Shown in pieces: positions 1 through 43,546 of a stretch of DNA of 43,546 bases; positions within the stretch are counted from its first letter, which is position 1; each line of letters starts with the position of its first letter. Both the position numbers and the translations under genes were made by a program. The stretch is taken from contig NZ_CAMHFP010000013.1 in assembly GCF_946184425.1 (NCBI RefSeq), forward strand, positions 1-43,546. The letters run 5' to 3'. The DNA comes from an uncultured Methanobrevibacter sp. Lineage in GTDB: Archaea; Methanobacteriota; Methanobacteria; Methanobacteriales; Methanobacteriaceae. The notes beneath the pieces were generated by a model that was given only the letters and a program-made list of their open reading frames with translations, had not been told where the DNA came from and ran no database searches.

Positions 1-131
1 GACAAATTTTAATATATCAATTCATGTTTTGATATTAATAAAGTTTCTTTGATAAATTCATTGTTAATTAATTTAACGATATGTAATCAGGTATTATCTG
101 TAAATATTTATTAAATGCTATTTTTTTTTAA

Positions 132-848
132 TTAGATTTTTATATTAAATTCGTTTGTTTCAACAATTTTTGGTAATCTGCCAATTGTTCCAATATTATT
201 TTCAGATATCAATAATGCTCCATCGAAGTATTCTTTATAGTTTTCTGCGGTTTCTAATGCATTTGAGATTTTATCCTGTGAAGTTTCACCATTAACATCA
301 TTTGCAATTCGTGTTGCAAGTCCGTCTGCTAGGGATGCTGATTTGGAAAGAATTGTCACGCTATCTGATTTTCCGAAACTAATGGAATGGCCAATCTTGC
401 CTGATGAAGTGCATATTCCCAAAGCTTTTTTTCTAGGTTTTAATTTGAATGCAATTTCATTTCCAATTATTTTATTATTTGAATAAATTCCGCATAATAT
501 TGTTTCATCATTTATTAGTGCGATATCTCCGCCATTTTCAACAGTTGAACATTTGGTGTTGTTTTTGATTAAATGATTTAAAGATAATTCTGATATGGTT
601 CCTGCAACACAGGCCATGGGTCCGACATCAGAGATATTTGATGTTTCATTCATTTTTTTAATTATTGGAGGTAATGACTCTTCATGTAATTTAAGCGGCT
701 CTAATGAAAGTAGAAAATCTTGATTTTTTGCAATATAATGTTTCAAATCAGACCTTAGTGAGAAAATATAATCTTTTAAATCATGTTTGTGCAGATCGGT
801 TTTCAGCCGTATATGTGTTTCACCTAAGTTAATTTCTTGGTAATTCAT
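132..848 (-). CDS. UPF0280 / COG2122 family protein (ApbE-like fold)
   Basis: A 238-residue protein of usual length for UPF0280 (COG2122), a family distantly related to the FAD:protein FMN transferase ApbE. Family-like segments are [15 protein letters not shown] near residues 74-88, VENGGDIAL near 103-111, and [20 protein letters not shown] in the middle. From family knowledge, the Methanosarcina member of COG2122 is needed for efficient sulfide assimilation together with COG1900 and an NIL-ferredoxin protein. It is transcribed divergently from the comA operon, whose second gene is a COG1900 protein. I infer a role in sulfur handling for coenzyme M or homocysteine synthesis. The exact reaction is unknown. 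Confidence 0.85.
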
Positions 849-984
849 GTTTTTTTATTTTTGAAGTGTTATTATTAAAATTTTTCATTGAAATTTGTTA
901 TTTTTCAGTATACTATGTGTTATTTTTTATGTGGGGTAATATAACGGCCTTTTAAATTAAATTAAACACAAAGTATTAAAAACA

Positions 985-1020
985 TTTATATATAATATTT
1001 AATTATTTATAATTTAGAAA
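985..1020 (+). promoter_or_regulatory. Probable comA operon promoter (TATA box)
   Basis: TTTATATA at 985-992 is a good archaeal TATA box. It would place the transcription start near 1012-1020, leaving a leader of about 20 nt before the GTG start of comA. No clear Shine-Dalgarno sequence precedes the GTG. The 187-bp gap also has to hold the promoter of the divergent COG2122 gene. Confidence 0.5.
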
Positions 1021-1035
1021 AATAAATTAACACGC

Positions 1036-1818
1036 GTGATATTTGTGAAATCTTTTGAATTTTTATCTGTTGCAAGAGAAGAGAAACCAAGAAACTGCGG
1101 TATAACCATGGTTTTGGATAAAGGGTTAGGCCTTGAAACTGCAGAAAGTCTGATGAATATATCTGGTGAATATGTGGATTATTTGAAATTTGGATGGGGA
1201 ACATCCATTGTACATGAACAGAAAATAATAAAGGCCAAAGTAGAAATGTACAAAAATCATCAAATTACACCATATACTGGGGGAACATTATTTGAATTGG
1301 CATATAAATCAAATAAATTGGATGAATTTTTTACAGAAGCACATCAATTGGGTTTTCCAGCTATTGAAGTGTCTGATGGTTCAGTAAATATTCCTCATGA
1401 TGATAAACTGAAATGCATAGAACTTGCAAAGGATAACGGATTTGAAGTATTGTCAGAAGTGGGTAAAAAAGACCCTAATCTGGATAAGGAACTGTCATTA
1501 GACGAAAGAATTCAGTATATGCAGGAGGAATTGGATGCCGGTTCATCCCTAATAATCGTTGAAGCCAGAGAAGGAGGTAAAAACATTGGAATTTTCGATA
1601 AGTCAGGTAATGCAAAGGAAGATGAAATAGATTATATTCTGAATAACTTCGATGGCAATAAAATTTTGTGGGAAGCTCCAAACAAAGACCAACAGGTATT
1701 TTTCATATTGAAATTGGGAAATACTGTTAATTTAGGAAACATTTCAAGTGATGACATAACTTCTCTTGAAACTTTAAGAAGAGGGCTGAGAGGAGATACA
1801 GTCGGTAAAATTAGTTAA
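1036..1818 (+). CDS. comA: Phosphosulfolactate synthase ComA
   Basis: Catalyses Michael addition of sulfite to phosphoenolpyruvate, giving (2R)-phospho-3-sulfolactate, the first committed step of coenzyme M synthesis from PEP. The 260-residue length is normal for this TIM-barrel family. Typical segments are GITMVLDKGLGLE near residues 22-34, VDYLKFGWGTS near 47-57, TPYTGGTLFELA near 77-88 and AIEVSDGSVNIP near 109-120. The start is GTG; a second in-frame GTG lies three codons downstream and no ATG is available. It heads a same-strand run with the COG1900-ferredoxin gene 24 bp downstream and three overlapping Hdr-like genes after that. comD and comE, which act later in the pathway, lie 6 kb away on the other strand. 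Confidence 0.95.
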   Translation: MIFVKSFEFLSVAREEKPRNCGITMVLDKGLGLETAESLMNISGEYVDYLKFGWGTSIVHEQKIIKAKVEMYKNHQITPYTGGTLFELAYKSNKLDEFFTEAHQLGFPAIEVSDGSVNIPHDDKLKCIELAKDNGFEVLSEVGKKDPNLDKELSLDERIQYMQEELDAGSSLIIVEAREGGKNIGIFDKSGNAKEDEIDYILNNFDGNKILWEAPNKDQQVFFILKLGNTVNLGNISSDDITSLETLRRGLRGDTVGKIS

Positions 1819-1842
1819 AATAATTAAAAGAGGGTAGTTAAA

Positions 1843-3093
1843 ATGGAAAATAGGAGCATTGACCAAATCAACCGAAAGATTGATGATGGTGAAGCTAATA
1901 TTTATACAGCAGAAGAGTTTAAAAAGCTAATCAAAAATGATGATGCACCAAGTTTTGATGAAGTTGATGTTGTAACCTGCGGAACTTGTGGAGTGATGAG
2001 CGGAACAGCCGCCATACTTAACTTTATTGTTTCTCCTCCAGGTGAATTCATAAGGGCTAATGAGGTGTATCTGAACGGTGTTCCGGCATATGCAGGACCT
2101 TGTCCGAACGAATGGTTGGGTTCTGTCGATGTGATTCTTCATGGAACCGCACATTCAGTATATGATGAAAATTATGGAGGAGGATTTTTATTGAAGGATT
2201 TGCTTGAAGGCAAATCAATTGATGTAAGGGTGGAAAGTGCAGACAATAAGACAATTGAAAACACCATAACACTTGATGACATTACACGTGGACAGATAAT
2301 AGGTGCACGTATGGCCTTTAAAAACTATACTGCTTTTACAAACCCCAATAAAGAAGCGGTTAACTCAATATTTGCTGCAACTCCTTTAGAAGGTAACTTA
2401 TCTGGATTGACATTTTCAGGATGCGGTGACCTGAACCCTCTTCAAAATGACATTCCTCATAATGTAATTAAGGAAGGATGTAGGGTTTTGGTAAATGGAG
2501 CTCAAGGTTATATTTTGGGTGATGGTACACGTTCCAGTCCCGAAAAACCGAATTTGATGCTTTCAGCGGATTTATGTAAAATGGATCCTTATTATTTGGG
2601 AGGTTTCAAAACAGGTCAGGGCGGAGAAATATATGACACTGTTGCAATACCTATCCCTGTTTTGAATGAGGAAATTTACAATAATCTGCTGATAACTGAT
2701 GATCAAATTGATTTGCCTGTTGCAGACATTAAGGGACGTCATTTGCCTTTGGATAACACAAATTATGCGAAAATGTGGCAAGGTCATGACTTGAGACCTC
2801 AATTTGACGGCTCCAAATGTTTTAACTGTGAAAAATGCAGTGTTGAAAGTGTCTGTCCGACAAATGCATTCAAAAACAGAAAATTTAATATTACACATTG
2901 TTTCGGTTGCGGAATGTGTGCAAACTTCTGTAATCATGATGCGTTCCAAATGAATACTGGTGATGTTGATTTAACAATTAATGAGAAAAAAGTAAACATT
3001 CCGATTATCTGCAGACAATCTGACAGATTGAGAGGAAACAAATTATCATTAAAACTTAAACAGTTAATTGAAAATAAGGAATTCAGATTATGA
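1843..3093 (+). CDS. Methanogenesis marker 16 metalloprotein: COG1900 (DUF39) domain fused to 2[4Fe-4S] ferredoxin
   Basis: 416 residues. Residues 1-320 form the COG1900/DUF39 domain, with the Cys pair of TCGTCGVMSGTAA (Cys46, Cys49), GCGDLNPLQND and GCRVLVNGAQG. A bicluster ferredoxin follows (Cys326/329/332/338 and Cys353/356/359/363). COG1900 relatives act in homocysteine synthesis, forming a thiol from aspartate semialdehyde and sulfide at a catalytic cysteine with reduction by a ferredoxin-type partner. Here the electron-transfer module is on the same chain. The gene sits between comA and the Hdr-like genes, overlapping the next by 4 nt, and has a GAGGGTAG ribosome binding site. I infer that it converts sulfoacetaldehyde plus sulfide to coenzyme M; that substrate is not shown by the sequence. 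Confidence 0.85.
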   Translation: MENRSIDQINRKIDDGEANIYTAEEFKKLIKNDDAPSFDEVDVVTCGTCGVMSGTAAILNFIVSPPGEFIRANEVYLNGVPAYAGPCPNEWLGSVDVILHGTAHSVYDENYGGGFLLKDLLEGKSIDVRVESADNKTIENTITLDDITRGQIIGARMAFKNYTAFTNPNKEAVNSIFAATPLEGNLSGLTFSGCGDLNPLQNDIPHNVIKEGCRVLVNGAQGYILGDGTRSSPEKPNLMLSADLCKMDPYYLGGFKTGQGGEIYDTVAIPIPVLNEEIYNNLLITDDQIDLPVADIKGRHLPLDNTNYAKMWQGHDLRPQFDGSKCFNCEKCSVESVCPTNAFKNRKFNITHCFGCGMCANFCNHDAFQMNTGDVDLTINEKKVNIPIICRQSDRLRGNKLSLKLKQLIENKEFRL

Positions 3094-3701
3094 CTACTCA
3101 AAAAATCACTGATTCTCCAATTGATTTTGCAGAGCAAATTATTGAAGATGTTAAAAATTCAAAGGATGATGGAGTTTTAAAATGCGTCCAATGTGGAATG
3201 TGTACTTCAACATGTCCGGCAGCACGCCACTCCGATTATAATCCTCGTGACATTATAGAAAGAGTATTGGATGGGGATATAACAATTCTGGAAGACAACA
3301 ATATCTGGAATTGCTTTTACTGTTATACCTGCCATAGTGTTTGCCCTGTAGGAAACAGCGTATGCGAGGTCAATCAAATACTCAAACAATTTGCAATTGC
3401 CAATAATATTGGTTATGATAAGCTTTATGAATATATGGGCTTTGCAGACAGCTATTTTACCGCAGCAATAGGGGCAATACCTGAAATATTTTTCAAAGAC
3501 ATCGACAGGGATGTTCCGGGATGGTGGGATTTCAGACAGAATCTTGATGAAATCAGAAAGGAACTGGAACTTGACCCGCCTTTAATGCCATCCAAGGAAG
3601 TAATAGATGAAGTAAGTAAAATATTGACAATTACAGGTTTTAAGGATAAAATAGAAAAGATAAGAGAATCTCAGGAGGAAGAACATGAAGAACATTCCTG
3701 A
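3090..3701 (+). CDS. HdrC-like 2[4Fe-4S] protein
   Basis: 203 residues with the HdrC layout of two ferredoxin-type motifs: Cys32/35/38/42 (CVQCGMCTSTCP) and Cys75/78/81/85 (CFYCYTCHSVCPVG). An alpha-helical tail with an acidic end follows. HdrC passes electrons between the HdrA flavin/iron-sulfur relay and the HdrB active site of heterodisulfide reductase. The start overlaps the stop of the COG1900 gene (ATGA), and the end overlaps hdrB by 17 nt, so translational coupling is likely. Because it is co-transcribed with comA and the COG1900 gene, and its HdrA and HdrB partners are unusual, I read it as part of a specialised Hdr-like complex, not the main respiratory enzyme. Confidence 0.85.
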   Translation: MTTQKITDSPIDFAEQIIEDVKNSKDDGVLKCVQCGMCTSTCPAARHSDYNPRDIIERVLDGDITILEDNNIWNCFYCYTCHSVCPVGNSVCEVNQILKQFAIANNIGYDKLYEYMGFADSYFTAAIGAIPEIFFKDIDRDVPGWWDFRQNLDEIRKELELDPPLMPSKEVIDEVSKILTITGFKDKIEKIRESQEEEHEEHS

Positions 3702-4626
3702 TAAAGATATACTTTTATTTAGAAGTTGCCTGGTAAGTGTGGAATATCCTGGTGTTGAGGCATCCACTAAATTTGTATTTGACAAGTTAGATGTTGACTA
3801 TGCTATTTCAGATAAACAGACCTGTTGCACTGGTCTTGGACATTACTCAGATGTTTTCAGCCAGATAGATACAACTGCTATCGGTGCACGTAACTTTAAG
3901 ATTGCCCGTGAAATTGGAAGGCCAAATCTTGTAATGATGTGTGCCACATGTTATGCAATCAACAAAAAATCAGTTAAGTTATTGAACAAAAAAGATGATT
4001 TGAGAAACAATATCAATAATCTTTTTGATGAAAACGGATTATCTCATTTGAAATATGAAAAGGACGACTTAAACCCCACTGAAAATATATTTCATGTAGT
4101 TGATATTCTTTATGGTAAAAAAGATAAGATTAAAGAAAATATAAAATATGATTTAAGTGAGTATACTATAGCCACTCATCATGGATGTCATTATTGCAAA
4201 GTGCATTATGAGGACACAATCGGAGGTGTTAGAGATCCGAATATAATGGATGAAATTATTGAGGAATGTGGATGCAAGACTATTGGCTGGTATGACCACA
4301 AAAGAGCCACCTGTGGGACTGGTTTTAGACAAAGATACTCTAATCCTGAGTTGTCATTTACTGCTACGGCTGATAAGATGAATGCAATTGCAGATGAAGA
4401 TGTTGATATTTTGGTGCATTTGTGTCCTAACTGCCATATTCAGTTTGACAGGTATCAGCATTTGATTTCCGAACGTGAAGGCAGAAACTTTAGAGCAATT
4501 CATTTGAATATTACACAATTTTTAGCGTTGGCTATGGGAGGAGATTTAAATAAAGTAATAGGAGCTAAAGCTCATACGGTTCCGATTGATTCTGTAATTA
4601 AAGATTTGAAGGAGGTTTCTAAATGA
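3685..4626 (+). CDS. HdrB-like CCG-domain protein with an altered second cluster site
   Basis: 313 residues with two cysteine-rich CCG domains as in HdrB. HdrB binds two non-cubane [4Fe-4S] clusters and splits the CoM-S-S-CoB disulfide. The first domain is complete: Cys15, Cys47-Cys48 (TCCTG), Cys86 and Cys89 (CATC). The second has Cys168 (HHGCHYC), Cys247 and Cys250 (CPNC), but the expected Cys-Cys-Gly reads Thr209-Cys210-Gly211. Extra cysteines occur at 171, 195 and 197. A GGAGGAAG ribosome binding site precedes the ATG inside hdrC, and the end overlaps hdrA by 4 nt. The altered ligand set suggests a different substrate or cluster from respiratory HdrB. Whether a nearby Cys substitutes cannot be told from sequence. 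Confidence 0.85.
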   Translation: MKNIPDKDILLFRSCLVSVEYPGVEASTKFVFDKLDVDYAISDKQTCCTGLGHYSDVFSQIDTTAIGARNFKIAREIGRPNLVMMCATCYAINKKSVKLLNKKDDLRNNINNLFDENGLSHLKYEKDDLNPTENIFHVVDILYGKKDKIKENIKYDLSEYTIATHHGCHYCKVHYEDTIGGVRDPNIMDEIIEECGCKTIGWYDHKRATCGTGFRQRYSNPELSFTATADKMNAIADEDVDILVHLCPNCHIQFDRYQHLISEREGRNFRAIHLNITQFLALAMGGDLNKVIGAKAHTVPIDSVIKDLKEVSK

Positions 4627-6929
4627 GGGATGATTTAAAAGTTGGCGTTTTTTTATGTGAATGCGGAGGAAATATTGCAGACATTGTAGATTTGGATGAA
4701 GTCCGAGACTCTTTGGATGTTGAATTCATTGGGCAGTTCGAAAATTTATGTTCACTAAATGGACGTAAAATCATAAGGGATGCAATCTTTGACCATAATC
4801 TGGACAGGGTTGTAGTTGCTGCATGTTCTCCAATATCTCATGAAAAGACATTTCAGGATTATGTGAAACCTTTAAATCCTTATTTAATGGATATGGCTAA
4901 TATCAGAGAACAATGTTCATGGGTACATAGCGATAAACAAAAAGCTACTCATAAAGCTATTACACTGATTAATGCTTCAATCGAAAAGGTCAAGCAGTCC
5001 GATGCGGTTGACCCAATTTACTGTCAAACTCCTGAGGAAGTGGCGGTTATTGGTGGGGGTATTGCCGGGATGAATGCGGCATTATCTCTTGCAAAACAGG
5101 GAACCAAAGTGACTATTGTCGAGCAATCTCCTTCAATTGGAGGACATATGGCGAAAATAGGTAAGGTGTTCTCTCCTGTAAAAATTGCTGAAGAGTGTGG
5201 AATGTGCCTTTTAAATCCAATCTTAAATGAGCTTGTATGGAATGACAACATTGATGTTTTAACAAATGCTAAAGTAATTGAAGCTGAACGAAGAGCCGGA
5301 ACTTACAATTTGATTATCGAACAGTCTCCAAGATATGTGGACACAGAAAAATGCATTGCGTGCGGTAAATGTGCTGAAGTATGTGAAGTTGAAGTTCCAA
5401 ATGATTGGAATGATAATCTGTCAATGAGAAAGGCAATTTACAGACCATTTGGGCAATCATATCCAGAAAGCTATGTTATTGACATGGACAACTGTTCCAA
5501 ATGTGGGGACTGCTTTAGAACATGCAACATGAAAGCTATTAAACTCAGAAGCAAACCTGAAAAGTCCCTGCTTCAGGTGGGCTCAATAATCGTTGCAACA
5601 GGACATAAACTATTTGACATGGAAAAAAGGCCGGAATATGGATATACTAGATATGATGATGTCATAACCCAATCTGAACTTGGACGTATTACTGGGGTAA
5701 ACGGACCTACAAAAGGAAAACTTCTCAAATCAAATGGCGAAGTTCCAAAACGTGTTGTGATGATACAGTGTGTGGGTTCAAGGGATGAAAAACCTGACGG
5801 TCACAGATACTGCTCAAAAATATGCTGTACTGTGGCATTGAAAAATGCAAATATCATCAAACACAAGTATCCGGATACAGATGTGTTGATATGTTACACA
5901 GACGTTAGAACTCCGGGAATGTTTGAGAAATACTATAAGCATACTCAGGAAAATGAGGTAAGGTTCTTAAGAGGCCGTCCTGGAGAAGTTGTTAAAAAAG
6001 GAGACAATTTCATTGTCAGAACCGAAGATACTCTTAAAGGTGAATTTGTGGAAATTGAAGCTGACATGGTGGTATTGTCCACTGCAATGGAACCGTCCGA
6101 GGGTACAATTGAAATTGCAGAAACATTGAACATTGGAACAACTGAAGATGGTTTCATCAAGGAATCACACCCTAAAATAAAGCCTGTTGCAACCGATGTG
6201 CAGGGAATATTTGTATGCGGAACGGCACAGGATCCAAAAGACATCACAGATTCAATCATGCAGGCAACTGCAGCTGCTTCAAAAGTTTCAGAGTATAATT
6301 ATGGTGGAGTTGAAATTGAGCCTTTCATTGCAGAAATCGATAATGAGAAATGCACTGTATGCGGTGAATGTATAGAAAGGTGCAAATACAAGTCAATGAG
6401 CATTCAGGATGATGAGATTTACATAGACCCTATGAGCTGTACGGGTTGTGGTAAATGTCTTGTTGGCTGTAAACAGAGGGCCATTACTGTAAATGGTAAC
6501 ATTGATGAGAAAATATTGGCTACAATAAAGGGGGTATTGTCCAAAAAGCGTGAAGGTGAACGCATGATTTTGGTATTTTTGGATAATATTGGTTATACTG
6601 CTGCAGACAATATTGGAGTTAACAGACTTTCATATCCGGAATCAATTCATATCATTAAAGTTATTTCCGTAAATCGTGTAAGGCCAAGGCATATTAGATA
6701 TGCACTTGACAATGGTGCTGACGGAATATTCATTGGGGAATTCCCTGGAGATTTGATGTATGGTGAAGTGGAGCGTAAAATTGAAAGGGTTAAGCAGCGT
6801 ATTGATGAATTGGGTCAAAATCCTGAAAGGGTTACATTTTCAAAAGTGTATATTCCCTACTTCACAGGTCTTGCCCGTAAATTAACAGACTTTGACAAAA
6901 AGATTGCTGAGCTAAATGAATCTGAATAG
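4623..6929 (+). CDS. HdrA-like flavoprotein fused to a cysteine-less MvhD-like domain
   Basis: 768 residues, about 100 longer than standard HdrA. Domains in order: an N-terminal [4Fe-4S] domain (Cys12, Cys14, Cys43, Cys68); a thioredoxin-reductase-like FAD domain starting with GGGIAG at 144-149 and containing ECGMC at 191-195; an inserted bicluster ferredoxin (Cys244/247/250/254 and 291/294/297/301); a C-terminal bicluster ferredoxin (Cys577/580/583/587 and 606/609/612/616); and from residue 648 a domain that aligns by eye with MvhD/FlpD. In MvhD, cysteines bind a [2Fe-2S] cluster that receives electrons from hydrogenase. Here those positions read FLDNIGYT, VISVNR and GEFPGDLMY, with no cysteine. 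It ends the comA operon. Confidence 0.9.
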   Translation: MRDDLKVGVFLCECGGNIADIVDLDEVRDSLDVEFIGQFENLCSLNGRKIIRDAIFDHNLDRVVVAACSPISHEKTFQDYVKPLNPYLMDMANIREQCSWVHSDKQKATHKAITLINASIEKVKQSDAVDPIYCQTPEEVAVIGGGIAGMNAALSLAKQGTKVTIVEQSPSIGGHMAKIGKVFSPVKIAEECGMCLLNPILNELVWNDNIDVLTNAKVIEAERRAGTYNLIIEQSPRYVDTEKCIACGKCAEVCEVEVPNDWNDNLSMRKAIYRPFGQSYPESYVIDMDNCSKCGDCFRTCNMKAIKLRSKPEKSLLQVGSIIVATGHKLFDMEKRPEYGYTRYDDVITQSELGRITGVNGPTKGKLLKSNGEVPKRVVMIQCVGSRDEKPDGHRYCSKICCTVALKNANIIKHKYPDTDVLICYTDVRTPGMFEKYYKHTQENEVRFLRGRPGEVVKKGDNFIVRTEDTLKGEFVEIEADMVVLSTAMEPSEGTIEIAETLNIGTTEDGFIKESHPKIKPVATDVQGIFVCGTAQDPKDITDSIMQATAAASKVSEYNYGGVEIEPFIAEIDNEKCTVCGECIERCKYKSMSIQDDEIYIDPMSCTGCGKCLVGCKQRAITVNGNIDEKILATIKGVLSKKREGERMILVFLDNIGYTAADNIGVNRLSYPESIHIIKVISVNRVRPRHIRYALDNGADGIFIGEFPGDLMYGEVERKIERVKQRIDELGQNPERVTFSKVYIPYFTGLARKLTDFDKKIAELNESE

Positions 6930-6934
6930 ATTTC

Positions 6935-7005
6935 AAATTAAAAATAATTTCTGCTTTTTTAGGCTGAAATTTAATTTTTAATTTTTTAAATTATTTTTTT
7001 TTTTT
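6935..7005 (+). terminator. Probable terminator of the comA-hdrA operon
   Basis: AAATTAAAAAT at 6935-6945 can pair with ATTTTTAATTT at 6974-6984, followed by a T-rich run at 6992-7005. Archaeal termination relies mainly on the T tract, which is strong here. Confidence 0.5.
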
Positions 7006-7083
7006 CATTAATTTGCACCCAATGCTGTTTTGGATGAAGTTTTAAACAAAAGTTTTAATATTAGTTTTTTTATATAAGTTATC

Positions 7084-7254
7084 ATGATTACATGTGATGT
7101 TTGCGGACACTTGAACGACTCATCCAGAGCAACCTGTGAAAATTGTGGATCAGATTTATCAGACAGTCCTGATTGGAGTGCAGGTTGTGATGATGATTTA
7201 AATTTTGATGAAAATGGTGATTTAGGTTATATTGATGATGGATATTGGGATTAA
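7084..7254 (+). CDS. Zinc-ribbon microprotein (56 aa)
   Basis: A 56-residue frame with two CxxC knuckles: CDVC at residues 4-7 and CENC at 18-21, the pattern of a small treble-clef or double zinc ribbon. The tail from residue 29 is very acidic, rich in Asp and aromatic residues, and ends GYWD. The frame opens with ATG, follows AT-rich promoter-like DNA (TTTTAATATT near 7053), and its stop overlaps the stop of the convergent winged-helix gene by 4 nt. No Shine-Dalgarno is seen, so translation may be leaderless. It is probably a nucleic-acid- or protein-binding adaptor. The function is not known. Confidence 0.6.
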   Translation: MITCDVCGHLNDSSRATCENCGSDLSDSPDWSAGCDDDLNFDENGDLGYIDDGYWD

Positions 7255-7514
7255 TCTATTTTTTTGAGCAGTTCCAGTCCCATGGGAGTACATTTATACA
7301 GTCTTCCTTTTCTCACTTCTTCGTTAACACACACTACCAGATTTTCTTTTTTCAAATCAGATAATGCTGCTGATACTTGGCTTGTTTTAATGTCAAGTTC
7401 TTTTGCAATTTCTGAGGGCATTTTTAATTCATTGCCTATAGACTTTAATGTGTTAGTTCTATACGGAGAGATTTTAACATATCCCAGAAGTTCGTATAAT
7501 CTGATGTTATCCAT
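7251..7514 (-). CDS. Winged-helix transcriptional regulator (87 aa)
   Basis: The sequence folds as one winged helix-turn-helix. A first helix (NIRLYELLGYVKIS) leads to the HTH MPSEIAKELDIKTSQVSAAL near residues 32-51, then the wing NEEVRKGRLYKCTPMG near 64-79. It resembles MarR/ArsR-type single-domain regulators and shows no ligand domain or metal cysteines. It lies downstream of comDE on the same strand and is convergent with the zinc-ribbon gene. A perfect palindrome lies just upstream of its TATA box and suggests self-regulation. Targets are unknown; comDE or the zinc-ribbon gene are possible by position only. Confidence 0.75.
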   Translation of the reverse strand: MDNIRLYELLGYVKISPYRTNTLKSIGNELKMPSEIAKELDIKTSQVSAALSDLKKENLVVCVNEEVRKGRLYKCTPMGLELLKKID

Positions 7515-7547
7515 AATTATTATTTTTGAAATTAAACAAATAATGAT

Positions 7548-7586
7548 TATATATAAGTTAAATATGTTTAAATTTATTTAAACATA
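7548..7586 (-). promoter_or_regulatory. Promoter and palindromic operator of the winged-helix gene
   Basis: Reading the minus strand, a TATATATAA-type TATA box lies at 7548-7556, about 35 bp before the start codon. Directly upstream, at 7563-7586, is a perfect inverted repeat: arms TATGTTTAAA and TTTAAACATA separated by TTTA. This is the size expected for a dimeric winged-helix protein, so autoregulation is likely. Confidence 0.5.
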
Positions 7587-7622
7587 AGATATTCATAAAA
7601 TAAGTGAAAAAAGAAATAGATT

Positions 7623-8165
7623 TTAAAATTGGATGGTATCCATAAATCTATTTTTTATTGATATTGGGTCTAAATCAATAATTGGTGCATCTGAATTTCC
7701 AGCTTCAGTTTTATATACGATAAAACTGGCATTACTACTTCCAATAATTTCTTTTAAATCAATATCGTTAAAATTAAAACTATTTTTAAATCCAACGCTT
7801 TTTGCAATTTCACATAGATCAACTACTTGAGCATAGGTATCCTGGTTTCCTGTCGAACCGTATGCACCATTGTCAATCACAATCCAGGTCAGATTCTTGG
7901 GATTATTTGCAAAAATTGTTACAAGTGACCCCATGTTCATTAAAAGAGATCCGTCTCCATCGATTACAACAACATCTTTATCTGGACGGGCTATTGCAAG
8001 GCCGAAACCAATTGAAGATGCAAGTCCCATTGAACCGATCATATAGAAGTTTTCTTTTCTATCTTCAATGTCATATAATTCTCTTGATGGAAATCCTATA
8101 TTGCATATAACAAGTTCATCGTCAATATTTTTCATTATTTCTGTAATTGCTTCTCTTCTTGCCAT
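7623..8165 (-). CDS. comE: Sulfopyruvate decarboxylase beta subunit ComE
   Basis: With ComD, this decarboxylates 3-sulfopyruvate to sulfoacetaldehyde in coenzyme M synthesis, using thiamine diphosphate. The 180-residue chain carries the TPP/Mg motif starting GDGS at residues 70-73 (IDGDGSLLMNMGS) and ending at Asn98 of VIDNGAYGSTGNQ, plus the conserved GSMGLASSIGFGLA at 44-57. The start lies 4 bp after the comD stop, with a GGTGAT ribosome binding site overlapping that stop, so the two subunits are translated together. The length matches the family. Confidence 0.95.
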   Translation of the reverse strand: MARREAITEIMKNIDDELVICNIGFPSRELYDIEDRKENFYMIGSMGLASSIGFGLAIARPDKDVVVIDGDGSLLMNMGSLVTIFANNPKNLTWIVIDNGAYGSTGNQDTYAQVVDLCEIAKSVGFKNSFNFNDIDLKEIIGSSNASFIVYKTEAGNSDAPIIDLDPISIKNRFMDTIQF

Positions 8166-8169
8166 ATTA

Positions 8170-8661
8170 TCACCAATAACTAATTTCTAAAAGTATTGAA
8201 ACAGGTTTTCCCTCTTCAGTTGACAAATCCCATGAATCAAAAATTGCTTCATATGCTGCTTCAGGATTCCCAGGCTTGAAGAATCTGAAGTTCATTGCCT
8301 CTAGAATTCTAGGGGTTGATTCTCCCATTGGAACTTGTCCGCAAATATTTTCCCCTTCAGTTCCTCTATGGCTCATAATCATAATAAGAGGAAATTCATA
8401 TAATTCCATCAATGATTTTAGTGCATTTATGGAGTTTCCAAGTCCTGAGTTCTGCATTAAAATAGCTGTTCTTTTTCCTCCAAGATATGCTCCAGCACAT
8501 ATTCCAATTCCTTCTTCTTCACGGGTTACGGGAATATGAGTTATCTCATCATCTTCATCAATCATCTTAAGTAATTTTGATAAGTTAGCGCATGGAACAC
8601 TTACTATAAAATCGATTCCAGCATCTTTAAGTCCGTTAAAAATAGCTTCACTACTATCCAT
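8170..8661 (-). CDS. comD: Sulfopyruvate decarboxylase alpha subunit ComD
   Basis: 163 residues covering the pyrimidine-binding half of a split thiamine diphosphate decarboxylase. The activating glutamate region is [18 protein letters not shown] near residues 45-62, followed by the [14 protein letters not shown] segment and MSHRGTEGE. It pairs with ComE to form the active heteromer that makes sulfoacetaldehyde. It is the first gene of the comDE operon and divergent from cofH across 204 bp of AT-rich DNA that must hold both promoters. The next step, conversion of sulfoacetaldehyde to coenzyme M, is where the COG1900/Hdr-like operon 1.5 kb away may act. Confidence 0.95.
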
Positions 8662-8865
8662 ACTATCACTTTTTTTCTAATATTATTACAGTTATATAAT
8701 TCATTACTTAAATAGCTATTTTATTTGATATTCTCATTGATTTTCATTATTTTGAAATTATTGTTAATTATAATTCATGTTTTTAATTTAAAGTAATGTA
8801 CATTTTCATACATATAATTTAATTAATAGAAAACTTTTTATTTAATTTAATACTAATATATTTTC

Positions 8866-10008
8866 ATGTTTGATAAACTACCAGTATCTTCTAAAACTGA
8901 AAAGATTTTGACTAAATCTTTAGACGAGCAGATTACAGTCGAGGAAGCAAATCATTTGATGAAAATTCAAGGGTCAGATTTATACCCTTTACTTGCTACA
9001 GCAGACTATTTAAGACAGCAAATCGTGGGGGATAATGTTACTTTCATTAATAACTGTAATATTAACTTCACAAACATATGTACAGTAAGATGCGGTTTTT
9101 GTGCTTTTGGAAAAGATGCAGATGACCCTGAAGCTTATATTTTAAGTGATGAGCAAATATTGAATAAGGCTCAGGGAGCTGTTGAAAAAGGTGCTCATGA
9201 ATTTTGCGTCATGGGCGGCGTACTTCCAGATGCAGACATTGAATATTATGAACATTTACTTCAATTGCTGAAAGGCGAATATCCGAATGTAATGATTCAT
9301 GGTTTTTCACCTACAATGATTAATGATGCATGTTTGGTTTCCGGTCTTGACATTGCAGAAGGTTGTGAAAGATTAAGGGATGCAGGATTGGACACCCTAC
9401 CGGGAACTGCGGCAGAAATTTTAACTGATAGGTCACGTGATTTAATTTGTCCTGAAAAGGTAAGTGTAAACGAGTGGGTGGACATTGTTAAAACTGCTCA
9501 TGAAGTAGGAATCCCAGGTTCAGCTACAATCATGTATGGTCATGTAGAGACATTGGAAGAAAGAGTCGAACATATAGACATTATCCGCAAACTTCAGGAA
9601 GAAACCCATGGATTCACTGAGTTTATTCCTATGACTTTTATGCACGAATATTCTCCGATATTTTTAGAAGGACAAAGCAATCTAGGAGCTACTGGTACTG
9701 AAGACTTAAAATTATATGCTGTTTCCAGATTGATGTTAAGGGATTTGATTCCAAATATCCAAGTGTCCTGGGTGAAAATGGGATTCAGATTTGCTCAGGT
9801 TGCATTGACTGCAGGAACTAATGATTTGGGTGGAACTTTAGGTGGAGATGAGTTATCTGAAGCTTCCGGAGCACCTGACGGAGTTGATGCGTCAATTGAT
9901 ACATTAAGTAATATGGTGAAAAACTTGGGCAGAAATCCGATTGAAAGAAATTCCAAATACACTGAATTTTATCCAATCAAATCCTATAAAGCATTGGCTT
10001 CAAAATAA
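8866..10008 (+). CDS. cofH: FO synthase subunit 2 CofH (radical SAM)
   Basis: The CofH part of 7,8-didemethyl-8-hydroxy-5-deazariboflavin (FO) synthase joins tyrosine to 5-amino-6-ribitylaminouracil in coenzyme F420 synthesis. 380 residues. The radical SAM cluster motif is CTVRCGFC (Cys72, Cys76, Cys79) within NINFTNICTVRCGFCAF, the form typical of CofH/MqnC-type enzymes. Downstream family segments are EFCVMGGVLPD, IHGFSPTMI, LPGTAAEIL, TIMYGHVET and TEFIPMTFMH. The partner cofG is not in the window. A thymidylate kinase-like gene starts 16 bp downstream and may be co-transcribed. No ribosome binding site is evident, so the mRNA may be leaderless. Confidence 0.93.
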   Translation: MFDKLPVSSKTEKILTKSLDEQITVEEANHLMKIQGSDLYPLLATADYLRQQIVGDNVTFINNCNINFTNICTVRCGFCAFGKDADDPEAYILSDEQILNKAQGAVEKGAHEFCVMGGVLPDADIEYYEHLLQLLKGEYPNVMIHGFSPTMINDACLVSGLDIAEGCERLRDAGLDTLPGTAAEILTDRSRDLICPEKVSVNEWVDIVKTAHEVGIPGSATIMYGHVETLEERVEHIDIIRKLQEETHGFTEFIPMTFMHEYSPIFLEGQSNLGATGTEDLKLYAVSRLMLRDLIPNIQVSWVKMGFRFAQVALTAGTNDLGGTLGGDELSEASGAPDGVDASIDTLSNMVKNLGRNPIERNSKYTEFYPIKSYKALASK

Positions 10009-10024
10009 TTAATTAAGGGGTATT

Positions 10025-10603
10025 ATGAATAAATTTATTGTCATAGATGGTTTGGATGGATCAGGGAAAGACACTCAGGTTAACTTGCTTGCTGAAATGT
10101 ATAAAAAGCAGGGAAGGGAAGTAATAGTCAGATCTCATCCATGCAGTGACAATAAGTATGGCAGAAAATCTAAGGCGGCACTTTTAAAAACTGGTAAGTT
10201 AAATCATATCAAGGCCACTCTTTATTTTGGAATGGATGCTATCAGGTCTGTTCAGATGTACTGCCACAGCAATGATACTGATGTGGTAATATTTTCAAGA
10301 TATATCCTGGCTGTAATGTATCTTCCGGATGTTATCAACACTATAGTTTATAAAATTGTGGCATTTATTCTGCCGACATCCAATTGCATGTTTTTTTTAG
10401 ATGTAAGTCCTGAAGAATCTTTAAGAAGAATCGGAGGGCGTGACGAGGAGACAGAAATGTTTGAAAACATCGAATCTCTACGTGAAAATCGCTTGAAATC
10501 TCAGAAATTCACATATAACTGGAATGTGGTTGATGGAAATAATTCTCCTGATGTCATTTCACAGGAAATTATTTCAAAGTGTCTGGAAACAGACAGATTA
10601 TAA
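10025..10603 (+). CDS. Thymidylate kinase-like P-loop kinase
   Basis: 192 residues in the thymidylate kinase fold. The P-loop is GLDGSGKDTQ at 9-18 (Asp where most family members have Ser after Gly-Lys). A nucleotide-binding segment with FSRY near residue 91 and a basic LID-like part (SLRRIGGRDEETEMFE) follow. dTMP kinases phosphorylate dTMP to dTDP. The expected DR(Y/F) motif is replaced by SRY, and the protein is more divergent than a typical archaeal Tmk, so the exact nucleotide is uncertain. An AAGGGGTATT ribosome binding site precedes the ATG, 16 bp after cofH. It ends convergently against the small gene downstream of priS, overlapping it by 6 nt. Confidence 0.7.
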   Translation: MNKFIVIDGLDGSGKDTQVNLLAEMYKKQGREVIVRSHPCSDNKYGRKSKAALLKTGKLNHIKATLYFGMDAIRSVQMYCHSNDTDVVIFSRYILAVMYLPDVINTIVYKIVAFILPTSNCMFFLDVSPEESLRRIGGRDEETEMFENIESLRENRLKSQKFTYNWNVVDGNNSPDVISQEIISKCLETDRL

Positions 10604-10855
10604 AACTTCTTTAATTCCATCATTTGTAATAATCATTAGGGAATTAAGATTTTCTAAAACAAGTGAAACTATCGGATGGGTCTGAATGTCCTTGTGCATG
10701 AATATTATTTCTTTGTCCACAATGTCAATCCAATTAACATGGTATACAACAATGCCATTCACAATCAATCCTAAAAACTGTGGAACAAACCTGTTTTCAT
10801 TAATTTCTTCAAAATACTGATTTTTTCTTAATATTTTTCTTAAAACTTCATCCAT
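10598..10855 (-). CDS. Small conserved-looking protein downstream of priS (85 aa)
   Basis: I do not recognise this family. The start is set at the ATG one base after the priS stop (TAAAATG), with AGGTG about 9 nt upstream; the longer upstream frame would overlap priS and lacks this signal. The 85 residues have a basic N-terminus (MDEVLRKILRKNQYFEE), a hydrophobic beta-rich centre (FLGLIVNGIVVYHVNWIDIVDKEIIFMH) and no cysteines, membrane segments or nucleotide motifs. Its tight coupling to priS suggests a role near replication, but that is inference from position only. Confidence 0.6.
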   Translation of the reverse strand: MDEVLRKILRKNQYFEEINENRFVPQFLGLIVNGIVVYHVNWIDIVDKEIIFMHKDIQTHPIVSLVLENLNSLMIITNDGIKEVL

Positions 10856-10856
10856 T

Positions 10857-11834
10857 TTAAACACCTTTTCTTTCATAAACGAATTTCGGAACGGCTTTTG
10901 AGAAAGGATCAAAAGTTTCCCTGTTTTTCACTTCCATGCATTTCATGCTTACCTTTGAGTGAAGTGAAGATGGAAGTCTTAAAATTCTTTTCAAATCAAT
11001 GGATACTTTTGCATCAATAGTGGCCAGATTAACACGGGCCATAGCTTCAACAAGGTTTTTATACCTTCTAGGACCTATGTCCCTTTTGAAAAATCCCCAA
11101 TTGTCATTTTCAAGGTGATGTCTTGATGCGATAATGTCCTTCATAAGCTTTGGATTGATACCGTCCAGCTTTTCATTTCCGACCAAATGCTGGATATTGA
11201 ATTTAACTTTATCTGTGAATATTTTGGAATATCCTACGGGAATCGAGAAATGCTCAAAATTAAAACTCTGATTGGATACTTCAGGATTTATGAATTGTGA
11301 TTTGGGAACTTCTGCACCAGCTACATATTTGAGTACTTCAGAGCGGAGCTCGCTTCCTGCAGTCATCATTTCATCATCAAGAATTCTTATGTGATATCCT
11401 CTTCCTGAATATATAAGATGTATGTTTTTGAGACCTAAATCAGATTCCAATGTGTCAATTAGGGTATTGACGATTTCTAAAGCTTCACCTAAACATATTT
11501 CACATACTCCATCGCATTGGCATGACCTGATTGGAATATCCTTTGCATCAACATCAAAAATATATTCAGCCTTTAACCAATCTTCTCTTCTTCGAGGATT
11601 GTTGTAGAATGCTACTGAGATATATGCTGCAAAAGGTGCCTTATATCTTAGGAATTTTCTCAAAGATTCTTTTCCTCTAAAGACCTTATATCTGTCATTA
11701 GGTCCGCTTCCGTTATGGTCAAAACCGAACTCCCTTTTCTTTAAGTCAGTAGCTATGAAGTCCGGCAGGTCATTTTCAGACCATTCCTCACGATAGTATT
11801 GTCTGCGCTCTTTTAATGTAGCTTTAGAAAACAT
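10857..11834 (-). CDS. priS: DNA primase small (catalytic) subunit PriS
   Basis: Catalytic subunit of the archaeal/eukaryotic-type primase that makes primers for replication. 325 residues. The metal-binding aspartates are in YIFDVDAKD (Asp94, Asp96). A zinc site CQCDGVCEIC spans 105-114, and the nucleotide-binding SGRGYH is at 143-148. The N-terminus has the usual REFGFDHNGSGPNDRY. The partner priL is 4 kb away and not in the same operon. The small 85-residue gene follows immediately. Confidence 0.95.
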   Translation of the reverse strand: MFSKATLKERRQYYREEWSENDLPDFIATDLKKREFGFDHNGSGPNDRYKVFRGKESLRKFLRYKAPFAAYISVAFYNNPRRREDWLKAEYIFDVDAKDIPIRSCQCDGVCEICLGEALEIVNTLIDTLESDLGLKNIHLIYSGRGYHIRILDDEMMTAGSELRSEVLKYVAGAEVPKSQFINPEVSNQSFNFEHFSIPVGYSKIFTDKVKFNIQHLVGNEKLDGINPKLMKDIIASRHHLENDNWGFFKRDIGPRRYKNLVEAMARVNLATIDAKVSIDLKRILRLPSSLHSKVSMKCMEVKNRETFDPFSKAVPKFVYERKGV

Positions 11835-11943
11835 GATTAATAGTTACTTTTTTTAAGTATATATTATTTCTTAATGTGTGCTTTTGCACAAAAATGCCGA
11901 TATTTTGCAAAGGATTATTAACTTTTCTTTTAAACATTAAATC

Positions 11944-12504
11944 ATGGAGTATGAAAATATTTTGGATTGCAGGAACAATAAGGAATTCCGAAATTGGCTT
12001 TCTTCCAATCATATGAAACAAAAGGAATGCTGGATACATTGCAAGCGGGGAAAAATGAAGGATGATGATGTGTTTTACTATATTGATGCGGTCTATACTG
12101 CACTGTCCTTCGGGTGGATTGATTCAACATATGGTATTAAGGACGGTGTCAGGCTTCAGAGATTCACTCCCCGAAGGAAAAATAGTTATTGGTCTGAATT
12201 AAACAAGGAGAGATGTCGATGGCTAATTAAAAATAATTTGATGACAAAAGAAGGTTTCAAGCAACTCCCTGATTTGGAGGAAGAATTTAAGATTGATGAT
12301 GATATTATTGAAATATTAAAGAAAGATTCTGAAATTTGGAAAAACTTCAGTGATTTTCCTGATTTGTATAAAAGAATTAGGATAGGCAATATTCAAAGAC
12401 ACAGAAAGAATAAAGATAATTTCAAAAGAATGATGTCTAATTTTTTAAAGAATACGAAAAATAATAAAATGTATGGCAATTGGACAGATTATGGAAGGTT
12501 ATGA
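11944..12504 (+). CDS. YdeI/OmpD-associated-like protein
   Basis: 186 residues of the YdeI-like type. The family pattern is seen as FRNWLSSNHMKQKECWIHCKRGK near residues 14-36, then YYIDAVYTALSFGWIDSTYGIKDGVRLQRFTPRRKNSYWSELNKER (written here in its key parts: ALSFGWIDS, RFTPRRKNSYWSELNKER). The C-terminal helix carries a QLPDLEEEFKIDDDIIE stretch. Bacterial relatives are linked to stress or cationic peptide resistance; the biochemical activity is not established. It is a single gene, divergent from priS, with no visible ribosome binding site (possibly leaderless). Such genes move readily between bacteria and archaea. Confidence 0.75.
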   Translation: MEYENILDCRNNKEFRNWLSSNHMKQKECWIHCKRGKMKDDDVFYYIDAVYTALSFGWIDSTYGIKDGVRLQRFTPRRKNSYWSELNKERCRWLIKNNLMTKEGFKQLPDLEEEFKIDDDIIEILKKDSEIWKNFSDFPDLYKRIRIGNIQRHRKNKDNFKRMMSNFLKNTKNNKMYGNWTDYGRL

Positions 12505-12566
12505 TGTTTGCGTATTTATAATATGATTGGTGTAATGGGGTATTTTCATAATCTGTTTTTTCTAAA

Positions 12567-12689
12567 CTATTTGTTTTTGCAGCATCCAAAAAAGAAGTTT
12601 TTGATTTTTTTGGATGTAGATTTTTTATCATCTTCGATTTTTTTATTTCTTTCATGCATATGCTTTCTGGCTTCTGCCATATTATCCAT
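12567..12689 (-). CDS. Candidate 40-aa basic microprotein ending in a Cys-Cys motif
   Basis: A short frame reading MDNMAEARKHMHERNKKIED at its start, then a lysine-rich linker and the end FFFGCCKNK. It has an ATG start with AGGATGTGA upstream and a TATA-like AT stretch before that. The composition is strongly charged and amphipathic, unlike the hydrophobic antisense frame, which has the look of a mirror image of a charged coding strand. The terminal FFFGCC could bind metal or be lipid-modified, but nothing in the sequence proves either. It is convergent with the YdeI-like gene. The call rests on ribosome binding site, codon pattern and amino-acid composition only. Confidence 0.4.
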   Translation of the reverse strand: MDNMAEARKHMHERNKKIEDDKKSTSKKIKNFFFGCCKNK

Positions 12690-12867
12690 AATTTCACATC
12701 CTAAAAATTTAGTTACGCCTAAATAAATTTATCACTGTTCCCACTTATAAAGTTTTGTAATATACTGTTTCATCATTGACATTTAGTTAAATTAAAACAT
12801 TTAACTGACTTATGTGGAAGTTATGATAAACTACTATATAAATGGCTTTTCCTATAAGTGAGGTGAT

Positions 12868-13008
12868 ATGATGAATGGTATTGCGGCATTATTTGTTGGT
12901 GCTATTGTGGCTTATTTTGTAAAAGGAATGCTTGGTGACAGTGCATGGAGTACAATAATAAGTTTGGTTATTGGATTTTTGGTAATGGGTTTTGTTGCTT
13001 CATTGTAA
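12868..13008 (+). CDS. Small membrane protein with two transmembrane segments (46 aa)
   Basis: 46 residues beginning MMNGIAALFVGAIVAYFVKG, then MLGDSAWS and a second hydrophobic helix (TIISLVIGFLVMGFVASL). AGGTG lies at 12861-12865. The second of two adjacent ATG codons (12871) gives the better spacing, so the protein may be 45 residues. A TATA box (TATATAAA, about 12834-12841) lies 25-30 bp further upstream. The glycine-rich hairpin topology resembles small GlsB/YeaQ-like or holin-sized proteins, but I cannot assign a family. Confidence 0.6.
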   Translation: MMNGIAALFVGAIVAYFVKGMLGDSAWSTIISLVIGFLVMGFVASL

Positions 13009-13056
13009 ATGCACAACCTATTCAATTTATTAAACAGTATAATAAAATATTTAATC

Positions 13057-13572
13057 ATGGAAGAAATAGTTGAAGTAATAGGAGTGGAGCATTTAAAAAC
13101 AGTCTTGTCAGGATTGACTCCTGAAGATATTGTTAAACCGGCTTTTGATAACTGGATTTCCTGTCAGAGAACAGGTCACACGATACTTAATCTTGAAAAT
13201 GGTAAGGTATACGGGTTGGGTATTGAATTCAACCAATTGCCTTTGGCAGATAATATTTATATTGAACTTTTTACAATTAAGGCCAGTGAAGATCCGATAG
13301 ATGCCAAGGATTTATTCTCCAAACAGGAATATGAGGAATTTCTGGAGTTCAGCAGTGATGATCCTTGTGAATATATTCCAGATATAATAACTGATTTTTG
13401 TGAAAAAAATAATATTAATGAATATGAACGTAAAATTGGGATTTTAGCTTATAATTTTGAGAAAAATGAGCAGTCAAATTATAATATGTGGGAATCAGCT
13501 ATTTTAAATAAGTATTATGATGCAATTCATGAAGACCATAATCCGTTTAAGTTTTCTCAGTCTTCAATGTAA
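13057..13572 (+). CDS. Hypothetical protein (171 aa)
   Basis: No family recognised. The start is set at the ATG of MEEIVEVIGVEH, because the upstream extension overlaps AT-rich promoter-like DNA and reads as non-coding. The protein is acidic and soluble, with alternating beta segments (KVYGLGIEFNQL, NIYIELFTIKA) and acidic helices (LFSKQEYEEFLEFSS, PDIITDFCEKNNINEYERKIG). There is no signal peptide or membrane segment. It could be an immunity-like or YfbM-like single-domain protein, but that is a guess. It ends convergently with the NhaC-type antiporter. Confidence 0.6.
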   Translation: MEEIVEVIGVEHLKTVLSGLTPEDIVKPAFDNWISCQRTGHTILNLENGKVYGLGIEFNQLPLADNIYIELFTIKASEDPIDAKDLFSKQEYEEFLEFSSDDPCEYIPDIITDFCEKNNINEYERKIGILAYNFEKNEQSNYNMWESAILNKYYDAIHEDHNPFKFSQSSM

Positions 13573-13611
13573 AAAAATAAAAAAAGTGAAGAAACTTTAT
13601 GCAGTTTCTTC
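13571..13611 (-). terminator. Terminator of the NhaC-family gene
   Basis: GAAGAAAC at 13588-13595 and GTTTCTTC at 13604-13611 form a perfect 8-bp stem with an 8-nt loop. The run of A residues at 13571-13585 is a T tract on the minus strand, directly after the hairpin. The stem overlaps the last codons and stop of the antiporter gene. Confidence 0.65.
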
Positions 13612-15336
13612 TTCAACATCATCATCGAAATCTACTTTTTCACCAATTACTCTTAATCCGATGTACATCGCTACAACAGCTACAGGGATGCAGATATACC
13701 AAGCAATTCCGAATCCTGCTGGAATGTAACCGAATATTATTGCAATGATTGCTACAAATATGGCATAATAGATTTGTGTTTGCACATGGTCAATATGGTT
13801 ACAGCTGGTACCCATACTTGACAGAATTGTTGTATCTGAAATCGGTGAACAGTGGTCTCCGAAAATAGCTCCGGTCAATACTCCACTTGTTGCTGTGACA
13901 ACGAATCCCATATCCGGTGAAACAGCCCATGCAAGAGGTATTGTTAACGGCATGAGAATACTCATTGTACCGTAAGCTGTACCGGTTGCAAATGAAATCA
14001 ATGCGCCTAGCACGAAAATCAGTGAAGGTAAAATCCATGCAGGTATTGTTCCTTTTAAAACACCAACCAGGTAATCTGCAGTACCGATATCTCCGATTAC
14101 TCCACCTAAAGACCATGCAAGCAATAGAATTACTCCGGTAATAACGATGGTTTTCATTCCTCCGATCCATTCGCTTATGGCCTGTTCGATGGTCATGATT
14201 CTTTCAAGCACTGCCATTACAATAGCAACGATTGATGCAAGTAAAGCAGCCTGGAACAATGCAACAGATGCATCTGAAGCAGATAATGCTTCAAAAACAC
14301 CGTTGAATGATAATGGAGCTGTTTTCATTAAGGTTATAAGTGCTTGGTCTTGTCCGCCTAAAATTGTAGTGTATCCGCTCCAGTAAAATGCAATTAATGC
14401 ACCGATAATTAATGTTCCGATTGGGATGATTGCATTCCAGACAGTTAATTTTATTCCTTCAACAGGTTGAACCTCATCAAAACCAGGTGCCTCGAGAGCC
14501 TGAATAGGTTCTGAGTCTTTTCTTGCACGTGCTTTTTGTTCCGCTTTTTTCATTGGTCCGAATTCATATAATGTAATAGCTGAGATTACAATGAAAATTA
14601 AAATAAAAATGTTATAGAATCTGTATGGAATTGTTTGTAAAAATATTCCAAATCCGCTAACGTTCATTCCGATTGATTTAAAACCAGCAGCAATTAAACT
14701 TATTTCCAATCCAATCCAAGTGGAAATAATTGCGATACCGGCAACAGGTGCAGCAGTTGCATCGACTACAAATGCTAATTTTTCTCTAGATACTTTAAGT
14801 TTGTCCATTACAGGTCTCATGATTGGTCCGACGATTAAGGAGTTTGCATAATCATCAAAGAATACACATAATCCTAAAAACCATGTGATGAGCTGTGCTT
14901 TTCTTGGGGTATTTGCGCGTTTTGCAAGTGCATCTGCAAGAGCTTTTGCACCGCCCATTTTTGTGATTAACTGAATTACACCACCGATAAGCAGACACTG
15001 AAGGATAATTCCCGCATTCCATGGATCAGCCATACAGGCAATTACCTGATTTCCGATTGCTAAAAATGCATTCACTGCACTGCTTATTATGTTCAAGTCA
15101 TTTACACAAAGCATGAATTCTCCAACGAAAACACCAATAAAAAGAGACAATATTGTTTCTTTAGTAATAAATGCCAATGCAATAGCTACAAGTGGAGGAA
15201 GTAATGTTAAAACTCCAAATCTTAATGCATTATCATCACCTGCAGGAGCTTGGGTAATCAATAATGATAATACGAAAAGAGCTATCACAGAAACAGCAGT
15301 TACTATTCCTATTTTCATATTATTGTTCATGTTCAT
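13597..15336 (-). CDS. NhaC-family Na+/H+ (or related solute) antiporter
   Basis: 579 residues, strongly hydrophobic, with roughly a dozen predicted transmembrane segments. The NhaC-family regions include FVGEFMLCVNDLN, LGLCVFFDDYANSLIVGPIMRPVMDK in the first half, and GTAYGTMSILMPLTIPLAW and GAIFGDHCSPISDTTILSSMG in the second. These are the conserved Asp-rich FDDYANSL and GDHCSPISDTT motifs of the family. It likely exchanges Na+ for H+ at the cytoplasmic membrane, important for methanogens living on a sodium gradient; some NhaC relatives carry organic acids or amino acids. A charged cytoplasmic loop (KKAEQKARARKDSE) lies near residue 265. Monocistronic, with a clear terminator. Confidence 0.88.
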   Translation of the reverse strand: MNMNNNMKIGIVTAVSVIALFVLSLLITQAPAGDDNALRFGVLTLLPPLVAIALAFITKETILSLFIGVFVGEFMLCVNDLNIISSAVNAFLAIGNQVIACMADPWNAGIILQCLLIGGVIQLITKMGGAKALADALAKRANTPRKAQLITWFLGLCVFFDDYANSLIVGPIMRPVMDKLKVSREKLAFVVDATAAPVAGIAIISTWIGLEISLIAAGFKSIGMNVSGFGIFLQTIPYRFYNIFILIFIVISAITLYEFGPMKKAEQKARARKDSEPIQALEAPGFDEVQPVEGIKLTVWNAIIPIGTLIIGALIAFYWSGYTTILGGQDQALITLMKTAPLSFNGVFEALSASDASVALFQAALLASIVAIVMAVLERIMTIEQAISEWIGGMKTIVITGVILLLAWSLGGVIGDIGTADYLVGVLKGTIPAWILPSLIFVLGALISFATGTAYGTMSILMPLTIPLAWAVSPDMGFVVTATSGVLTGAIFGDHCSPISDTTILSSMGTSCNHIDHVQTQIYYAIFVAIIAIIFGYIPAGFGIAWYICIPVAVVAMYIGLRVIGEKVDFDDDVEEETA

Positions 15337-15694
15337 AATTCCACCATTTTTTTTATAAAATATTTTATAATGTAATTAAGCACAATTTAATTATAAAATC
15401 TATATGATGTTCAATATTTTTTTTAAAAAATAATCAATTAATTCCTTTTTGAATAAAAAAATGCAATAGGTTGTTATTTTTTGTTTAAAGTTATTAGAAC
15501 CATCTAGATAAATTAAATCATGTAATCTATTTTGTAAATTCTATTATAAATAATATTGTCCTTTAAATTTGACATATAATATTTTCATTCAATTAAATCT
15601 GATTTTAAAAAGTAATATATATTTTATATATGGTTATAAAATGATTAAAGAATTGTATAAAATCATAAAAAATAGGAAAATTGTATTTATTTAT
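15337..15694. other. AT-rich intergenic region
   Basis: 358 bp between the antiporter start and the end of priL. It must hold the antiporter promoter near its left end. A TATA-like run (ATATATTTTATATATGG, about 15616-15632) precedes an ATG at 15641 on the plus strand, but the frame from there runs antisense into priL and is not convincing. I see no RNA gene or repeat. Confidence 0.4.
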
Positions 15695-17026
15695 TCATTC
15701 CTCTTTTGCTTCCCGGTCAATCTGGAATTTTTTACGGCCATAGCAGGACAAAGGGTTGTTGATGCCTTTGCAGGATTTGTCCGGATGGCATAGTTGAGGC
15801 AAGTGTATTTTTATTTTCTCACAGCTCATCGGAGTGTACCATTTTGTCTCTCCCTCATGGTTGATATCGACACTGTCGTGCATTCCGAAACCTAATTTGG
15901 AAATGATGTTAATCTTTTCCTGAGGCTGGTCGTCAAATAAAGGGGGAGTACAGTTGTCTGCCGCATCAAAAATTAATGGTAAAATTTCATTTTCGGTTAT
16001 TGTAAGGTCAGGATCCATATCTGACACTTTGACGGTTTCATCAGAAGCAAAGATTCTCGGATATAACCGTGCATATGAAGCAAATGAAGTCAAAAGAAGT
16101 ACAATTGCATCATTACGTCCTCCGGATGACACTCCCTCTACAGTTGTTTTAATGCATGGAGGAAACGCATCGGGATTTAATTTTCCGGCTTGGACACTGC
16201 CATATATTCCTCCGCTTCCGGCATAATACTGATTGTATTTGCTTGTTTCCTCAGGGATGAATTCCTTAAGGTCTTCTGCAATCTTTACAATTGCCGGATG
16301 TATTTCAACATGTGCGGACATTTTTTTAATTCTATTGATGTATTCTTCGGTTCTTTGCATTATTAACCTTGATAGAATCTGTTCCTTGACGCTGTCTCCA
16401 ATTAGAATATTGTACATTCTGTCAGGACTTCGGTCATGGAATTTGTCGGAAAATCTTTCGAGAAAATCGTCTGCCTGAAGTATGATATCTCCCTCATCAA
16501 TCAATAAATCTGTCAATTTGAGTTTTTTGGAAGCTATAACATCTTTCAGGGAATTCCATTTAATTGCTCCGTCAGTCTTGACTTCATCCAAAACCTCGTC
16601 AATTATTTCCGCTCTTGACATTGGAGGTATTTTGGATAGTCTTTCCTGAATTAGGATTCCCTGTGATTCAATAAAAAGCCTGGTTTCACGTGAACCTGTA
16701 TTGAACTGGATGGCAATGGCCTGACATAATATGTGGAATATAACAACATCCTGCATGAATAATTCTTCGTTGGTTAAGTATTCAAATTCGGCCTGTGTGA
16801 AGTTCTTATTGTTTTTTTTCTCTATTGCCCACTGTATCCGTTTCATTGCATAATCTGCATAGGATTTTGGAATAACGCTGTCATCTGATATTCTCTGATT
16901 TAAGGTATGTGTGCAGATTTCAATCAGTGATTCGTCTTCATCAAAAATCTGATTTAAATCGCCATATTTGCGTATGATTCCTCTTCCTTCATCGGATAAT
17001 GGATTAATAAAAGAAACTTCAGCCAT
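15695..17026 (-). CDS. priL: DNA primase large subunit PriL
   Basis: 443 residues. The regulatory subunit of archaeal primase binds an iron-sulfur cluster in its C-terminal domain and helps start primer synthesis. The C-terminal half has the diagnostic FPPCIKTTVEG (Cys291), then GGRNDAIVLLLTSFASYARL, LGFGMHDSVDINHEGETKWY, and further cysteines at 359, 402, 413, 419 and 428 (HPDKSCKGINNPLSCYG). The N-terminal half is helical with DYAMKRIQWAIEKK. It is a single gene, transcribed toward the antiporter. The assignment is firm from the C-terminal pattern. Confidence 0.92.
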   Translation of the reverse strand: MAEVSFINPLSDEGRGIIRKYGDLNQIFDEDESLIEICTHTLNQRISDDSVIPKSYADYAMKRIQWAIEKKNNKNFTQAEFEYLTNEELFMQDVVIFHILCQAIAIQFNTGSRETRLFIESQGILIQERLSKIPPMSRAEIIDEVLDEVKTDGAIKWNSLKDVIASKKLKLTDLLIDEGDIILQADDFLERFSDKFHDRSPDRMYNILIGDSVKEQILSRLIMQRTEEYINRIKKMSAHVEIHPAIVKIAEDLKEFIPEETSKYNQYYAGSGGIYGSVQAGKLNPDAFPPCIKTTVEGVSSGGRNDAIVLLLTSFASYARLYPRIFASDETVKVSDMDPDLTITENEILPLIFDAADNCTPPLFDDQPQEKINIISKLGFGMHDSVDINHEGETKWYTPMSCEKIKIHLPQLCHPDKSCKGINNPLSCYGRKKFQIDREAKEE

Positions 17027-17230
17027 GATTTTAACTTTTTATTTCATGTTTTAAATAGATATCTCATTTTCAAAATCAGGTTTTATTTTTGTTTGTTAAA
17101 TTGTGTGTTAATAAATATCTTTTTTGTTAAATATGGTCATTGTCATGCCAATTCCAACATGAATCTGATTAAAATGAATCAAAAATTACATAATCCGATT
17201 CATCATTGCTGATTAGAGATATCGTAAAGA

Positions 17231-17954
17231 ATGATGGAAGATGTAATTTATAAATATATAATAAAACAGTTGTCTGAAGTGCCAATGATTCTAAACAGGA
17301 AATTATCATATAAAAACATTAAGTTTAATAGCAAAAACGAATTTGATAAGCTCAAATTAATGATTGATAGTTTTTTAGATGGGGAGTCTGAAGAGAGATA
17401 TTTTGTACTTCCAGGAATTCGAGGGGTTGGAAAAACAACAATACTATACCAATGCTATGAATACTTGTTAAAGGAAAAAAATTTCAATTCAAGTGATCTG
17501 TTATATATCTCATGCGAAACAACAAATTTTGCAGGTCAAACGGATATCAAAAAAATAATAGGAATCTATTTGGATAAAATTCACAATACAACTCCCGCAC
17601 TTTTAGACAAACCGGTTTCATTTTCATTGATGAAGCACACTTTGATGAAAATTGGGCAATGAACGGTAAAACCATCTATGATGAATCTCCATACATTTTC
17701 CTGATATTGGCCGGTTCATCATCACTTCATCTGAATTATAATTCTGATGCAGCCAGAAGACTTAATATACTTCCGGTAATGCCATTAAAATATTCTCAGC
17801 ATTTGAGTTTAAAATACAACTACCATACGGATATTGGAAATGACCTGATTTGATATTCACAGGAAACATTGAATCTGCACAGGAAAATGAACTGAAAATC
17901 CAAAAGGATTTAATAGGATTAGAAGATTATCCAAATTCATTCAATAATCATTGA
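17231..17954 (+). pseudogene. Broken archaeal-type ATPase (two frameshifts, 3' truncated)
   Basis: The first frame (to 17662) holds an N-terminal helix and a Walker A motif in LPGIRGVGKTTILYQC. Reading then has to shift near 17620, where another frame continues with Walker B (FIFIDEAHFDENW) and the sensor-like FLILAGSSSLHL. That frame stops at 17853. A third frame carries on with IFTGNIESAQENELKIQKDL until 17954. Together about 235 residues match an AAA-type archaeal ATPase (the ATPase_2/DUF4143 sort), but the C-terminal half is missing. The end runs straight into a MATE transporter that lacks its own 5' end, so a deletion fused the two remnants. Confidence 0.75.
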
Positions 17955-19009
17955 TATTGTCATATCTTGCTATAACGATAATACTATTGATTTTCCTCAA
18001 TCCAATCTTAAATGCAATGGGTGCTGGCCAAACAATCGGTTATGCAACAGACTATGGAGTCATTATTCTTTTGGGTTCAATTTTTATCATTCTTTCAAAT
18101 GCATTGTATGGCATTTTCAGAGGGGAAGGAGACACTACACGCCCTATGTATGCGATGATTGCATCAGTTATTCTCAACATGATTCTTGATCCGATTTTAA
18201 TCTACACATTGAATTTGGGTGTAAAAGGTGCAGCTATTGCAACATTAATTTCAGCGGTATTCGTAATTTTGATTTTGCTGTATTGGTTTTATGTTAAAAG
18301 GGATACTTACCTAAAGCCTAATCTGGCTAATTTCAGTTTTAAAAAGGAGATTTCAATAGATATTGTTAAGGTGGGAATTCCTGCAAGTATTCAGCTTTTA
18401 AACAATGCATTTTTTGCAGCGGTTTTCTCAGCATTATTGACTTTTGTCGGCTCAACGGATTCGGTTGCAGTTTACTCAACAGGTTGGAGAATAGTCACTA
18501 TCGGAACAACTCCTCTTCTGGCTATTGGAACAGCACTGATAAGCGTCATTGCAGCAAACTATGGTGCTCGAAACTATAAAAACATTCAAGTTGCTCACAG
18601 ATATGCGATGAAGGTTTCAATTGTCATAGCATTTATTGTAGCTATATTGACTAATGTGTTTGCGGGAGATATTGCATCAGTTTTCGCTTCAAGCGGAAGC
18701 AGTGTCAGAATCGCTTCTGAACTTACAAGTTTCCTTGCATGGATTGTAATATATTATCCGACAATGGCTGTTGGGGTTGCATCAACATATGTTTTCCAGG
18801 GCATCGGTAAGGGTATCACTGCAATGTTTCAGACAATCATGCGAGAAACTGGTTTTACAATATTCTTTGCATTCCTGTTGGGTGTTGTTTTAGGTTATGG
18901 TGTTTGGGGAGCCTGGATGGGTATTGTTTTAGGCGAGGTTGTCTCAAATAACATTACTATGGTTTGGGCGGACTTGCAAATTAAAAAATTAATGAATATT
19001 AATGATTAA
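17951..19009 (+). pseudogene. MATE-family efflux transporter, 5'-truncated
   Basis: 352 residues covering about three quarters of a MATE antiporter. The preserved part includes NPILNAMGAGQTIGYATDYG, GIFRGEGDTTRPMYAMIASVILNMILDPILIY (partly quoted), GAAIATLISAV and KVGIPASIQLLNNAFFAAVF, and runs to a normal C-terminus. About 100 N-terminal residues (two to three transmembrane helices) are absent. The only start is a TTG inside a helix, with an in-frame stop 6 nt upstream and no ribosome binding site. MATE proteins export drugs or metabolites with Na+ or H+. Without its first helices it is unlikely to work. The reading frame is otherwise intact, so the loss may be recent. Confidence 0.75.
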
Positions 19010-19620
19010 ACACCATTAATATCTTTTAAGTATATTTTATCGTCACAAATGGTGTCAACTAAATCCATATCGTGACTTACAAGTAAAAATCCCATTTTTC
19101 TTTGTTTAACCACTTTTAAAACTGAATCTAAGATTTGCACTTGTGTAATTGCATCAAGCATGGTTGTCATTTCATCTGCAATTAGGAACTTTGTTTTTGG
19201 GTTGAGTGATCTCAATACTGAAAATCGCTGAAGCTCCCCTCCTGATAACTCCTGTGGGAATCTGGTAAGCCATGACTTTTGGATACCGAATTCATTTAGA
19301 ATGTCATCCGGCACATCCCATGATTCTTTTAATACCTGTTCCATTTTCCATTTTGGATTCATTACCTTTTCTGGATGTTGGTAAATCAATTGAATCGATT
19401 TGAATCCTTTATTTGGCAGTGCTTTACCATCAAATGTTACTGCACCTTCATAATTTGTCACATATCCTGACAGTATTTTGCACAATGTTGATTTTCCGCT
19501 TCCGCTATCTCCAATCAAACCCATGATTTTGTTATTGTCTAATGTAAGGTTAATGTCTTTCAGCAGGTAGTTTTTTGCAGTGGGATATTTAAATGAAATG
19601 TTTGTTGCTTTAAGTTCCAT
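19006..19620 (-). CDS. Peptide/nickel-type ABC transporter ATP-binding protein (OppF/NikE-like)
   Basis: 204 residues from the ATG at 19620, chosen over the longer frame because GAAGGTG sits 7 nt upstream. It overlaps the upstream ATPase gene by 11 nt. Walker A is GDSGSGKS at 37-44, the Q-loop region is LIYQHPEKVMNP, the signature is LSGGE at 125-129, and Walker B is FLIADE at 145-150, with VSHDMDL as the switch. It lacks the C-terminal extension common in OppF. It energises import of peptides or metal chelates with its partner. It is the second gene of a unit divergent from GNAT-1, and the membrane parts are encoded 4 kb away. Confidence 0.85.
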   Translation of the reverse strand: MELKATNISFKYPTAKNYLLKDINLTLDNNKIMGLIGDSGSGKSTLCKILSGYVTNYEGAVTFDGKALPNKGFKSIQLIYQHPEKVMNPKWKMEQVLKESWDVPDDILNEFGIQKSWLTRFPQELSGGELQRFSVLRSLNPKTKFLIADEMTTMLDAITQVQILDSVLKVVKQRKMGFLLVSHDMDLVDTICDDKIYLKDINGV

Positions 19621-20569
19621 CTTCAGCACCTTCTTCATATTTAAAACATCTGACTTTTTTATTTCCAAGGTCGATTAATTCAGGTCGTTCGTCTCTGCAT
19701 CTGTCGAATCTCATTTCGCACCTGTCATAATATGGGCAGCCCTTTGGTATTTCACCATGCAATGGCTGATGGCCTTTGGTTAGTTCGAACCCATTTGCAG
19801 GCAATGCCTTGTATAGCGCTTTTGTGTATGGGTGAAGGAGATTTTCCCCATCTCCTGAAAAGTCCTTATTTTCAGCAATTTCAATCACATATCCGGAGTA
19901 GAATATTCCGATTCTGTCGGCAATTTCTAATGCGGCGTGGATGTCATGGGTGATTAATAATACTCCAACTCCATTATCTTTCATATGTTTGAAGTGATTT
20001 AGTGTCTCATGGACTGTTTTTTCATCTAAACCAGGAGTCGGTTCATCTGCAACAACCAATTTTGGGTCGGATAATAATGCAGTTGAAACAAGCACTCTTC
20101 TTGCCATTCCTCCGGATAATTGGAAAGGATACATCTCATCTACTTCAGGACCAAGATTGTAGTGTTCAAAGATTTCTCTTTGTTTTATTTTCTTTTCTTT
20201 TTTCTCGGCATCATTTTCGGTATGTCCGATTGCCTGGTCTGAAATTTTCATTAAAGGATCTAGGAAATTCACTGATTGTGGAATTAAGGCTATTTCATTT
20301 CCTCTAAGTTCTTCTTTGTCTTCTTGTGATAATTCTTTTCCTTTGTACTTGATTTTTCCATTTAAATTTGCATTTTCAGGAAGGATTCCAAATATTGCAT
20401 GTGCTAGGAGACTTTTTCCAGACCCGCTTGAACCTAACACTGCCAATATTTCTCCTTCAGAAATATCTAAGGTCAAATCAGTGATAACTTTTAGTTCTCT
20501 TTGATTTAAACCTTTAGTATATTGAATAAATGAAATAGAAACGTTTTCTACATCTAACAATTTTTCCAT
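19610..20569 (-). CDS. Peptide/nickel-type ABC transporter ATP-binding protein (OppD/NikD-like)
   Basis: 319 residues. Walker A GSSGSGKS is at 46-53, signature LSGGM at 151-155, Walker B LVVADE at 171-176, and the switch is ITHDIHAA. The C-terminal oligopeptide-transporter tail has GCPYYDRCEMRFDRC, the cysteine pattern typical of OppD/DppD. An AGGTGATTAA ribosome binding site precedes the start. It leads the two-gene ATPase unit and is divergent from GNAT-1; the shared 142-bp gap contains two GTATTAC/GTAATAC boxes. With OppF-like, the binding protein at 22.3 kb and the two permeases at 24-25.8 kb, it completes one five-part importer. Confidence 0.88.
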   Translation of the reverse strand: MEKLLDVENVSISFIQYTKGLNQRELKVITDLTLDISEGEILAVLGSSGSGKSLLAHAIFGILPENANLNGKIKYKGKELSQEDKEELRGNEIALIPQSVNFLDPLMKISDQAIGHTENDAEKKEKKIKQREIFEHYNLGPEVDEMYPFQLSGGMARRVLVSTALLSDPKLVVADEPTPGLDEKTVHETLNHFKHMKDNGVGVLLITHDIHAALEIADRIGIFYSGYVIEIAENKDFSGDGENLLHPYTKALYKALPANGFELTKGHQPLHGEIPKGCPYYDRCEMRFDRCRDERPELIDLGNKKVRCFKYEEGAEDGT

Positions 20570-20658
20570 TTAATCACCTGTCATGATCTTCAAATGATAA
20601 CTTTTAAATACTAATTTGTACTTTATCAATATTAAAGTTAATCAAAATTAATTAAAAA

Positions 20659-20697
20659 GTATTACTATCTACATAAATTTACATTAATTTGTAATAC
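20659..20697. promoter_or_regulatory. Inverted GTATTAC ... GTAATAC boxes between oppD-like and GNAT-1
   Basis: GTATTAC at 20659-20665 and GTAATAC at 20691-20697 form an inverted pair whose half-sites start 32 bp apart, about three helical turns. A TATA-like TACATAAA (about 20670-20677) lies between them and suits GNAT-1, which starts at 20712. The same 7-mer recurs upstream of the other units of this locus, so a shared regulator is likely. The regulator is not identified in the window. Confidence 0.55.
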
Positions 20698-20711
20698 TTT
20701 TGAGGTTAATC

Positions 20712-21275
20712 ATGAAAGTCGTTATTAAGGAATTGGGCAATGATTCCAAAAACATTAAAGATGTTCAGGATTTTTTATTTGCTCAGATAAAAAAAGAGTT
20801 TGGCTATGGTTATGTTCCTGAATGGCACGAAGACATTATCAAACTGGATGAATATTATGTTAATCCTCTCAGGAATAATTTCTTTGTGGCTTATCTTGAG
20901 CAAACCGGTGAAATCATTGCAACTATAGGAATAAGATCTTATGATAAAGATTTTCCTGAATTTAGGCATTTGTACTCTAATGAAACCACTTCAAGCATTT
21001 GGAGACTGTTTGTTGATGGGAAATATCGCCGTTGCGGCCTGGCATCAAAGATGTTCAGCATTGCTGAAAACTTCGCCAACAAGTCAAAGTATCAAAACAT
21101 CTATTTGCACACTCATAAAACACTTGATGGAGCACTTGAGTTTTGGACAAAAATGGGTTTTGTTGTTGTATTGGATGCAAACGATGAGCTTGAAACAGTG
21201 CATATGGATAAGGAGATTCATGAATTGGATATTTGTATTCAACCGGCTGATTTCATGCACGCCGTAAAATTATAG
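20712..21275 (+). CDS. GNAT-family N-acetyltransferase (paralog 1)
   Basis: 187 residues from the ATG at 20712, with GAGG 8 nt upstream. The GNAT acetyl-CoA-binding region is SSIWRLFVDGKYRRCGLASKMFSIAENFA (key parts IWRLFVDGKYRRCGLASKM), followed by IYLHTHKTLDGALEFWTKMGF. It is a close paralog of the gene at 25857 (shared patterns QIKKE.G.G..PE.H.DI, IRAYDKD/IRSYDKD, IYLHTH). It sits divergent from the ABC ATPases. The substrate is unknown; co-location suggests acetylation of a small molecule handled by the transporter, which is inference. The end overlaps the convergent QueG-like gene by 6 nt. Confidence 0.82.
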   Translation: MKVVIKELGNDSKNIKDVQDFLFAQIKKEFGYGYVPEWHEDIIKLDEYYVNPLRNNFFVAYLEQTGEIIATIGIRSYDKDFPEFRHLYSNETTSSIWRLFVDGKYRRCGLASKMFSIAENFANKSKYQNIYLHTHKTLDGALEFWTKMGFVVVLDANDELETVHMDKEIHELDICIQPADFMHAVKL

Positions 21276-21962
21276 TTTTTTTATGTATTTTTGAGTATGT
21301 GGGCAAGCATATATGCATTTTCCACATACTGTATCTGCTTTTCCCAAATTTTCTTCAGATATTTTTAGAGCATATCTTTCACATTTTTTATCATCGTAAA
21401 ATTCATTTCTCTTAAGTTTATGGTTCCATTCTTTTCCGCTGATTGCTCTGCCGAAACATGCGTTTTTACATTCCACGCACTTTCCACATTTTGACTTTAG
21501 TATTGGTGTTCCCACATCCAGTGGGGCATCGGTTAGAACTGATGACATTCGAAGAGCTGGCCCGTAATCTTTTGTTATTAACAGTGCAGATTTTCCAATC
21601 CATCCCAGTCCTGCACGGGTAGCAATTGTTTTATGTGGCAGTTCAAATGAGTTGAACTCTCCAAAATCAGTTCCCAGTCTCTTTTTGGTTTGAGCATATG
21701 CATCATATCCATTATTTATTAAAAACTCTTCACATTTCATTCCCAGTGCATCAAGTCTTGTGTTCAGACTCACCAATTCTTCGACATATTCCTGGGTAGG
21801 TGCATTTTGCATGTTTTGTATTATCTCTTTCGGATATGTTATGTAGAAAATGACTCCAATGTCGAGTCCTTTTTTGGGTGTGAAATTGGTTATATCAGCA
21901 AAGCCTACTTCAGTAGCACCCTCTGCCAATAAAAAATTTTTCAGTTCAAGAGATAAATTCAT
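21270..21962 (-). CDS. QueG-like 2[4Fe-4S] protein (short epoxyqueuosine reductase relative)
   Basis: 230 residues with the pattern of epoxyqueuosine reductase relatives: TKKRLGTDFGEFNSFELPHKTIATRAGLGWIGKSALLI in the centre (key part RAGLGWIGKSALLI), GPALRMSSVLTDAPL, then two [4Fe-4S] motifs, CGKCVECKNAC near residues 165-175 and CGKCIYACPH near 214-223. True QueG reduces epoxyqueuosine in bacterial tRNA and is about 300 residues or longer. Methanogens of this group are not known to make queuosine, so this is better regarded as a cobamide/iron-sulfur reductase of unknown substrate. A GTATTAC box lies 42 bp upstream of its start, which ties it to the neighbouring transport genes. Confidence 0.75.
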   Translation of the reverse strand: MNLSLELKNFLLAEGATEVGFADITNFTPKKGLDIGVIFYITYPKEIIQNMQNAPTQEYVEELVSLNTRLDALGMKCEEFLINNGYDAYAQTKKRLGTDFGEFNSFELPHKTIATRAGLGWIGKSALLITKDYGPALRMSSVLTDAPLDVGTPILKSKCGKCVECKNACFGRAISGKEWNHKLKRNEFYDDKKCERYALKISEENLGKADTVCGKCIYACPHTQKYIKKL

Positions 21963-22003
21963 GAGCGAATATTTAACGGTAATGCTATTTAAATTTAATT
22001 TTT

Positions 22004-22010
22004 GTATTAC
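22004..22010. promoter_or_regulatory. GTATTAC box upstream of the QueG-like gene
   Basis: One exact copy of the 7-mer, 42 bp upstream of the start codon. It is on the outer side of an AT stretch (ATTTAAATA, about 21987-21995) that may be the TATA box of the minus-strand gene. Confidence 0.4.
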
Positions 22011-22171
22011 TTTGAAAAAAATATTACATATTTTTTGTTTAATTTTTATATTGGATTTTTTTTGAAATTTGAAATGTTTTGTTAATTTTTTTAATTTAAA
22101 TCAAATTCTTATAATATTTTTTTATTAACTGTTTATTTTATAAATTAAACTTTAAAAGTAATAAATATCTT

Positions 22172-22261
22172 TTTATATGTATTATTGATAAATTATTATT
22201 TGTATTAAAATAAGTTAAATTAGTATTACTTATTAGGTATTTTTTCAAAAAAAAGTATTAC
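22172..22261. promoter_or_regulatory. Promoter and GTATTAC boxes of the substrate-binding protein gene
   Basis: A TTTATATG TATA box at 22172-22179 is flanked by GTAATA (22158) and GTATTAT (22179). Two exact GTATTAC boxes follow at 22223-22229 and 22255-22261, with starts 32 bp apart, here as direct repeats; that is the same spacing as the inverted pair at 20659-20697. The rest of the 341-bp gap (21963-22303) is AT-rich with no other feature seen. A second possible TATA lies just after the last box. Confidence 0.5.
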
Positions 22262-22303
22262 TTTTATTTTAATATTAATCATTTAATAAATTAGAGAGAT
22301 ATC

Positions 22304-23920
22304 ATGGACAAGAAAATAATAATTGGTGCAATCATTGCTGTTATTGTAATTGTTGTTGCAGCTTTCGCATTGATGGGCGGCTCTCATGATAGTGATCCTA
22401 CTCATTTGACTGTTGCAGCACACAGTAACATCAAAGAACCTGAAGCAGGATTCAATCCGCTTACTGGTTGGGGATGTGGACACCAAAACTATAATCCTTT
22501 AGTGCAAAGCTGTTTATTTAAAACTGATAAAAATGGTAGTATGGTCCCTGATCTTGCTACTGGTTACTCAATCAGTAGTGACGGAAAAACATGGACTGTA
22601 AACGTTAGAGACGATGTTGTATTTTCAGACAATTCAACTTTTGATGCGGAAGATGTAGCATTCACATTTAACACTGCAAAAGAAACTGAATCTGATTTGG
22701 ATTTAACCAACCTTGAAAATGCAACTGCTGTAAATAAGACTACAGTTGAATTTAACCTGGTTGAACCAAGATCCACTTTCATTTATGATTTAAGATACCT
22801 TGGTATAGTGCCTTCTGATTCCTATGACAATAATACCTATGGTGAAAACCCTATTGGTACAGGTCCTTACGTATTGGACCACTGGGACAAAGGTCAACAA
22901 GCAATCTTCAAAATAAATGACAATTACTATGGTGACAAACCTTACTTCACTCAAGTAACCTTATTATTCCCTGAAGAATCAACATGGTTAGAACTTGCAA
23001 AATCAGGTGATGTGGATGTGGTTCCAGTAGCAACCTCTGCATTAAACCAAACTGTAGACGGATATCAATTCTATGAAGTGTCTGCAGGTAGGGCACAAGG
23101 AGTATCCTTCCCTTATCTTAATGATACTGGTGATGTAAGTAACGCAAGTTCCAAAATAGGAAACAATGTGACTGCAGATAAGGCTATCAGACAAGCATTA
23201 AATGTCGGTGTAAACCGTCAAACAATGTGTGATGAAATATTCTCTGGCCATGCTGTTCCTGAATATACTAGTGTAGATACAAGAGATTATGTAAACAACG
23301 ATTCCAAAGTTCAAGACGGCAATATTAGTGAAGCAAAAAGAATCTTGGCTGAAGGCGGATGGAATGATACTGATGGTGATGGAATTGTAGAAAAAGATGG
23401 TGTAAAAGCATCATTCGATTTATACTATCCTCCAGATTACCTTGACAGACAATCCTTATCCACTGTATTTGCTGAACAAGCAAAAGAAATTGGAATTGAA
23501 GTAAAACTTGTTGGTGCGGACTGGGATACAATTTACCAAAACATGTACAGCTCAGCTGCATTAATGCAACAAACTTCTCCTGACCCATATAAATCAATCT
23601 ATCAACAATATCACAGTAAAGAAGCAGATGACTTCTATATGAACCCAGGTTTATATAATAACACTGATTCAGATAAATTGATGGAAGAAGCTATGCATAC
23701 TAATGATTTAAGTCAAGCTGATTCATTATGGGCACAATCTGCACTTGTAAACGGTGGAGGTTGGGGTCCTGCTGGTGACGCTCCATTTGTATGGTTGGTC
23801 AACTACGACTACAACTATTTCATTAAGGATGGTATCGATATCGGCAGTCAACCTGACGGTTTAGGAAATGATGTTTTAATTAATATCTGTGACTGGTCTA
23901 GAACCAATTCCACAGCTTAA
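22304..23920 (+). CDS. ABC transporter substrate-binding protein, peptide/nickel family (SBP_bac_5)
   Basis: 538 residues. An N-terminal membrane anchor covers about residues 4-24 (IIIGAIIAVIVIVVAAFALM) with no lipobox cysteine, so it is held at the outer face by a signal anchor, as is common in archaea. The mature part has the family-5 pattern: NPLVQSCLFKTDKNGSMVPDL, DGKTWTVNVRDDVVFSDNS, FDAEDVAFTFN and NPIGTGPYVLDHWDKG. A DTDGDG motif lies near residue 354. The family binds peptides, nickel complexes or opines. Nickel is attractive in a methanogen but there is no direct evidence. It heads the unit with the two permeases and has GTATTAC boxes upstream. Confidence 0.88.
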   Translation: MDKKIIIGAIIAVIVIVVAAFALMGGSHDSDPTHLTVAAHSNIKEPEAGFNPLTGWGCGHQNYNPLVQSCLFKTDKNGSMVPDLATGYSISSDGKTWTVNVRDDVVFSDNSTFDAEDVAFTFNTAKETESDLDLTNLENATAVNKTTVEFNLVEPRSTFIYDLRYLGIVPSDSYDNNTYGENPIGTGPYVLDHWDKGQQAIFKINDNYYGDKPYFTQVTLLFPEESTWLELAKSGDVDVVPVATSALNQTVDGYQFYEVSAGRAQGVSFPYLNDTGDVSNASSKIGNNVTADKAIRQALNVGVNRQTMCDEIFSGHAVPEYTSVDTRDYVNNDSKVQDGNISEAKRILAEGGWNDTDGDGIVEKDGVKASFDLYYPPDYLDRQSLSTVFAEQAKEIGIEVKLVGADWDTIYQNMYSSAALMQQTSPDPYKSIYQQYHSKEADDFYMNPGLYNNTDSDKLMEEAMHTNDLSQADSLWAQSALVNGGGWGPAGDAPFVWLVNYDYNYFIKDGIDIGSQPDGLGNDVLINICDWSRTNSTA

Positions 23921-23971
23921 TTAACATATTTTCCTTTTTTATTTTTTTAAAATTTTTTTGGGGGTTTATTT

Positions 23972-24961
23972 TTGAATAAAAATCAAATATTAAAATTCTT
24001 TGGTTATAAATTAATAAGATTTATAATACTGATGGTTGTAGTAGCTATTTTTAGTTTTGTATTATTAGATTTATCCCCTATTAATCCTGTTAACACTTAT
24101 TTGAGAGGAGCCGCTGTTTCAGAAGCTCAAAGAGCTATATTGGAAAGTTATTTCGGAATGAATGTTCCATTACCTACAAAGATATTTCATTGGCTGTTGG
24201 ATTTAGTTCAAGGTAATTTGGGAACTTCACTGATTTATCGTGCTCCGGTTATAGATGTTATTTTAGATAAATTCGCAGCCTCTATTGTGCTTATGACAAT
24301 TTCCTGGCTTTTAAGTGGGATATTAGGTTTTGCATTAGGGGTTGTGGCTGGAAAAAACAAAGGATCATGGATTGATAAAGCAGTTAAGGTATACTGTTAT
24401 GCAATTCAATCAGCTCCATCATTTTGGGTAGGAATGCTTATTTTAATGGTATTTGCTGTTTACTTGAAATTGTTCCCAATCGGTTTTGGTGTACCTATCG
24501 GTGTTAGCAGTACTGATGCCACATTTGCTGAATGGGCATCAAGGTTGGTCCTTCCGACATTAACATTGAGTTTGGTTGGTCTGGCTCCGATTGCTATGTA
24601 TACTCGTAATGAATTAATTCAGGTTTTATCCTCTGATTATGTTTTATTTGCAAAATCAAGGGGTGAAAAAGGTTGGGATTTAGTAAAAAATCATGGAATA
24701 AGGAATATTTTATTGCCTGCAATAACATTGCAATTTTTATCATTCAGTGAATTGTTTGGCGGTGCTGTTTTAGTAGAGCAAGTATTTTCTTATCCTGGAA
24801 TTGGTCAGACGGCTGTTGCAGCAGGTCTCCAGAGTGATGTGCCTTTATTTTTAGGTATTGTACTTTTCAGTGCGGTGTTTGTGTTTGTCGGTAATCTACT
24901 TGCGGACCTTTCATATTATCTTATTGACCCAAGAATCAAGGAGAGTGAATTTAATGATTAA
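23972..24961 (+). CDS. ABC transporter permease (DppB/NikB-like)
   Basis: 329 residues with about six transmembrane segments. The start is TTG with a strong GGGGG seven nt upstream; there is no ATG nearby. Family signs are LLDLSPINPVNTYLRGAAVS at the N-terminal periplasmic edge, NLGTSLIYRAPVIDVI, and the EAA coupling loop YVLFAKSRGEKGWDLVKNHGIRN (key part FAKSRGEKGWDLV) that contacts the ATPases, then QFLSFSELFGGAVLVEQVFSYPGIGQ (key part VEQVFSYPGIGQ). It forms the channel with the next permease, overlapping it by 8 nt. A 51-bp T-rich gap separates it from the binding-protein gene. Confidence 0.88.
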   Translation: MNKNQILKFFGYKLIRFIILMVVVAIFSFVLLDLSPINPVNTYLRGAAVSEAQRAILESYFGMNVPLPTKIFHWLLDLVQGNLGTSLIYRAPVIDVILDKFAASIVLMTISWLLSGILGFALGVVAGKNKGSWIDKAVKVYCYAIQSAPSFWVGMLILMVFAVYLKLFPIGFGVPIGVSSTDATFAEWASRLVLPTLTLSLVGLAPIAMYTRNELIQVLSSDYVLFAKSRGEKGWDLVKNHGIRNILLPAITLQFLSFSELFGGAVLVEQVFSYPGIGQTAVAAGLQSDVPLFLGIVLFSAVFVFVGNLLADLSYYLIDPRIKESEFND

Positions 24962-25808
24962 GAAAAAGGCTGACGATAAAAAACAGTGGTTTTTGTATCC
25001 TGCAAATCTCAGAACAAAAACCCTTGTAATCATTGCACTTTCCGTATTGGTTATCGTATCAATATTCGTTTCAGGTTATTTCATTCGAGATATTCCTACA
25101 AGTTTTGTAAATGCAAACCAAATGCCTTCATTGGAACATCTATTTGGTACTGATTGGATGGGAAGGGACATGTTTCAGAGAACTGTTGCAGGTCTTGGAT
25201 TAAGTTTAATGGTAGGTTTTATTGCATCCGTTGTAAGTACATTTATTTCTATTGTTCTCGGACTGTTTTCAAGTTTCAACAAATTTGCGGATGAACTCGT
25301 TGCGGGAATCATTGATTTATTTGGTTCAATACCTCATATTCTTTTGATTATTCTTGTATCAATAATGTTTGGTGGGGGAGTATTTGGTGTTGTCATGGGT
25401 GTCGGTTTAACTCATTGGACCCCTCTTGCTAGGGTTTTAAGATCAGAAGTAAAAGAAATTAAAACCACAGAATATGTGCATCTTGCTGAAAACCTTGGAA
25501 AATCTAAAGTATGGATAGCTACAAAACACATTTTGCCGTTGGTTGTTTCCCAAATTATTGTGGGTGTTATTTTAATGTTCCCTCATGCAATTATGCACGA
25601 AGCGGCAATAACATTTTTAGGATTTGGTTTACCTCCTCACGAGCCTGCAATTGGTGTCATTTTATCCGAATCCATGCACTACTTATCCTCAGGTTATTGG
25701 TGGTTGGCATTTTATCCTGGAATGTCATTATTGATTGTTGTGCTATTATTTGATTTGATTGGAGAGAACGTTGAAAAATTGCTCAATCCTGAAACTGCTC
25801 AGGAATAA
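24954..25808 (+). CDS. ABC transporter permease (DppC/NikC-like)
   Basis: 284 residues from the ATG at 24954, chosen because AAGGAGAGTG lies just upstream and the longer frame runs inside the previous permease. Domains: an N-terminal transmembrane helix (VIIALSVLVIVSIFVSGYFI), then the family motif HLFGTDWMGRDMFQRTVAGLGLSL (key part GTDWMGRDMF), further helices, and the EAA loop EYVHLAENLGKSKVWIATKHILP (key part AENLGKSKVWIATKHILP). It completes the membrane channel of the importer. The stop codon lies inside a hairpin followed by T residues, so the unit probably ends here and GNAT-2 has its own or read-through expression. Confidence 0.88.
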   Translation: MIKKKADDKKQWFLYPANLRTKTLVIIALSVLVIVSIFVSGYFIRDIPTSFVNANQMPSLEHLFGTDWMGRDMFQRTVAGLGLSLMVGFIASVVSTFISIVLGLFSSFNKFADELVAGIIDLFGSIPHILLIILVSIMFGGGVFGVVMGVGLTHWTPLARVLRSEVKEIKTTEYVHLAENLGKSKVWIATKHILPLVVSQIIVGVILMFPHAIMHEAAITFLGFGLPPHEPAIGVILSESMHYLSSGYWWLAFYPGMSLLIVVLLFDLIGENVEKLLNPETAQE

Positions 25809-25837
25809 TGGAGATTCACATCTCTATTATTTTTTTC
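25804..25837 (+). terminator. Terminator after the transporter permeases
   Basis: AATAATGGAGA (25804-25814) pairs with TCTCTATTATT (25821-25831) across a 6-nt loop, with one G-U pair, and seven T residues follow. It overlaps the stop codon of the second permease. Confidence 0.6.
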
Positions 25838-25856
25838 ATTTTTTTCATGTGATATT

Positions 25857-26363
25857 ATGGAATTTGTTGTAAAAGAAGTTAAGAATAATAACAGTGAAAT
25901 TTGTGACGTAAAAGAGTTTTTATATGGTCAGATTAAAAAAGAATATGGAATTGGCCCTACACCGGAATTTCATTATGATATTGAAGGTATTAGGGAGTAT
26001 TATATTTTGCCTGAGTGTAACAATTTTTTCATGATTTGTGACGGTGAAAAAATAATTGCCACTGCAGCAATAAGGGCCTATGATAAAGATTATGATTTGT
26101 TTAAAGGCCAATATACAAAGAAAAATACGGCAAGTATTTGGCGACTGATGGTTGATGAAAACTATAGGAGACATGGTCTTGCCCGTAAACTTGTTGCCGT
26201 GATGGAAGAATTTGCAAAAAAGGCGGGTTATACCAAAATTTACTTGCATACTCACAGGTATCTTGATGCGGCTTTGCCATTTTGGAAATCTATGGGATAT
26301 AAAATAACTGTTCAAGAAGACGACTATGATGAAACAACCCATATGATTAAAGAAATTACCTAA
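25857..26363 (+). CDS. GNAT-family N-acetyltransferase (paralog 2)
   Basis: 168 residues, clearly paralogous to the GNAT at 20712. Shared segments include QIKKEYGIGPTPEFHYDI, ATAAIRAYDKD, the acetyl-CoA loop SIWRLMVDENYRRHGLARKL, IYLHTHRYLDAALPFWKSMGY and a final THMIKEIT. It lies 48 bp after the second permease, beyond a hairpin. Two related acetyltransferases flanking one peptide/metal importer suggest that they modify its cargo or a chelator, or protect against an imported compound. None of this is proven. GTATTAC boxes occur in the DNA after it but not directly before it. Confidence 0.82.
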   Translation: MEFVVKEVKNNNSEICDVKEFLYGQIKKEYGIGPTPEFHYDIEGIREYYILPECNNFFMICDGEKIIATAAIRAYDKDYDLFKGQYTKKNTASIWRLMVDENYRRHGLARKLVAVMEEFAKKAGYTKIYLHTHRYLDAALPFWKSMGYKITVQEDDYDETTHMIKEIT

Positions 26364-26672
26364 TTAGTAGTATTATTTTATAAAAAAGTATTACTATTTT
26401 TTAAGTTTTAATTTTTTTTATTTTTCGTTTAATATTTGTCTAATGATTTTATTTTTTTATAATTATTAATTTTATAAGTTATTTTTAATAATTATTATAA
26501 TATATTGTTTCATTGCCTATTTAAGTGATTTTAATAGAAAATTATTAGTAATACTATTTTACAAAAAATTATTATAATGTCTTCATTAATTCAATTTCTT
26601 TGTTAAATGTGTGGATTGTTAATTTAACTTATTAATTTTCTTTATTTGTAAATTTAAGCTTCAAATTCATGA

Positions 26673-26705
26673 GTAATACTTTAATAACATTTATATGGGT
26701 ATTAC
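26673..26705 (+). promoter_or_regulatory. Promoter with GTAATAC/GTATTAC boxes on both sides of a TATA box
   Basis: GTAATAC (26673-26679), TATA box TTTATATG (26690-26697) and GTATTAC (26699-26705) form a sandwich like the one in front of the substrate-binding protein gene, where the same TTTATATG lies between GTAATA and GTATTAT. The start point would be near 26716-26722. No ORF follows before the insertion sequence, but a run of stable hairpins does. Confidence 0.5.
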
Positions 26706-26717
26706 TATTAATTATAA

Positions 26718-26893
26718 ATTAGATTACCTAGTTTCTTTAGGTAATTAAGATAATTAAAATTAATAGCAATATAACTACTCTATCTTCAAATAATATATTA
26801 AATTTTAATTATCTTCATTTTAACTTTCGTAATGAGTAATAAGCGATAGTGAGGCCATATAATTATGTAAATAGCTATTAGATAGCTATTTAC
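26718..26893 (+). ncRNA. Candidate structured RNA with terminal hairpin
   Basis: Downstream of the TATA box at 26690 are three successive perfect hairpins. ATTACCTA/TAGGTAAT (26723-26730 with 26738-26745) has a 7-nt loop. AAGATAATTAAAATT/AATTTTAATTATCTT (26747-26761 with 26801-26815) has 15 bp. GTAAATAGCTAT/ATAGCTATTTAC (26867-26893) has 12 bp and a 3-nt loop, followed by a pyrimidine-rich stretch. No ORF fits. It may be a small RNA, or the leader of a gene displaced by the insertion sequence at 26929. AT-rich DNA makes hairpins by chance, but perfect 12- and 15-bp stems in series next to a good TATA box are uncommon. Confidence 0.35.
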
Positions 26894-26928
26894 TTTCCTT
26901 CTCAAATGTTATTTTTCAGATGTTTTTC

Positions 26929-28272
26929 GACTCTTTCAAAAACTTTGTTGATTTGAAATTTTTTGATGAAAATTAGTTGTGAATTTTTAATTTTATCTAA
27001 AAATAGTTAAATTTAATAAATAGGTGGAGTAAAAGTTTTTATTATGCCTAATCAAAAAACAAATACTCCAAATAGTATTTTAGATGTTAAACAATATATA
27101 TTTTGCGATTCAAATGGAGGATTAGTCCTTTCAGATCCTCGTTTTGTGAAAATTTTTAAATCCTGTCAAAAAGCTCTGAAATCTTTTGATTTAAGTTTTA
27201 AAAAGGATGTTCCTTATTTTAAAATGAGTTTAGCTAGGTGCCCACATTGTGGAACTCGTCATGTTGTTAAATATGGTTTTACAAAAAGAACATTAGTATT
27301 TAAAGAAATTGGTAAAACTAATGTGAAGGTTCAGCGTTATATTTGCAAACGTTGTGATAAAACCTTTCAAACAGATTTAACAAGTCTTGTTGATAAAAAC
27401 AGCAATTTTACGAATGAATTGAAAAGTGAATCAGAACATTTAATTTCAGATTATCTGGGAAGCTTAAAAAATGTTTGTAAATCATTTAAAAAATTCTTTG
27501 GAATCACGATTTCACATCAAACAATTGAAAATTGGCTTTTTGTTAATGAAAACATTTTAGAATTTGATTTAGGGCGTTGCTCGGGTTATTATGTCTTTGA
27601 TGTAGAATGGATAAAAATCAACGGAAAATGGAAATATCGTCACACATTACTTGATTCTATTTCAAATTGCATCGTAGCCGATGCAATTTACGATACTGAA
27701 GATGAAACAACTGTTGAAAAGTTTTTAAGAGAATCTACAGCAAATAAAAATAAAATTGCAATCACAACAGATTTAGATAAAAAATATGCCTCAATTATCC
27801 CAAAATTAGGTTTTAAACATCAATTATGTATTTTTCATACTAAAAAAAGTTTAAATAAACAATTAAAAACTTTTAAAGATAAAAATCGTATTTCTGACGA
27901 AGAATATCAAGAATGTCACAAACAACTGAAAATAATCAAAGATTTATTCGATTTAAATGATTATAATGAATTCAAAAATGAAGTACAATCTTTAATTTAT
28001 CGTAAAGATGATTTTCATCCAGTGATTTATAAAATAATCAGAAAATCAATCACTCCACGATATAAAAGCTTCATTTATCACTTAAAAGATAAACGAATTG
28101 AAAAAACAAGTAACAAAATTGAAAATGCATTTCAAAAAACAATGCCAAAATCAAGAAAACGAACATTCAAGACCAAACGAGGCGTTTTAAAACGAATCTA
28201 TCGCAGAGATCTCATTTGGAATGACAATCGCAAAAAAGGATTTTGAAAATCAACAAAGTTTTTGAAAGAGTC
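26929..28272 (+). mobile_element. Insertion sequence with 26-bp terminal inverted repeats
   Basis: The left end (26929-26954) begins GACTCTTTCAAAAACTTTGT and the right end (28247-28272) is its exact reverse complement over 26 bp. The 1344-bp element encodes one transposase. The flanks (GTTTTTC on the left, ATTATAAT on the right) show no matching target duplication. The known Methanobrevibacter smithii element ISM1 is an obvious comparison; I cannot assign a family with certainty. Confidence 0.88.
27044..28246 (+). CDS. DDE transposase of the insertion sequence
   Basis: 400 residues. A zinc-binding N-terminal region has CPHC (Cys66, Cys69) and CKRC (Cys101, Cys104). A helix-turn-helix-like part follows (SLKNVCKSFKKFFGITISHQTIENW), then an RNase H-type catalytic core with likely acidic residues Asp186 (YYVFDVEW), Asp243 or Asp245 (TTDLDKKY) and Glu370 (TSNKIENAF). 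The basic tail (KSRKRTFKTKRGVLKRIYRRDLIW, key part KRTFKTKRG) matches the end of ISL3/IS256/ISM1-like transposases. The frame is intact, so the element could be active. GGTGG lies 15 nt upstream of the ATG, further than usual. Confidence 0.85.
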   Translation: MPNQKTNTPNSILDVKQYIFCDSNGGLVLSDPRFVKIFKSCQKALKSFDLSFKKDVPYFKMSLARCPHCGTRHVVKYGFTKRTLVFKEIGKTNVKVQRYICKRCDKTFQTDLTSLVDKNSNFTNELKSESEHLISDYLGSLKNVCKSFKKFFGITISHQTIENWLFVNENILEFDLGRCSGYYVFDVEWIKINGKWKYRHTLLDSISNCIVADAIYDTEDETTVEKFLRESTANKNKIAITTDLDKKYASIIPKLGFKHQLCIFHTKKSLNKQLKTFKDKNRISDEEYQECHKQLKIIKDLFDLNDYNEFKNEVQSLIYRKDDFHPVIYKIIRKSITPRYKSFIYHLKDKRIEKTSNKIENAFQKTMPKSRKRTFKTKRGVLKRIYRRDLIWNDNRKKGF

Positions 28273-28355
28273 ATTATAATTTGAATAATAATTTATTTAT
28301 TCTCTTATTAACAGATTATAATATGATAGAATAAAAAACGGAGGATTTGGATTTT

Positions 28356-28610
28356 ATGAATGATATAATATTTAAAGACTGTGACTTCCGTTATCTTGAT
28401 GATAACGATGAATTATCCTGTAAAAACAAACAAGGTACTGAAATTGGTTGCGATAACTGTCAGGAAAATATTCATTTAAACTGCGATAATTTCAATGCAA
28501 AAAAAGATTTCTGCTTAAAATTCTTTAGAGATAACATAAGTGAATTAAAAGAATGTCAAGAGAAAACTGTATTCAATGACAGTGATTTAAGCCGTAAATG
28601 GTCAAATTAA
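28356..28610 (+). CDS. Cysteine-rich small protein (84 aa)
   Basis: I do not recognise this family. The start is the ATG at 28356 with GGAGG 11 nt upstream; an in-frame TTG nearer the ribosome binding site is too close. Seven cysteines are spread over 84 acidic residues (CDFRYLDD, SCKNKQGTEIGCDNCQ, LNCDNF, FCLKF, ECQEK), a spacing that could hold a zinc or iron-sulfur site. No signal peptide or membrane segment is present. It lies right after the insertion sequence and just before a copy of the terminase-tail repeat, at the edge of the degraded provirus region. Confidence 0.55.
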   Translation: MNDIIFKDCDFRYLDDNDELSCKNKQGTEIGCDNCQENIHLNCDNFNAKKDFCLKFFRDNISELKECQEKTVFNDSDLSRKWSN

Positions 28611-28646
28611 CTTCAATATAAGAATTGTTTAATTCTAGAAAAGTAG

Positions 28647-28685
28647 CAACAAAGAGTTAATGTGGATGAGTGGTATTCTATATAA
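28647..28685 (+). repeat. Terminase-tail repeat, copy A
   Basis: The stretch AAAGAGTTAATGTGGATGAG followed by TGGTATTCTATATAA resembles the end of the terminase fragment at 32047-32081. It reads NVDEWYSI then stop, where the terminase reads DVDRWYST then stop. It lies about 10 bp before the end of the minus-strand gene at 28693. Confidence 0.5.
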
Positions 28686-28692
28686 TTAATAG

Positions 28693-29010
28693 CTATTGGC
28701 CTTTCAGTAATTTTTGTCTACCTTTCCATATTAGCTGGTGCTGTCTTTTTCTCAATTCCTTGTATTCATAATACATCTGTGAAGTAACGTATCCATGCAG
28801 TCTTCGGTATTCATCAATTCTCACAATCTTAGCTTGTACAATAGCTGATTCGCCTTCATGCCAGCAGTACCATGGATGATGGCAGGGCGCATCACATTTT
28901 GAAGCCAGTCCTGTCTTGCAGTTGTTGCAGTAGTCAACAAACCACATTTCTTCCTCTCTTAGAGTCTTTTTCTTCTTGGCTTCGATTATCTGCTGTCTTA
29001 TAGACTTCAT
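28693..29010 (-). CDS. Hypothetical Cys/His-rich protein (105 aa)
   Basis: No family recognised. 105 residues, very basic at both ends (MKSIRQQIIEAKKKK; ELRKRQHQLIWKGRQKLLKGQ). A central cysteine/histidine cluster, YCNNCKTGLASKCDAPCHHPWYCWH (key residues Cys28, Cys31, Cys39, Cys43, His44, His45, Cys49), could be a zinc finger. GAAGTGATG upstream of the ATG may serve as ribosome binding site. It lies in the degraded provirus region and faces the terminase-tail repeat. A nucleic-acid-binding provirus protein is a reasonable guess from composition and context only. Confidence 0.55.
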   Translation of the reverse strand: MKSIRQQIIEAKKKKTLREEEMWFVDYCNNCKTGLASKCDAPCHHPWYCWHEGESAIVQAKIVRIDEYRRLHGYVTSQMYYEYKELRKRQHQLIWKGRQKLLKGQ

Positions 29011-29387
29011 TTACATCACTTCAATAATTTTATAAAAACCATAAAAACTATTGAGAACTTTTTGAAAAGTTTTTTTAAAAAACTACTCACAGTTCTCAAA
29101 ACGATAAAACGGACAGTTCTTATGGCTTTTTCATTATATGTATTTTTATAAAAACTATTTTTTCAGGAGGTATGTGGGATAACTTTTTGAAAGTTTGCTC
29201 CCGTCCATTCCTGAAAATCATGGTTTTTTTAATTTTCCGATTGTAAAAATCACCATCAAACTCAATGAATAATTCTTGAATTTGCCTAAAAACAATTTTT
29301 AACAATTTTTGTGAAAAAACTTTTTGAAAAGTTTTTATGAGTTTTCATGGTTTTTCCACTTACAGGTTTTTTAGGTTTTTTGAGTTT
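29011..29387. repeat. Palindrome- and repeat-rich non-coding region
   Basis: 377 bp with three copies of AACTTTTTGAAA(A)GTTT (29056, 29181, 29318), each self-complementary. The first lies inside a larger inverted repeat, TTGAGAAC (29051-29058) with GTTCTCAA (29092-29099). GAGTTTTCATGGTTTTT occurs at 29339-29355 and 29382-29398. No credible ORF was found. Such density of palindromes and direct repeats fits a regulatory or replication-origin-like region of a provirus or plasmid, but is also possible in decayed AT-rich DNA. Confidence 0.5.
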
Positions 29388-29939
29388 TCATGGTTTTTTT
29401 GGTTTTCCAATCCATGGTGGTTTTTTAATCGTGCTGTCAAAGTTCATTATACTTAACCCCTCAATAAATTTATATTCCTTCATAATGTCTAAAACCCATT
29501 CGCCAATCTCATAGCTGATTATTTCATATATTGAATCGTCCATGTGTTTTAAATCATAGTTGATGGATGCTACTTCACTTTTTGCCAGGTCATATACATT
29601 GGATCTTCCGGATTGGGTGGTTACCTGAAGAAATCCATGGTCTGCCAGTTCATACATGTATTTCCTGACTGATGCCTTACTCAATTCAAGATTCTGAAGC
29701 GAGAAGTATTTATTGGTTGTAATTCCCATGTCCAATACTTCTCTGTCCTTATTGATTCTCCATTCGTCGATATTGTTTCTGATGTCATTTAAAACCTCAA
29801 CCGCTTTTGGAGCAAGGTTTGCAGATATGCTTTCCTTGTATGGTTTAAGCAAGCTCATGAACTGCTGAACATCTGATATATTTGTTAGAATTACTTTCTT
29901 GCCGTCAATCTCATGGATGTCATGGTTATATTGATACAC
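29388..29939 (-). CDS. Winged-helix DNA-binding protein of the provirus region (183 aa)
   Basis: 183 residues, no named family. The N-terminal half is helical (ISDVQQFMSLLKPYKESIS; LAPKAVEVLNDIRNNIDEW). A winged helix follows (KYFSLQNLELSKASVRKYMYELADHGFLQVTTQSGRSNVYDL, key parts SKASVRKYMYELADHGFLQV and SGRSNVYDL), then an acidic helix and a KKPPWIGKPKKP tail. After the stop the same frame continues with another Lys-Pro-rich stretch, so the C-terminus may have been cut by a new TGA. The layout resembles the C-terminal part of virus/plasmid replication proteins. No ribosome binding site is obvious. Confidence 0.6.
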   Translation of the reverse strand: MYQYNHDIHEIDGKKVILTNISDVQQFMSLLKPYKESISANLAPKAVEVLNDIRNNIDEWRINKDREVLDMGITTNKYFSLQNLELSKASVRKYMYELADHGFLQVTTQSGRSNVYDLAKSEVASINYDLKHMDDSIYEIISYEIGEWVLDIMKEYKFIEGLSIMNFDSTIKKPPWIGKPKKP

Positions 29940-30054
29940 AATAAAGATTAATTTAATTAGTTGTCTTATTTCTATTTTTAATCAATTTTTAGATTTATCA
30001 AAAATTTTATATTTTAACTTTTGGCATGAAATCTATTTATAATTTTAACATTAC

Positions 30055-30122
30055 TTTTCATTTAACTGAAAACAATATTGATTTTATTATTTACTTTTCA
30101 ATATACTGAAAACTTTATATTA
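30055..30122 (+). promoter_or_regulatory. Tandem TTTTCA-N6-TGAAAA operators and TATA box
   Basis: Two copies of the palindrome TTTTCA-N6-TGAAAA lie at 30055-30072 and 30095-30112, exactly 40 bp apart, both extended as ACTTTTCA and ACTGAAAAC. The second touches a TATA box (TTTATATTA, about 30114-30122) of the ATPase gene. This layout suits a dimeric repressor blocking TBP. Confidence 0.55.
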
Positions 30123-30165
30123 TAGTTGTGATAAATTAATAATTATAAAAAGAAGTGTGATTTTA

Positions 30166-31368
30166 ATGATTATTCAAAGAAAAGATTATATTGATAAAAT
30201 CAATCCTTTTATAAATAAACATATTATTAAAGTTTTAATAGGAACAAGACGTTCCGGCAAGTCAACCATATTAAAACAAATAATTGATTCATTAATAAAA
30301 CAAGGAATCCCTGAAGAAAATATTATTTGGATGAACTTTGAATTAAGTGATTATTTTGAAATAGATACTATTAAAAAGCTTGAAGAATTCATATCTAATA
30401 AAACTGAAAATATAGATGGAAAAATTTATCTATTTTTTGATGAGATACAGGTTGTTCCCCAATGGGAAAAATTAATCAATTCTTACTTTGCAAAAGAAAA
30501 TTATGACATATACATTACTGGATCAAACTCAAAGTTATTGTCTGGTGAGTTTGCCACATATTTGTCCGGCCGATATGTGGAATTAAATATATATCCATTT
30601 TCTTTTAGGGAATATCTTGATTACAATGAAATTACTTCTGATTTTAAAACTCATTTTTACAGATATTTGGAAGATGGGGGCATGCCTTCAACATTTGACT
30701 ATATGGGTGAGGATAAAAGATTAATTCTAATTGATTTATACAATTCTATTGTCCTTAAAGATATTATTCAAAGAAATAATGTTAAAAATGTTGACTTGTT
30801 GGATAGAATTATGAGATTTGTAATGTATAACATTAGCCAGCCTTTTTCAGCAAATAAAATTCATAAAAGGTTAAAGCAGGACATGGTAAACTTATCTGTA
30901 AATACAATTTATAATTATCTTAAATTCTTTGAAAATGCATGTTTGATTTATCAGGTAAAACGTGAAGATTTACTGGGTAAAAAAATATTAAAATATGATG
31001 AAAAATATTATATTTGTGATTTGGGTTTTAGACAAGCGATAATTGGAAATAATCAACGGGACATCACTCGTGTAATCGAAAATATTGTTTATTTGGAACT
31101 TTTAAGAAGAGGATATGAAATAACCATTGGTAAAGTTGATAACTTGGAAGTGGATTTTGTATGCAAAAAACAAAACAAACCCATTTACATTCAAGTTTCT
31201 TATTTATTAGCAAGTGAAGAGACTATTGAAAGAGAATTTAAACCATTAAAGAATATCTCAGATAATTATCCAAAATACGTAATAACCATGGATGATGTGG
31301 ATATGTCTCATGATGGAATTATTCATTTGAATTTAATTGATTTTTTAATGGATAATGAAGTTATTTAA
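30166..31368 (+). CDS. AAA-type ATPase with DUF4143 domain
   Basis: 400 residues from the ATG at 30166, with AGAAGTG 8 nt upstream. Walker A is GTRRSGKST at 26-34, Walker B LFFDEIQ at 89-95, and the sensor region is ITGSNSKLLSGEFATYLSGRY (key part TGSNSKLLSGE). The C-terminal half has the DUF4143/nuclease-like pattern: NTIYNYLKFFENACLIYQV, YICDLGFRQAI, IENIVYLELLRRGYEITIG and VDFVCKKQNKPIYIQVSY. The VDFV...IYIQVSY signature resembles a PD-(D/E)XK fold. These ATPases are abundant in Methanobrevibacter and linked to mobile DNA or defence, without a settled function. Tandem operators precede it and a hairpin with a T run ends it. Confidence 0.85.
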   Translation: MIIQRKDYIDKINPFINKHIIKVLIGTRRSGKSTILKQIIDSLIKQGIPEENIIWMNFELSDYFEIDTIKKLEEFISNKTENIDGKIYLFFDEIQVVPQWEKLINSYFAKENYDIYITGSNSKLLSGEFATYLSGRYVELNIYPFSFREYLDYNEITSDFKTHFYRYLEDGGMPSTFDYMGEDKRLILIDLYNSIVLKDIIQRNNVKNVDLLDRIMRFVMYNISQPFSANKIHKRLKQDMVNLSVNTIYNYLKFFENACLIYQVKREDLLGKKILKYDEKYYICDLGFRQAIIGNNQRDITRVIENIVYLELLRRGYEITIGKVDNLEVDFVCKKQNKPIYIQVSYLLASEETIEREFKPLKNISDNYPKYVITMDDVDMSHDGIIHLNLIDFLMDNEVI

Positions 31369-31434
31369 CATCTTGGAAATCATATCATTTTGCGGAGTCT
31401 ATCGGCTCTGAGTTGATAAACTCATATTGGTTTT

Positions 31435-31477
31435 CAAATATTTTTTTGGTGACAAGCGATATTTGTTTTTTTTTTAT
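31435..31477 (+). terminator. Terminator of the DUF4143 ATPase gene
   Basis: CAAATAT (31435-31441) pairs with ATATTTG (31459-31465) over a 17-nt loop, followed by a run of about 11 T residues. It lies about 70 bp after the stop codon. Confidence 0.5.
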
Positions 31478-31493
31478 ATGAAACAAAATTCAC

Positions 31494-31528
31494 AAAAAAG
31501 TAGTGGATAATTCTACTACTTTTTTTTA
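31494..31528. terminator. Second hairpin with flanking A and T runs
   Basis: AAAAAAGTAGT (31494-31504) and ACTACTTTTTT (31515-31525) form an 11-bp stem with a 10-nt loop and a T run. The symmetric A/T runs would allow termination in both directions. A diverged copy of the left half occurs about 75 bp downstream. Confidence 0.45.
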
Positions 31529-31724
31529 CTGTCATTTCTTTGTATTCTATCAAACAAAAACTCAAAAAAGTAGCAGATAATTTCTATACGGTTACGCGAG
31601 TAGTATCGAAATTTTCAAATACTTATCCTCTCACTACAGATAATTCTATTGATTTTCATGAAAATTAAAGTTATGCCAATTCTTTATGTTAAAAATTATA
31701 CCTGGTCAAAATATAAGTAAATAA

Positions 31725-32081
31725 TGTGATACGAGGATAATAAATGTCGGCGGAAGAACAGGTAAAAACTTCGGATTACTTATCATTGATGAGTTGACAA
31801 GAAGAGGCTTTGCTACAGGCACCGGTAACTCAAGGGAGAATAAGGTTGACCATGCAAGAAGAGTTTCAGCAGACATTCAAAAGAATGGAATTTTCCTGGT
31901 TGGAAAGGATTCGACCGGGTTCACCAAAAAATGGGCGATGGAATTTCTTGAAAAAATAACTGCATATCCGAATGAAGCTATTCATGATGACTGTGTAGTG
32001 GCATTCACTGGAGGTTATGAAAAAATAGCTGTTGATAATCAAATTAAAAGAGTGGATGTGGATAGGTGGTATTCCACATGA
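31725..32081 (+). pseudogene. Terminase large subunit fragment (C-terminal nuclease part)
   Basis: The frame from 31725 has no proper start (a TTG at 31794 is internal) and reads NVGGRTGKNFGLLIIDELTR, then SADIQKNGIFLVGKDSTGFT, WAMEFLEKITAYPNEAIHDD and CVVAFTGGYEKI, ending VDVDRWYST. The late HDD motif after a hydrophobic helix is typical of the RNase H-like nuclease domain of the phage packaging motor. About 119 residues remain of a protein normally over 400. The ATPase half is missing, so it is a provirus remnant. Its last 35 bp recur at 28647 and 33231. Confidence 0.75.
32038..32081 (+). repeat. Terminase-tail repeat, copy B (coding)
   Basis: The last codons of the terminase fragment. AAATTAAAAGAGTGGATGTG, then GATAGGTGGTATTCCACATGA, is matched in copies A (28647) and C (33231). 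The core ATGTGGA...TCCACAT is also a short inverted repeat. Confidence 0.55.
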
Positions 32082-32183
32082 TTTTGATAGAGTTCGTTAA
32101 CATTGTGGGGAAAAATAATTTAAAATGATTTTCTCGAAAAAGTTTTAAAACAAGAAAAAATAAATGTGTTAAATAAGTGTATA

Positions 32184-32239
32184 AGACAATAATATTTGAA
32201 TTGATTTTATATGAAAAATATTATTTTTGATTATTGTCT
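32184..32239. repeat. Long inverted repeat upstream of the zinc-ribbon/SHOCT gene
   Basis: AGACAATAAT (32184-32193) is complementary to ATTATTGTCT (32230-32239). Inside it AATATTT (32191-32197) pairs with AAATATT (32216-32222). It may be a terminator, an operator or a small mobile-element footprint. No T run follows. Confidence 0.35.
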
Positions 32240-32322
32240 CATAGATTAAATCTTAAAAATCTTTGGCAAAACGTGGTAACAATGAGAGTGTTGCCAGTAG
32301 CTTATTTATGAAAGGTGAAAAA

Positions 32323-33198
32323 ATGGATAAAATAACCTGTAAGAATTGTGGTGCTATCTTAAACAACGATGCGATATTTTGTACAGAATGTGGAACAAAA
32401 ATTCAAAATGAGTTAAAAATTAGGACAGTGGAAGATTTTTCTAATATTGAATTATATGATGAAATTGTAAGGACTGGCGCTCCTCTTCAATCTGAAGAGG
32501 AATTGAAGGCCATTATTGAAAATTATAACAAAAATGTGAACATGTTTAAGAAAAAAGGAGTAAGACAATTATTATTACTTTATAAAACTAATTTAAAATT
32601 CTCCCAGAAAAGATTAGGGGCAGCGGCAAGAAGTCAGGAAAATGTTGTGAATCCTCAAAATGAGTATACACAAGAGGGTATTAATAAATTTGCAGAAGAA
32701 GAAGCTAAACTTGAAGAAAAATTTGGAACTCAATTTCATGGAAAAAGATGGTTCAGATGTACTCTTGAAGAAAGAAGGTACAGTACATTCTCAAATACTA
32801 ATGATAGGCGTGTTGAAACTGGATATATCATTTTAAATGATGATTATCTTGAAATTTGTAAAGAAGGTGTCTTTATAAAAAGCAATCTTGGAAGCAGAAA
32901 AGTTTACCTTAAAAATGTTGCTTCAATAGATTTTGATAAAAGAGGTATCTTCGATCTCAGTAGTTCTGTTGTAATTAATTTTAAATCTTCTGAATTTGTT
33001 GAATTAAAAAATATTAGTAAAGAAGATGCAGAGTCATTAGTGGAATTATATGAAGACTTCATTAATCGTGACAATGCGCCTGTGAATAATACTGTAAGTT
33101 CTGCTGATGAACTTATGAAATATGCAGAATTATACGAGAAGGGATTATTAACTGAAGAAGAATTTAATCAAGTTAAAAAAGATATTTTAAACTCTTAA
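32323..33198 (+). CDS. Zinc-ribbon, PH-like and SHOCT-domain protein (291 aa)
   Basis: The start is set at the ATG at 32323, with AGGTG 5 nt upstream. An N-terminal zinc ribbon (CKNC at residues 5-8 and CTEC at about 21-24) is followed by a long charged helix. A beta-rich PH-like domain (RVETGYIILNDDYLEICKEG, KVYLKNVASIDFDKRGIFDL, VVINFKSSEFVELKNI) comes next, and the C-terminal SHOCT motif DELMKYAELYEKGLLTEEEF ends it. SHOCT domains are common in membrane-less adaptor proteins of archaea and phages. No enzyme motif is seen. It is the only plus-strand intact gene between the terminase fragment and metG. The function is unknown. Confidence 0.7.
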   Translation: MDKITCKNCGAILNNDAIFCTECGTKIQNELKIRTVEDFSNIELYDEIVRTGAPLQSEEELKAIIENYNKNVNMFKKKGVRQLLLLYKTNLKFSQKRLGAAARSQENVVNPQNEYTQEGINKFAEEEAKLEEKFGTQFHGKRWFRCTLEERRYSTFSNTNDRRVETGYIILNDDYLEICKEGVFIKSNLGSRKVYLKNVASIDFDKRGIFDLSSSVVINFKSSEFVELKNISKEDAESLVELYEDFINRDNAPVNNTVSSADELMKYAELYEKGLLTEEEFNQVKKDILNS

Positions 33199-33230
33199 TA
33201 AATAAAAATTATTTAGAAATGTTATTAACA

Positions 33231-33271
33231 AAAGAAATTAAAAGTTTATGTGGATAAAGGTATTCCACATA
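33231..33271 (+). repeat. Terminase-tail repeat, copy C
   Basis: AAATTAAAAGTTTATGTGGA, then TAAAGGTATTCCACAT, matches the terminase end at 32044-32080 with two short gaps. The coding frame is lost. It lies 8 bp before the end of the minus-strand ribbon-helix-helix gene, as copy A lies just before the end of another minus-strand gene. Confidence 0.5.
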
Positions 33272-33279
33272 ACTCTAAC

Positions 33280-33741
33280 TTAATGTTCATCTTCGTTTTC
33301 ATTGTATTTTTCCAATACGTCCTGCCAGGTGTTAGTGTCAACTTTAACATCTGTAATGTGAACCCAGTCAAGAATATCCTCTAACTCCTCTTCATCCATT
33401 CTCAACTCTTCAATGGCTTTTTCCATTAAAGTTTCATCGGGAATCAGTCTTGGCCTGTAATCATTCCATAAAAATCTCCATGCCTTATTCTTTTTCTCAT
33501 CTTCTGCTCTTTTCATATTTTCTTCTGCATTGTAGTTCTGATTTATTAAAATCAGTTCCACGTTTAATTTACCAATCTTGGCTGTGATTTCATTGATGTT
33601 TCCTACAGGGACTGTTCCTTCTGCATAACCCAAGTAATGTTTCAAACATTCTTCTACAAATCCAGATAGGTTAGGTATGTCTCTTTTTGCTTTTTTTAAT
33701 AGCTCACTATCTATTGAAATATTTATTCTTTGTTTTGTCAT
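33280..33741 (-). CDS. Ribbon-helix-helix (CcdA-like) protein, 153 aa
   Basis: An N-terminal ribbon-helix-helix domain, KQRINISIDSELLKKAKRDI then LSGFVEECLKHYL, is the pattern of CcdA-type antitoxins and plasmid/virus repressors. A long helical, acidic C-terminal region follows (ENMKRAEDEKKNKAWRFLWNDY; EKAIEELRMDEEELEDILDW; YNENEDEH). GAGGTCG lies 7 nt upstream of the ATG. No toxin gene is next to it, so it is more likely a provirus regulator than half of a toxin-antitoxin pair. It is a candidate to bind some of the palindromes of this region, though this is inference. Confidence 0.65.
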   Translation of the reverse strand: MTKQRINISIDSELLKKAKRDIPNLSGFVEECLKHYLGYAEGTVPVGNINEITAKIGKLNVELILINQNYNAEENMKRAEDEKKNKAWRFLWNDYRPRLIPDETLMEKAIEELRMDEEELEDILDWVHITDVKVDTNTWQDVLEKYNENEDEH

Positions 33742-33850
33742 ACTTTCGACCTCAATTCATAATACTCAATTCTCAAAAAGGGGTCATGGGGTTTTTTGAA
33801 AATCATACACACATACACACGATTTCAAAAACTTCCCTATGGAGAGTTTT

Positions 33851-34219
33851 TCACATTTGAATATGCAATGTCAAATCTACCCTCACGGTTAATGCCTTTC
33901 TCGTGACTAATGCTCCACATTCCATTTCAAGATGCCTTATTGATTCGGCGGATAATGGCACTCCTTCAATAGCCATATTGCTTCTAATCATATTCTCCAT
34001 TTCAGATATAGCACTTAATTCATTTTCAGAATGAATTCCATGAAGCTCACCGGCAGTTGCTAATGTCAGTCCCAGTCCGCTTAATGCTTCCTTGTAAATA
34101 TCAATAGCTTCAATAGCATCCGTTATTGTTGCTTCCTGTCTGTATTCACATTTCGCTCTAGCTATTGTCAGTCTCTCCAATGCCTTTAAATCTCTGGGAG
34201 TGATTGGTTTGCCGTCACT
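33851..34219 (-). pseudogene. MCM-like helicase C-terminal fragment
   Basis: The open frame begins right after a stop at 34220-34222 and has no upstream start. It reads SDGKPITPRDLKALERLTIA then RAKCEYRQEATITDAIEAID, matching the lid/helix region after the sensor-2 part of MCM helicases (PIT.R.LEAL.RLAEA.A..R....VT..D). It continues with a helical part and ends LTLHIQM. The AAA+ core with its Walker motifs is absent. An ATG at 34180 could start a 109-residue protein but is internal to the MCM match. MCM genes are frequent on methanogen proviruses and plasmids, so this is most likely a relic of one. Confidence 0.65.
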
Positions 34220-34382
34220 TTAATATTGTTTTCATGGCATAATGACAAAATTTGCAATATCTGTCTGACAATTTCGATTGCATTATTAATTTCTGTTGTT
34301 TATAACACTGTTAAAAATAATAATTATATTATAGTAATTACATAATTATAAAATGTTTAAAATAAATAAGGGGAAAAGATAA

Positions 34383-36374
34383 ATGTCTAAAATTTTTATT
34401 TCATGTGCACTTCCTTATGCAAATGGGCCATGTCATCTGGGCCATATACGTTCCACTTATCTGCCTGCTGATATTTATGCAAGGTATAATAGAATGATTG
34501 GCAATGACGTATTGATGGTTTGCGCTACTGATGAGCATGGAACTCCAATTGCAGTTAAAGCTGATAAAGAGAATAAAAAGCCAATTGAAATTTCTAAAAG
34601 ATATCATGACATGATTGTTCATGATGTGGAATCAATGAACATATCTCTTGATAATTTTACAAGAACCACTGATGAAGCTCATTATGAATTGGCTCAAAAC
34701 TTTTTCAAGAAATTATATGACGATGGATACATTTACAGAGAAGATATACAGCAGTTATACTGTCCGAATTGTAAAAAATTCCTTCCGGACAGATATGTAG
34801 AAGGATTATGTCCTGATTGCGGTTCTGAAGCAAGAGGAGATCACTGTGAAAAATGTGGAAAAGCACTTGATCCGACTGAACTTGATGAACCTCACTGCAT
34901 TACATGCGGTACAACTCCAATAATCAAGGATACCTTCCAGTATGCCTTCAAACTATCTGAATTGGAAGACGATTTGAAGGAATATATTTTCAGTAATGAA
35001 AATCTTCCGGCCAATGTAAAAAATTATGCAACCAACTGGCTGAAAGACGGATTAAACGATTGGATTTTGACAAGAGATATGGATTGGGGTATTCCAGTTC
35101 CATTGGATGAAGCTGAAGGCAAAGTATTATACGTTTGGATTGAAGCATTCCTGGGTTATATCTCATCTGCATCACAATGGTCAAAGCAATCTGGCCGTAA
35201 ATGGGAAGAGTATTGGAATGACTTTGTAGTTCATTTCATAGGAAAGGACATTATTTACCACCATTCAATTTTCTGGCCGGGACTATTAAAAGCATACGGA
35301 TGCAAATTGCCTGATATGATATATGCCGGAGAGTTCTTGTCTCTTGAAGGGGAAAAAATGTCTACAAGTAAAAATTGGGTAATTTGGATAGCTGATTTTG
35401 TAAAAGACTATGATCCTGATTTGCTTAGATATTACCTCACAATCAATGCTCCTTTAAACAAGGATTCAGACTTTTCATGGGATGATTTCCAAAGGAGAAA
35501 CAATGATGAACTTGCAGACGTTATTGGAAACTTCCTTCACAGGACATTTACATTTACACATAAGTTCTTCGACGGTAAAATCCCGGAATACAAGAATCCT
35601 TCAGATGAGGACAAGGAATTTGAAAATGCAATTAAGCAATTGCCTGCAAAAGCGGGAGAGTATATTGCAAACTTCGAGTTTAGGGAAGGTTTGCTTGAAA
35701 TATTCAAAGTAGCCAAAAAAGGAAATAAATATTTCAACGATGCTGAACCGTGGAAAGCTGTAAAAGATGATATGCAAAAAGCAGCAAACTGTTTATATTT
35801 ATCCAATCAGTTAGCAAAGGCATTGGCTTTTACACTTAAACCGTATTTGCCAACCAAAGCCGATGCAATAGCTGAAATAATGAATCTTGAAAACTTAAAT
35901 GAATGGAAAGATGCAAGTGTCTTTTTAACTGACGGACATGAAATAAACAAGGCTAAACCATTATTCAAAAAGATTGAAGATAAAGTAATTGAAGCTGAAA
36001 AAGCAAAACTACAAGAAAATTTAAAAGAAAGTACAGAGGATGATAATATGAGTGATTTGATAAGTATTGATGATTTTGATGAAGTTGTAATTAAAATAGG
36101 TCAAGTAAAAGAAGCGGAAAAGATTGAAAAGTCAGACAAACTGTTAAAATTGCAGGTTGATATCGGAGAAGAAAAACCAAGACAAATCGTTGCAGGCCTT
36201 GCAAAATTCTACTCTCCTGAAGAATTGATTGACAGGAAAGTGTGTGTTGTGGCTAACTTACAGCCAGCTAAACTATTCGGAACATTATCCGAAGGAATGA
36301 TTTTAGCAACAGGGGAAAGCGGAGCATTGTTATCTCCTGATGAAAATGCTGAAATCGGTGAAAGAATTCAATAA
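34383..36374 (+). CDS. metG: Methionyl-tRNA synthetase
   Basis: 663 residues, charging tRNA-Met with methionine. The class I HIGH motif is HLGH at 18-21, KMSTS is at 325-329, and a four-knuckle zinc domain spans roughly 127-175 (CPNC, CPDC, CEKC, CITC). The anticodon-binding region contains NFLHRTF. From about residue 560 a C-terminal EMAP/Trbp111-like tRNA-binding domain follows ([23 protein letters not shown], key part [26 protein letters not shown]). An AGGGGAA ribosome binding site is 8 nt upstream. It is complete and of normal length. The DUF530 gene starts 11 bp after it. Confidence 0.97.
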
Positions 36375-36385
36375 ATTTGATTAGT

Positions 36386-37963
36386 ATGGAAGAATCTGTC
36401 CTAGTAAATAAAGCCGAGAAATACCTGAAAGAAATATCAAATGACTCAATCAGTCTCGAAAATATTGACAATTTTGATAATTTCAAGGAACTTTACTTTA
36501 AGCTAGAGGACAGATTAAACTTTTTAGTAAACCTGAAGGATGATATGGATGCCCAAGGGTATACCACTCCCTTCACATCCTTAAGCCGTTATGGAACCAA
36601 GGCAGTAGCGGAAGTTACACTTGATGAAGTTGGTGAAAACAGCCGTCACAATCAGATATTCAGAATGAAGGCAAATGCCAAAAAGAACATTCTTGATAGG
36701 GTAAAATCAGCTATTGATTCACATAAGATTGCTATTGGACACCTTAAACAATTCGGATATGTGAAATGTGATTCCTGTTATAAGAAATATTCAATGGATG
36801 AATACGGAAAAAGGGATGCGAAATGCAGCTGCGGATGCGAATCATTTTCATTTAAGATAAAAAAGGAAGCAACCCATAGGCTGGAAATAATTCCTTACCT
36901 GCCGTTGTCCGGAAACTATATGGTACTGATGAGTCAATTTTCAAATTATGGAAGGGAATCTCTTAAAAAGGTTTTGAATATTTTAAAGCAGGAACGTAAA
37001 GGCGTTGTAAAAACAATTTCTCTTGTAATAAGATTTAAAGATGAAAACAACAGGCTGGTTCGAAAAAACGTCACTCTTGATTCAGAATATGTAAACAACT
37101 ATGAAGAGGAAGTCCGAAGAATCTACGGAAGCCGTGTTAGAATAGAGGCATTAAGGTTTCATAGAACCAAACCGGCCATAATTGATGACAAACATGCAAG
37201 AACCGCTCTTGCAATAGCTTATGTCAGATACTGTGAGCATATCATAGACAACATAAAGGATGAAATTTTAAAAAGAAGACTGTCTGACTTTAAAAGAATC
37301 AACAATTATGATGATATCATTTCTGAATTTGAAAATCAAACTCCCGATTTCATAGACAAGTATGATGTCGATGCAATTGAAGCATGGAGAGAAGCCAAAA
37401 TCAATAAAAAGTTTCAGGAATTTAACTATCTGGACAGATTTGGAAACATGACAAGGTCTCTTAAAAGAGATTTGAAAATCAGAGACAATATCTATAAAAG
37501 CATATTCGTCAATATCGCATCATGTCTGATAATGTGGGACATGTTCAGATATTATCTGACAACTTCCAACAATTCCCGTAAGATAGACAGCGGACCGTTC
37601 CCATACATTCGTGTCGAGCTTGACCGTGAACAGAGAAAAGTCTTTCAGACCACATTCACTAAGGTCATCACAATCCTAAATGACTTCACTGACATAAAGA
37701 TTATCCCAGTAAATGAAATGGATTTGCTGCTTTATGAGAAATTCAAATTTGAAAAGCAAATCAAGAATTCAAACATCAAATTTAATCATGTTGCATTGGG
37801 TGCGGCGTTGATACATGAAAATTCAGACATGGAACTTGAAGAAATAAGTAATGCATTCCTAATCAATGAATCAAAAATCAGAAAGGAAATAAAAAATATT
37901 AACCACATCAAAAATCCGAAAAGCGACAGGTCTAAAAAGTTCCTGGATTTAATTAAGAAATAG
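36386..37963 (+). CDS. DUF530 family protein
   Basis: 525 residues, start at ATG 36386 (an in-frame TTG three codons earlier is less likely). I match it to DUF530, a family found in Methanobacteriales and Methanococcales. A long helical N-terminal region (YFKLEDRLNFLVNLKDDMDA) precedes a zinc-finger-like site with CDSC and the CSCGC cluster near residues 130-155. A large domain follows with HRLEIIPYLPLSGNYMVLMSQFSN, RIYGSRVRIEALRFHRTKPAIIDDKHARTALAIAYVRYC (key part KPAIIDDKHARTALAIAY) and a C-terminal HTH-like part (MELEEISNAFLINESKIRKEI). The function is not known. The position after metG and the zinc/HTH parts suggest a nucleic-acid role. Confidence 0.75.
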   Translation: MEESVLVNKAEKYLKEISNDSISLENIDNFDNFKELYFKLEDRLNFLVNLKDDMDAQGYTTPFTSLSRYGTKAVAEVTLDEVGENSRHNQIFRMKANAKKNILDRVKSAIDSHKIAIGHLKQFGYVKCDSCYKKYSMDEYGKRDAKCSCGCESFSFKIKKEATHRLEIIPYLPLSGNYMVLMSQFSNYGRESLKKVLNILKQERKGVVKTISLVIRFKDENNRLVRKNVTLDSEYVNNYEEEVRRIYGSRVRIEALRFHRTKPAIIDDKHARTALAIAYVRYCEHIIDNIKDEILKRRLSDFKRINNYDDIISEFENQTPDFIDKYDVDAIEAWREAKINKKFQEFNYLDRFGNMTRSLKRDLKIRDNIYKSIFVNIASCLIMWDMFRYYLTTSNNSRKIDSGPFPYIRVELDREQRKVFQTTFTKVITILNDFTDIKIIPVNEMDLLLYEKFKFEKQIKNSNIKFNHVALGAALIHENSDMELEEISNAFLINESKIRKEIKNINHIKNPKSDRSKKFLDLIKK

Positions 37964-37971
37964 TGATTTAA

Positions 37972-38442
37972 ATGAATGAAGATTTAACAACAATTCACAT
38001 TACAGAAGTATTGTCCTCTTCACTCATTATGGATTTGATGGACGAATATCCCAACTTGTCTGAAATAACATGTGCTCCGAGTGTGTATGAGAGAACTTCC
38101 AAAAATTATATTGATGCATTGGAACAGCTGGACATTGATGTTAAGAAGAAATATAACTGGGGTGCCAAAAGTCAGACAAACGGGCAGGAAAAAGTCGTTT
38201 TGGATTTGGCTAAAAAAGGTCTAAAAGCTCGTGAAATTGCTGAAAAACTGGACATTAAACTTAATCGTGTTTATTATTTGCTCAGAAAAAATAAGGATAA
38301 TGTTAAATTTGATAACTATAAAAGAAAACATGACCGCAGTGAGATAAAATCTCTTAAAGAGGAGGGATTGAAACCGCGGGAAATATCTGAAAAATTGGAT
38401 ATTCCTCTTCGTACGGTTTACTATATTTTGAATAAAAAGTAG
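37972..38442 (+). CDS. Two-HTH protein of unknown role (156 aa)
   Basis: 156 residues. The N-terminal 70 form a small alpha/beta domain (IHITEVLSSSLIMDLMDEYPNLSEITCAPSVYERTS, key part NLSEITCAPSVYERTS) reminiscent of DUF1699-type proteins. Two related helix-turn-helix units follow: EKVVLDLAKKGLKAREIAEKLDIKLNRVYYLL (key part GLKAREIAEKLDIKLNRVYY) and IKSLKEEGLKPREISEKLDIPLRTVYYIL (key part GLKPREISEKLDIPLRTVYY). The internal duplication is clear. The start lies 8 bp after the DUF530 stop, so the two genes probably form one unit with metG. It is likely DNA-binding; targets are unknown. Confidence 0.7.
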   Translation: MNEDLTTIHITEVLSSSLIMDLMDEYPNLSEITCAPSVYERTSKNYIDALEQLDIDVKKKYNWGAKSQTNGQEKVVLDLAKKGLKAREIAEKLDIKLNRVYYLLRKNKDNVKFDNYKRKHDRSEIKSLKEEGLKPREISEKLDIPLRTVYYILNKK

Positions 38443-38527
38443 TCAGAACTTTTATAGTTCTTGCGATTTTATGGTAAAAATAAAAAAGTTATAATATAAA
38501 TTTGTCAGCTTGGCTTAAAGAGATTAT

Positions 38528-38551
38528 TTGAGTAAATTTAACTCAATTTTT
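38528..38551 (+). terminator. Possible terminator of the metG-DUF530-HTH unit
   Basis: TTGAGT (38528-38533) and ACTCAA (38541-38546) form a 6-bp stem with a 7-nt loop, followed by five T residues. The stem is short, so the call is modest. Confidence 0.35.
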
Positions 38552-38676
38552 GCTTGTTCAAATATGTTCTAGCCATTGATTTAAACTAATTTTAATTATT
38601 CTTTTTCAAAAAAGGTAGCGAAAATACCTCAAATAAATAATTACTTTTTTTAATAATGAGTATTATATAATTAAGT

Positions 38677-39690
38677 ATGATGATTTTACCACAACTTCCG
38701 TTATATGTAATAGCAATAATCTGTGGACTGCTGTCTTTTTCAATGACCAGATTATTTATGCCGAAAATTATTCAAAAGTTAGAAGAAGCTGACATCGTTG
38801 GAAAAGATATCCATAAATCCTGGAAACCTGTTGTTGCTGAAATGGGTGGATTTGGTATTATATTCGGATTTGTACTTGGAATGTTTTCCGGAATATACAT
38901 GCACGATATTCTTGCATTTCCATTGGTTATAGTTCTTGTTGTAATATTGCTTGTGGGAATGATAGGTATTCTGGACGACCTGCTTGCACTCTCATCCAAA
39001 TCCAAATTCTTTTTGCTTTTCATAGCAGGTCTTCCGTTGATGTGGGCTGCACCCCCAAATGTAGGTTTACTGTATTTGATTACAATGCCTATTGCACTTT
39101 CAATTGGATCCAATTTGACCAATATGCTTGCAGGTTTAAACGGTATTGAATCCGGTTTGGGTGTTATTTCAATGACCTCATTAACTATTGCATGTATAAT
39201 ATTGGGAAAATATGATGTTACAATCATTTCTATGAGTATGCTTGGTGCACTGCTGGCATTTTTATACTTTAACAGATATCCTGCCAAGATTTTCCCAGGA
39301 GATACTGGTACGCTGATTATTGGAGCAGCTGTTGTATGTATTGCATTTATTGGAAGGGTAAAACTGATTGCACTTATTGTGCTGATGCCGAATATCATTG
39401 ACGCTGCTTTAAAATTCTATTCTGCAGGAGTAATGAACCGTTCTCAGCAGAAACCTACACAATTGAACGATGATGGAAAACTGGTAAGGCCTGATGTAGG
39501 TTTTAAATCATTAATCAGATTAATATTGAGACGTCCAATTGCTGAAAAGGATGCAGTAAAAATAATCTGGGCAATTGGTATTGTATTTGGAGTATTGGGT
39601 ATTATTGTTGCTTTAATAATGCCTGGAATGCTTGAAAGTAAAACTTTAATGAATTTCTTACAAATCAAAGAGATGTTCTATCATATATAG
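38677..39690 (+). CDS. MraY-like glycosyltransferase family 4 (polyprenyl-phosphate sugar-1-phosphate transferase)
   Basis: 337 residues with about ten transmembrane helices. The family signatures are GILDDLLALSSKSKF near residues 96-110 (metal-binding Asp-Asp), GSNLTNMLAGLNGIESGLG (the NxxNxxDG-like catalytic loop) and YFNRYPAKIFPGDTGTL (the GDTGS-like motif). It moves a UDP-linked amino sugar 1-phosphate onto a polyprenyl phosphate in the membrane. In methanogens this family starts either pseudomurein precursor assembly or N-glycan (AglH-type) assembly; the sequence does not decide which. It is followed after 8 bp by arfC with an AGGTGAT ribosome binding site, so the two are likely co-transcribed. 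Confidence 0.85.
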   Translation: MMILPQLPLYVIAIICGLLSFSMTRLFMPKIIQKLEEADIVGKDIHKSWKPVVAEMGGFGIIFGFVLGMFSGIYMHDILAFPLVIVLVVILLVGMIGILDDLLALSSKSKFFLLFIAGLPLMWAAPPNVGLLYLITMPIALSIGSNLTNMLAGLNGIESGLGVISMTSLTIACIILGKYDVTIISMSMLGALLAFLYFNRYPAKIFPGDTGTLIIGAAVVCIAFIGRVKLIALIVLMPNIIDAALKFYSAGVMNRSQQKPTQLNDDGKLVRPDVGFKSLIRLILRRPIAEKDAVKIIWAIGIVFGVLGIIVALIMPGMLESKTLMNFLQIKEMFYHI

Positions 39691-39698
39691 GTGATATA

Positions 39699-40367
39699 AT
39701 GAAACCTTATGTAATATTAAGTGCGGCCATGACATTGGACGGTAAAATTGCAACTGAAACAGGCAGTTCAAACATTTCCGGTGAAAAGGATTTAGAACGA
39801 GTCCACGAGCTTAGAAAGGAATGTGATGCAATCATGGTGGGAATAGGAACTGTCCTTGCAGATGACCCGAGGCTGACTGTTCACAAAGTTGATGCATCAC
39901 CTGAAGATAATCCTGTCCGTGTTGTCGTTGACAGTAAATGCAGAACTCCTATAGCTGCAAGGATTACAAATAAGGATGCCCGCACAATAATTGCGGGAGC
40001 AAATGAATACAAATATGAGTTTATTGTATCGGACAGATATGATACATTTACCAAAAGGGGAGTTGACTTTTTCTGGAGTGGAGATAAAAGGGTTGATCTC
40101 GTTTCATTGATGAATTACCTTCATGAAGAAGGCATTGAAAAATTAATGCTTGAAGGAGGAGCTACCTTAAACTTTTCCATGATAAAGGCAGGTCTTATTG
40201 ATGAAATAAGGTTGTGTGTTGCACCGATGGTTGTTGGTGGTGCAAACGCTAAAACTTTGTTTGATGGCGATGGTTATCCTTTAATGGATTTGGCAGTAAA
40301 ATTAGAATTGGTTGATTCTTACTTACTTGAAAAAGATTTAATATTAACTTATAAAGTTATTAAATAA
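39699..40367 (+). CDS. arfC: 2,5-diamino-6-ribosylamino-pyrimidinone 5'-phosphate reductase (archaeal riboflavin pathway)
   Basis: 222 residues, the RibD C-terminal-domain reductase that works alone in archaea. It reduces the ribosyl group of the diaminopyrimidinone to ribityl with NADPH, for riboflavin, F420 and FO synthesis. Diagnostic parts are PYVILSAAMTLDGKIATETG near residues 3-22, CDAIMVGIGTVLADDPRLTV near 45-64, NPVRVVVDS, EKLMLEGGATLNFSMI and VAPMVVGG. AGGTGATA precedes the ATG, 8 bp after the MraY-like gene. Length matches the family. It ends 2 bp before the stop of the convergent PHP gene. Confidence 0.93.
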   Translation: MKPYVILSAAMTLDGKIATETGSSNISGEKDLERVHELRKECDAIMVGIGTVLADDPRLTVHKVDASPEDNPVRVVVDSKCRTPIAARITNKDARTIIAGANEYKYEFIVSDRYDTFTKRGVDFFWSGDKRVDLVSLMNYLHEEGIEKLMLEGGATLNFSMIKAGLIDEIRLCVAPMVVGGANAKTLFDGDGYPLMDLAVKLELVDSYLLEKDLILTYKVIK

Positions 40368-40369
40368 CT

Positions 40370-41035
40370 TTATAATATTCCTTTATTTTTTAAAAGTTCA
40401 CGAGGGTTATCAATGATAGCCTTTTTCGCTTCCTCATCACTCAATCCGGCACCGAGAGCTATTTCGTAGGATTTCTCAAATGTAATGATATTGTCCGGTG
40501 AGTGGGTGTCTGTGTTTACTAATAATTTATTCCCAACTTCACGTGCAATGTTTGCAACATGTCCGTTTCCAAGGCAGTGTCCTTTACGTGCTGAAATTTC
40601 CAGATAAATTCCATTTTCTTTTGCAATTTCTGCTTCTTCTTTTGTAATTAATCCAGGATGTCCTAAAATATCAACATATTCTGATTCAACAGCTGCTCTG
40701 TTGGTACCTGGGGTCACAGGTTCATTTAAGGTTTCACCATGAACAACAACGATTTGGGCACCTAATTCCTTTGCCCTTTTGGCAATTCCATCAATGGATT
40801 CTGTTGGTGCATGGGTTACTTCCGCCCCTAAGATGACAGTAATGTCCCAGTTTGCATTGATGTCATCGATTGCATCCTGAATTGCTGGAATGGTGTCTAC
40901 GTTGGAATAGTCAACATGGTCTGTGATTGCTATTGCTTCATGGTTCAATTTTAAGGCTCTTCTTGCAAGTTCTGAAGGTAATAATTCTCCATCACTAAAT
41001 AAACTGTGCATATGTAAATCGATTCTTTTGTTCAT
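40370..41035 (-). CDS. PHP-domain phosphoesterase
   Basis: 221 residues from the ATG at 41035 ([19 protein letters not shown]); the longer upstream frame covers the promoter. Metal ligands of a PHP fold are visible: HMHSLFSDG near residues 8-16, AITDHVD near 37-43, GAEVTH near 73-78, VVHGET, ILGHPGL near 128-134, and NTDTHSPD near 177-184. The family hydrolyses phosphoesters such as histidinol phosphate, and some members act in DNA repair or signalling; the specific substrate is not determinable. It is divergent from fprA over a 62-bp gap that must carry two promoters, so both mRNAs have short leaders. Confidence 0.85.
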
Positions 41036-41042
41036 ATAATAA

Positions 41043-41074
41043 TTTATATAATACGTAGAATATATATTTATATA
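41043..41074. promoter_or_regulatory. Overlapping divergent promoters of the PHP gene and fprA
   Basis: The 62-bp gap has TATA-like stretches at 41043-41052 (suitable for fprA on the plus strand) and 41059-41074 (TATATATTTATATA, suitable for the PHP gene on the minus strand). The two promoters overlap and may compete. Confidence 0.4.
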
Positions 41075-41097
41075 ACTTAAATTATTGAGGTTATAAA

Positions 41098-42321
41098 ATG
41101 AAAGCAAAAGCAGTTAAAATGGCTGATGGTGTTTATTGGGTTGGAGTAATCCACTGGAACAGCAGAACTTTCCACGGATACGGAATCCCAGGCACAACCT
41201 ACAATGCATATTTGGTATTTGGTGAAGAAAAAACAGTATTGATTGACAACGTTTACAGAGGAATGTTTGAACAGTTCGATGCAAGAGTAAAAGATGCATT
41301 TGAACAGGAAGGAAAAGAATTCAAGATTGATGTATTTGTCCAAAACCACTCTGAAATGGATCACTCAACATTTTTAAGGCAAACCATTGCAAAATACAAT
41401 CCTGATGCTGAAATCTATGCATCTGCAAATTGTATTAAATTCTTGGAAGCTCAATATCACAACTTCTCTGATTTGGAAATAAACGCTGTTCAAACAGGCG
41501 ATGAATTGGATATTGGCGGAAGAACCTTAAAATTTGTATCTGCTCCAATGTTGCACTGGCCTGACAGCATGTTCACTTTGCTTGCTGAAGATGGGATATT
41601 ATTCTCCAATGATGCATTCGGTCAGCATGTGGCTCATTCCAAAAGATTCGATGATGACTATGATTTGGAATACCTGCTCAGACAGGCACAAAAATACTAT
41701 GCTAACCTTGTCACATTAGGTTCTCCAATGCTTAGAATGAAACTTGATGAGCTAACCAATACAGGTTTGATTAATGACATTAAAATGATTGCTCCATGCC
41801 ATGGTCAAATATGGAAAAATCCTGCTCCAATTGTAGAAAAATACGCTGAATGGGGGTCAGGTGTTTGTAAGGACAAAATCACTGTCATCTATGACACAAT
41901 GCACCACTCTACTGAAAAATTGGCATTCCAAATTGCTGAAGGAATAATGAGTGAAGGCGTAGAGGTTGCAATGTATTTCATGCAGGAAGACGGTCCTGAT
42001 GATGTAATTACAGATATTTTGGATTCCAAAGCTATTGCGCTAGGTGCTCCTACAATGATGAACAAGCCTTTCCCAAGAATCGGTAACATGATGTACTGGT
42101 TGGACTGTGTCAATTTCAAAGGAACCACCAGTGAGAAAAACGCTTTAATCTTTTCATCCAAAGGATGGGGTGGAGGAGCTATTAAAAAACTCCAGGATGA
42201 ATTGGAAACTGCGGGTTTTAATGTAACTGACACTTTAGATGTTCTGTTTGTACCTGATGAAGATGTGCTTGCTGAAGCATTTGAAAAAGGTGCTGAACTC
42301 GCTCGTTCTATCAAAGAATAA
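41098..42321 (+). CDS. fprA: F420H2 oxidase FprA (diiron flavoprotein)
   Basis: 407 residues. It reduces O2 to water with reduced coenzyme F420, protecting the methanogen from oxygen. The N-terminal metallo-beta-lactamase domain has the diiron motif NHSEMDHS (His84, Glu86, Asp88, His89), a later ligand in [11 protein letters not shown], and CHGQIW. From about residue 262 a flavodoxin domain follows ([22 protein letters not shown]), with [20 protein letters not shown] and [13 protein letters not shown]. The start has GAGGT 6-7 nt upstream. Complete and normal in length. Confidence 0.95.
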
Positions 42322-42400
42322 TTAACTTTATTCTTTTATTTTTTCTATTTTTTTTATTGTATATTTTTTCACTCTTAAAATTGTTTTAATTCGATAAAAT

Positions 42401-42444
42401 TGTTTAGGTATACCTAAACATTTATATATAAGGCGAACCTAAAA
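42401..42444 (+). promoter_or_regulatory. Palindromic metal-box-like operator and TATA box
   Basis: TGTTTAGGTATACCTAAACA at 42401-42420 is a perfect 20-bp palindrome. A TATA box, TTTATATATA, follows directly at 42421-42430, and at 42431-42444 the minus strand reads TTTTAGGTTCGCCT. Both TTAGG sites resemble the recognition sequence of DtxR/IdeR/MntR-type metal-dependent repressors (TTAGGTTAGCCTAA-like). This similarity is from memory of the family consensus, and no such repressor gene is in the window. Confidence 0.6.
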
Positions 42445-42450
42445 TTAATT

Positions 42451-42502
42451 AGAGGAACAAATAAGTGACATTTTTGGGCTTATTTGTTCCTCTTTTTTTT
42501 TT
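42451..42502 (+). terminator. Strong 15-bp hairpin terminator in the leader
   Basis: AGAGGAACAAATAAG (42451-42465) pairs perfectly with CTTATTTGTTCCTCT (42479-42493) across a 13-nt loop, followed by a T run to 42502. It lies where a transcript from the TATA box at 42421 would begin, so most initiated RNA would be a ~50-nt hairpin. It could equally serve as an attenuator for the gene that follows. Confidence 0.65.
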
Positions 42503-42528
42503 AAATTAATTATAAAGGGGGTGAAAAT

Positions 42529-42798
42529 ATCAAGAAAGGAAAGCTATTTATGGTACTTTTATGTTTAATGATTGTAATGTTAAGTTTTAACATGGTCTAT
42601 GCGCAGAATAATGATAATTCGACGCTATCAACGGATTTGAGTATCTCTGATGGTCAGTACGAAATTGATATTTCACATGAAAAATATTCGAATGAAATAT
42701 ATAATTCAGATAAGACGAACGGGAGTGTGGAAAGAATTTATGAGTCATCCGCCAATGAACAAAATTCTTTTAATAATCCACATGTTAATATTTCTTAA
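42529..42798 (+). CDS. Truncated secreted protein with signal peptide, possible ATC start (89 aa)
   Basis: Reading from 42529 gives a textbook signal peptide: (I/M)KKGKLFMVLLCLMIVMLS then FNMVYA, before QNNDN. The start codon there is ATC, preceded by AGGGGGTGA at the right distance. The first ATG in frame (42550) would cut off the positively charged N-terminus. The mature part is short, polar and rich in Asn, Ser and Glu, and stops after NNPHVNIS. It looks like the beginning of a Methanobrevibacter adhesin-like protein lost after about 60 residues. Either a start-codon mutation plus truncation makes it a remnant, or it is a genuine small secreted protein. Confidence 0.5.
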   Translation: MKKGKLFMVLLCLMIVMLSFNMVYAQNNDNSTLSTDLSISDGQYEIDISHEKYSNEIYNSDKTNGSVERIYESSANEQNSFNNPHVNIS

Positions 42799-42941
42799 GG
42801 ATACTATTTAGAAGTATTATTATTTAGGATTTCCAAAATTCCAACTCTTGTACTTTTTTTAGGGTGTCTAAATTAAAAATTGTTGCAAATAACAACATTT
42901 AAATAGGATATTTTAAATATATATTATAAAGAGGTATTATT

Positions 42942-43448
42942 ATGTCATGCTTAGTAATTTATTTTTCAAGAAACGGTGAAAATTATTTCGGTGGTGAACT
43001 TAAAAACATTGAAAAAGGTAACACTGAAGTAATTGCTGAGTATATTCAGGAATTGGATGGTGCTGAATTATTTAAAGTAGAACCTGCAGTTGAATATCCT
43101 GCAGATTATATGCAATGTATTGATGTTGCCAAAAAAGAGCAGCAAGCAGATGCAAGGCCAGAAATTAAAGAAACATTAGATGACATTTCTGCTTATGATA
43201 CAATTTACATTGGTTTTCCAAACTGGTGGGGAACACTTCCTATGCCAATGTTTACCCAACTTGAACAACTGGACTTTTCAGGAAAAGTAGTAAAGCCGTT
43301 TGTGACACATGAAGGATCCGGTTTCGGTTCCAGTCTGAAGGATGTGGAAAAGTTATGCGAAGGCGCTGAAATCAAAAAAGGTCTTTCCATTCCTGGAGCA
43401 AATGTCTATGATGTAAAAGACACTGTTAAATCTTGGATTGATGAATAA
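42942..43448 (+). CDS. Flavodoxin
   Basis: 168 residues of a flavodoxin-like FMN protein. The N-terminal phosphate-binding region is IYFSRNGENYFGG near residues 6-18, then NTEVIAEYIQ. The middle has TIYIGFPNWWGTLPMPMFTQLEQL (key part IGFPNWWGTLPMPM) near 87-100, then GKVVKPFVTHEGSGFGSSL near 112-130. This variant, with GFPNWW and THEGSG, carries electrons in place of ferredoxin or acts as an NAD(P)H-quinone-type reductase domain. It is a single gene with AGAGGT 6-7 nt upstream. It lies downstream of the metal-box cassette, in line with the classic swap of flavodoxin for ferredoxin when iron is scarce, but the metal box is 500 bp away. Confidence 0.85.
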   Translation: MSCLVIYFSRNGENYFGGELKNIEKGNTEVIAEYIQELDGAELFKVEPAVEYPADYMQCIDVAKKEQQADARPEIKETLDDISAYDTIYIGFPNWWGTLPMPMFTQLEQLDFSGKVVKPFVTHEGSGFGSSLKDVEKLCEGAEIKKGLSIPGANVYDVKDTVKSWIDE

Positions 43449-43546
43449 TTTTTTAATTAAATTTTATATATTTATTATTTTTTTAACATTTTTTTTATTT
43501 TTTGTTTATTTTATCACGATTCAAATCATTTTTAATGCTAATTAAT

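Follow-up and report, generated by a model that had tools for sequence, protein, structure and literature searches.

In the solved structures of Elp-, Fdh- and Mvh-Hdr, the MvhD-type cluster passes electrons to the bifurcating FAD of HdrA (PMC12350162). The locus examined here raises the question of what an Hdr complex might do when the MvhD-like domain fused to its HdrA has lost the cysteines of that cluster, and when its genes lie among those for coenzyme M (CoM) synthesis. The locus lies on a 43,546-base contig, all of which is referred to below as the window; the draft assembly that it comes from measures 2.2 Mb, and its closest named relatives are Methanobrevibacter.

An MvhD-like domain without cluster cysteines

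The hdrA gene of the window (4623–6929, forward strand; 768 aa) is a single unbroken HdrA-FlpD fusion. It scored 1413 bits with NF041891 (cut-off, 1300 bits), and the match spans positions 1-761 of the 762 in that profile. The first-pass annotation had read the C-terminus as an MvhD/FlpD homologue that had apparently kept its fold after losing every cluster cysteine, and the homology was upheld by Pfam, phmmer and the predicted fold. Pfam FlpD matched residues 649-764 (6567–6914, forward strand) over its entire 123-position model (E 8.6e-27; 94 bits, cut-off 22.3), and phmmer matched the protein to MvhD subunits whose complexes have been solved (5odc_D, E 2.5e-11). Moreover, when the domain was modeled from 50 aligned sequences (pLDDT 90), Foldseek matched the predicted structure to four solved MvhD-type subunits, 5odh_D, 5odc_D, 8rvu_F and 7bkb_F, all at TM 0.82 (E 2e-11 to 9e-9), and to no chain of another type at E<=1e-3. 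A chance likeness to MvhD is ruled out by the Pfam E value together with the fold match, and the MvhD fold is predicted to be retained without the cluster. The free connectors MvhD, VhuD, ElpC and FlpD are homologous to the window domain and share its fold, but they are separate subunits with cysteines, whereas the window domain is fused to HdrA and has all cluster cysteines replaced.

The complete free MvhD of the same genome (G000:C16), with all cysteines present, was used as the yardstick for ligand positions. Its six cysteines aligned to L653, D654, I656, S682, E706 and L711 of the window HdrA. On the forward strand, the first three fall within L653-D654-N655-I656 (6579–6590), the fourth at S682 (6666–6668), the fifth at E706 (6738–6740) and the sixth at L711 (6753–6755); none of the six columns holds a cysteine in the window HdrA, and the strings FLDNIGYT, VISVNR and GEFPGDLMY are present exactly as first quoted. 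When 57 other fused HdrAs were fetched and compared with the window protein (n=58), L653, D654, Ile or Val at 656, and Ser, Phe or Tyr at 682 were each found in 58/58, and column 706 held Glu in 57 and Asp in one. Column 711 was variable, with Cys in 5 proteins. One Cys alone is not enough to bind a [2Fe-2S] cluster, and a cluster-binding Cys set was found in 0/58 fused HdrAs. Sequencing error, frameshift or a pseudogene is ruled out by the one open frame and by the same residues in the 57 orthologs. The loss recurred in every ortholog examined, adjacent to comA or not; given this and the homology to MvhD, we encountered neither an unrelated C-terminus nor an ortholog with intact cysteines that would speak against the first-pass annotation. 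What did not hold is that the loss is a peculiarity of this protein. It is fixed across the sampled NF041891 proteins and, judged from these alignments, is a family trait of those sampled in the Methanobacteriaceae.

Of 114 Methanobacteriales genomes, 70 have a protein that scored above the NF041891 cut-off, relatives in genus group g11 (probably Methanosphaera) fell slightly below it, mostly at 1180-1250 bits, and a phylum-wide search gave just one further genome outside the order. The idea that cysteine loss is confined to com-linked copies was refuted by the Methanosphaera-like genomes, by other genera and by the paralog at locus L067. Locus L167 was set aside, since its MvhD is canonical and the contig is unrelated. 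A search of the literature available without subscription returned no report of this cysteine loss or of the comA-mmp16-hdrCBA gene block described below.

The loss is selective, since all [4Fe-4S] cysteines of HdrA stay invariant (n=57). These are C12, C14, C43, C68, C192, C195, C383, C397, C401 and C402, eight cysteines at 244-301, and eight at 577-616 that form the C-terminal ferredoxin domain (6351–6470, forward strand). The FAD motif GGGIAG is found at 144-149. A parallel exists in non-catalytic FdhA-like subunits, namely ElpA and, in type II HdrA clusters, the Molybdop protein; each is a component of an Hdr complex that has lost its cofactor and is retained as structure (PMC12350162, PMC12054007), although both the protein and the cofactor are different ones.

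The domain itself is well conserved. Identity between the window protein and its orthologs was 70% in the MvhD-like domain, compared with 64-74% in the other parts of HdrA, for a mid-distance group, and 45% compared with 43-62% for the most distant group. Conservation about equal to that of the rest of HdrA rules out decay under relaxed constraint. With paralog L067 left out, 18 positions of the domain are invariant; 6 are common to MvhD and 12 are not. The latter include L653, D654, N684, E706 and P708, which lie at or beside the former cluster loops. These 12 residues point to a former cluster site that may have been re-used as a surface or pocket. That the domain is a passive, functionless remnant, kept since its removal would destabilize HdrA, fits the loss of its only known cofactor; it is nevertheless very improbable, given that the domain is about as conserved as the catalytic domains, carries 12 newly fixed residues and is kept in all fused orthologs across a deep tree. 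A more serious but still tentative alternative is that the old cluster site binds another ligand or partner (e.g., a carrier protein, a nucleotide or MMP16) that exchanges electrons directly with the C-terminal ferredoxin clusters. Those clusters are fully kept, MMP16 has its own ferredoxin domain, and D654, N684, R685, H690, E706 and P708 are invariant within or close to the loops that once bound the cluster; on the other side, the predicted domain matches no fold other than MvhD below 1e-3, and MMP16 occurs without this HdrA in some genomes.

Flavin site, HdrB and relation to known Hdr systems

Cysteine loss is accompanied by changes elsewhere in the complex. A glutamate that is taken as a mark of bifurcating HdrA, Glu356 in M. 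thermolithotrophicus, positions Lys409, the lysine in contact with the flavin (PMC12054007). The Lys409 equivalent is kept in the window HdrA (Lys407, 5841–5843, forward strand; 57/57), but the Glu356 equivalent is absent, being Gly354 (5682–5684, forward strand) in the window and Gly or Ala in 57/57 fused HdrAs, compared with Glu in three canonical HdrAs. The adjacent hdrB (3685–4626, forward strand; NF041780, 535.9 bits) encodes one complete CCG motif, the first; the second lacks the canonical Cys set. Thr209 (4309–4311, forward strand; Thr in 51/57) stands where this second motif would have the first cysteine of its CC pair, and an extra Cys171 (4195–4197, forward strand; 56/57) lies three residues past its leading Cys. 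This rearrangement may change the catalytic cluster or the substrate. In hdrC (3090–3701, forward strand; NF041890, 326.3 bits), both [4Fe-4S] motifs are intact, with the eight ligand Cys found in 55/55. Because the Glu356 and HdrB changes accompany the cysteine loss, we regard the complex as a remodeled enzyme and not just one that lost a connector. Genome G102 encodes a second cluster-less HdrA fusion, strongly divergent in sequence, together with an HdrB and an HdrC that belong to it (L067, 4424-8541); this HdrB has lost a Cys from the first motif and not the second. The first-pass annotation had also considered a structural or docking role and loss of the hydrogenase link, and both would fit the evidence for this complex. 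Elsewhere, however, the window genome keeps a normal free MvhD and a separate canonical HdrA, the latter divided between two contig pieces, so at the level of the whole cell that link has not been lost.

These features place the complex in a known type. The window HdrA is a member of NF041891 (hdrA_Methbact, the second HdrA of Methanobacteriaceae), with a full-length match and the same fused domain; its HdrB and HdrC match the corresponding families too, and no tested feature of the window HdrA differs from the family, the name of which is silent on the cluster-less MvhD domain. The family is the known HdrA1B1C1 type. For the window HdrA, the second-best full-length profile was NF041778, with 796 bits, which is below cut-off. 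We took NF041778 as HdrA1 of Methanosarcina acetivorans because it scored above cut-off only in M. acetivorans among 14 control genomes and because NF040770 is the HdrA2 model.

The MvhD cysteines were then put back into the window HdrA in silico and the profiles were rescored. The NF040770 score rose from 130.6 to 170.6 bits (+40), and the scores with NF041778 and NF041891 fell by 5.5 and 25 bits, respectively. The NF041778 profile therefore runs through the MvhD-like end and favors a Cys-less sequence, as found in the window; also, the HdrB model NF041780 favors Thr209 and Cys171 by 3-4 bits each. Scoring of these variants suggests, indirectly, that Methanosarcina HdrA1B1C1 very probably shares both the cluster-less domain and the change in HdrB. 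If so, the current picture of HdrA1 may need correction, as HdrA1 is said to lack the MvhD extension of HdrA2 (PMC6019823) and the fused MvhD has been treated as a [2Fe-2S] carrier (PMC12054007). The two organisms differ in that sulfoacetaldehyde comes from a different, comA-independent pathway in Methanosarcina (PMC12713407), whereas the window has comA.

HdrA2 of M. acetivorans (NF040770), a type Ia HdrA-MvhD fusion, has the same domain order as the window HdrA, but it carries the [2Fe-2S] cysteines, and its profile favors Glu at 356; both are missing from the window protein. One could still propose that the window enzyme resembles HdrA2 and bifurcates, with F420H2 oxidized directly at the flavin and the MvhD cluster dispensable, as M. 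acetivorans HdrA2 oxidizes F420H2 without an F420 subunit (PMC5296606; PMC12054007). We consider this improbable: the fused HdrAs lack the Glu356 equivalent, the HdrA2 profile strongly favors Cys by the 40 bits noted above, and the measured Fe content of HdrA2 is consistent with one [2Fe-2S] (PMC5296606).

Linkage, loss and apparent transfer with coenzyme M genes

In the window, comA, mmp16, hdrC, hdrB and hdrA form one co-directional run (1036-6929), which is followed by comE and comD in convergent orientation. The first gene, comA (1036–1818, forward strand; TIGR03849, 328.7 bits, cut-off 280), encodes phosphosulfolactate synthase, the first step of CoM synthesis. The second, mmp16/comF (1843–3093, forward strand; TIGR03287, 542.7 bits, cut-off 364), encodes a COG1900 protein with a ferredoxin domain that belongs to the coenzyme M synthase family. 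The beta and alpha subunits of sulfopyruvate decarboxylase are encoded by comE (7623–8165, reverse strand; TIGR03846, 241.4 bits) and comD (8170–8661, reverse strand; TIGR03845, 225.9 bits), respectively. A gene for a PRK04334-type protein (132-848) lies beside comA in divergent orientation, and many relatives also have it close to the block. The order comA-mmp16-hdrC-hdrB-hdrA is conserved in genus groups g1, g2, g5 and g8; in g7, g11 and g14, the cluster-less HdrA is not adjacent to com genes. In genome G045, mmp16-hdrC-hdrB-hdrA is tandemly duplicated behind a single comA (L068, 3197-15145), and the two HdrA copies sit on different tree branches.

Among 102 genomes of the window's family, mmp16 was present in 87 and absent from 1 of those with this HdrA, compared with 4 and 10 of those without it (Fisher 5e-10, with the caveat that related genomes are not independent). 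Two genomes scored as co-losses, G048 and G074, were withdrawn, as their contigs end inside the block; because contig ends account for both, the hand-corrected tally is 87/1 versus 3/9. The sole genome with this HdrA and without mmp16 is G006, a 490-contig assembly. The nine others, from three genera, also lack comA, HdrC and HdrA of this type; G006 excepted, they are all the mmp16-less genomes without a known contig break. Two of these assemblies (G049 and G073) hold comD-comE and the far flank on one contig from which the block is cleanly absent, and their comD scores lower than elsewhere. The comD-comE genes left in two genomes after clean comA-mmp16-hdrCBA loss (L215, 8381-9425; L216, 8385-9405) have lower comD scores, as if decaying. 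M. ruminantium M1 requires CoM and is without comA, comD and comE (PMC2812497), and M. millerae SM9 was reported to have one more hdrABC than M. ruminantium M1 (PMC4987999). The comA-mmp16-hdrCBA block is lost in genomes that resemble CoM auxotrophs.

The block also seems to have been passed from genus to genus in one piece. In trees of HdrA, mmp16 and, with weaker support, comA, the g8 genomes (G020, G025 and G027) nest inside g1, but a tree of canonical HdrA, which holds G020 and G027, keeps g8 apart from g1. G018 and G027 share the same canonical HdrA, yet G018 lacks the block. Co-loss and the nesting of g8 within g1 thus make it seem that the block is gained and lost as a unit. Given that adjacency alone could yield co-loss and co-transfer, these patterns support a shared function and do not prove one. 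The com-linked HdrA copies form a single clade, and the tree places the loss of the cysteines before the com link, so com linkage is not its cause. Moreover, genomes G100 and G105 (probably also G078) and all genomes in families f2 and f3 have comA, and nearly all of them mmp16, without this HdrA, which argues against a universal need for it in CoM synthesis.

These data bear on a further, possible but not favored, explanation, namely that the complex is an ordinary ferredoxin:CoM-S-S-CoB oxidoreductase of energy metabolism that balances the ferredoxin and heterodisulfide pools and adjoins com genes since both concern CoM. The NCBIfam names of NF041891 and NF041780 are in line with plain CoM-S-S-CoB reduction and count against a role in CoM synthesis, as does the published interpretation of Methanosarcina HdrA1B1C1 (PMC9963511, PMC6019823), and the copies in g7, g11 and g14 lie away from com genes. 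Against this, several genera have lost the cluster-less HdrA with comA and mmp16 while the canonical HdrA stays, the altered second motif of HdrB may change the substrate, and sulfur-related genes are neighbors in several genera. The latter, assigned by profile, are cysS (L060, L066), a MoeB/ThiF adenylyltransferase gene (L046) and sufC-sufB (L035); in one genus, cysE-cysK (serine acetyltransferase and cysteine synthase) adjoin hdrCBA (L049, 6726-8487), which suggests a tie to sulfur assimilation. At L033, by sequence likeness only, an mvh operon lies divergently beside the cluster-less hdr genes. These sulfur-related and mvh neighbors are scattered single observations. The fate that the hdr genes share with the CoM genes points to a dedicated redox helper for CoM making and not for hydrogen burning.

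A proposed electron path

We propose that the locus probably encodes a ferredoxin-fed, likely non-bifurcating Hdr of the cluster-less HdrA1B1C1 type that acts in CoM synthesis or in thiol/sulfur reduction. Electrons from H2, formate or F420H2 pass through the MvhD-type cluster last before they reach the HdrA flavin in the Mvh-, Fdh- and Elp-Hdr complexes solved so far; in the absence of this cluster, entry from H2 or F420H2 would, with good likelihood, be closed. The path that would remain, with all of its clusters kept, leads from ferredoxin through the inserted domain and the flavin to HdrC and then HdrB. In the solved structures, the low-potential electron reaches the inserted ferredoxin domain by way of an HdrA shuttle cluster, and the donor subunits form a mobile arm together with the N- and C-terminal domains of HdrA (PMC12350162). 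The MvhD remnant would rather likely have been kept as part of this swinging arm and/or as a partner docking surface. Full retention of the C-terminal ferredoxin clusters of HdrA would be odd if the donor arm were dead.

Judging from gene context, the product side would be CoM synthesis or thiol/sulfur reduction, a step that we hold at about even to slightly favorable; the complex could supply electrons for reductive sulfur insertion by MMP16/ComF, or it could reduce a CoM-type persulfide or disulfide. In M. acetivorans, hdrABC goes up when MMP16 is deleted; when hdrABC is deleted, CoM falls and cysteate synthase, comDE and sulfonate transporters go up (PMC12068725, PMC12713407); we count these mirrored changes in CoM-related expression in favor of a CoM link. 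Supplying CoM by itself failed to rescue the hdrABC deletion in Methanosarcina (PMC9963511), which counts against it. The more specific version, in which hdrCBA delivers electrons to MMP16/ComF, the cluster-less domain docks MMP16 or a sulfur carrier, and the altered HdrB reduces a CoM-type persulfide, is for now doubtful; if true, it would represent an Hdr complex turned from respiration to cofactor biosynthesis. MMP16 is reported as the CoM synthase, and the electron number, the electron source and the form and oxidation state of the sulfur in this last step of CoM synthesis have been described as unclear (PMC12068725); for that step, the Hdr block in the window is a concrete candidate.
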